Shown here piece by piece: positions 1 to 33,455 of a stretch of 33,455 nt of DNA (positions are counted from its first letter, which is position 1; every line of letters begins with the position of its first letter). The stretch covers positions 1 to 33,455 of IMG/VR virus record IMGVR_UViG_3300028548_000278; one strand, given 5' to 3'. The notes beneath the pieces are model-generated. The model was not told the DNA's origin and did no database searches. It saw only the letters and a list, made by a program, of their open reading frames with translations. A program made the translations under genes and the position numbers. The DNA is from a virus.

Positions 1-24
1 CGAAAGAAGAAGGCTGGTAAGTAA
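1..24 (+). CDS. C-terminal tip of an upstream gene (partial)
   Basis: Frame 1 reads R-K-K-K-A-G-K and then TAA at 22-24. That TAA overlaps the ATG of the next gene by one base (TAATG). The same one-base overlap recurs several times in this window, which supports a real gene ending here. Only seven residues are visible, strongly basic, so no function can be given. It could belong to another small basic virion protein like its two downstream neighbours. Confidence 0.4.
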   Translation, partial: RKKKAGK

Positions 25-323
25 TGCGTAGGTATTATAAGTCTGGCGGTGGAGTACGTAAAACCGAGAAGGGTGCGTCTCTAAAGCGTTGGTTCAAGGA
101 AGATTGGAAAGACGTTAAGACCGGTAAGGCTTGTGGTAGAAAGAAAGGCGAGGGTAGGGGTACTCCTTACTGCCGTCCTTCTAAGCGTGTTACATCTAAG
201 ACTCCAAAGACCTCAGGTGAGATGTCTAGTGCGGAGAAGAAGAGTAAGATAGCCGAGAAGAATCGACTAGGACAACCAGCGGGTAAGCCACGTAGAGTGT
301 CTCCTGCTAAGCGGAGGAAGTAG
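24..323 (+). CDS. Small basic protein, DUF5872-like
   Basis: A 99-residue protein very rich in Lys, Arg and Gly. The segment around residues 17-50 (LKRWFKEDWKDVKTGKACGR, then a GTPYCRPSKR stretch) resembles the DUF5872 family as I remember it, found in phages and large DNA viruses. No enzymatic motif is visible. Its two Cys residues (in GKACGR and PYCRP) could bind metal, but this is weak. The start at 24 overlaps the previous stop as TAATG. The next gene begins three bases after its stop. The composition and its place beside virion genes suggest a nucleic-acid-binding or minor virion role, which is inference. Confidence 0.75.
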   Translation: MRRYYKSGGGVRKTEKGASLKRWFKEDWKDVKTGKACGRKKGEGRGTPYCRPSKRVTSKTPKTSGEMSSAEKKSKIAEKNRLGQPAGKPRRVSPAKRRK

Positions 324-325
324 CC

Positions 326-508
326 ATGGGTATGGGCGTTAAGCATTATAAAAAAGACGGTAAAGAGCATAAGGGCGGCCTACATAAAATGGCTGACGGC
401 TCTCTTCACACAGGTAAAACTCATAGTAAAAGCAGTGTAAGATTGTTCCATTACGGCGATCTAGCTAAGAAAGCTAAAGTTACAGCTAAATCAGGATGGG
501 GAAAATAA
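326..508 (+). CDS. Small basic His/Lys-rich protein, unknown function
   Basis: A 60-residue basic protein with an N-terminal MGMGVKHYKKDGKEHKGG, a central HTGKTHSKSS and a C-terminal YGDLAKKAKVTAKSGWGK. I know this type (a glycine/lysine turn, then TGKTHSKSSxxLFHxxDL) from marine phage genomes, where it has no assigned function. A clear Shine-Dalgarno (GGAGG, 313-317) inside the end of the preceding gene supports the ATG at 326; an in-frame ATG at 332 is an alternative. The stop overlaps the next start as TAATG, implying coupled translation with the adaptor gene downstream. Confidence 0.75.
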   Translation: MGMGVKHYKKDGKEHKGGLHKMADGSLHTGKTHSKSSVRLFHYGDLAKKAKVTAKSGWGK

Positions 509-1194
509 TGGCTACATCAAATAGCACAGCGTTCGACATGGATTTCACCGAGATTGCTGAAGAGGCGTGGGAGAGAGCTGGACGTGAGATGCGTTCTGGC
601 TATGACCTGCGTACTGCCCGTCGATCCATGAACTTGATGACTATAGAGTGGCAAAACCGTGGCATCAACATGTGGACTATCGAGGAAGGTAACATTGATC
701 TATTGAAGGGGCAGACGCAGTACACACTCCCCGCCGATACCATTGACCTACTAGAACACCAACTACGGACTGATGCAGGTAGTGTATCTACTCAGTCTGA
801 CCTTAACCTATCACGTATCAGTGTGAGCACTTACGCCACAATCCCAAACAAGTTGACACAAGGTAGACCCATACAGATATTCATCGAACGTCTGAGAGAC
901 GCTCCTAAGATCAGTGTGTGGCCTGTACCAGATAAGGCAGGATACAAGATAAACTACTACCGCCTACGCAGAGTACAAGACGCGGGTGCAGGTATAGAAA
1001 CTGCGGACATGAACTTCCGTTTTCTCCCCTGTCTAGTAGCAGGACTAGCGTACCACATCGCTATGAAGGTACCTGAACTCTCTGAGCGCCTAAGTATGTT
1101 AAAGTCTGTATACGAAGAGCAGTTTGACTTGGCTTCACAAGAAGATAGAGAGAAGGCTTCAGTTAGGTTCGTACCTCGCATGGGACACCCGTAA
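508..1194 (+). CDS. Head-tail adaptor-like protein
   Basis: About 228 residues. The N-terminal half is helical and contains an RTARRSMNLMTIEWQNRGINMW segment, interrupted here only in description, followed by a GQTQYTLPADTIDLLEHQLR stretch. The helices followed by a 'tyxLPaD' loop are typical of podovirus tail-accessory and adaptor proteins (P22 gp4, T7 gp11 and SU10 adaptor types), which sit below the portal and hold the tail hub. I chose the ATG at 508 because it overlaps the previous stop as TAATG with a GGGGA upstream; an in-frame ATG at 496 would add four residues. The gene at 1550 has a similar layout, so there may be two stacked adaptor rings. The family-level role is fairly confident, the exact ring is not. 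Confidence 0.7.
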   Translation: MATSNSTAFDMDFTEIAEEAWERAGREMRSGYDLRTARRSMNLMTIEWQNRGINMWTIEEGNIDLLKGQTQYTLPADTIDLLEHQLRTDAGSVSTQSDLNLSRISVSTYATIPNKLTQGRPIQIFIERLRDAPKISVWPVPDKAGYKINYYRLRRVQDAGAGIETADMNFRFLPCLVAGLAYHIAMKVPELSERLSMLKSVYEEQFDLASQEDREKASVRFVPRMGHP

Positions 1195-1553
1195 TGGGGA
1201 CTAAGTTCGCTGCCGGCAAAAAGGCATTCGGGTTCTGTGACTTATGTGGCTTTAGGTATAGACTAAAGCAGCTAAAGAGCTTATTTAGGAAAGGGGTAGA
1301 CACGAATATAAAGGCGTGCCCTTCATGTTGGAATGGAGATCACCCACAAAACAAATTGGGCGAGTTTCCTGTATATGACCCACAAGCATTGCGAGATGTA
1401 CGTCCCGATAGAAGTCTGGGGACAGGGACTAAGGTTAGCGCACGTGGCCTTCAGTGGGGATACAACCCAGTAGGCGGCCCTTCAGATTCATTAGCATCCA
1501 ACGCCCTAGTAGCTACGGGTGAGGTTGGACAAGTTACGGTAACTATTACATGA
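1194..1553 (+). CDS. Zinc-ribbon protein, putative minor virion protein
   Basis: A 119-residue protein with two Cys pairs: FCDLCG near residue 15 and ACPSCW near residue 41, spaced as in a four-Cys zinc ribbon. After the ribbon comes VYDPQALRDVRPDRSLG and then a Gly/Ala-rich C-terminal tail ending in TGEVGQVTVTIT. Proteins of this form are common next to podovirus adaptor genes, but I know of no demonstrated role. It starts by TAATG overlap with the adaptor gene, and its TGA overlaps the next ATG (ATGA at 1550-1553), so it lies in a tightly coupled cluster. Metal binding is inferred from the Cys spacing. Confidence 0.7.
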   Translation: MGTKFAAGKKAFGFCDLCGFRYRLKQLKSLFRKGVDTNIKACPSCWNGDHPQNKLGEFPVYDPQALRDVRPDRSLGTGTKVSARGLQWGYNPVGGPSDSLASNALVATGEVGQVTVTIT

Positions 1554-2152
1554 ACTACACAGAATTAAAGACAAACATACAAGACGTAGTTGAACAGACA
1601 TTCACAACTGCCCAGCTCGATATGTTTATAAAGCAGGCCGAGCAAGAGATATATAACACTATACGGTTACCGGTTTTACGTAAAGCCGCCACAGGTAACC
1701 TAGAGCAGCCTAGTCAATTTGTTACGTTGCCCACTGATTACCTGTATATACATAGTTTTACCTTGGTAGACGCGGCAGGGGATTCTAAATTGCTACTAAA
1801 CAAGAATGTTGATTTTATCAGCGAGGCGTACCCAAAACCCAGCTCTACCGGCTTTCCTAAGCACTATGGGCTGTATAACAAGACACAGGCGATACTTGGG
1901 CCTACGCCTGACCAGAACTACGCCTACAACCTACAGTACGGGTATGCTCCAGAGTCTATAGTAGCTACGGGCACTACTTGGCTAGGCGATCACTTCGACG
2001 CTGCATTGTTGAACCGCTCGCTTATGGAAGCTATACGGTTTACTAAGGGTGAACAAGATATGGTGGCCCTATACGAGAAGTACTACATGCTTGCACTGCA
2101 AGCGTTAATGTCGGGTTCGGATAAACTAGCTAACGACTCTTACAGGGCATAA
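1550..2152 (+). CDS. Second adaptor-like tail accessory protein
   Basis: A 200-residue protein starting MNYTELKTNIQDVVEQTF. It has early helices (TAQLDMFIKQAEQEIYNTIR) and then PSQFVTLPTDYLYIHSF, the 'xxLPxDyl' element of phage adaptor proteins of the P22 gp4 / T7 gp11 / SU10 type. The C-terminal third (LNRSLMEAIRFTKGEQDMVALYEKYYMLAL, given here as a region at about residues 150-185) is helical. Such proteins link the portal to the tail hub, probably the gp10-like protein encoded at 10469. The ATG overlaps the upstream stop as ATGA. Its length suits the family. Which of the two adaptors contacts the portal cannot be told from sequence. Confidence 0.75.
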   Translation: MNYTELKTNIQDVVEQTFTTAQLDMFIKQAEQEIYNTIRLPVLRKAATGNLEQPSQFVTLPTDYLYIHSFTLVDAAGDSKLLLNKNVDFISEAYPKPSSTGFPKHYGLYNKTQAILGPTPDQNYAYNLQYGYAPESIVATGTTWLGDHFDAALLNRSLMEAIRFTKGEQDMVALYEKYYMLALQALMSGSDKLANDSYRA

Positions 2153-2154
2153 GA

Positions 2155-2589
2155 ATGAGCACACTAATTCAGACACAGACAACATCTTTTAAAGTAGACG
2201 TGCTCAGCGGAGTCTTTGATTTCAGTTCTGACACTTCACAGGCGTTTAAGGTAGCTCTATACGATGGCGACGCCATGAACCTAGACGCTAGTACTACTGC
2301 TTATACTACCACTGGAGAGATCACAGGCACGAACTACACTGCTGGAGGCAACGCAGCCACTTTGATACCAGTCACCTCTGACGGTACGACTGCTACTATT
2401 AGCTTTAATACTGTGTCTTGGGCTTCCGCAACTTTATCTGCGAGTGGGGCTTTAGTATATAAGTCTGGGGGCGGTAATCAAGCTATAGCAGTACTAGACT
2501 TTGGGGGACGCAAGACAGCAACTAGCAGTACCTTCAATGTAACTTTCCCTGCTAACAACGCAACCAGTGCTATTATACGTATAGCCTAA
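2155..2589 (+). CDS. Small beta-rich structural protein
   Basis: A 144-residue protein with few charged residues and many Thr, Ser, Ala and Gly. Alternating hydrophobic stretches predict an all-beta fold. Landmarks are FKVALYDGDAMNLDASTTAY, a GEITGTNYTAGG turn, then a LDFGGRK motif and a C-terminal TFPANNATSAIIRIA. Proteins with the TxGEIxGxxYxAGG and xLDFGxxK elements are frequent beside phage tail fibre genes and are probably virion components. The ATG is two bases after the preceding stop. The tailspike follows nine bases after its stop. A baseplate or fibre-attachment role is inference. Confidence 0.7.
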   Translation: MSTLIQTQTTSFKVDVLSGVFDFSSDTSQAFKVALYDGDAMNLDASTTAYTTTGEITGTNYTAGGNAATLIPVTSDGTTATISFNTVSWASATLSASGALVYKSGGGNQAIAVLDFGGRKTATSSTFNVTFPANNATSAIIRIA

Positions 2590-2598
2590 GGAACCCCC

Positions 2599-5500
2599 AT
2601 GGCTACTCAATATACTCCCAACCTAAAACTATCTCTCCCTACCCAAGGAGAGCTTTCCGGCACGTGGGGCAACGAGGTAAACAACGGCATAACCTCTATG
2701 GTGGAGGATGCCATTGCTGGACAGGTTACAATCAACACGTGGTCTAACAACGTACACATCCTAACTACCGCGAGCGGCGCAGCATCTGAAGCGCGGAACA
2801 TGATACTAAAGTTCACCGACACTAACAGCCAAATAGGGGCTGCCATTGCGACGGTTAAATGCCCTAGTTTAAGTAAAGTATACTGCGTAGAGAACGCTAC
2901 ATCTAAGTCCATACTAGTGAAACCCGACGGCGGTACGGGGGAAACTATCCCCAGCGGGCAGTCAGCCATACTACGTTGTGATGGAAGTAAAGTGGTATAC
3001 GCTACAACCCCCTTCGAAGGAAACACCATTGGAGTAAGCGTTGAAGAGTTTGGTGTTAAATCAGACGGAGTCACAGACGACAGCGTTGCTTTGCAGGCAG
3101 CTGCTGATTTTGCAGCTACTAACAGAAGAACATTAACCTTTGAACGTGGTTCTTCTTTTATTAGAACTACTACTCCAATATACATTAGGTCACATTCTCA
3201 TTGGTTTGGTGATGCTGAAATAAAGAACACTAATACGGCCGCCGATATTCAATCTTCTGTGCTTTTAGGGGGTGGTTTTAACCCTGTATACTTCGATGCT
3301 TTTAAGTCCGACATTGTAGATTACACTCACTATCCTATTAACGCTGTAAACAGTGGACGTACAATTACAACTACTACAGGCTCTGATGCGAGCAATTTTG
3401 CTGTAGGTGATTTAGTCTGGGTCAGTACAACTAAGACTTGGGTAGGAAGCGCAGGCAACTATCCTGTAACCGCTCATCTTTCTAAAGTTCTTACTTTAAA
3501 CGGGAGTACTGGCGTTATAACGTTAGAAACTCCTATTTCAGAGCGTATGGCTGCTGAGTATGGAGACTTACGTGTTTGTAATGCGCAAGAAACCGGAGTA
3601 TTAGACAAACTGGGCAATCAATTAGAGTTCTGTGAGCAGGCTGTTATTGACGGTATATCTTTAAGCGCTCCTTTTGGTAACGCGCTTACTCGCGGTGGTA
3701 TGTATAAGTGTGACTTTAACTTTAAGAACATTACAGGTAAGAACTGCATCTTTGCTAACGCTTTTGTCAACACATCCGTTAGAGCGCAGACAGTAACTGC
3801 AACTAGAAAAGCATGTGACATTGCAGGTTTTTCTAATAGTTTTTATATAGGTATTGATTCTCTTATTTATGATGGAAGTGCCGCTGAGTCAAACCTTCCC
3901 GCTTTTAGTCGAGTTGGTGAGGGTGGACGTAACGGCCTGATTGAGATTTTCAATGCTAACTGTGGTGGTTACATTGACCCTGACCCTCTTGTTATGGTAG
4001 ATGGGGGTTGTAAAAACGTAGGTCAACAGATTTATAGTTTAAATGCTCCTGACCACGGACAAGAGACAGGAACAGGCGCACCTTTTAGGTTACAACAAGC
4101 TGTGTCTTCAGCTAGAGCAATACACACTGCTACCGCAGGACAGACTGTGTTTGACTACAGTACTAAGTTTAACGAACAAGGTGCGGATAGGACTGCTGCC
4201 CTAAAGGTTTACGTTAATAATATACTTCTTATTGCGGGGGCAGGCGCGGGTAAGTACGCTATCGCCAGCGATGACAATACAATCACTTTAGGTACGGCTG
4301 CTTCGTTAGGCGATAAAATAAAGATTGGATTAGCTACTGATTATCAAAAAAGTTTAGAAAACTGTTGGTTATCTGTCAACGCAACTCTAGGTGCTAACGC
4401 TGTTAGAGCTGCTTTCTTCGGTGATTTAGTACGTGACCCTGCTAATCCTACCGTAAGGTATATGCACAACTGTGGATTTAAGGAGTTAAAAGTTGTAGCA
4501 AGCGCCCCTTATTCTACAAACATTGCTTGTACTCTTCACGGTATTAATTCTTATATTGAGGGAGCTTATTGTAATGAAGGTAAACTTTCTATTGCTGCCG
4601 ATGCTGAATATGCAAGTGCAAAAGGGTACTTTAAACTAGGGGTGTCTGATGCTTCTTCAACAAGCGTTATTGACGACTTAATTAAAGACTACGTAAACAA
4701 CTATGGCGTTAATTTAAAAGCCTTCGGTGCGGTAGGTGATGGTGTTACGGATGACACAGTGGCTGTAAAAGCTGCTATTGATTCCGATCAATCCATTTAT
4801 GTATCTGACGGTGTGTTCTTGGTGGCTTCTTGGCCTTCAGGTGGTGTACTGACTGATAGTACTTTAAAAATGCGAGGCACAGGTACAATTAAAGCAGTAG
4901 GCAATTCAAAGGTTTTTGTCGTTATAAGGAATGATGCTGACATTAAGGATGTGCAGTTTGAAGGGTTTAAGTTTGTGTTTGAAAACGCTTTCGGTAGCAG
5001 TGCTTCCTTAGATAAGTTTCACCTAGATAACATTACAGTAAAAAACTGTGGTGGTGGCATTACTTTAGAAAGGCCGGTTAATTCTTTTAAAGTTACTAAT
5101 TGTTTGTTTGATACCTTGACAGCAGATAAGCCTATACGTGTAGGGCGCAACACTTACTCAGCGCAGGATACTTGGAAGAACATTACGATAACAGGGAACA
5201 CGTTCAGAAACATTTCAACCACAGGCGCAACTGACTGTAATGTCATGTTAGTGTACGGAAAGCAAGCGACTATAACTAGCAATGTAATTGAGGGTGTTAC
5301 AGCAGTAGGCTCTAATGAGTTGTTTAACGGCACTGGCTCTAAGACAGCGTTTACTTTAACTGAGTCAGGATTAAACACTGGTCAGACCACTGTTCTCGTT
5401 GGTGGCGTTGAACAAGTTAATACTGATGAAACTGTGTTGTGGTCTATATCAGGCAATACCCTTACATTCACTACTGCTCCCGCTTCTGGAACTAATAACG

Positions 5501-6576
5501 TAAAGATTGTTTACTTTGGAGAGTCTGCCGGTATCTACACTAAGGCCAGATTTGCAACAATCACTGGCAATACTATTTCTGGAATTACTTCGGGTAACGT
5601 AAATCAGGTCTACGGTATTAACGTAAAGGGCAAAGGGCGTGGAGATACATCTGCACCACAGGGATTTAACGTAACAGTTACAGGCAACACCTTGGTGGGT
5701 GTGAATGGGGTAGGTTCTGGTATCCGCATACAGAATGACTTTGTTAATGTAACTGGCAACAACATTGAAAGGTTCCGCTTTGGTGTTAACGGTAACACAG
5801 CAGGGCATAACAATAGCAACATTACTGGTAATAACATATTCCACTGTCAGCAGTATGGCATTCACGTTATCCAGAGTGGTTTGAACTACGTTATTCAGGG
5901 CAACAATATCCAAGGACAAGTTGTGAGTTCTGTTTACGAGCCTCTGATTGGCATCAAGGTTCGAGCCTTTAACGATACTAGCAACTACTCTATTGCAAAC
6001 AATGTTATTAGCACTTGCAAGAAGGGCATCAAGCTAGACCAAAGCGCAACAGGTAATCAGATAAACAATGTTCAGATTGTTAATAACATCTTTAACGATG
6101 TTGATGATAACGGTATTGAGTTTGCCGCCTGCAACACTATTCTTGTTAAAGATAATACATACGATGGTGCGGTTGAAAACAATTACATTAGAGCAGTAAA
6201 TCCTAACCAGAATGTAAGAATAGTTGATAGTCGAACTAAAACTCTAAACACTGCTAGTTCAACAGCGATTCAAACATGGAATACAAGTTTAGTAGACCAA
6301 GTAGTTAGAGTAACTGCGGAAGCAACAGGGCGAAGAACAGATGATGGTGAGTTTGCATCATACCAGATTATAGGTTTGTTTAAAGTAGTTGGTGGCACGT
6401 TATCTCAGGTGGGCCAAACAGTAAGTAGGTACGCTATTGAGAGCGACACAGGTTGGACAGGCATTACATTTGACACCAACTCCAACGATATATTTTTAGA
6501 CGTACAAGCCGAGTCTGGCACTATTAACTGGACTTACCAAACTGAGTATGTGTCTAGCACTGACGCAACAATTTAA
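2599..6576 (+). CDS. Tailspike/tail fibre with pectate-lyase-type beta-helices
   Basis: A 1325-residue receptor-binding protein. Residues 1 to about 145 form a virion-anchoring module shared with the fibre at 6631. Residues 151-161 (FGVKSDGVTDD) and 709-719 (FGAVGDGVTDD) are two copies of the motif that opens pectate-lyase/tailspike beta-helices, so two or more helices lie in tandem. Two modules of about 70 residues near 508-583 and 908-978 have the form 'TxFxL...VxVxxxxQ...TLxF..A..G..IKI', known as insertions in phage fibres. The following region is rich in ITGNxI rungs, typical of a parallel beta-helix. The start follows an AAGGAA ribosome site. Base composition becomes more A/T-rich after about 3040, which suggests module exchange. 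Whether it degrades polysaccharide or only binds it is unknown. Confidence 0.85.
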   Translation: MATQYTPNLKLSLPTQGELSGTWGNEVNNGITSMVEDAIAGQVTINTWSNNVHILTTASGAASEARNMILKFTDTNSQIGAAIATVKCPSLSKVYCVENATSKSILVKPDGGTGETIPSGQSAILRCDGSKVVYATTPFEGNTIGVSVEEFGVKSDGVTDDSVALQAAADFAATNRRTLTFERGSSFIRTTTPIYIRSHSHWFGDAEIKNTNTAADIQSSVLLGGGFNPVYFDAFKSDIVDYTHYPINAVNSGRTITTTTGSDASNFAVGDLVWVSTTKTWVGSAGNYPVTAHLSKVLTLNGSTGVITLETPISERMAAEYGDLRVCNAQETGVLDKLGNQLEFCEQAVIDGISLSAPFGNALTRGGMYKCDFNFKNITGKNCIFANAFVNTSVRAQTVTATRKACDIAGFSNSFYIGIDSLIYDGSAAESNLPAFSRVGEGGRNGLIEIFNANCGGYIDPDPLVMVDGGCKNVGQQIYSLNAPDHGQETGTGAPFRLQQAVSSARAIHTATAGQTVFDYSTKFNEQGADRTAALKVYVNNILLIAGAGAGKYAIASDDNTITLGTAASLGDKIKIGLATDYQKSLENCWLSVNATLGANAVRAAFFGDLVRDPANPTVRYMHNCGFKELKVVASAPYSTNIACTLHGINSYIEGAYCNEGKLSIAADAEYASAKGYFKLGVSDASSTSVIDDLIKDYVNNYGVNLKAFGAVGDGVTDDTVAVKAAIDSDQSIYVSDGVFLVASWPSGGVLTDSTLKMRGTGTIKAVGNSKVFVVIRNDADIKDVQFEGFKFVFENAFGSSASLDKFHLDNITVKNCGGGITLERPVNSFKVTNCLFDTLTADKPIRVGRNTYSAQDTWKNITITGNTFRNISTTGATDCNVMLVYGKQATITSNVIEGVTAVGSNELFNGTGSKTAFTLTESGLNTGQTTVLVGGVEQVNTDETVLWSISGNTLTFTTAPASGTNNVKIVYFGESAGIYTKARFATITGNTISGITSGNVNQVYGINVKGKGRGDTSAPQGFNVTVTGNTLVGVNGVGSGIRIQNDFVNVTGNNIERFRFGVNGNTAGHNNSNITGNNIFHCQQYGIHVIQSGLNYVIQGNNIQGQVVSSVYEPLIGIKVRAFNDTSNYSIANNVISTCKKGIKLDQSATGNQINNVQIVNNIFNDVDDNGIEFAACNTILVKDNTYDGAVENNYIRAVNPNQNVRIVDSRTKTLNTASSTAIQTWNTSLVDQVVRVTAEATGRRTDDGEFASYQIIGLFKVVGGTLSQVGQTVSRYAIESDTGWTGITFDTNSNDIFLDVQAESGTINWTYQTEYVSSTDATI

Positions 6577-6612
6577 CTAGTAGACTAGAAACAATAGTGA
6601 TACACTTGAGAG

Positions 6613-6622
6613 AACTATAGGA
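6613..6622 (+). promoter_or_regulatory. AACTATAGGA leader before the second fibre gene
   Basis: The ten bases AACTATAGGA lie eight bases before the ATG of the fibre gene, in a 54-base gap that otherwise shows nothing clear. The AGGA part is a good Shine-Dalgarno. The same ten bases occur at the same distance before the ssDNA-binding-type gene on the other strand (31791-31800). The ACTATAGG core resembles the initiation end of T7-class promoters, but the upstream part does not match, so a ribosome site is the simpler reading. Confidence 0.4.
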
Positions 6623-6630
6623 TTTAAACG

Positions 6631-7656
6631 ATGGCATCAACGTATACAAGCACATTAAAGCTAGAGAAGCCGACGCAAGGCGAGAAGAGTGGCGTGTGGG
6701 GCAACACTATAAACAACAGTATTACTGATATTGTAGAGAATGCCATCGCTGGCCTAGTGACCATAAACACGTGGACACAAGCAAACCCCGCTATTGCTAC
6801 CCTGACAACAGGCCAAGGCTCAGTTACTCAGTCTAACGCTGCAATACTGAACCTAACTGACACAGGCAGCTTAATCCCCACTGGGGCGCAAGGTAGGGTT
6901 CTTGTCCCCGCCAAGAGCAAGGTTTTCCTCGTTATTAATGGTACGGGGCACGAGGTGCAAGTTAAGGTGTCCGGCGAACTCGGGGTTGTTATACCTATCG
7001 GACAAAACATGATTGTTGTCTGCAATGGCACCACTGTCCTAGACCCCCTTACTAGGCTTACCCTTGACCAAATTCTTTCTTATGGCCTTGTTGCTGTTGG
7101 TGGTGTAGACACCGCGATTGCTACAAACAGAGCAGTGTCTCTGGCGGGCACCTCAACTCTTTCCCTAGCTGACGATGTTAAGGCTAAGTTTGGTACTGGT
7201 AACGACCTAGAGATATTCCACGATGGCAACCACAGCTACATAAAAGACACTGGAAGTGGCGACCTAAGACTCCTAGGCGCGGATAACGTACGTATACAGA
7301 ACGCTGATGGCTCTAAAGACTTCCTCGTAGCCACTACCAACGGCTCTAACTCTGGAAGGTTGGCCCTGCTACATAACAACTCGACAAAACTACGCACTGA
7401 GACCACTGGCACCACTACCTTCGGCGAGGCTAATGTGCAGGTTTTGGGTTCGGATCAACCTACTTTATCTCTAGGTACAGGCTCTACTAAGGTCATATGG
7501 AGATCAGGCTCAGGCAGTCCAGAAGGGGCTGTGACAGCTAGGGTGGGTAGTATTTACTCTAGAACGGACGCCCCAAGCCAAGGCACACCAACCCTATACT
7601 CAAAAACTGGTGGCAGTGGTAACACTGGCTGGAAAGCCGTGATTGTAGCCACATAA
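6631..7656 (+). CDS. Second tail fibre protein
   Basis: A 341-residue protein. Residues 1 to about 140 resemble the N-terminus of the tailspike upstream: both have 'LKLxxPTQGExSGxWGNxxNNxIT', then 'xEdAIAGxVTINTW', 'AxILxxTDT' and 'KVxxVxN'. This is probably the part that docks on the tail. The middle contains FGTGNDLEIFHDGNHSYIKD, a beta-hairpin repeat frequent in marine phage fibres. The C-terminus has GSIYSRTDAPSQGTPTLYSK and then a Trp-containing end, a cap also present in the 108-residue protein at 12553. No enzymatic motif is seen. It may be an accessory fibre or a trimeric partner of the larger spike. Confidence 0.8.
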   Translation: MASTYTSTLKLEKPTQGEKSGVWGNTINNSITDIVENAIAGLVTINTWTQANPAIATLTTGQGSVTQSNAAILNLTDTGSLIPTGAQGRVLVPAKSKVFLVINGTGHEVQVKVSGELGVVIPIGQNMIVVCNGTTVLDPLTRLTLDQILSYGLVAVGGVDTAIATNRAVSLAGTSTLSLADDVKAKFGTGNDLEIFHDGNHSYIKDTGSGDLRLLGADNVRIQNADGSKDFLVATTNGSNSGRLALLHNNSTKLRTETTGTTTFGEANVQVLGSDQPTLSLGTGSTKVIWRSGSGSPEGAVTARVGSIYSRTDAPSQGTPTLYSKTGGSGNTGWKAVIVAT

Positions 7657-7700
7657 CTAACTAACTGACGGACATTACCATGTCGGGAAGGAAACACACA

Positions 7701-7874
7701 ATGATTGACGAAACGAAGGATGCACTAGACGTGGTAGCAGGTTCAACAGCACTATTAACCGTAGCCGCATGGGTTCCGCCCGTTGCCGGTATATTCAGTA
7801 TCATATGGTTCGGATTAAGAATATGGGAATCAGACACCGTGAGGGAGCTTACTAACCGTGTTAAATCTAGCTAA
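7701..7874 (+). CDS. Small one-TM protein, probable holin
   Basis: A 57-residue protein starting MIDETKDALDVVAGSTALLT. One hydrophobic segment of about 25 residues includes LLTVAAWVPPVAGIFSIIWF, followed by charged RIWESDTVRELTNRVKSS. Size, topology and position before a 3TM holin and an M15 endolysin fit a holin or antiholin. I chose the ATG at 7701 over one at 7680 because GGAAGGA (7686-7692) lies eight bases upstream of it. The stop at 7872-7874 lies just before, or overlaps, the next gene. Similar short proteins in marine podoviruses are annotated as T7-type holins. The role is inferred from topology and neighbourhood. Confidence 0.65.
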   Translation: MIDETKDALDVVAGSTALLTVAAWVPPVAGIFSIIWFGLRIWESDTVRELTNRVKSS

Positions 7875-7875
7875 G

Positions 7876-8238
7876 ATGATGGTCGGCCCTGTGTCGAACC
7901 TTGTTGGGGGGTACTTTAAAAATAAAGCCGAAGAGAAGCAGGCCAAGCATCAAGCCAAGATGGAAGTCATCAAAAACGATGCAGACTGGGAATCTAAGAT
8001 GGCTGACGCTTCGGCGTCGAGCTGGAAAGACGAGTTCTGGACGGTAGTGTTGTCTATCCCCGTGTTCATGGTGGGGTATGCTATTATTGCTAATGATGTC
8101 ACTATTATTGAACGCGTACACTTAGGGTTTAACGCCCTATCAGAGTTACCAGAATGGTACCAATATCTACTGTTTATCGCTATCTCAAGTTCCTTTGGTA
8201 TAAGAGGGGCAAGCAAGATCATGGGAATGCGCAAGTGA
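7876..8238 (+). CDS. 3TM holin, GTA_holin_3TM-like
   Basis: About 120 residues. After an amphipathic N-terminus (MVGPVSNLVGGYFKNKAEEK) and a Lys-rich stretch comes SWKDEFWTVVLSIPVFMVGY, an acidic loop, then LPEWYQYLLFIAISSSFGIR and GASKIMGMRK. The 'KDEFxTxxxSxP', 'xPxWYxxxL' and 'SFGxRxxxK' pattern matches the GTA_holin_3TM family (PF11351), thought to permeabilise the inner membrane for lysis. The start is unclear: GTG at 7858 would overlap the previous gene by 17 bases, while ATG at 7876 or 7879 lies right after its stop. Its TGA overlaps the GTG of the endolysin gene (GTGA). Confidence 0.75.
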   Translation: MMVGPVSNLVGGYFKNKAEEKQAKHQAKMEVIKNDADWESKMADASASSWKDEFWTVVLSIPVFMVGYAIIANDVTIIERVHLGFNALSELPEWYQYLLFIAISSSFGIRGASKIMGMRK

Positions 8239-8585
8239 ACCGGTATAAGTACTTTAAGATAGAAGATTTCGACTGCCAAGAGACGGGCGAGAACGAGATG
8301 GAGCCTGACTTCATCGACCAACTAGATGATCTACGAGAAGCCTGCGGGTTTCCTTTTATAGTTACATCTGGGTACAGAAGCCCTCTCCATAGTATTGAGA
8401 AACGCAAAGCGACTCCGGGCACACACGCCCAAGGTATCGCCGCAGACATAAAAGTATCTGGAGGCCAACAGCGCCGCCTTATAGTAAAGAAAGCCCTAGA
8501 ACTGGGCTTCGGTGGTGTAGGCATCGCTAAAGGGTTTGTACATGTTGACATCCGATGCAGTAAAGAAGTGATGTGGTGTTACTAA
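8235..8585 (+). CDS. M15 family peptidase, endolysin
   Basis: A 116-residue zinc peptidase of the M15 (D-Ala-D-Ala carboxypeptidase-like) fold. From the chosen start the metal ligands are His64 and Asp71 in THAQGIAAD (HxxGxAxD) and His103 in FVHVDI. SGYRSP at 45-50 is the usual family loop. The length suits the minimal Peptidase_M15_3 type, without a cell-wall-binding domain. I chose the GTG at 8235 because it overlaps the holin stop as GTGA and begins just before the conserved KYFKIEDFDCQETG segment; a start at 8154 would add unrelated residues in another gene's frame. It should cut peptidoglycan stem peptides after the holins open the membrane. Confidence 0.85.
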   Translation: MNRYKYFKIEDFDCQETGENEMEPDFIDQLDDLREACGFPFIVTSGYRSPLHSIEKRKATPGTHAQGIAADIKVSGGQQRRLIVKKALELGFGGVGIAKGFVHVDIRCSKEVMWCY

Positions 8586-9217
8586 GAGGCGCTGCACTAG
8601 CACTAGTGATTGTAACCTTAGGGGTTACGGCGGACAGCGATAATAATCAAGACGGTAGTCTGAACACGAACACCGTGGACTCTACTGTAGACAGTAACAA
8701 CAGCTCGGCGGACAACTCCACGAGCAATACGTATAACGGTGCGGGAGCAGGTGGTGACATACCCGTAACTAGCGCAATAGCCCCAAGCTACATAACAAAC
8801 GGACTAGAGTCGTGCCTTAGAGGCGGCGGCGCAGGACTTCAAACTGGGGTATTTGGCATAACCGCAGGGCGGTATAAAGAAGACCCCCACTGCAATAGGC
8901 GTAGAGACGCCAAAATGCTACATGAGCAAGGCATGAAAGTAGCTGCTATTGCTCGTATGTGCGAAGACAAGAAAGTATGGAGGGCTATGTTCATATCTGG
9001 TACCCCGTGCCCCCTGCTCAGTAACGGTAAGCTAGTAGCAGGTAAGCGTAGTTACTTAATTATGAAGACCCTACCAGAACTATATATACCGAACTACTCT
9101 AAGAAGAACAAAGAGTGGTATGACACAATACTCGGAATTGGTAAAGAAGATGATGAAGAACAAACTAGCGACAGTGATCTCTCTGTTAGTGATAGGTTCC
9201 GCAGCTCAGGCAAATGA
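8573..9217 (+). CDS. Probable exported protein with Cys-containing C-terminal domain
   Basis: A 214-residue protein. Residues 1 to about 21 (from a GTG at 8573 or 8576) are hydrophobic with one Arg, like a signal peptide or anchor. They are followed by a Ser/Asn/Asp/Thr-rich linker and a compact domain starting IPVTSAIAPSYITNGLESC. This domain has Cys residues in LESC, DPHCN, RMCED and TPCPL, which could form disulphides outside the cytoplasm. The pattern (SAIAPSY, later KVAAIARMCEDKKVWRAM and SGTPCPL) is one I recall from cyanophage and other marine podovirus genes without a function. It overlaps the endolysin gene by 13 bases and the next gene by 68 bases. An envelope or lysis-related role is inferred from position and export signal. 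Confidence 0.65.
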   Translation: MVLLRGAALALVIVTLGVTADSDNNQDGSLNTNTVDSTVDSNNSSADNSTSNTYNGAGAGGDIPVTSAIAPSYITNGLESCLRGGGAGLQTGVFGITAGRYKEDPHCNRRRDAKMLHEQGMKVAAIARMCEDKKVWRAMFISGTPCPLLSNGKLVAGKRSYLIMKTLPELYIPNYSKKNKEWYDTILGIGKEDDEEQTSDSDLSVSDRFRSSGK

Positions 9218-9986
9218 GTTAGACGCCCTAATCGCTACATCCTCTAAAATAGCGGGACAGGTAGACCGTGGTAGTAAACTAGTAGGCTCGGTGATGCACC
9301 AAGCGTATGATGGCTCAATTTCAGATGGCACTCTATCCGCCACCGCCCATATCACCGCACAAGACGTTGAGGCGTACAACTACGCGTTAGAGAACGTGTC
9401 CGGGTTTAGTCCTTACGGCGATGCACAGACGGCGTTGGAGAACGCAGCTAACACTGAGCTAGACCTCATGCACGAGGCTGTAGAGGTGTTTAGTGGTGCT
9501 GTTGTAGAGTTGGTCACAGTAACTGAAATAGCGGATATGGCGGTTAATGCAGAGACCCCTAACGAGCAGGCGGCTGTACAGGATTACGTACAGACAAATG
9601 CCGAAGCCTTGAAGGTAGACCAGACTACAGTAGACACATACAACCAGTCTATTGATGACATCGAGACTCACGCGAACAACGCAGGTGCGTACCTAGGCGT
9701 TGCGCAAAACAAAGAGGCGGTAGCATTCTTAGAACAGGGCGCAGCCGACAGCAACACTACGGTAGACGGCGCTAACTTAGCGTACGATGCGAACCAACAG
9801 TGGGTAGCTATGACTTATGCCACAGGTAGCGCTAACGCTGTGTTTGTAAACGGTACAGACGCCTTTGGCATAGACTTATACGTATCAGAAGCAGATGTAC
9901 TAGCGTATGGAGCGCAGTCAGCTTACTACCTAAACGGCCCAAACGCGGATAGGTACAGTTGCTTTACCGCAGGGTCTTGCGAATGA
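9150..9986 (+). CDS. Exported protein of unknown function
   Basis: About 278 residues. The N-terminus MMKNKLATVISLLVIGSAAQ is a textbook Sec signal peptide, with a probable cut after AQA, before NELDALIATS. The mature part is acidic and Ala-rich, mostly helical to about residue 190, with a beta-like C-terminal part and a closing Cys pair (CFTAGSC) that could form a disulphide. I chose ATG 9150 or 9153 over an ATG at 9120 because the former gives a proper signal peptide; even so, it overlaps the preceding gene by 68 bases in another frame. It ends by ATGA overlap with the next gene. A phage-made periplasmic protein here could serve lysis, superinfection exclusion or the virion. None is demonstrated. 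Confidence 0.7.
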   Translation: MMKNKLATVISLLVIGSAAQANELDALIATSSKIAGQVDRGSKLVGSVMHQAYDGSISDGTLSATAHITAQDVEAYNYALENVSGFSPYGDAQTALENAANTELDLMHEAVEVFSGAVVELVTVTEIADMAVNAETPNEQAAVQDYVQTNAEALKVDQTTVDTYNQSIDDIETHANNAGAYLGVAQNKEAVAFLEQGAADSNTTVDGANLAYDANQQWVAMTYATGSANAVFVNGTDAFGIDLYVSEADVLAYGAQSAYYLNGPNADRYSCFTAGSCE

Positions 9987-10459
9987 GCCTAGAAGATACA
10001 GAACTAAAAATCGGAGATGCGTCATTTAAAGGGGTATATATTGCGATTTTGTTAAGTTTAGCGACTACTCTAGGTGGCGGTGTTTGGACTGCTAGTTCAC
10101 TTTACAGCCGCTTACAGGACGTAGAGTCCCAACACATCCCAGATATTAAACCGCTAGAAAAATCTATCGGGCTTATGCAGCAACAGCTAACTGACAATGA
10201 TGTTAGCCAGCTAAAGAGTAAACTTGCTGAGTTAGGCGTAAACCTCAAGACTATTATGGAGCAACAGAAGGATTTACTTGAAATTAAAAACCAAGTAAAT
10301 GAGCTAGATAAAGGAGTTGAGGGTATAAAAGCCACCGTTGCGGAGTCTAAAATACTTGCCGAAGGCGTGAAAGATATTAAGGCTCGTGTTAAGGTTATAG
10401 CTAAAGAAATAGACGATTTGTGGGAAGGACTAGACTACTTATCCAACCCCCTTAAATAG
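9983..10459 (+). CDS. Membrane-anchored coiled-coil protein, spanin-like topology
   Basis: A 158-residue protein: a short polar N-terminus (MSLEDTELKIGDASFKG), one transmembrane segment (about residues 17-37, VYIAILLSLATTLGGGVW), then about 120 residues with heptad-like patterns (QQQLTDNDVSQLKSKLAELG and following), predicted coiled coil. This is the layout of an inner-membrane spanin and the position after the lysis genes fits. However, no lipoprotein partner with a lipobox is visible, and the gene is directly followed by the tail hub gene, so a virion role is also possible. It starts by ATGA overlap with the exported-protein gene, which argues against a start at 9959. Confidence 0.65.
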   Translation: MSLEDTELKIGDASFKGVYIAILLSLATTLGGGVWTASSLYSRLQDVESQHIPDIKPLEKSIGLMQQQLTDNDVSQLKSKLAELGVNLKTIMEQQKDLLEIKNQVNELDKGVEGIKATVAESKILAEGVKDIKARVKVIAKEIDDLWEGLDYLSNPLK

Positions 10460-10468
10460 AGATTAAAC

Positions 10469-12553
10469 ATGGCAATACAAAAAATAGACCTACGCCCCGG
10501 AGTAAACCGCGAGAACACTCGCTATACTAACGAGGGCGGCTGGTGGGAGAGCGACAAAGTACGTTTCCGTCAAGGCAACCCTGAGAAGATTGGTGGGTGG
10601 CAGCGCCTCACTGCGGATACGTTTCTAGGTGTATGCCGTTCTCTGTTCAATTGGAATGATCTCGGGGGCACGGATCTACTTGGTGTGGGTACTAACCTAA
10701 AGTTTTACCTGTATACAGGTGGTACGTACAACGACATTACCCCCGTAAGAGCAACAACAACTAACGGCATTACTTTTAGTGCTACGTTTACTGACGCAAC
10801 TTGCGACTATAACAACGACCCGACTATTACTCACGATGCAAACGCAAAGATTGTAGTGGGCCTAAGTGTTTCTGGTACTGGCATTCCTTCTGGCTCGTTT
10901 GTTGGTTCTATAACGGATACTACGCACTTTGAACTAGCAAATGCGGCTGGTGCCCCAGTATCTACTACAGGTGGCGCAGTAACCAATGGCACGCTGACAT
11001 TCCAGAACGGTAACATCATAACCGCAACTGATAATGCACATGGGGCTTTTGTAGGGGATTTTGTTACCTTTTCTCAGGCCGCCACCCTTGGCGGTAACAT
11101 AACTTTCGCGGTGTTAAACAGAGAGTACCAGATAACTTCTGTACCTAGCGCAGATACTTTTACTTTCGTTGCTACCGCTACAGCTAATGCTAGTGATACG
11201 GGTAACGGCGGTTCCGGGGCAGATGCGGTGTACCAGATTAACACTGGGGCTGAAACACAAGCACCTCCCGGCACAGGGTGGGGCGCAGGCTACTGGGGAC
11301 AAAGCACTTGGGGAGATGGTAGCGGGGTTAGTTTGGACATCCGACTGTGGAGCCAAGCTAACTTTGGTGAAGACTTACTCTTTGCCCCTATCGCTGGCCC
11401 TATATACATATCTGACCGTAGTGACTCACTAACAACACGCGGTACCCTACTATCTGCTGAAGGCGGAGCTTCTAACGTGCCGACGACGCAGCACGGGCTA
11501 CTAGTGTCTGATGTAAGTAGGTTTGTATTTTGTTTCGGGTGTAACCCTTTGGGCAGTAGTGTAGCTAACCGTATGTTAGTACGTTGGTCAGACCAAGAAG
11601 ACGCTACTAACTGGACACCGGCAGCTACTAACCAGTCGGGCGGGATAACACTATCTAAAGGTAGTAAGATTGTTACCGCTATCCAGTCCAGACAAGAAAT
11701 ACTAGTGTTCACAGATGCGGCAGTTTACGCGATGCAGTACGTGGGTGCGCCCGCAGTGTGGTCTGCCCAGCTTGTAGGTGAGAATACTTCTATCGCAGGG
11801 ACTAACTCTGTAGCTTATGCTAATGGTATGGCCTTCTGGATGGGTAGAGATAAGTTCTACGCCTACGATGGACGAGCCCAATCCCTACCATGTGACCTGC
11901 GTAAGTATATATTCGACGACTTTAACAGTGAACAGACCGAGCAAGTTGCGGCGGGTACAAACGAGTCCTACCACGAGATATGGTGGCACTACCCCTCTAA
12001 GAACTCTCTCACTAACGACAAGTACGTTATCTACAACTACCTAGAAAATATATGGTACTACGGTGATATTGCGCGCACTGCATGGCTGGACTCTGGAATA
12101 CAGAACCACCCGTTCGGGGCCACATACAATGGGGTTGTAGTAGAACATGAGCTGGGTACGGACGACAACGAACTAGCCACAACTAGCCCTATACCTGCAT
12201 CCATAACCTCTGCACAGTTTGACATAGGAGATGGTGATAGGTTCTCTTTTGTAAATAAAATATACCCAGACATATCCTTTGCCGGCTCTGAAGCGGGTAA
12301 CGCTACCGTAACCATGTCGCTGTTCCCTAGTAAAAACTCTGGTTCGGGATACAACAACCCCCTATCCGTGGGCGGGGATTCAGGACAAGGTGTAGTGCGT
12401 GGGATTACTACCCCCATCGAAGAATTTACTGGGGAGGTAGACGTACGCGTTAGAGGTAGACAGCTCACGTTAAAAGTAGAGTCTACAGGCGCGGGAGTCA
12501 AGTGGCAGTTAGGTAAGCCTCGTATAGAGATACGTCCTGACGGGAGAAGATAA
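10469..12553 (+). CDS. Tail hub protein, P22 gp10-like
   Basis: A 694-residue protein starting MAIQKIDLRPGVNRENTRY, with EGGWWESDKVRFRQGNPEKI and a GGWQRL motif, the signature of the phage stabilisation / tail hub family of P22 gp10. In P22 this protein closes the portal channel and forms the hub on which tailspikes sit. A Thr/Ala-rich region at about residues 90-270 looks like one or two beta-sandwich modules inserted after YNDITPVR. After this the core returns with RLWSQANFGEDLLFAP and VFTDAAVYAMQYVGAPAVWS, family-typical beta-propeller sections. It follows the coiled-coil gene by nine bases and ends by TAATG overlap with the next gene. Confidence 0.85.
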   Translation: MAIQKIDLRPGVNRENTRYTNEGGWWESDKVRFRQGNPEKIGGWQRLTADTFLGVCRSLFNWNDLGGTDLLGVGTNLKFYLYTGGTYNDITPVRATTTNGITFSATFTDATCDYNNDPTITHDANAKIVVGLSVSGTGIPSGSFVGSITDTTHFELANAAGAPVSTTGGAVTNGTLTFQNGNIITATDNAHGAFVGDFVTFSQAATLGGNITFAVLNREYQITSVPSADTFTFVATATANASDTGNGGSGADAVYQINTGAETQAPPGTGWGAGYWGQSTWGDGSGVSLDIRLWSQANFGEDLLFAPIAGPIYISDRSDSLTTRGTLLSAEGGASNVPTTQHGLLVSDVSRFVFCFGCNPLGSSVANRMLVRWSDQEDATNWTPAATNQSGGITLSKGSKIVTAIQSRQEILVFTDAAVYAMQYVGAPAVWSAQLVGENTSIAGTNSVAYANGMAFWMGRDKFYAYDGRAQSLPCDLRKYIFDDFNSEQTEQVAAGTNESYHEIWWHYPSKNSLTNDKYVIYNYLENIWYYGDIARTAWLDSGIQNHPFGATYNGVVVEHELGTDDNELATTSPIPASITSAQFDIGDGDRFSFVNKIYPDISFAGSEAGNATVTMSLFPSKNSGSGYNNPLSVGGDSGQGVVRGITTPIEEFTGEVDVRVRGRQLTLKVESTGAGVKWQLGKPRIEIRPDGRR

Positions 12554-12879
12554 TGCCCGGAGATACTACTAGATATAACGTACCCTTTGTAGCTCCGGCA
12601 CTGCCGAATGCCACACCCGAATACAGCCAGACTGCGGCTAATGAAACTAACCGTACCTTACGTATATATTTTAACCAGATAGACAAGGAGCTACGGAGTG
12701 TTACTTTCCCTGAGATAACCGTGGGTACGGTCGGAATACTATCTGGCACGGGCGACCCCGGTGCAGGTTCTGGTACTGCTGCCTTACGAGGCTCTATATT
12801 CCTACGTACTGATGGTAGCACTAGTACTACGCTATACGTAAAAACTGGGGATGGGGATACGACATGGACAGCAAAATAA
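12553..12879 (+). CDS. Small structural protein sharing a fibre C-terminal cap
   Basis: A 108-residue protein. It has a short helical section (YSQTAANETNRTLRIYFNQI) and a beta-rich C-terminus GSIFLRTDGSTSTTLYVKTG ending in TTWTAK. This C-terminal 'GSIxxRTD...TLYxKTGxGxTxW' also ends the 341-residue fibre at 6631. The translation start overlaps the hub gene's stop, so the two are probably made together. The shared cap suggests a small tail protein that associates with hub or fibres. I do not recognise a characterised family. Confidence 0.7.
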   Translation: MPGDTTRYNVPFVAPALPNATPEYSQTAANETNRTLRIYFNQIDKELRSVTFPEITVGTVGILSGTGDPGAGSGTAALRGSIFLRTDGSTSTTLYVKTGDGDTTWTAK

Positions 12880-12909
12880 TGCTAATGAATATTACTTGGG
12901 GACGCTGTA

Positions 12910-15900
12910 ATGGGTAGAGGCATGGGCGCAAACCAGATGACCTACGCTAGTGGGAGTAATGGAGGTAGAGGTACTTCTAAATCATCTTATGCTGGCCATA
13001 ATAGAGCTGTCTATTACGGTAGCGGGTATCAAGCCAACCGCTCGACGCACTCAGACCGAACGAAGGCTTCGCAGGGTTATGGTCAGCCCGGCTCACAGAT
13101 GGCGGGACAAAACCCCAACTGGAATCCTCTTGGCGCGGGCTCTGCTCGGATGGACGGTAAATTACCCTCCACTTACGTCCCGATAACACAAAAAGAACTA
13201 GACGTTTTCTACACAGAAAATCCTACTATGAAGCCCGGCAGTTCGGGTAATTGGCTTAGAGATACGGTCAGGGATAATTCCGTTAGAGACTATCTAGGTA
13301 GTGCGCCCGGCGTAATAGGGACAGCGCTAGAGAACACTTACGACTACGTTACAGGTGTACCCGCAGCGGAAGTAGCCATGAGTGTTCTTGGGGGCACGCT
13401 GTTTAACGATGCCGCTGGTCAATTTGATAGGTTAGCCGCCCAGCCCCAACGGCTAGTAGAGTGGTGGGGTAGTTCTGAAAACCTAATGAACCCTGCTAAC
13501 CTGAGTAACATCGGTAACGGGATGAGTATGGCTGACCAGCGCAGCGCTCTCGAAGCGTTTGCATCTCAGATGCCGGATGGGGATAGCTTACTACGAGATA
13601 TAGACGCTATCCAATCGGGCACATATAGCGGAGGTAGTAGTTATAAACCTGCTGGGATGGGTGATGGTTCAGGTAAGGGGGGCACACTACGCAACCCTAA
13701 TTTTGACGCGAGTGGGCGGGTAACGGGTGTATCAACTCCTAGTGGCGGCACTGTTAATGTAACACGTAAGTCTCTAAAGCCCGGTGATAAAGGGTATGTA
13801 GACTACGGCGACCCCCGTAACATGAGCCAGACGGATCAGTTTAGGCGCTTTAATCAACTCAAGGGAATGGGCGAAGACATTAACATGTCGGACGAGGAGT
13901 GGGAGAACGCTTCTGCCTCTGAACGCCAAGCCAACCTTGAAGATCGACAAGCGTTTCGAGAGTTGCATGGAGAAGACTTAAATATCCTTCAAAGCTACAT
14001 GCGAGCGTATAACCCAGAAAGCTATAAGGACGACCCCCAATATGCAGAGGGGTCTATTGCTGGGTACAACTTAGATAGTCTTTCTCCCTTTGATGATGAT
14101 TATGGTAGTCCAGAGCGTTTAGCCGATGTTGAAACTAAGTTCCTAAATGGAGAGATTAGCGAGACTCAGCTTAATCGTTATCTAGACGATGTAGAACGTA
14201 GTACCGGCGATACTTTCAACGTGCCGTTGGGGGAGTCTCTAGAAATGCTAGAGAGCGCAGGGTTTACAGATAGGGAGCTACAAGAGTTCTCGGTAGACTA
14301 TACTACGATTGACCCTAACACAGGGGACTACCGATCAGACGAAGAATACTTTGATTACTTTACGTCGGTGGTTACCCAGCTAGAATTTGAAGACCCAGAA
14401 CTCGAAGTCGAAGCGTACGATATGTACGACACTAGACGCGCCGAAGATTACGCAAATGCGTTTGACTACCTAGATGCCGTGGCAGGCTCTGATAGCTTCA
14501 GTGAAACGTTCGCCACCATGGATGCAGTAAAGAGAAACGCCTACCTTGATTACCTAAAAGATGAAGGGCGATTAGAAGAATCCGTTTATAGAGAGATGGT
14601 AGCTCAGAACCTAGCGACAGATGACGAAAAATTCTTCTACCTACCAGATGGAAGTATTGCCACAAACGCGTCCGGTAGCCCATATGAGACTTACCGCGTC
14701 GTACAGTTTGATGAGTTAGATACAGAGTACGATAGCCCTAGTAGCATCGAAGGGTTCACTGATGAGCAGAACGAGCGCCGCGCCACGGTTGCTATGTTAG
14801 ACGCAGGTAATGTGTCTTTCTCTGACGTGCAGCCGGGGATGAAAAAACCCAAAAAGAAGAAGTGGTACGACGACCCGTGGGAGACAATTAAAAACGTGGG
14901 GGAGTCTGTGGCCTTTGGAGGTCTTAAAGAGCTTGGCCCTGCCGTCGAGAACGTAGTAAAAGGGGAGGCCACCTCCGGGGATTACCTGCGAGTCGTACCT
15001 TTCGTCTTTGAAATGGCAGAAGTTATTACTCCCGGAGTAAATAAGGAGGAGGCACAGAAATTAGGCGACATTGCAAAATCTGATGCCCTAAAGGCGGGGG
15101 CAGCAACAGCGGATGCGGTACAGGCGGGGTCGGACGCGTATAAAGCAGCGCGCATGGGTAAAGGGTTTGTCTTTGGTGACTTATACACCATGGGGTATAA
15201 CGAGAGTCGGGCTGCTATAACCGCTACGATAAATGGCGACCTAAAAGAGTTTGCCCAGCAGCGAGTAGTTAGCGTCGCTTTCGAGAAAGGTATGGACGCT
15301 TTAGGGGATACTGACCTAATAAAAAACATGTCTCCTAAAGTTAGAGAGGCTACGCATAGAACCCTAGTTGAAGTAGCAAATGGTAAGAGCCTAGAAGAAT
15401 CCCTCAGAGACCAAGCTGAAGAGGAGGGAGAAGAGATAATACGTGACTGGGCTAAAAAACATGATTGGGGCCAGTACGAAGACAAACTAAAACAAATGGG
15501 TCGAGACTTTGATGACGCCGTCCTACAGCCATTAAAAGACCAAATTCCTGTAGACGGCGATTCAGCTAGGGCATTCCTTAGCGACTTTGATGATGACGTG
15601 GTGCAGAAGTTCACTAAGCCTATAGGCGACCTAGGTTCTGATATAGACGATAATATCATACAGCCCACGCGGGACTTCGTGGAAGATAATGTTATTGACC
15701 CTATAGACGATGCTATTGATAGTGTTGGTGATGTGGTAGACGATGTTGTTGATACTGTTGGTGACGCGTTACCTGACTTCCCAGACGGGCCTGACTTACC
15801 TGACTTACCTGACTTACCTGACTTCCCTGATATTCCAGACTTCAGTAAATTCCTAGGTGCTTTAGGTTCTCTAAGTGGTCTAAGTGGCTCTATTGGTGGA

Positions 15901-16092
15901 AACCGCGCTCCAGAAGAAGATGATGATGAGTTAATGGAGTTTTTAGACCCTTACGATTTTTCTGGGGATAGCATATTTAGAGATGTAGCGCAAGAAAAAC
16001 GGTTTGGTATTACCAGAGATAATGATACACTAAGAGATATTGATAGTAATTTATCTGTAAACACTAATTTAAAAGACCTTGATTTAGGCTAA
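12910..16092 (+). CDS. Large virion protein, putative ejection/internal protein
   Basis: A 1060-residue protein I do not recognise as a named family. The first 60 residues are rich in Gly, Ser and Asn (GSNGGRGTSKSSYAGHNRAV). An acidic, mostly helical part follows (about 300-630), then a Lys cluster KKPKKKKWYDDPWETIKNVG near residue 645, and Ala-rich helices around 715-790. The C-terminal fifth is dominated by Asp with a short repeat P-D-L/F. No catalytic motif is seen. Its place after the tail hub and before other large proteins matches the internal/ejection block of T7- and P22-type phages, which is the basis for the call. A GGGGA lies before the ATG. Confidence 0.6.
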   Translation: MGRGMGANQMTYASGSNGGRGTSKSSYAGHNRAVYYGSGYQANRSTHSDRTKASQGYGQPGSQMAGQNPNWNPLGAGSARMDGKLPSTYVPITQKELDVFYTENPTMKPGSSGNWLRDTVRDNSVRDYLGSAPGVIGTALENTYDYVTGVPAAEVAMSVLGGTLFNDAAGQFDRLAAQPQRLVEWWGSSENLMNPANLSNIGNGMSMADQRSALEAFASQMPDGDSLLRDIDAIQSGTYSGGSSYKPAGMGDGSGKGGTLRNPNFDASGRVTGVSTPSGGTVNVTRKSLKPGDKGYVDYGDPRNMSQTDQFRRFNQLKGMGEDINMSDEEWENASASERQANLEDRQAFRELHGEDLNILQSYMRAYNPESYKDDPQYAEGSIAGYNLDSLSPFDDDYGSPERLADVETKFLNGEISETQLNRYLDDVERSTGDTFNVPLGESLEMLESAGFTDRELQEFSVDYTTIDPNTGDYRSDEEYFDYFTSVVTQLEFEDPELEVEAYDMYDTRRAEDYANAFDYLDAVAGSDSFSETFATMDAVKRNAYLDYLKDEGRLEESVYREMVAQNLATDDEKFFYLPDGSIATNASGSPYETYRVVQFDELDTEYDSPSSIEGFTDEQNERRATVAMLDAGNVSFSDVQPGMKKPKKKKWYDDPWETIKNVGESVAFGGLKELGPAVENVVKGEATSGDYLRVVPFVFEMAEVITPGVNKEEAQKLGDIAKSDALKAGAATADAVQAGSDAYKAARMGKGFVFGDLYTMGYNESRAAITATINGDLKEFAQQRVVSVAFEKGMDALGDTDLIKNMSPKVREATHRTLVEVANGKSLEESLRDQAEEEGEEIIRDWAKKHDWGQYEDKLKQMGRDFDDAVLQPLKDQIPVDGDSARAFLSDFDDDVVQKFTKPIGDLGSDIDDNIIQPTRDFVEDNVIDPIDDAIDSVGDVVDDVVDTVGDALPDFPDGPDLPDLPDLPDFPDIPDFSKFLGALGSLSGLSGSIGGNRAPEEDDDELMEFLDPYDFSGDSIFRDVAQEKRFGITRDNDTLRDIDSNLSVNTNLKDLDLG
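15781..15843 (+). repeat. In-frame PDL/PDF triplet repeat
   Basis: Nine-base units CCTGACTTA occur three times and then once as CCTGACTTC (15790-15825), with diverged units on both sides. They encode a P-D-[LFI] run at about residues 958-978 of the 1060-residue protein. It follows an Asp/Val-rich region with repeated 'DD-x-x-D' spacing. Probably an extended, acidic linker. Confidence 0.85.
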
Positions 16093-16104
16093 GCGGAGAG
16101 AAGA

Positions 16105-18726
16105 ATGGGCATATTAGACCCGGAAATTCCTGATACTGGATATAAAGGTAGCGTACCTAAGTACACTGCCACTCGTAGGGCGGTAGATAATAGTGCCCAA
16201 GAAGCCCGTAGGCCGGGCCAAGGCGGACGCCGATACTTCAGTGACGTAGTATACTCTAATATGGACGGTGTAGATCAGGGCAACCAAATGTCTACTATGA
16301 TCCCAAGAGGGACTACTGCCTCTGCAATAGCGCAGGCGGAACGTCAAGCCGCTGGACTCGCGGACATACAAAATGCACGTTTTGCGGAGAGTGCTACACC
16401 TTCTACTACTACACCTTCTTATGGTGCAGGTAGTGGCTATCGTGGCGAACCTTCTTATGGTGCAGGTAGTGGCTATCGTGGCGAACCTTCTTACGGTGCT
16501 CCCAATAAGAACAATAGTACGTCTGGCTCCAATACGGGTGCAGGTAGTGGCTATCGTGAAGCTGGAGATACCACACCTTCTTATGGTGCAGGTAGTGGCT
16601 ATCGTGGCGAACCTTCTTACGGTGCAGGTAGTGGCTATCGTGGTGGTAGATTCGATGATGCCGATATAACTGAAGACGCCCTCGCTAGGGTAGATTTGAC
16701 CGAAGATCGCTTTGTAGATAACGACCTCCCAGAGACTCCTAGGTACGCCCAAGGCGGCCTCGCGCAGTTTGGCGCAGGTAGCGGCTATCGTGGTATACCC
16801 AAAGGCGCTGGACAAGAAGTAGTGTCCGCTAAACCCTCTTACGGTGCAGGTAGTGGCTATCGTGGTATACCCAAAGGCGCTGGACAAGAAGTAGTGTCCG
16901 CTAAACCCTCTTACGGTGCAGGTAGTGGCTATCGTGGTATACCCGGACGCACTGGACAAGAAGGCATGTTCGGTATGCGTACGGGGCCAAACGGCAATAT
17001 GCTCGCTGGTGGTAGTGGCGGTCGAGGTATCGCTGATGGTATACGTACAGGGCCAAACGGCAATATGATCGCTGGTGGTGGTAGTGGCGGTCGAGGTATC
17101 GTTGCGGATAACTTCGGTGAGATGATGCGAAGACGCAAACAAATGGAGAAGATGGAACGAGGAATGGGGGAGAGGAACACCCCAGAGAACAATAAGCGTT
17201 TAGGAGATTTACTGAGTGGTCGTGGGGGTAATACTCCTATGAACCGTCAGCGCCCCTCTGGCCCGATGCAAAACAAAGGCCGTAGAAGAATGAGTGACGG
17301 CACTGAACGAGTAGGTAGCGCCCGAAACTTTGGAGGCATTGCTGACGCACTCAAGCAATTTCGAGATGGTAGCCGTTCTCCACAAAGACAAAGCAACACT
17401 CCACCTAGAATGAGTGGTGTACCTATGCAGTTTGAGCAGCGAATGCAGGGCTTCCGAGGTTTCGCTGAAGGTGGTATTGCACAGACATCTCCGGGCCAAG
17501 GGTACTACCTAGGTGGCCCTACTGATGGCATGGCGGATGAAATAGTATCTACCATTGACGGTGAAGTAGAAGCACGTCTGAGTGACGGTGAGTACGTTAT
17601 CCCTGCTGATGTAGTAAGTCATCTCGGTAACGGTAACTCCGCTGCTGGCGCTGATAAGCTAGGCAAGATGATGGATAACGTCCGTAAAGAACGTACCGGC
17701 AATAAGAAGCAGGGCAAGAAGATCGACGCGGATAAAGTAATTAACAAGATGGCTGGCGGTATCGCACAGTTCGACGCTGGGGGGCAAGTTACCGGGCAGG
17801 AAAGCTCTTTATCCCCTTATGCTGGCGACTATGTTGTTGATATGTTGGGCAAAGGTGCAGCGGCAGCAGAAATGCCATACCAAGCCTACACAGGCCCACT
17901 TACTGCGGGGGCTAGTGACTTGCAGCAACAGTCGTTTAGTGGTGTTGGAAGTTTACAGACTCCCGGTGCTATGGGCGGGCAGGGTTATCAGGCAGGTACA
18001 TTCGACTCCGCTGCCCAACAGCAGTACATGAACCCATATCTACAAGGCTCGTTGAACCCTCAGCTAAGAGAGAATCGTCGTGAGGCGGAGATACAGCGTA
18101 TACAAGACGCAGGGCGTTTGACTAAGGCCGGTGCTTTTGGTGGTTCACGTCAAGCTATTATGGAAGCTGAAGGCGCACGTAACCTATTACAAAGCCAATC
18201 AGACATTACCGCTAGAGGCTACGATACAGCATTCCAGCAGGCGCAGAAGCAGTTTAATACCGAGCAAGATCGTGGAATGACTGCCCAAGACAAGACTAAC
18301 AAGTTCGGATTCGATGTACTAACCGCACAGCGCAATGCAGGTGACACGCAGAGAGCTATTGAAGCTGAAGGTATCACTGCGGATAAAGCGCAGTTTGACG
18401 AAGAGCGAGATTACGCTCAGAAGCAGATCCAGTTCCAGAAGTCTTTACTCGAAGGGCTACCTATTGACGCGACCTCCAACCAGATGAGTGGCGCAAGTGA
18501 CCTATCTACGATAATGGCCATACTAGGTGCGACTGGCCAACTCGGCGAAGGTCTATCGGATCTGTACAATACGTACAAACCCGGCGGTGACGATGACGAT
18601 GGCGGTTCTGACAACTTCGAGTACGAAGATTACGACGATGGCTTTGATACAGACCAAGGCAGCGATTACGTAGAAGATGAAGGCGGCGGTAACTCTGAGA
18701 TATACCGCGACCCGATGGGAATATAA
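16105..18726 (+). CDS. Large repeat-bearing virion protein, putative ejection protein
   Basis: An 873-residue protein. Residues 104-278 carry eight copies of GAGSGYR in a Gly/Ser/Tyr-rich segment, followed by two copies of RTGPNGNMxAGG. GG-[LI]-A-Q motifs occur at about 217, 456 and 551. Between them lies TIDGEVEARLSDGEYVIPAD followed by VVSHLGNGNSAAGADKLGKM, a module I associate with marine podovirus structural proteins of unknown role. The region at about 620-800 is Gln/Ala-rich and helical, with many 'QQ' and 'AQ' pairs. The C-terminus is acidic (GGDDDDGGSDNFEYEDYDDG). GGAGAGAAG precedes the ATG by a few bases. Position suggests an internal or ejected protein. Confidence 0.65.
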   Translation: MGILDPEIPDTGYKGSVPKYTATRRAVDNSAQEARRPGQGGRRYFSDVVYSNMDGVDQGNQMSTMIPRGTTASAIAQAERQAAGLADIQNARFAESATPSTTTPSYGAGSGYRGEPSYGAGSGYRGEPSYGAPNKNNSTSGSNTGAGSGYREAGDTTPSYGAGSGYRGEPSYGAGSGYRGGRFDDADITEDALARVDLTEDRFVDNDLPETPRYAQGGLAQFGAGSGYRGIPKGAGQEVVSAKPSYGAGSGYRGIPKGAGQEVVSAKPSYGAGSGYRGIPGRTGQEGMFGMRTGPNGNMLAGGSGGRGIADGIRTGPNGNMIAGGGSGGRGIVADNFGEMMRRRKQMEKMERGMGERNTPENNKRLGDLLSGRGGNTPMNRQRPSGPMQNKGRRRMSDGTERVGSARNFGGIADALKQFRDGSRSPQRQSNTPPRMSGVPMQFEQRMQGFRGFAEGGIAQTSPGQGYYLGGPTDGMADEIVSTIDGEVEARLSDGEYVIPADVVSHLGNGNSAAGADKLGKMMDNVRKERTGNKKQGKKIDADKVINKMAGGIAQFDAGGQVTGQESSLSPYAGDYVVDMLGKGAAAAEMPYQAYTGPLTAGASDLQQQSFSGVGSLQTPGAMGGQGYQAGTFDSAAQQQYMNPYLQGSLNPQLRENRREAEIQRIQDAGRLTKAGAFGGSRQAIMEAEGARNLLQSQSDITARGYDTAFQQAQKQFNTEQDRGMTAQDKTNKFGFDVLTAQRNAGDTQRAIEAEGITADKAQFDEERDYAQKQIQFQKSLLEGLPIDATSNQMSGASDLSTIMAILGATGQLGEGLSDLYNTYKPGGDDDDGGSDNFEYEDYDDGFDTDQGSDYVEDEGGGNSEIYRDPMGI
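16414..16938 (+). repeat. GAGSGYR coding repeats with perfect 72-base duplication
   Basis: Two adjacent identical 36-base units (16414-16449 and 16450-16485) and further copies at 16576 and 16612 encode PSYGAGSGYRGE/G. A 72-base unit encoding 24 residues is repeated in direct tandem without a mismatch that I can see (16792-16863 and 16864-16935), and the first nine bases of a third copy follow. The arrays stay in frame. Identity at silent positions points to recent duplication or ongoing recombination. Confidence 0.9.
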
Positions 18727-18751
18727 GTACTAACAATTTGGAGAATAAGTA

Positions 18752-20473
18752 ATGGCCTTACAGCCTTCGATAGACAAAGAAGTAAACATGCTTGCAGACA
18801 CGTATATGAAGAACCCACAGGGGCTAGAGCAGAGGCAACGTCTCGACCCCTCTATGGAACAAGCTATAGCGTTGGAACGTGTTTTGGAGCTACTAAAGGC
18901 TGAGAAGAACACTATCGACGCGCAGATGCAGACTCCCCCTAATACTATTATGGAGCAGCAGAGTGCAGAAATGCAAAGCATGGTTGGCGGAGGGCAGGAT
19001 CAATCCGTGGCTGACGTAGGCGGTGCTGCACAGGCTAAAGGTATCGCTTCCGCTATGCCACAGAGCAACCAGAATATGCCGAAAATGGCTAGTGGGGGCA
19101 AAGTGCAGAAGTTCCAGTTTGGTGGGTTGGCTGCTTATGCTGACAAAGCTGATAAGCAAACGCAGGTTAGAAACCAAGACAGTACACGAGCTAAGTTAGA
19201 GGCTAAGAAAGCTGCACTGATCGAAGGTGTTCAGAAGGGGACTATAAGTGCTACAAGAGCTAGACAAAGCGCAGCCGATATAGATGCTCAACTGCAAAAA
19301 CTTAACACTGCTATTACCGAACAAGGGGCTGGTGCTGCCACTGCACGCCGAGAAACAGCGGCGGACAACAAAAGGAAGCTACTAGCAGATTTGGGAGTTG
19401 CGCCTGAAGAAGAGGCTCCTAAAGTTGCGCCCCCCACTAAGAGCGGTATAGCCAGCGTTCCTGTAGGTACAGGTACCGTACTAAGACAAGAAGCGCCTGT
19501 TGCGCCTAAAGTTGCGCCTGTTGCGCCTAAAGTTGCACCTGTTGCGCCTAAACAAGAAGCGCCTCGGGCCTTAGGTGGAACCTCTGCGATGGACAAAATG
19601 GCCATGGATAACCTTTCCAACGCCATGGGTAGAGATTCCGCAAAAGCTGGGGATGATGCCTACGATAAGTTCCTCAAGCGCTCCGGTGCATCAGGGATTA
19701 AAACAGAGTACGACCGTATGCGGTCAGAACAGGACGTAGTAAATGAACGCTACGCCAGATCCCCTAAACAAGAAGCAAGAGACAGAGTCTTCGCGTTCTT
19801 TGCTAATGCCGGCTCGATGCAGAGTGGGGTAGCAGGGCTAAGCAAGGCAGCACTAGCAGATCAGGAGCTAGTACAGAAGCAGCAAGCACGTACTCAGACT
19901 ATGTTAGATAAAAGCCTTGCGCTGGACAAAGAGTTCCTGACGAAAAAATTAGGGTTGGACGAAAAAGCCGCCGAAAAGGCCGCACTTGTGCAGAACAATA
20001 TTGATACTCTCAAAATAACATCCGCGAACGCCTATCAGAATCTGACTAGTGACGAGCGAGAGATCGCGGAGAAAGATAAAGACCGACTACTAACTCAGGA
20101 AGAATCCCGACTGGCTCGCGTACACGACAGGCTAATGTTAGCAGTAAGCACTGACGCAAAGTACAAACTACTGACTCTCTCGGGTAAACTTGAAATCCAA
20201 AAGGAACTTTATACCTCCGCTATGGAGATAGAAAACGAGGATACTCAGTTGGCAATGCTCAAAGCCTCACTAGCTAAGCAAAAAAAGCCAGACGGGAAAA
20301 AAGCAGTGGCGCTAAGAGCCCAGATCGCGGAAAGACAGCAAGCGGTGAAAAACATGACCGCTGCGTATCTGAGGGATGCGGAAGCCGCGATTGATCGACT
20401 ATCTATAGATAGCTCTGCGGGTGGTGGTGATGATACAATGTCTGATGACTCCATGAAATTCTTTGATTTGTAA
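18752..20473 (+). CDS. Large helical virion protein, putative ejection protein
   Basis: A 573-residue protein, mostly helical and charged. The N-terminus (MALQPSIDKEVNMLADTYMK, then LDPSMEQAIALERVLELLKA) is followed by Gln/Met-rich sequence and the motif ASGGKVQKFQFGGLAAYADK near residues 113-132, which resembles motifs in the preceding protein. A Pro/Val/Ala-rich linker with a repeat lies at about 248-267. The rest (about 310-560) is long helices with many Lys, Glu and Ala, probably coiled coil. No catalytic motif is seen. GGAG about eight bases upstream supports the ATG. Its composition resembles T7 gp14/gp15-type internal proteins, but I see no direct homology. Confidence 0.6.
   Translation: MALQPSIDKEVNMLADTYMKNPQGLEQRQRLDPSMEQAIALERVLELLKAEKNTIDAQMQTPPNTIMEQQSAEMQSMVGGGQDQSVADVGGAAQAKGIASAMPQSNQNMPKMASGGKVQKFQFGGLAAYADKADKQTQVRNQDSTRAKLEAKKAALIEGVQKGTISATRARQSAADIDAQLQKLNTAITEQGAGAATARRETAADNKRKLLADLGVAPEEEAPKVAPPTKSGIASVPVGTGTVLRQEAPVAPKVAPVAPKVAPVAPKQEAPRALGGTSAMDKMAMDNLSNAMGRDSAKAGDDAYDKFLKRSGASGIKTEYDRMRSEQDVVNERYARSPKQEARDRVFAFFANAGSMQSGVAGLSKAALADQELVQKQQARTQTMLDKSLALDKEFLTKKLGLDEKAAEKAALVQNNIDTLKITSANAYQNLTSDEREIAEKDKDRLLTQEESRLARVHDRLMLAVSTDAKYKLLTLSGKLEIQKELYTSAMEIENEDTQLAMLKASLAKQKKPDGKKAVALRAQIAERQQAVKNMTAAYLRDAEAAIDRLSIDSSAGGGDDTMSDDSMKFFDL
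19493..19552 (+). repeat. 21-base APVAPKV coding repeat
   Basis: Two full units (19493-19513 and 19514-19534) and a partial third encode A-P-V-A-P-K-V. One silent change (GCA for GCG) marks the third unit. It forms a stiff Pro-rich linker in the 573-residue protein. Confidence 0.85.
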
Positions 20474-20494
20474 TAACCCGACAAGGTAATGTAA

Positions 20495-23400
20495 ATGCCC
20501 ACTATACAAGAGCTAGAGCTTGGACTCGAACGTGCAAAAGAGGCGGGAGATGAAGCAGCCGTATATGAGATTTCTTTTTTCCTAAAGAGAGCAATAAACA
20601 ATGAACAAGCCGCGCAGGCACGTCAGAGTCGAAAGCCCGAGTTAGATACGGGTCTCGATAGAGATATGGCCTACAGCGCACTAGACTATGACGAAGAGCC
20701 AATGAATGCCCTGACGGGAGGCTTGAGTCGTGGTATTGACATTATGGGCGAGGGCGTAGGCTCTGCCATTGAAGGTTTCGGTAAAGTAACCGGACTAGAA
20801 GGTGTCGAAGAGTTTGGCTCTGAGATGGTGGAAGATAACCAAGCCCAGCTAGAAGATGCGGAAAATTACGCCACAAGGCGTCAGGACGTGGAAGGTATAG
20901 GCACAGGTGCTGAATACTTCTTTGGTACCCTAGGCGAGACTCTCCCTCAGATGGCTACCGCTATCGGTGCCGGTGCATTAGCTGTTGCCGCCGCCCCTGC
21001 CGCACTTACTGTTGGTGCTGGCGCTATGATCGTTGGCGCTGTCGGTGCAGGTCTATCTCAAATCCCATTCTTTTACGGTATGAACCGCGAGCGACAGAAA
21101 GAAGCTATAGAGCGTGGAGACGGCGTTGCAGAGTTAGACGAAGGTACAGCCTTCCTCTCCGCCATACCTCAAGCGGCTATGGAAGGTATCGTCGATAGGA
21201 TGCTAGTCGGTAAGTTCTTTACCCCCAGAGTTATCCGCGAAGGTGGAGTGTTCTCTAGGGTAGTCAAAGGCGCTGGCGCAGGTGCCACAGTAGAGATACC
21301 CACCGAAGTCGGTCAGCAGATGATCGAACGAGCGCAAGCCGGACTTGACCTAGATAGCGACGAAGCAATTACTGAGTACATAGATGCAGCCGTTGCCGCA
21401 GGTATGATTGGTGGCTCTATTGGTGGTACTGCCGCAGGTGCCGGTGGACGATACCAAGCCCCCCAAGAAGAAGCTGGCGTAGACCCCGAAGGTAAGTGGG
21501 TAGCGTATACAAACGCAGATGACGGTACGTTTTCCTACTTCGATGCCGAAACCGGTGCCGCACTATTTACTGGAGTACTAGAAGGTGACCGTGCCCAAGT
21601 CGAAGCCGACATTAAAGAAGGTAAAGCTGCCGAAGCGGAGCTAGATGCTCAGACAACTCCCGAACCCGAAACTGTAACAGTAGAAGAGACTACTACCGAA
21701 GACGCTGCGACAGTGTCCGAAGCAGACATTGATGAGGTAGTTGGCACTGAAGAAGCCCCTGTAGAAGAAGCTCCTGTATTCGATGAGGACGGACAACGCG
21801 TTGAGACTACAACCGAAAGAGCTACCCCGGTAGAAGAAGTCCCTGTAGACCCAGAAGTGAAACGTCAGGCACAGGTAAAGACGTTGACCGATGCGGGTGT
21901 ACCTATAGAGATGGCGGAGAGAACTGCCGAAGAGACATTTCAACAAGATATAGACAAGGCACGAGTGGGAGAGATCGTTGCCACAGGTGCCGCTACCAAA
22001 GCACAAGCTGCACGTATTGTCAAAGAACAAAGAAAAGCAGAGGCGGAAGCCGCTAAGTTTGAAGAGGCCGCTGCCAAGGCAGGGTTCACAGAAGAGACTG
22101 TAGTAGAAGAGACTGTTGTAGAAGCTGAACCTACTGTAGAAGAGACTGTTGTAGAAGCTGAGCCTGTTGTAGAAGAGACTGTTGTAGAAGCAGAAGCTGC
22201 TACGGACGCAGACATTGACATAGATTACGATACTATTTCGTGGAACGATGATACGCAGTCTGTAGATAAGTCTTCGGGTACATCTTCTATAGTTGATATG
22301 GGCGGACGTAAGATTATTATACGTGAAATTAACGGTATGTTTATACCTTTCTACTTGAGTACTGGTAGTGGTGGTAAAAAGGGTGTACCTGCCGGTAAGT
22401 GGTACCCTTTCTTTGGAGTAGGGGCTGACGGCTGGATAAACAAAACAACAGAAGCGGAGATTAACGACTACTATAGTATGCCGGAGTTACGTCAAATAGC
22501 TCAAGGGCTTGATAATACTATTGGTGATATAAGGTCTGACGACACTATCCCTAAAGTTGGCAGGACTGGGTCTCACTTTGATAACTTTATTAATAGGGAC
22601 TTTAATCCAGTAGAAAACGATGGGAATGCTAGAGCTGGTATTGACAAAAGTATTGCTGAAGTACGACAGCGGGTAAAAGCTGTAGAAGCTGAGCCTGTAG
22701 TAGAAGCTGAGCCTGTAGTACAACCTGCGCCCGTAGTAGAAGCTGAGCCTACACTTGTAACTGCCGAAGACCTAGATGCAGTGGGTATACCAAAAGCTGC
22801 CCCCATACGTAAGCGTATCATAGGTAAGGCTAGAGAAGACCAAGGCACGATAGACCAACTAATTAAATACTCTACAAACAAAACTATTCAGGGTAAGCCT
22901 GAGTTGGTAACTGCGGTAACTGAATACGCACTTGGCCCTGTACCTGAGGTACAACCTGCGCCCGTAGTAGAAGAGACTGTAGTAGAAGAGACTGTAGTAG
23001 AAGCTGAGGTACAACCTGCACCCGAAGCTAAAGCTAAAGCCAAAGCTACTCCCATACGTACGCGTACTGTAGGTAAGCCTAGGGAAGCAGAAGCGACTCC
23101 CTCTCCGGCGCAGGTTAGCCGAGAAGAAGATGGGTCTACATTTAGAGATGTCAAAGACCCAGAGTTTAAACATAAGAACCCTGCTACTACTAGAATAGAA
23201 GAAGACAGCGATGCCACTGCCCATAAGGGTATGCAGGCAATGACTGTTCCCGAAGCTAAAGAGACCCGTACCAGCAAGAGGGCTAAGCAGGTTAGGGGTA
23301 GAGCTATATACTCTAAAGCGGGAGAGCGGATCACAGACTCTATCGACCTAGCTGCGTACGATGTAGTGAATAACGTCAACTACCAAAACTACGCAGCAAA

Positions 23401-26400
23401 AAATGCCGCAATGCCCAAGGTCTTTGAGGGAATGGGTAGCGGGACTGCTAAAGCCTACCTAGACTCCTTACGTGCCGACCCTAATATAAGTCAAAAGGTT
23501 AAGACCTATATAGATAAGGCCATGGCTAACGCACTACCGATGGAAGCGCTCCCTGTAAACGTCACGTTAGCGCAGACCACCGCCACTAGAGGAGTTAACC
23601 TCGACGCGACAACCGGTATGCGGGACGCGCTCAACGACAAGAACGAGTTTAATAGAGCTACCACCGATCCAGAAGTGGCGAAGTTAGCTGCCGAAACTGC
23701 CGCTGCTAAGAAACGCGCCAAAGAAGTCAAAGCCGCTAACAAAGCAGGTAAAGCGTTAGTTGGAGCTAGGAATAAAGAACTACAGAAAGCGGAAGCTGAC
23801 TTAGCTAAGGCTAAAGCTGAGGGTGATGCACCTGCTGTTAGACGTATCGAAGAGAAGATAGACGCACAGCGTTCACAGGCCAAGCGAGAAGAGGACGAGG
23901 CAGTGAACGTTGCTGCTGAAGAATACGTAGATGTAGATATGTATGATGATCTGTCTACGCTGGACTTCAGCCTACCTGCGGACTCTGCGGTAAACCTAGA
24001 CGTACCACTGCACCCCGTTGCTAAGGGACTACTCGCCAGAGGGGATCTAAAAGGTGCATTAGAGTTACTACGTAATACTACAAACAGCGTACACGTACGT
24101 GACCTCACTACTGCGTTCCTAGACAACGTAGGTACCACCAAGATTGAGGTAGTAGGCGACCTTAAAAATTCTAATGGGGAAAAAGCTAACGGCTTGTTCG
24201 ACCCAAAAACAAATACAATCAAGCTAGACGCGGAGACTGGTATCAATACCCACGTGTTACTACATGAGATGGGCCACGTGGTTACGGCTGAAGCTCTGAG
24301 TAAACCTTCGCATCCCGCTACCAAAAAGTTACAGGCTATCTTTAAAGAGGTAGTCCCACGCCTAGGTACCGTCAGAGGCGCAGCTAACCTAGACGAGTTT
24401 GTAGCAGAGGTACAGGGCAACGTAGAGTTCCGCCAAGAGTTGGCGCTAATCCACCTGAAGGGTAACCCTGCCAGTGTGTTGCAGCAGGTGAACAATATCC
24501 TAGCTAACATCTGGCGTAGGCTAATGGGCAAACCTACCCAGTCATTGGAGTCAGACATATCCGCACTACAATCGGCTGACAACATTATCTACGGTATCAT
24601 GTCTCCCGCACCTGATTCTAGGTATGCAGGGGAACTCCTCCACGCCGCAGCCTCTACGGTAGTAGCTAACCAGAACGCACTACAGGCAGGAACGAGAGAG
24701 GCTGGGGGGATGAAGGACTGGGTGCTTAACGGCTTCTCTAACTTCTTCCCGTGGGCAAAACCTAAGTCCAAAAAATATATGATGTCCGTGCTAGATATGG
24801 ACACTATGGTAGAAATATCCAAGTACGAAGGGTACCAAGTAGGGTACACCGTGCCGAGTGGTAAGCGCGTAATACAGTCTTTCCCTACTAAAGCGGAGCG
24901 CAATGCCCGTGTAATTGAGCTAAAGGTTAACCCCTCTATAGACAGCGGCATGATAAGAATCCCAATGAAGGGACTTGAAGGCGAGAGCATGAACGTCGAG
25001 GGAGTCGAGGAGGTACGCAAGTTACTAGACGAGCAGAATGGCGCGCTAAAGAACGCTAACGATGATACTAAAGCGCAGCTTGCGGTACTAAATAAGTGGA
25101 AAGCACAGGCTACCCCCGCACAACTTGCGGCACTAGAAATGATTGCCCCAGAGTCCACCCTAGCACGTGTTGACCCTAACGATCCGGTCACGGCATATAG
25201 CCAGTGGCACATGGCATACAGAGTCGGAGATGCTATGGAGCGTAGGAGCTTCAACAGTCAGGCCAACCGGGATGCGGCGGTAAAACAATACAACGCAAAC
25301 AACCCTGAGTACAAAGCTAAGAAGGATGGCGCTCCTAATCCCGAGCAAGTAAAAGCGTGGAACGCTATGCGGCCTTCGTGGAACGCGTTAGGTAAAGACG
25401 GGCGAGCGATATACAACAACATTGTTCAGGTCTACCAAAACAAGCATAGAGAATTGTATGATGCTGCGGTAAACAACTACGACACTATAGACGGGCTAAA
25501 CGACGATACACGCAAGACTCTGAAAGATGAGTTGTTTGAGCGTATGTACGGAGAAGAAGGTATCAGACCATACTTGCCGTTAGTACGTAAAGGCGACCAC
25601 TGGCTACGTTATGACATCCCAAACCCTGACAACGCAAAACTAAAGATAGAAGTAGTAGAAGCGTTTGGTAGTATCAAGCAGCGAAATGACGCTAAGGCGG
25701 AGGTTATAGCTAACTCCCCTAGTGGCTTTGATCCCGGCATAAACGAGTTCAACCAAATTACTCCTACATCTTTTGATCGTGCGCCCCCTGCTTCCTTTGT
25801 TAAGAAGACCATGGACGCCATCAACGATTCCACTGCCAACGACAAAGACAAGTCTGCGCTACAGACACAGATAATGCGTGTGTACATTCAGACACTACCG
25901 GAAACTTCGGCAGCCCGATCCCGCCTCAAGCGTAAGGGCACTTTGGGATTCATTAAAGACCCTATCGTGGCTATGGAAGAGAGACTGTATGCCATAACCA
26001 GAGAGACAGCTAAACTAACTACTAGCCGTAACTTAATGGCAGCGGGGGCTAAGATGCGGGAGAAATACAAACCCGGCCCAGACAGCCCCGTAACAGAAAA
26101 CCAACAGCTAATAGTTAACGAAGTACTAGACCGCATCAACTTCGCGGTTAACCCTCCGGCAGATGGTGTTGCTCGTACTCTAAATAGGGTAGCGTTTAAC
26201 TTCACCATCGGACTTAACGCCTCATCTGCATTGGTCAACACGACTCAGATCCCTCTGTTCGTACTCCCCCAATTTGCGGGTGTTTACGGTTATGGTAAAA
26301 CTCTGGCCGCTTTAAGTAAGGCTTCTAAGTTGTACTTCGGTAGTGGTACCGTCAAGCGAAGGAGACTTATGGCGCAGCTAGATGGAGAGAGCTATGCAGA

Positions 26401-27892
26401 CGCCCAGAGTTTTGCGGGGCAGAACGTGGACAACTATTACGTTACAGATGCTGACGGGAACTACCAAGTGCGTGACGACTTGCCCGGCCTAGATGATGTG
26501 GACAAGAAGACAGGGGAGACTCGCAGAGAGTACTTACAGAGTAAGGCCGTCATGGTGCAGATAGCAGCAGAACGAGGTCAGGTGGACAGTTCCCTGATAC
26601 AAGACGAGCAGGGGCTATCCTTCGTAGAAGACCCTAAGAGTCTTATCGAGAAAACCCAGCGTGCGTCAGCGTTCATGTTCCACAAAGCTGAGGTTATGAC
26701 TCGCCAGATAACTATGATGGCTGCGTACGACTTAGAAATGCAACGTATGCAGGGTACGAACAAAGCGTCTAGAACCCAAGCAGAAGAGGACTACAGCCCT
26801 GAGCAGATGAAAGTCAAAGCTGCGGAAAGTGCTATGGGACTAACCCAAAAAGTGAACGGCGGTGCGTCATTAGAGACCGGTATGCGGGTGTCTAGACAAG
26901 GTATTGGTCGAGTAGCTATGATGTATAAGAGCTTCGGCGTACGTATGTACACTTCCATGCTCCAGAACGCATTACAGATAGCGCGTAACATTGCACCCGG
27001 TACAGATGCTAAGTCTAGAGAGATTCGTAACGCCGCCATCCAACAATTGGCAGGTACGTTTGGTACTTCAATATTGTTTGCGGGTGTTAAGGGTATACCC
27101 ATCTTCGGTGCAGTTGCGCTAATCTACAACACTATGCTTAGGGAAGACGACGAGGAAGATTTCGAGACTATCGTACAGAAGCAGTTAACTCAAGGGTGGT
27201 ACAAAGGGGCACCAACGGCAATGCTTGGCGTGGATGTGTCTAACCGTATCGGGCTAAGTAACCTCCTATTCCAAACAAACAGATACAACCAAGACGCGTC
27301 TATGGAAGAAGACATAGCTCACTACTTTGGTGGCCCTGCATGGTCGATACTGTCTAGCTTCGAGAGAGGGTATACAGACATAGTAGATAACGATAACTTG
27401 GAACGTGGTATCGAGACAATGCTGCCCGCATCTATTAAGAACATGTATAAAGGGTTGGTACGCTTTCGTAGGGATGAGGGCGCGCTAACAAGGAGAGGAG
27501 ACTTTATCTGGGACGACCCCAGCAATACCGAGCTTGCGGCGCAAGTACTTGGCTTCTCTCCTTCTGAGTATACGTTTATCCAAGAGAAGGAGAACCAAAA
27601 GAAGCGTATCGAAGGTGCAGCTAAGAAGCGCCGTACCAAGTTACTGCGGCGTAGAGCGAAAGCCGAACGGGATGGGGACTTCATGCAGTACTACGATGTT
27701 ATGGATAACATATACGAGTTCAATGCGGACTATCCTTTAGCAGCGATAACAAAGGATACTATCTCCCGATCCAGACGTGCGTACAAGAGAGCTTCTGCGG
27801 AGACTATTAACGGGGTTAGATACTCTAAGATGTTCCGCGCTACCCTAGAGCAACACGAGGCGGAGTACCAAGAGACCGAAAGTTACTTCTAA
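20495..27892 (+). CDS. Giant 2465-residue ejection-type protein with metallopeptidase motif
   Basis: N-terminus: an amphipathic helix (IQELELGLERAKEAGDEAAV). A Gly/Ala-rich hydrophobic stretch at about 150-195 could span membranes. Acidic Val/Glu/Pro repeats at about 533-568, 729-752 and 822-845 flank a compact domain at about 573-728. H1257-E-M-G-H1261 with a later E1301-F-V-A-E1305 fits a gluzincin-type zinc peptidase. The C-terminal half contains further hydrophobic segments (about 1905-1937 and 2176-2213) and resembles large polyvalent phage proteins. Such proteins enter the host with the DNA in T7-like phages (compare gp16, which instead has a transglycosylase). No transglycosylase motif was recognised. 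It ends the rightward gene block. Confidence 0.75.
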   Translation: MPTIQELELGLERAKEAGDEAAVYEISFFLKRAINNEQAAQARQSRKPELDTGLDRDMAYSALDYDEEPMNALTGGLSRGIDIMGEGVGSAIEGFGKVTGLEGVEEFGSEMVEDNQAQLEDAENYATRRQDVEGIGTGAEYFFGTLGETLPQMATAIGAGALAVAAAPAALTVGAGAMIVGAVGAGLSQIPFFYGMNRERQKEAIERGDGVAELDEGTAFLSAIPQAAMEGIVDRMLVGKFFTPRVIREGGVFSRVVKGAGAGATVEIPTEVGQQMIERAQAGLDLDSDEAITEYIDAAVAAGMIGGSIGGTAAGAGGRYQAPQEEAGVDPEGKWVAYTNADDGTFSYFDAETGAALFTGVLEGDRAQVEADIKEGKAAEAELDAQTTPEPETVTVEETTTEDAATVSEADIDEVVGTEEAPVEEAPVFDEDGQRVETTTERATPVEEVPVDPEVKRQAQVKTLTDAGVPIEMAERTAEETFQQDIDKARVGEIVATGAATKAQAARIVKEQRKAEAEAAKFEEAAAKAGFTEETVVEETVVEAEPTVEETVVEAEPVVEETVVEAEAATDADIDIDYDTISWNDDTQSVDKSSGTSSIVDMGGRKIIIREINGMFIPFYLSTGSGGKKGVPAGKWYPFFGVGADGWINKTTEAEINDYYSMPELRQIAQGLDNTIGDIRSDDTIPKVGRTGSHFDNFINRDFNPVENDGNARAGIDKSIAEVRQRVKAVEAEPVVEAEPVVQPAPVVEAEPTLVTAEDLDAVGIPKAAPIRKRIIGKAREDQGTIDQLIKYSTNKTIQGKPELVTAVTEYALGPVPEVQPAPVVEETVVEETVVEAEVQPAPEAKAKAKATPIRTRTVGKPREAEATPSPAQVSREEDGSTFRDVKDPEFKHKNPATTRIEEDSDATAHKGMQAMTVPEAKETRTSKRAKQVRGRAIYSKAGERITDSIDLAAYDVVNNVNYQNYAAKNAAMPKVFEGMGSGTAKAYLDSLRADPNISQKVKTYIDKAMANALPMEALPVNVTLAQTTATRGVNLDATTGMRDALNDKNEFNRATTDPEVAKLAAETAAAKKRAKEVKAANKAGKALVGARNKELQKAEADLAKAKAEGDAPAVRRIEEKIDAQRSQAKREEDEAVNVAAEEYVDVDMYDDLSTLDFSLPADSAVNLDVPLHPVAKGLLARGDLKGALELLRNTTNSVHVRDLTTAFLDNVGTTKIEVVGDLKNSNGEKANGLFDPKTNTIKLDAETGINTHVLLHEMGHVVTAEALSKPSHPATKKLQAIFKEVVPRLGTVRGAANLDEFVAEVQGNVEFRQELALIHLKGNPASVLQQVNNILANIWRRLMGKPTQSLESDISALQSADNIIYGIMSPAPDSRYAGELLHAAASTVVANQNALQAGTREAGGMKDWVLNGFSNFFPWAKPKSKKYMMSVLDMDTMVEISKYEGYQVGYTVPSGKRVIQSFPTKAERNARVIELKVNPSIDSGMIRIPMKGLEGESMNVEGVEEVRKLLDEQNGALKNANDDTKAQLAVLNKWKAQATPAQLAALEMIAPESTLARVDPNDPVTAYSQWHMAYRVGDAMERRSFNSQANRDAAVKQYNANNPEYKAKKDGAPNPEQVKAWNAMRPSWNALGKDGRAIYNNIVQVYQNKHRELYDAAVNNYDTIDGLNDDTRKTLKDELFERMYGEEGIRPYLPLVRKGDHWLRYDIPNPDNAKLKIEVVEAFGSIKQRNDAKAEVIANSPSGFDPGINEFNQITPTSFDRAPPASFVKKTMDAINDSTANDKDKSALQTQIMRVYIQTLPETSAARSRLKRKGTLGFIKDPIVAMEERLYAITRETAKLTTSRNLMAAGAKMREKYKPGPDSPVTENQQLIVNEVLDRINFAVNPPADGVARTLNRVAFNFTIGLNASSALVNTTQIPLFVLPQFAGVYGYGKTLAALSKASKLYFGSGTVKRRRLMAQLDGESYADAQSFAGQNVDNYYVTDADGNYQVRDDLPGLDDVDKKTGETRREYLQSKAVMVQIAAERGQVDSSLIQDEQGLSFVEDPKSLIEKTQRASAFMFHKAEVMTRQITMMAAYDLEMQRMQGTNKASRTQAEEDYSPEQMKVKAAESAMGLTQKVNGGASLETGMRVSRQGIGRVAMMYKSFGVRMYTSMLQNALQIARNIAPGTDAKSREIRNAAIQQLAGTFGTSILFAGVKGIPIFGAVALIYNTMLREDDEEDFETIVQKQLTQGWYKGAPTAMLGVDVSNRIGLSNLLFQTNRYNQDASMEEDIAHYFGGPAWSILSSFERGYTDIVDNDNLERGIETMLPASIKNMYKGLVRFRRDEGALTRRGDFIWDDPSNTELAAQVLGFSPSEYTFIQEKENQKKRIEGAAKKRRTKLLRRRAKAERDGDFMQYYDVMDNIYEFNADYPLAAITKDTISRSRRAYKRASAETINGVRYSKMFRATLEQHEAEYQETESYF
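22091..22198 (+). repeat. Acidic VEETVVEAEP coding repeat
   Basis: About three 33-base units encode VEETVVEAEP-V/T. Related shorter arrays lie at about 22680-22750 and 22960-23030 in the same gene. Together they bracket a more normal, globular-looking sequence. The repeats probably act as extended acidic linkers in the giant protein. Confidence 0.85.
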
Positions 27893-27896
27893 AAAA

Positions 27897-27933
27897 TACC
27901 CCCCGCCTGTCTCGGAAACAGGTTAGGGGGGTA
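27897..27933 (-). terminator. Intrinsic terminator between converging gene blocks
   Basis: TACCCCCC pairs with GGGGGGTA (eight pairs). Inside, after a small internal loop, CCTGT pairs with ACAGG around a seven-base loop CTCGGAA. Read leftward, the hairpin is followed by six T (the complement of A27891-A27896), so it is a canonical Rho-independent terminator for the replication genes. Read rightward it is followed by AAAAGGGGG, without a U tract, so its effect on the structural transcript is less certain. The A tract overlaps the stop codon of the giant gene. This gap (27893-27953) holds nothing else clear. Confidence 0.85.
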
Positions 27934-27953
27934 AAAGGGGGAACTAGCGGTTA

Positions 27954-28169
27954 TTAGCGTGTACGCCAAACACGTATACCAAGCAGGCCATTCTCTGTGC
28001 TTACTCTGGATTCTGTTTTAAATCCTTTTTTATTAGTTATCTTCTTTAGCTGCTCCCTAGCTTTCTTACTGTTGATGCACGGCACAAATAATGATGTACC
28101 TACTGTAAACGTATCCCAGTGTATTGTAACACGTATACCGTCGGGATTTATGTCGTGCAACATCATCAT
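27954..28169 (-). CDS. Small conserved-looking protein of unknown function
   Basis: A 71-residue protein starting with three Met codons (28169, 28166 and 28163; the true start is uncertain and the ribosome site is weak). The body has alternating beta-like segments (GIRVTIHWDTFTVGTSLFVP) and a basic helix (SKKAREQLKKITNKKG), ending GLLGIRVWRTR. I recall similar proteins of the form 'W...VGxSxFVPCxN...' in marine phages without a function. It follows the primase gene by one base and is the last gene before the terminator, so it is probably co-expressed with replication. The basic helix might bind nucleic acid, which is speculation. Confidence 0.65.
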   Translation of the reverse strand: MMMLHDINPDGIRVTIHWDTFTVGTSLFVPCINSKKAREQLKKITNKKGFKTESRVSTENGLLGIRVWRTR

Positions 28170-28170
28170 G

Positions 28171-30972
28171 CTAATCGTCTACCCCAACACTGGAACAGTC
28201 TACAGATATAACTGTAGTAGGCGGCAATTGAGTTGGGGTACCCTTAGTAAGCCGCATCTTCACAGACTTACCGCCAAACTTATCTTTCAGATCCTGCACG
28301 AACGAGCCATAGTTTATCTGCTGTCTACCACACCATGCCTTGAGGGGCTTAGGTATTAGGTACACGCGCTTGATGTCTGTCTCGTACCTACCCACCAAAC
28401 GAATCTTAGGGTCGAGTTCAGGTATAACCAAACTGTCTAGCCCGTTGTCGTTTTGCTTACGTAGATCGTCAGTGCTCTTGATCTTTAGGATGCTACCCCA
28501 GTTCTCGTGGATGTAGTCATTCAATGTATCTGTTACCGAACTACTCATGTCATTAACTCCGTTCTTATTTTCTTTTAGCAATCTAACAACGTAGGCCATC
28601 AGCTTTTTGGTGTCGTAATCAATCAGCCCTAACTTGTTAGCTATAATAACGCCAGTAACTGTACACGCCGCACCCGCTGACCAGAAGCGATTCTCTGCGG
28701 TTAACCCTGCCGCCGTATCAATGCGTCTTTGCACGTTGGCTAGTAGTGCCTTAACCTGTGGAAGGTTGTTCATAATATACTTAATGTATATTGGCCCCGC
28801 ATGTCCGTACACTGTGGTAGCTCTCTTCGCGTGTTCGTCCGTCAGTGCCTTAGTCTCAGGATCAGTAAACAGCTTGACCGCCTTGGCCTCCATCATACGT
28901 TGAGCTTCCGCTTTCGGCATGTTCTTAACCATACTAACCCGCTCAATAATACTCGTGTTACCGGTACTAACCGCTAATAAACTCCACGGCTTGCCACGTG
29001 CGCGTTCTGCGTTGCTGCCTCCCGACATACGATTCCGCTGCTTACCACTAGAGATTTGGTAGATGAGGTCAGATAGCTCGTCACCCTTAGCGTTTGTAAG
29101 TTCGTCAATGTACAACGGTAGGTTATGGTACACCTCTCCACGGTTCATACGTGACGCTTGCGAATCGTCCTCTGACAGCACCATGCCTTCAGGCTCCGCC
29201 CATACGGATGCCCCTACGAACATGGCTGTAGTCTTACCTACACCAGAGTCCTTACTGTGGATATGAAACCCTGCACAAGCGATAGGAGAGAACTCCATAA
29301 GCGGAGATCCAAACGCCGTACCTACTATGTACTGGTGCATCTCAAAGCCATCTTTGTTATAGAAGTTAGCCATGTCCTTCCACTCCTTTAGCGTTCCCTT
29401 TGGCTCAAACAAGTGCATAAGTCCGGTAGTAGCTGTAGAAGGAGGGTTAAACTTAACTTCTGTTGCGGTCAGTTCTTGGTTACCCAGTACAAACGCATCG
29501 TGGTTATCGTCTGTCCAACCAAACTGTCTACGGGCGGCATCGGCTGTACTGTTAGCCTGTAGCTCATTAACCCATGTGGTAGTGTAATTCATTAGGTCAT
29601 CCATCTTGGTTACAGCTACACCTTGCATTGCCATCTGCTTACGGAACTCTTCGCGGGATGTAACTGACGTTAAAGGTACAGTGAACTCACGTACGCCATC
29701 ACGTGGTAGGTGTAGACGCATAACCACAGCCTCACCTATCTCTTCGTCTAGGATACGTTTCACTACGTACAAGTCGTTGTGGTATATAGGAGTCTCATCC
29801 ATATCCCCATCTTCATTACGACTACGTATGTACACACCACCGTTCTGCCCTCGGAAGTATGGCTTAGGGTATTCAGGTATTGTATACACATTGGTTGGGC
29901 TGTTCGGTAAGTTTAGAGCCGGTGCTTCTACCACGTTGTCAGATGGCGCAGCGCGGAGTACTTTGTTACCTAGTGTGATGGGGGATTTAACCTTACCCCA
30001 GTTCGGGCAGTCACCACATACATCAGGATTGAACTCGTCGAAAGACGTACACAAGTATGGGCCTTTAATACCATCCATCTTAGCCGCAGTATCTTCTACG
30101 TTATACCCTTCGTGGTTCTTTGATATGTTACGTGCGGCAACCTCAGAGTCTGAACAGAACTTAGCAATAGATAATCCTGCACGCCACATAGGCTCGCTAC
30201 AGTTCTCTTGGTCTTTCCATATAGTCCTCAACTGCTCACAGCCTTTACCATTCATGGTCTTAGCTATGATGTCTTTAAAAGATGCTTCGGTGTTACCCAT
30301 CAGGGTCTGCATAACGGCATTCGCATTACCACTAGCACTCTTCGGTGGGAGTATCACGGGGCCGCCAACCATGTCTGAGAACTTATCAAAGTCTACAGGG
30401 TCAGGTGCGGATGCGGCGAAGTAGTCAACCTTACATGGTGGGTTTGTTTTGTGGTTACGTGTTTTAGGTACACGTAGTACCCTAGCTGCATCGGCAGTAA
30501 CAGACGGATCTGCCAGTAGCCCATGTACAACACACTGTTTCTTGAGACGTTCTGCTACAGGCAACCATTCATCTAGAGTCACTGACTCAGTAAGGAACCA
30601 GTACGCGTGAACGCCTCTCCCTGAGTTGACTAGCATAGGTCTTGGTAGCTTCTGAGCTACGCAGAAATCGTTTAGTGCATCTAATGCTTCTGCTTGGTCG
30701 GGGTATTCTTTCCCGTCACCGCAGTCTAAGTCTAGGAAGAAAGACTTTAAGTGTTTCACATTGTCTACTTTTCGAGAGTTTGATTCTGTAAATGTACTTA
30801 GTGCAAAATACGAATCATATCCATCCTCGTCATACTTGTACGCCGCGCTAACTAGATCCCCTAGGGAATCGTAGAACTTCTGTACTCTGCGACCTTCCGC
30901 AGTGCGACTTGCAAATAAGCAGTAGTATCCTTCGTTCCCCAACGTCTTGCTTAGAAATACTTCTGTATTCAT
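28171..30972 (-). CDS. Fused AEP primase and DUF927-type helicase
   Basis: A 933-residue replication protein. The N-terminal archaeo-eukaryotic-primase-type domain (about 1-190) has D81-L-D83 (FFLDLDCGDG), SGRGVH at 117-122 with His122, and D161-A-A-R followed by VLRVPKTRNHK. A linker near 305-335 has a Cys cluster (GPYLCTSFDEF, then DVCGDCPNW), perhaps zinc binding. The C-terminal ATPase (about 550-720) has SGVGKTT with Lys580 as Walker A, LPLYIDELTN with D623-E624 as Walker B, and a later LLAVSTGNTS. This is the DUF927 pattern. It should prime and unwind phage DNA. A structured 105-base leader precedes the ATG, with AGG eight bases upstream. Confidence 0.85.
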   Translation of the reverse strand: MNTEVFLSKTLGNEGYYCLFASRTAEGRRVQKFYDSLGDLVSAAYKYDEDGYDSYFALSTFTESNSRKVDNVKHLKSFFLDLDCGDGKEYPDQAEALDALNDFCVAQKLPRPMLVNSGRGVHAYWFLTESVTLDEWLPVAERLKKQCVVHGLLADPSVTADAARVLRVPKTRNHKTNPPCKVDYFAASAPDPVDFDKFSDMVGGPVILPPKSASGNANAVMQTLMGNTEASFKDIIAKTMNGKGCEQLRTIWKDQENCSEPMWRAGLSIAKFCSDSEVAARNISKNHEGYNVEDTAAKMDGIKGPYLCTSFDEFNPDVCGDCPNWGKVKSPITLGNKVLRAAPSDNVVEAPALNLPNSPTNVYTIPEYPKPYFRGQNGGVYIRSRNEDGDMDETPIYHNDLYVVKRILDEEIGEAVVMRLHLPRDGVREFTVPLTSVTSREEFRKQMAMQGVAVTKMDDLMNYTTTWVNELQANSTADAARRQFGWTDDNHDAFVLGNQELTATEVKFNPPSTATTGLMHLFEPKGTLKEWKDMANFYNKDGFEMHQYIVGTAFGSPLMEFSPIACAGFHIHSKDSGVGKTTAMFVGASVWAEPEGMVLSEDDSQASRMNRGEVYHNLPLYIDELTNAKGDELSDLIYQISSGKQRNRMSGGSNAERARGKPWSLLAVSTGNTSIIERVSMVKNMPKAEAQRMMEAKAVKLFTDPETKALTDEHAKRATTVYGHAGPIYIKYIMNNLPQVKALLANVQRRIDTAAGLTAENRFWSAGAACTVTGVIIANKLGLIDYDTKKLMAYVVRLLKENKNGVNDMSSSVTDTLNDYIHENWGSILKIKSTDDLRKQNDNGLDSLVIPELDPKIRLVGRYETDIKRVYLIPKPLKAWCGRQQINYGSFVQDLKDKFGGKSVKMRLTKGTPTQLPPTTVISVDCSSVGVDD

Positions 30973-31077
30973 AACTTTTACCTAATTCCGAGAGTCGTCA
31001 CAGCGGGGGCACCGAAGTGCCCTTTTCAGGTAATCAGCCCTAGCTGTGAGGATTAGTTTTAAATTGGGACTAAGTTA
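30973..31077 (-). promoter_or_regulatory. Structured leader before the primase-helicase gene
   Basis: This 105-base gap between the ssDNA-binding-type gene and the primase gene holds nested inverted repeats. Read leftward: CTAATCC and TCACAGC come first, then a GGGCAC-TTCG-GTGCCC hairpin (31022 to 31007), then GCTGTGA, then GGAATTAGG. The heptamers pair (30998-31004 with 31043-31049), and CTAATCC can pair with GGAATTAG with one bulged A. The last element ends in the AGG ribosome site. A TTACCT in the middle (31028-31033) can also pair with AGGTAA over that site (30978-30983). Two alternative folds could open or close primase translation. Regulation is inference. Confidence 0.55.
31007..31026 (+). 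terminator. Hairpin with rightward T tract, C(UUCG)G loop leftward
   Basis: GGGCAC-CGAA-GTGCCC followed by TTTT reads as a short intrinsic terminator for rightward (antisense) transcription. In the leftward mRNA the same hairpin carries a C(UUCG)G tetraloop, an unusually stable fold, and lacks a U tract. It may serve as a nucleation point or a barrier in the leader rather than a stop for the replication transcript. Confidence 0.45.
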
Positions 31078-31782
31078 CTAGTCGTCCCATTCATCGACGA
31101 TTGATGCAAGGTCAGCATCATCTTTTGGTGCGGGAGCCGTTTTCTTTACTATCTTCTTAGGCTCAGAGACTTTTTCCTTTGGTTCGTCCTCAAAGATGTC
31201 ATCACTTACTGCTTCTGCGGCAGCCTTAGGAACATCTTGCACTTCAAATGGGTTTTCGTCAACCTCTAATTCAAAGCCGTCAACAACATCGAACGGAGAA
31301 GCCGCAGATTGTGGGGCTTGATACTTGGTAACCTGTACTGCTTTAAGGCGTAGTGATACACCATTGTCACGCATGTTATAAGGTACAAACACAACTGCGA
31401 TGTTACCAACACTACCAGTGGTGAGCTTAAAGTCTTCAGGAAGTTCTTTACTCTTGGCATCGTACTGCTTAGGTTTGGCGGTAGCATCTTTACCATACGC
31501 ACCCTTGAGTACAGCTTTACCTACGTACTTACCATCATCATCCTTCTCGAACGGCATAGCTAACTTCTCAGGCCAAGACTTCTCTCTCTTTTCCGCGTAG
31601 GCAGTTGCCATAGCTTCGTACAAGGACTTGGCTTGGTCTTTGTCCATACGGAACTTAGTCTCATACTTAGCGCCATCTTCAAACACATCACATGGGATGC
31701 TCTTGTTCTCGGCGTTGTCGAATCGGTAGCACTGGTTTACACGTGGGTAAAGGATTTCTACGTTACTTATTAAATGGGTCAT
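31078..31782 (-). CDS. Putative ssDNA-binding protein (DUF2815 / gp2.5-like)
   Basis: A 234-residue protein. The first 170 residues are beta-rich (VEILYPRVNQCYRFDN, then LTTGSVGNIAVVFVPYNMRD and GVSLRLKAVQVTKYQ), fitting an OB-fold of the DUF2815 or T7 gp2.5 type. The last 60 residues are a disordered Lys/Ala/Pro/Asp-rich tail ending DDADLASIVDEWDD. An acidic tip with aromatic Trp is typical of ssDNA-binding proteins that recruit polymerase and helicase. It lies directly before the primase-helicase gene, as in many phage replication modules. Its ATG has AACTATAGGA eight bases upstream. Family assignment is from pattern, not from a profile search. Confidence 0.7.
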   Translation of the reverse strand: MTHLISNVEILYPRVNQCYRFDNAENKSIPCDVFEDGAKYETKFRMDKDQAKSLYEAMATAYAEKREKSWPEKLAMPFEKDDDGKYVGKAVLKGAYGKDATAKPKQYDAKSKELPEDFKLTTGSVGNIAVVFVPYNMRDNGVSLRLKAVQVTKYQAPQSAASPFDVVDGFELEVDENPFEVQDVPKAAAEAVSDDIFEDEPKEKVSEPKKIVKKTAPAPKDDADLASIVDEWDD

Positions 31783-31790
31783 ATCAATTT

Positions 31791-31800
31791 TCCTATAGTT
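31791..31800 (-). promoter_or_regulatory. AACTATAGGA leader before the ssDNA-binding-type gene
   Basis: Read leftward, AACTATAGGA lies eight bases before the ATG at 31782 and begins within the upstream gene's stop codon. The AGGA provides the ribosome site. The same ten bases at the same spacing precede the fibre gene at 6631, so the element may be shared by two oppositely oriented transcripts. Confidence 0.4.
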
Positions 31801-32462
31801 TAATTTGCTTCAAATTCAAATCCAGATACTTCACCAAAGGGGGAAGTTACTACCGTTGGGGTATACTCATCATGCTGTATAGCCGCAACAGTGTCGGAGT
31901 CAGTAATCATATTATCTACTACCTCCAACTCTCCCTCGTTCAATGAACGCATAGGTTTGAAAAAGAGTTTGGGTATTGCACTTTCTTTATCTGTATATAT
32001 TCGGGTAACAATGCCTGTAGTGTTCGAGCCACGTGCGGATAGAAACTTCACGTACTCTTGCAGGGGCATGTTGCCATTACTCCCTCTACCGTATATCGAA
32101 GTAGCGGGTATTTGTAGTCTATAAACTACACTTGGGTCTTCTGCAAGTGTCACAGCAAGTCTCTGTGAGAACCTACATGCTCTACCCCCAAAGGAACCTG
32201 AACCTCTAACATTCTGAGGGCAGTCCATACACCTGTGGGATTGCTTCTGGTCATCAGGTATGCCCGTAACGGGGCGCTGCGTATCACCTGACCAACAGAG
32301 TGGAGCCTTTGCTACATTAGGGTCATACGTCTCCGAGTAAAAGTACCGAGCAATGGGGGCAGCGTTCACAATAACTACATCAATATAATCTTTAGCTTGT
32401 GATGCTACGTCACCGTCTATGGTTCTAATCTCTCCACCACGTAGGGTGATCCGACGTTTCAT
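31800..32462 (-). CDS. Replication-module protein with Cys cluster, unknown function
   Basis: A 220-residue protein from the chosen start (MKRRITLRGGEIRTIDGDVA). Four Cys residues in the middle (LCWSGD, then RCMDCPQN, then RACRFS, about residues 62-110) are spaced like a zinc-binding module. The second half (VVYRLQIPATSIYGRG and LQEYVKFLSARGSNTTGIV) looks beta-rich, and the C-terminus is acidic. I chose the ATG at 32462, which overlaps the HTH gene's stop as TAATG; a start at 32489 would lie well within that gene. It sits between the HTH and ssDNA-binding-type genes in a replication operon. A DNA-binding or recombination role is plausible but unproven. Confidence 0.65.
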   Translation of the reverse strand: MKRRITLRGGEIRTIDGDVASQAKDYIDVVIVNAAPIARYFYSETYDPNVAKAPLCWSGDTQRPVTGIPDDQKQSHRCMDCPQNVRGSGSFGGRACRFSQRLAVTLAEDPSVVYRLQIPATSIYGRGSNGNMPLQEYVKFLSARGSNTTGIVTRIYTDKESAIPKLFFKPMRSLNEGELEVVDNMITDSDTVAAIQHDEYTPTVVTSPFGEVSGFEFEAN

Positions 32463-32689
32463 TATACTTCGTCCGTATGTTCTACCCATCCTAAATCAAC
32501 ATCTTCCGGTGTATGTGCAGTGTCAGTCAGTGCCGCATCTAGTGCATCTAGATTAAAACGGTACGTACTACCTACCTTGATGTAGGTGTTGGCAGGGATC
32601 TCCCCTTTCCGCATCCACGAGCGTACAGTCGATACCGATATACTGAAGTACTTAGCAACTCCTTCAATTGGTACATATTTTGTTTCCAT
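32462..32689 (-). CDS. Excisionase/MerR-like HTH DNA-binding protein
   Basis: A 75-residue protein whose first 55 residues form an HTH_17-type domain: VPIEGVAKYFSISVSTVRSW, then MRKGEIPANTYIKVGSTYRF. The pattern 'A-x-x-x-x-x-S-x-x-T-V-R-x-W-x-x-x-G-x-I-P' followed by a beta-wing is characteristic of excisionase-like winged helices. The last 20 residues are acidic. With no integrase in view it more likely regulates transcription or directs a replication protein to DNA than acts in excision. Its ATG overlaps the stop of the preceding gene as TAATG with AGGAAG upstream, and its stop overlaps the next ATG the same way. Confidence 0.85.
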   Translation of the reverse strand: METKYVPIEGVAKYFSISVSTVRSWMRKGEIPANTYIKVGSTYRFNLDALDAALTDTAHTPEDVDLGWVEHTDEV

Positions 32690-33075
32690 TATTTCTTCCT
32701 TACTGAGATTACATACTCTGAATTTACATTAAGACCTTTAGGTAACAAGTCTGGGTTCTCTTCTAAGAACTGCTTAACGTGTGTCTGGTTCAGTCGCTTA
32801 TCAAACAACTCTAATGCTTCGTGCTCCATAACAAACTTATACATAGAGTCCCAATCATTAGTCCAGTACCTCGTCTTCGCAGATCGGTAGAACAACCCCG
32901 CTCCGGTCTTAACACTATCTACACCGTGTTCCTTGCAGTACTCAAGCAAAGCCTTCTTAACTTTGTCCTGCTGCTCCGACAGCTTCTTATCTTCTCCTTT
33001 AAATTTGGCCGATAACTCCGAACGCTTATCCTTTATCTTTAAATACACCTCCGTCAACTTCTCTGCATTACTCAT
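32689..33075 (-). CDS. Small helical protein of unknown function (Gam/Gp157-like layout)
   Basis: A 128-residue protein. The first half is charged and heptad-like (LTEVYLKIKDKRSELSAKFK, then DKKLSEQQDKVKKALLEYCK), predicted coiled coil. The second half has GLFYRSAKTRYWTNDWDSMY, KRLNQTHVKQFLEENPDLLP and a final VNSEYVISVRKK. The layout recalls Mu Gam and Gp157-type phage proteins, but sequence identity is not evident to me. I chose the ATG at 33075 because GGAG lies six bases upstream; a GTG at 33105 would add ten residues with no ribosome site. It lies between the SNF2 helicase and HTH genes. A nuclease-inhibitor or recombination function is only a guess. Confidence 0.7.
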   Translation of the reverse strand: MSNAEKLTEVYLKIKDKRSELSAKFKGEDKKLSEQQDKVKKALLEYCKEHGVDSVKTGAGLFYRSAKTRYWTNDWDSMYKFVMEHEALELFDKRLNQTHVKQFLEENPDLLPKGLNVNSEYVISVRKK

Positions 33076-33124
33076 CATAGTCTCCGTTCGTGGTGAGGGG
33101 TACACTTTATTAGCTATCCGTTAG

Positions 33125-33455
33125 CTAGTCAAGTATTTCTTTGTATAAATCAATCATCTTTGTGTGAATGTTTATTCTGTTATCTAACAGTTGGTAAACA
33201 CGTTTCTCTGCGTGGCTACCTGCGAGTTGTACGATGGTACATTTCTGATCTTGTCCTGATCTATGTACCCGTGCGTTAGCCTGAGCGTATGTTTCCAGTG
33301 AGCTAGTCGGCCCCCACCATACGACCGTATTCGCCGCAGTTAGGGTTACCCCGTGTGCTGCTGACTGAGGCTGAATGACTAGCACCTGAGGGTCATCGTT
33401 CTCTTGGAACCGTTTAAATATCTCAGTCCGTTTTGATGCAGGTACGTCCCCCCGT
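33125..33455 (-). CDS. SNF2-type helicase, C-terminal part (partial)
   Basis: The last 109 residues of a superfamily 2 helicase running off the window edge. Motif V is QSAAHGVTLTAANTVVWWGP and motif VI is YAQANARVHRSGQ, the SNF2 'QAxxRxHRxGQ' signature. The end (VYQLLDNRINIHTKMIDLYK) is the usual C-terminal helix. A GTG at 33385 is not the true start: the reading frame continues without a stop to the edge (RGDVPASKRTEIFKRFQEND). Phage SNF2 proteins commonly lie in DUF2815/DUF927 replication modules, as here. They use ATP to move along duplex DNA. Its exact step in this phage is unknown. The stop is 50 bases before the start of the next gene. Confidence 0.9.
   Translation of the reverse strand, partial: RGDVPASKRTEIFKRFQENDDPQVLVIQPQSAAHGVTLTAANTVVWWGPTSSLETYAQANARVHRSGQDQKCTIVQLAGSHAEKRVYQLLDNRINIHTKMIDLYKEILD

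Follow-up and report, generated by a model that had tools for sequence, protein, structure and literature searches.

A conserved three-way-junction RNA upstream of phage primase genes and its apparent relation to the int-alpA RNA

What is held in the 105 nt that divide two replication genes of a marine phage, and what might it do there? The window, by which we mean the whole stretch of 33,455 nucleotides that was analyzed (IMG/VR record IMGVR_UViG_3300028548_000278), carries a gene for a single-stranded DNA-binding protein (SSB) followed by a primase gene, and the gap between them had been read in an earlier note as a possible RNA switch that hides the ribosome site of the primase under feedback control by the SSB. 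The features of the locus are listed here.

31078 to 31782, minus strand: upstream gene, Enc34/Gp2.5-like ssDNA-binding protein (ORF list; phrog_112, E 4e-16)
31065 to 31089, minus strand: UGGGAC/GUCCCA hairpin around the SSB stop codon (minimum-free-energy fold of the window only)
30973 to 31077, minus strand: intercistronic gap with the RNA element (ORF list; covariance model match at 30970-31065, 87 bits)
30981 to 30983, minus strand: Shine-Dalgarno AGG of the primase (sequence)
28171 to 30972, minus strand: downstream gene, DUF927 primase/helicase (ORF list; PF06048, E 3e-23; phrog_8841 and phrog_1139)

The primase start codon, ATG, occupies 30972-30970 on the minus strand. The identity of the upstream gene as a probable ssDNA-binding protein, as the earlier note had it, is borne out by the phrog_112 match, and a PF10991 match (E 3e-5) falls slightly short of the PF10991 cutoff. 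The hairpin at the SSB stop codon spans the codons W-D-D-stop, and relatives repeat a similar GGGAY..UCCC at the SSB stop. Within the same operon, a small HTH_17/excisionase-like gene (32462-32689, minus strand) recalls the AlpA gene beside the int-alpA RNA, and a hairpin between six C and six G followed by UAUUUUUU (27900-27922, minus strand), which sits 3' of the last leftward ORF, is likely the operon terminator.

Comparison with relatives indicates that the gap holds a genuine, conserved three-way-junction RNA, in which the stem P2 (4-10 bp across relatives) surrounds the hairpins P3 and P4. Its parts in the window, from 5' to 3' of the leftward mRNA, are given below.

31050 to 31056, minus strand: 5' strand of P1, an optional outer stem (partner 30982-30989), not general
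31043 to 31049, minus strand: 5' strand of P2, TCACAGC, covarying helix
31041 to 31042, minus strand: J2/3 strand UA, near-invariant in the comparison with relatives
31028 to 31040, minus strand: P3 hairpin GGGCTGATTACCT, 3 bp GGG/CCU including one G-U
31023 to 31027, minus strand: J3/4 strand GAAAA (consensus GAARA), near-invariant
31007 to 31022, minus strand: P4 hairpin GGGCAC-UUCG-GUGCCC, covarying helix
31005 to 31006, minus strand: J4/2 strand CC, which is CU in nearly all relatives
30998 to 31004, minus strand: 3' strand of P2, GCTGTGA, covarying helix
30988 to 30994, minus strand: tail CUCUCGG, 9 nt past the junction G, fixed

All of the pairings named in the earlier note were located on the leftward strand, including the 7-bp pairing of TCACAGC (31049-31043) with GCTGTGA (31004-30998) and the C(UUCG)G hairpin (GGGCAC-TTCG-GTGCCC, 31022-31007), which correspond to P2 and P4. 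Thermodynamic folding favored the gap over shuffled sequences (z = -2.4, with 2 of 200 shuffles equally good), and the comparative data place both inner stems far beyond chance. The first comparison set comprised at least 80 IMG/VR relatives of the SSB, in many of which the stems of the gap differ and the unpaired strands are shared, and the first consensus structure had compensatory changes in 10 of 14 pairs. Double changes were found in 12 of the 14 stem pairs (11-12 across the sets), with 95.8% of cells paired and a covariation score of 0.503 versus 0.218 for shuffled alignments (0 of 500 shuffles as high), although fitting the alignments to the model leans these counts toward the structure. 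The score fell to 0.03-0.11 when the alignment was slid by 1-3 columns, and a wider sequence set reproduced the stem covariation. Independently of this fit, an anchor-based count of the well-paired positions found about 30 cells with G-U and none with A-C; since G-U is present and A-C absent, it is the mRNA strand that is structured, and the same asymmetry disfavors a DNA-level element. In P3, the second pair is GC in most relatives and otherwise AU, CG, or UA, with supporting changes from GG/CC to GC/GC, GA/UC, and GU/AC. The gaps of L134, L141, L083, L251, L278, L296, and L312 contain one more hairpin, distinct from these and located 5' of P2.

The tail (consensus CUYUCGG) keeps a constant spacing of 9 nt to the junction and a variable spacing to the AUG, and it therefore belongs to the element. 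In distant members, including those of E. coli, the P4 loop and the tail are complementary strands that covary, forming a pseudoknot that Rfam leaves unannotated. Loop and tail read CGCCGCAG:CUGCGGCG in L453, CGCCGCG:CGCGGUG in L468, GCCGUCA:UGACGGU in L484, UGUGCC:GGCACA in L514, and ACCUUA:UAAGGU and GCCUUA:UAAGGC in E. coli. Among unselected lineages, real loop-tail pairs gave 14.4 versus 10.0 for swapped ones, with 0 of 2000 as high, and some lineages of the main family retain GCCGA:UCGGC or ACCGA:UCGGU. In the window's clade, P4 carries tetraloops that vary freely (UUCG, GCAA, GUAA, and UCAC), and sequence comparison found no loop-tail pairing there; this clade has lost the pseudoknot, with the UUCG loop taking the place of the pseudoknot loop. 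The CUYUCGG tail (30988-30994 in the window) is nearly invariant even in clades without the pseudoknot, and no partner for it was found. A pseudoknot between CCGA of P3 and J3/4 and UCGG of the tail was rejected, as P3 changes (GC..GC in L252, L263, and L269 and GU..AC in L395) have no counterpart in the tail, and a bulged CCGAARAG:CUYUCGG helix was rejected as well, the R and the Y showing no covariation.

How much of the proposed switch is kept outside the window? The outer stem, CTAATCC (31056-31050) with GGAATTAG (30989-30982), exists in the window and is not general among relatives; its mean z in 67 relatives was -0.23 versus shuffled sequence, and it does occur in the L061 clade, where changes on its two strands compensate each other. 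Compensatory change among relatives, by which the earlier note had proposed to judge its structure, is thus strong for the inner stems and no better than in shuffled sequence for the outer one. The alternative pairing of TTACCT (31033-31028) with AGGTAA (30983-30978) is also present in the window, is restricted to a few sequences, and is not kept by relatives. Both the outer stem and this alternative appear, from their occurrence, to be clade-specific or chance. The Shine-Dalgarno sequence had a median unpaired probability of 0.37 across 68 sequences, a value taken without a shuffle control; part of the AGG is paired in the minimum-free-energy fold of the window, and pairing of the Shine-Dalgarno sequence is seen only in some clades, for example that of L061. 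Its predicted occlusion would therefore be partial and variable across relatives. Because the stem extending to the AGG does not outdo shuffles in most relatives and the alternative pairing is not conserved, sequestration of the ribosome site is not supported as the conserved mechanism, and these results together with those on occlusion imply that the switch as drawn in the earlier note is not what evolution keeps. What survives of that proposal is an RNA control element that is structured, on the mRNA strand, selected, linked to the primase start, and probably cis-regulatory.

The window had no match to Rfam at curated thresholds, and known ribozymes and riboswitches were set aside on that ground; in an inspection by eye for a hammerhead, CUGANGA was missing. 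The best match of the gap was the int-alpA RNA, RF02996, at 24.9 bits (E 0.0018 over 161 bases), under the 35.8-bit cutoff. Searches from more distant primases recovered the same junction, with strand lengths of 2/5/2 and wholly different stems, directly upstream of primase, and RF02996 scored above its cutoff in five distant loci (L489, L509, L453, L471, and L484; 36-48 bits). The consensus core of RF02996, CUAG...CGAAAAG...CCUG, is common to the distant primase loci. In the other direction, model R1, built from close relatives only, gave 36.5 bits for L478, 30.9 for L489, and 18.2 for L552, and it also matched L514 and L484, so that continuity runs through intermediates. Given the shared core, the best match, and these cross-matches, the RNA of the window appears to represent a divergent int-alpA-type branch, not a member by the curated cutoff.

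Like the RNA of the window, the int-alpA RNA has three nested stems joined by strands of 2/5/2 with the sequences UA, GAAAA, and CU (CC in the window), and it is likewise intercistronic, shortly 5' of an ORF; the phages and satellites that carry it have HTH (AlpA-like) and DUF927 genes. The E. coli RF02996 RNA lies just 3' of the integrase gene and ~24 nt 5' of the next ORF; the E. coli elements also carry an HTH gene, and L550 adds toprim and DUF927 genes. Unlike int-alpA, the element of the window lies in the SSB-primase gap and not after an integrase or between integrase and alpA, and its tail, CUCUCGG, has no U-tract, whereas the tail is U-rich in L453-L468 and the E. coli members; it also differs from the distant int-alpA members in being without the loop-tail pseudoknot. 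The P3 loop GACG recurs in L453, L489, L509, and L551, including distant lineages, and in the int-alpA RNA of E. coli, and this recurrence makes it a possible contact site. An RF02996 search of 14 bacterial genomes gave no match, the controls being silent too, and our literature search came upon no established function for the int-alpA RNA. The C4 antisense RNA (RF01695; C4 of P1/P7 and the CI RNA of P4) is also a three-way junction of phages and satellites near primase operons, and C4 RNAs co-occur with int-alpA in the same E. coli elements, but its junction strands are about 0/0/7, its conserved loops are other ones, and its covariance model had no match in the window. The immunity RNA of phage P4 itself, considered as an int-alpA RNA, proved to be C4 instead.

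A DNA pattern made from the conserved strands only, and thus blind to genes, was used to scan all IMG/VR viral contigs. Among the sites listed, 76 of 78 distinct sites were real by the covariance model and all 76 of these precede primase; an SSB is visible upstream in 75 of the 76 real sites listed, the remaining one being lost to a contig end. For bacterial and archaeal genomes (257 Gb), 25 matches were among those listed, all without the stems, and they look like chance. All of these locus and pattern counts are lower bounds (at least), and frequencies drawn from them are not estimates. Each of 13 RNA-bearing records (up to 58 kb) has one convincing copy, the covariance model finds one copy in the window, and a nucleotide search of cultured phages with the gap region gave no match. 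In the distant phages L453-L468, no SSB homologue was detected upstream and the junction RNA still precedes primase, indicating that the RNA goes with primase and not with SSB; in L320, an HTH gene lies directly upstream of the junction RNA.

Some phages share this gene order and have a plain hairpin, usually with a U-run, at the site of the RNA in the gap; in the TERM clade, for example, an SSB of the same family is followed by a plain terminator hairpin instead of the RNA. Quick, unrooted trees of primase and SSB, in which RNA-bearing loci are overrepresented because of how loci were fetched, both place the hairpin-bearing phages in a single group that sits among RNA-bearing ones. Further exchanges occur at 58-69% primase identity (L514 versus L516/L517, L320 versus L322, and L471 versus L482/L523), and the replacement hairpins of L482 and L523 have no U-tract. 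Internal terminators of sister phages thus occupy the same place as the RNA and are repeatedly exchanged with it, but they are plain hairpins, often with a U-run, and have no conserved junction core. E. coli dnaG is preceded by a terminator, which offers an analogy for plain hairpins before primase. Held to the features of an intrinsic terminator (a strong stem and an immediate U-run), the element of the window is not listed by a terminator scan; by inspection, these features are present in some distant members, and L453-L468 have the junction plus a U-rich tail after P2. No gene was found to separate RNA-bearing from terminator-bearing phage genomes among the incomplete records compared, which thus give no sign of a dedicated trans factor. 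In the SSB-helicase gap of the Roseobacter phages CRP-811 (L225) and CRP-406 (L226), an A-run and then a GC-rich hairpin come right after SSB; read on the opposite strand, they would form a terminator. The gap of L260/L309, from a phage nested among RNA-bearing ones, has a junction-like fold (CACGC/GCGUG, GAUAUAUC, GGGGGC..GCCCCC) in which the conserved strands are missing, suggesting a decayed or different element.

The reading that we favor, tentatively and at a little short of even confidence, is a cis-acting intercistronic attenuator that holds primase low relative to SSB. Beyond the structure, strand, position, and family relation read from the comparisons, we infer attenuation and its direction from the exchange with hairpins, the position before a start codon, and the U-rich or pseudoknotted tails of sister lineages. 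The RNA would fold in the nascent or mature polycistronic mRNA, where P2 and the tail would reduce passage into primase, or primase translation, and one mRNA would yield less primase than ssDNA-binding protein. In lineages with U-rich tails, the RNA could serve as an intrinsic terminator, and in those with the pseudoknot, the helix of P4 loop and tail would sit shortly 5' of the ribosome site. Intrinsic termination is unlikely in the window's clade, given the poor U-tract CUCUCGG and a P2 of only 4-5 bp in some relatives; there, the U-tail and the pseudoknot would have been reduced and the junction core and CUYUCGG would remain, perhaps bound by a host factor. Attenuation does not, however, explain the near-invariant junction strands, and the replacement hairpins without a U-tract and the Rfam class of int-alpA, sRNA, also stand against it. 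That sRNA typing, the U-rich tails of distant members, which could form a 3' end, and the C4 antisense RNAs in the same satellites would fit a trans-acting sRNA freed from the 3' end of the SSB mRNA by termination or processing, with its exposed loop aimed at a phage or host transcript. We consider this unlikely, as a scan of the window found neither a promoter-like site at the element nor a terminator at its end, the P4 loops of the window's clade vary freely, unlike a seed, and the element is always close 5' of the downstream start.

The fixed distance of the tail to the junction and its variable distance to the AUG would also suit an element of processing or mRNA stability, in which the SSB message would be parted from that of primase, either at a site of endonuclease cleavage or self-cleavage that lies at ruler distance within the tail or by means of an exonuclease barrier. 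The plain hairpins that take its place, some of them lacking a U-tract, and the combination of junction and loop-tail pseudoknot in distant members agree with such a role, yet the Rfam ribozyme families gave no match and each phage has a single genomic context, and we regard it as rather unlikely. It is improbable, in our estimate, that the UA/GAARA/CU core is a sensor to which a small molecule, or a factor from host or phage, binds to gate primase expression, with int-alpA as the satellite version. A riboswitch-like switch, sensing a metabolite or protein through the junction plus, in lineages that have it, the pseudoknot by the ribosome site, would account for the near-invariance of the unpaired strands and for a pseudoknot near the ribosome site; with the window's clade lacking that pseudoknot, and repeated replacement by plain hairpins suggesting that sensing is dispensable, we hold it to be quite improbable. 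The operator in T4 gp32 mRNA is a leader pseudoknot, which likewise joins a phage SSB gene to a structured mRNA. PMC535899 describes gp32 as an SSB that binds its own mRNA, a precedent for the autogenous control suggested in the earlier note, by which the SSB would bind the RNA and shut down primase translation by sequestering the ribosome site. In the window and its close relatives, the SSB gene is the immediate upstream neighbor, and the minimum-free-energy fold pairs part of the AGG. The gp32 operator, however, acts on the mRNA of the SSB itself, whereas the RNA described here follows SSB, precedes primase, and also occurs without SSB. With the same core before primase where an upstream SSB homologue was not found, a ribosome-site-hiding stem that is not conserved, and relatives with a similar SSB and no RNA, SSB feedback is very improbable. 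The rivals to attenuation thus stand in about the order sRNA, processing or stability, sensor, and SSB feedback.

These data widen the range of the int-alpA RNA type to include many environmental phages, and they add a covarying pseudoknot, a consistent cis position, and an exchange with plain hairpins. Throughout, the RNA is placed consistently shortly 5' of a downstream start codon, that of primase in the phages found here. An orphan RNA thereby acquires a testable cis-regulatory hypothesis, namely that it sets the phage balance of primase versus SSB, and if the sensor reading were true, a widespread and hitherto unassigned RNA switch would time phage replication.
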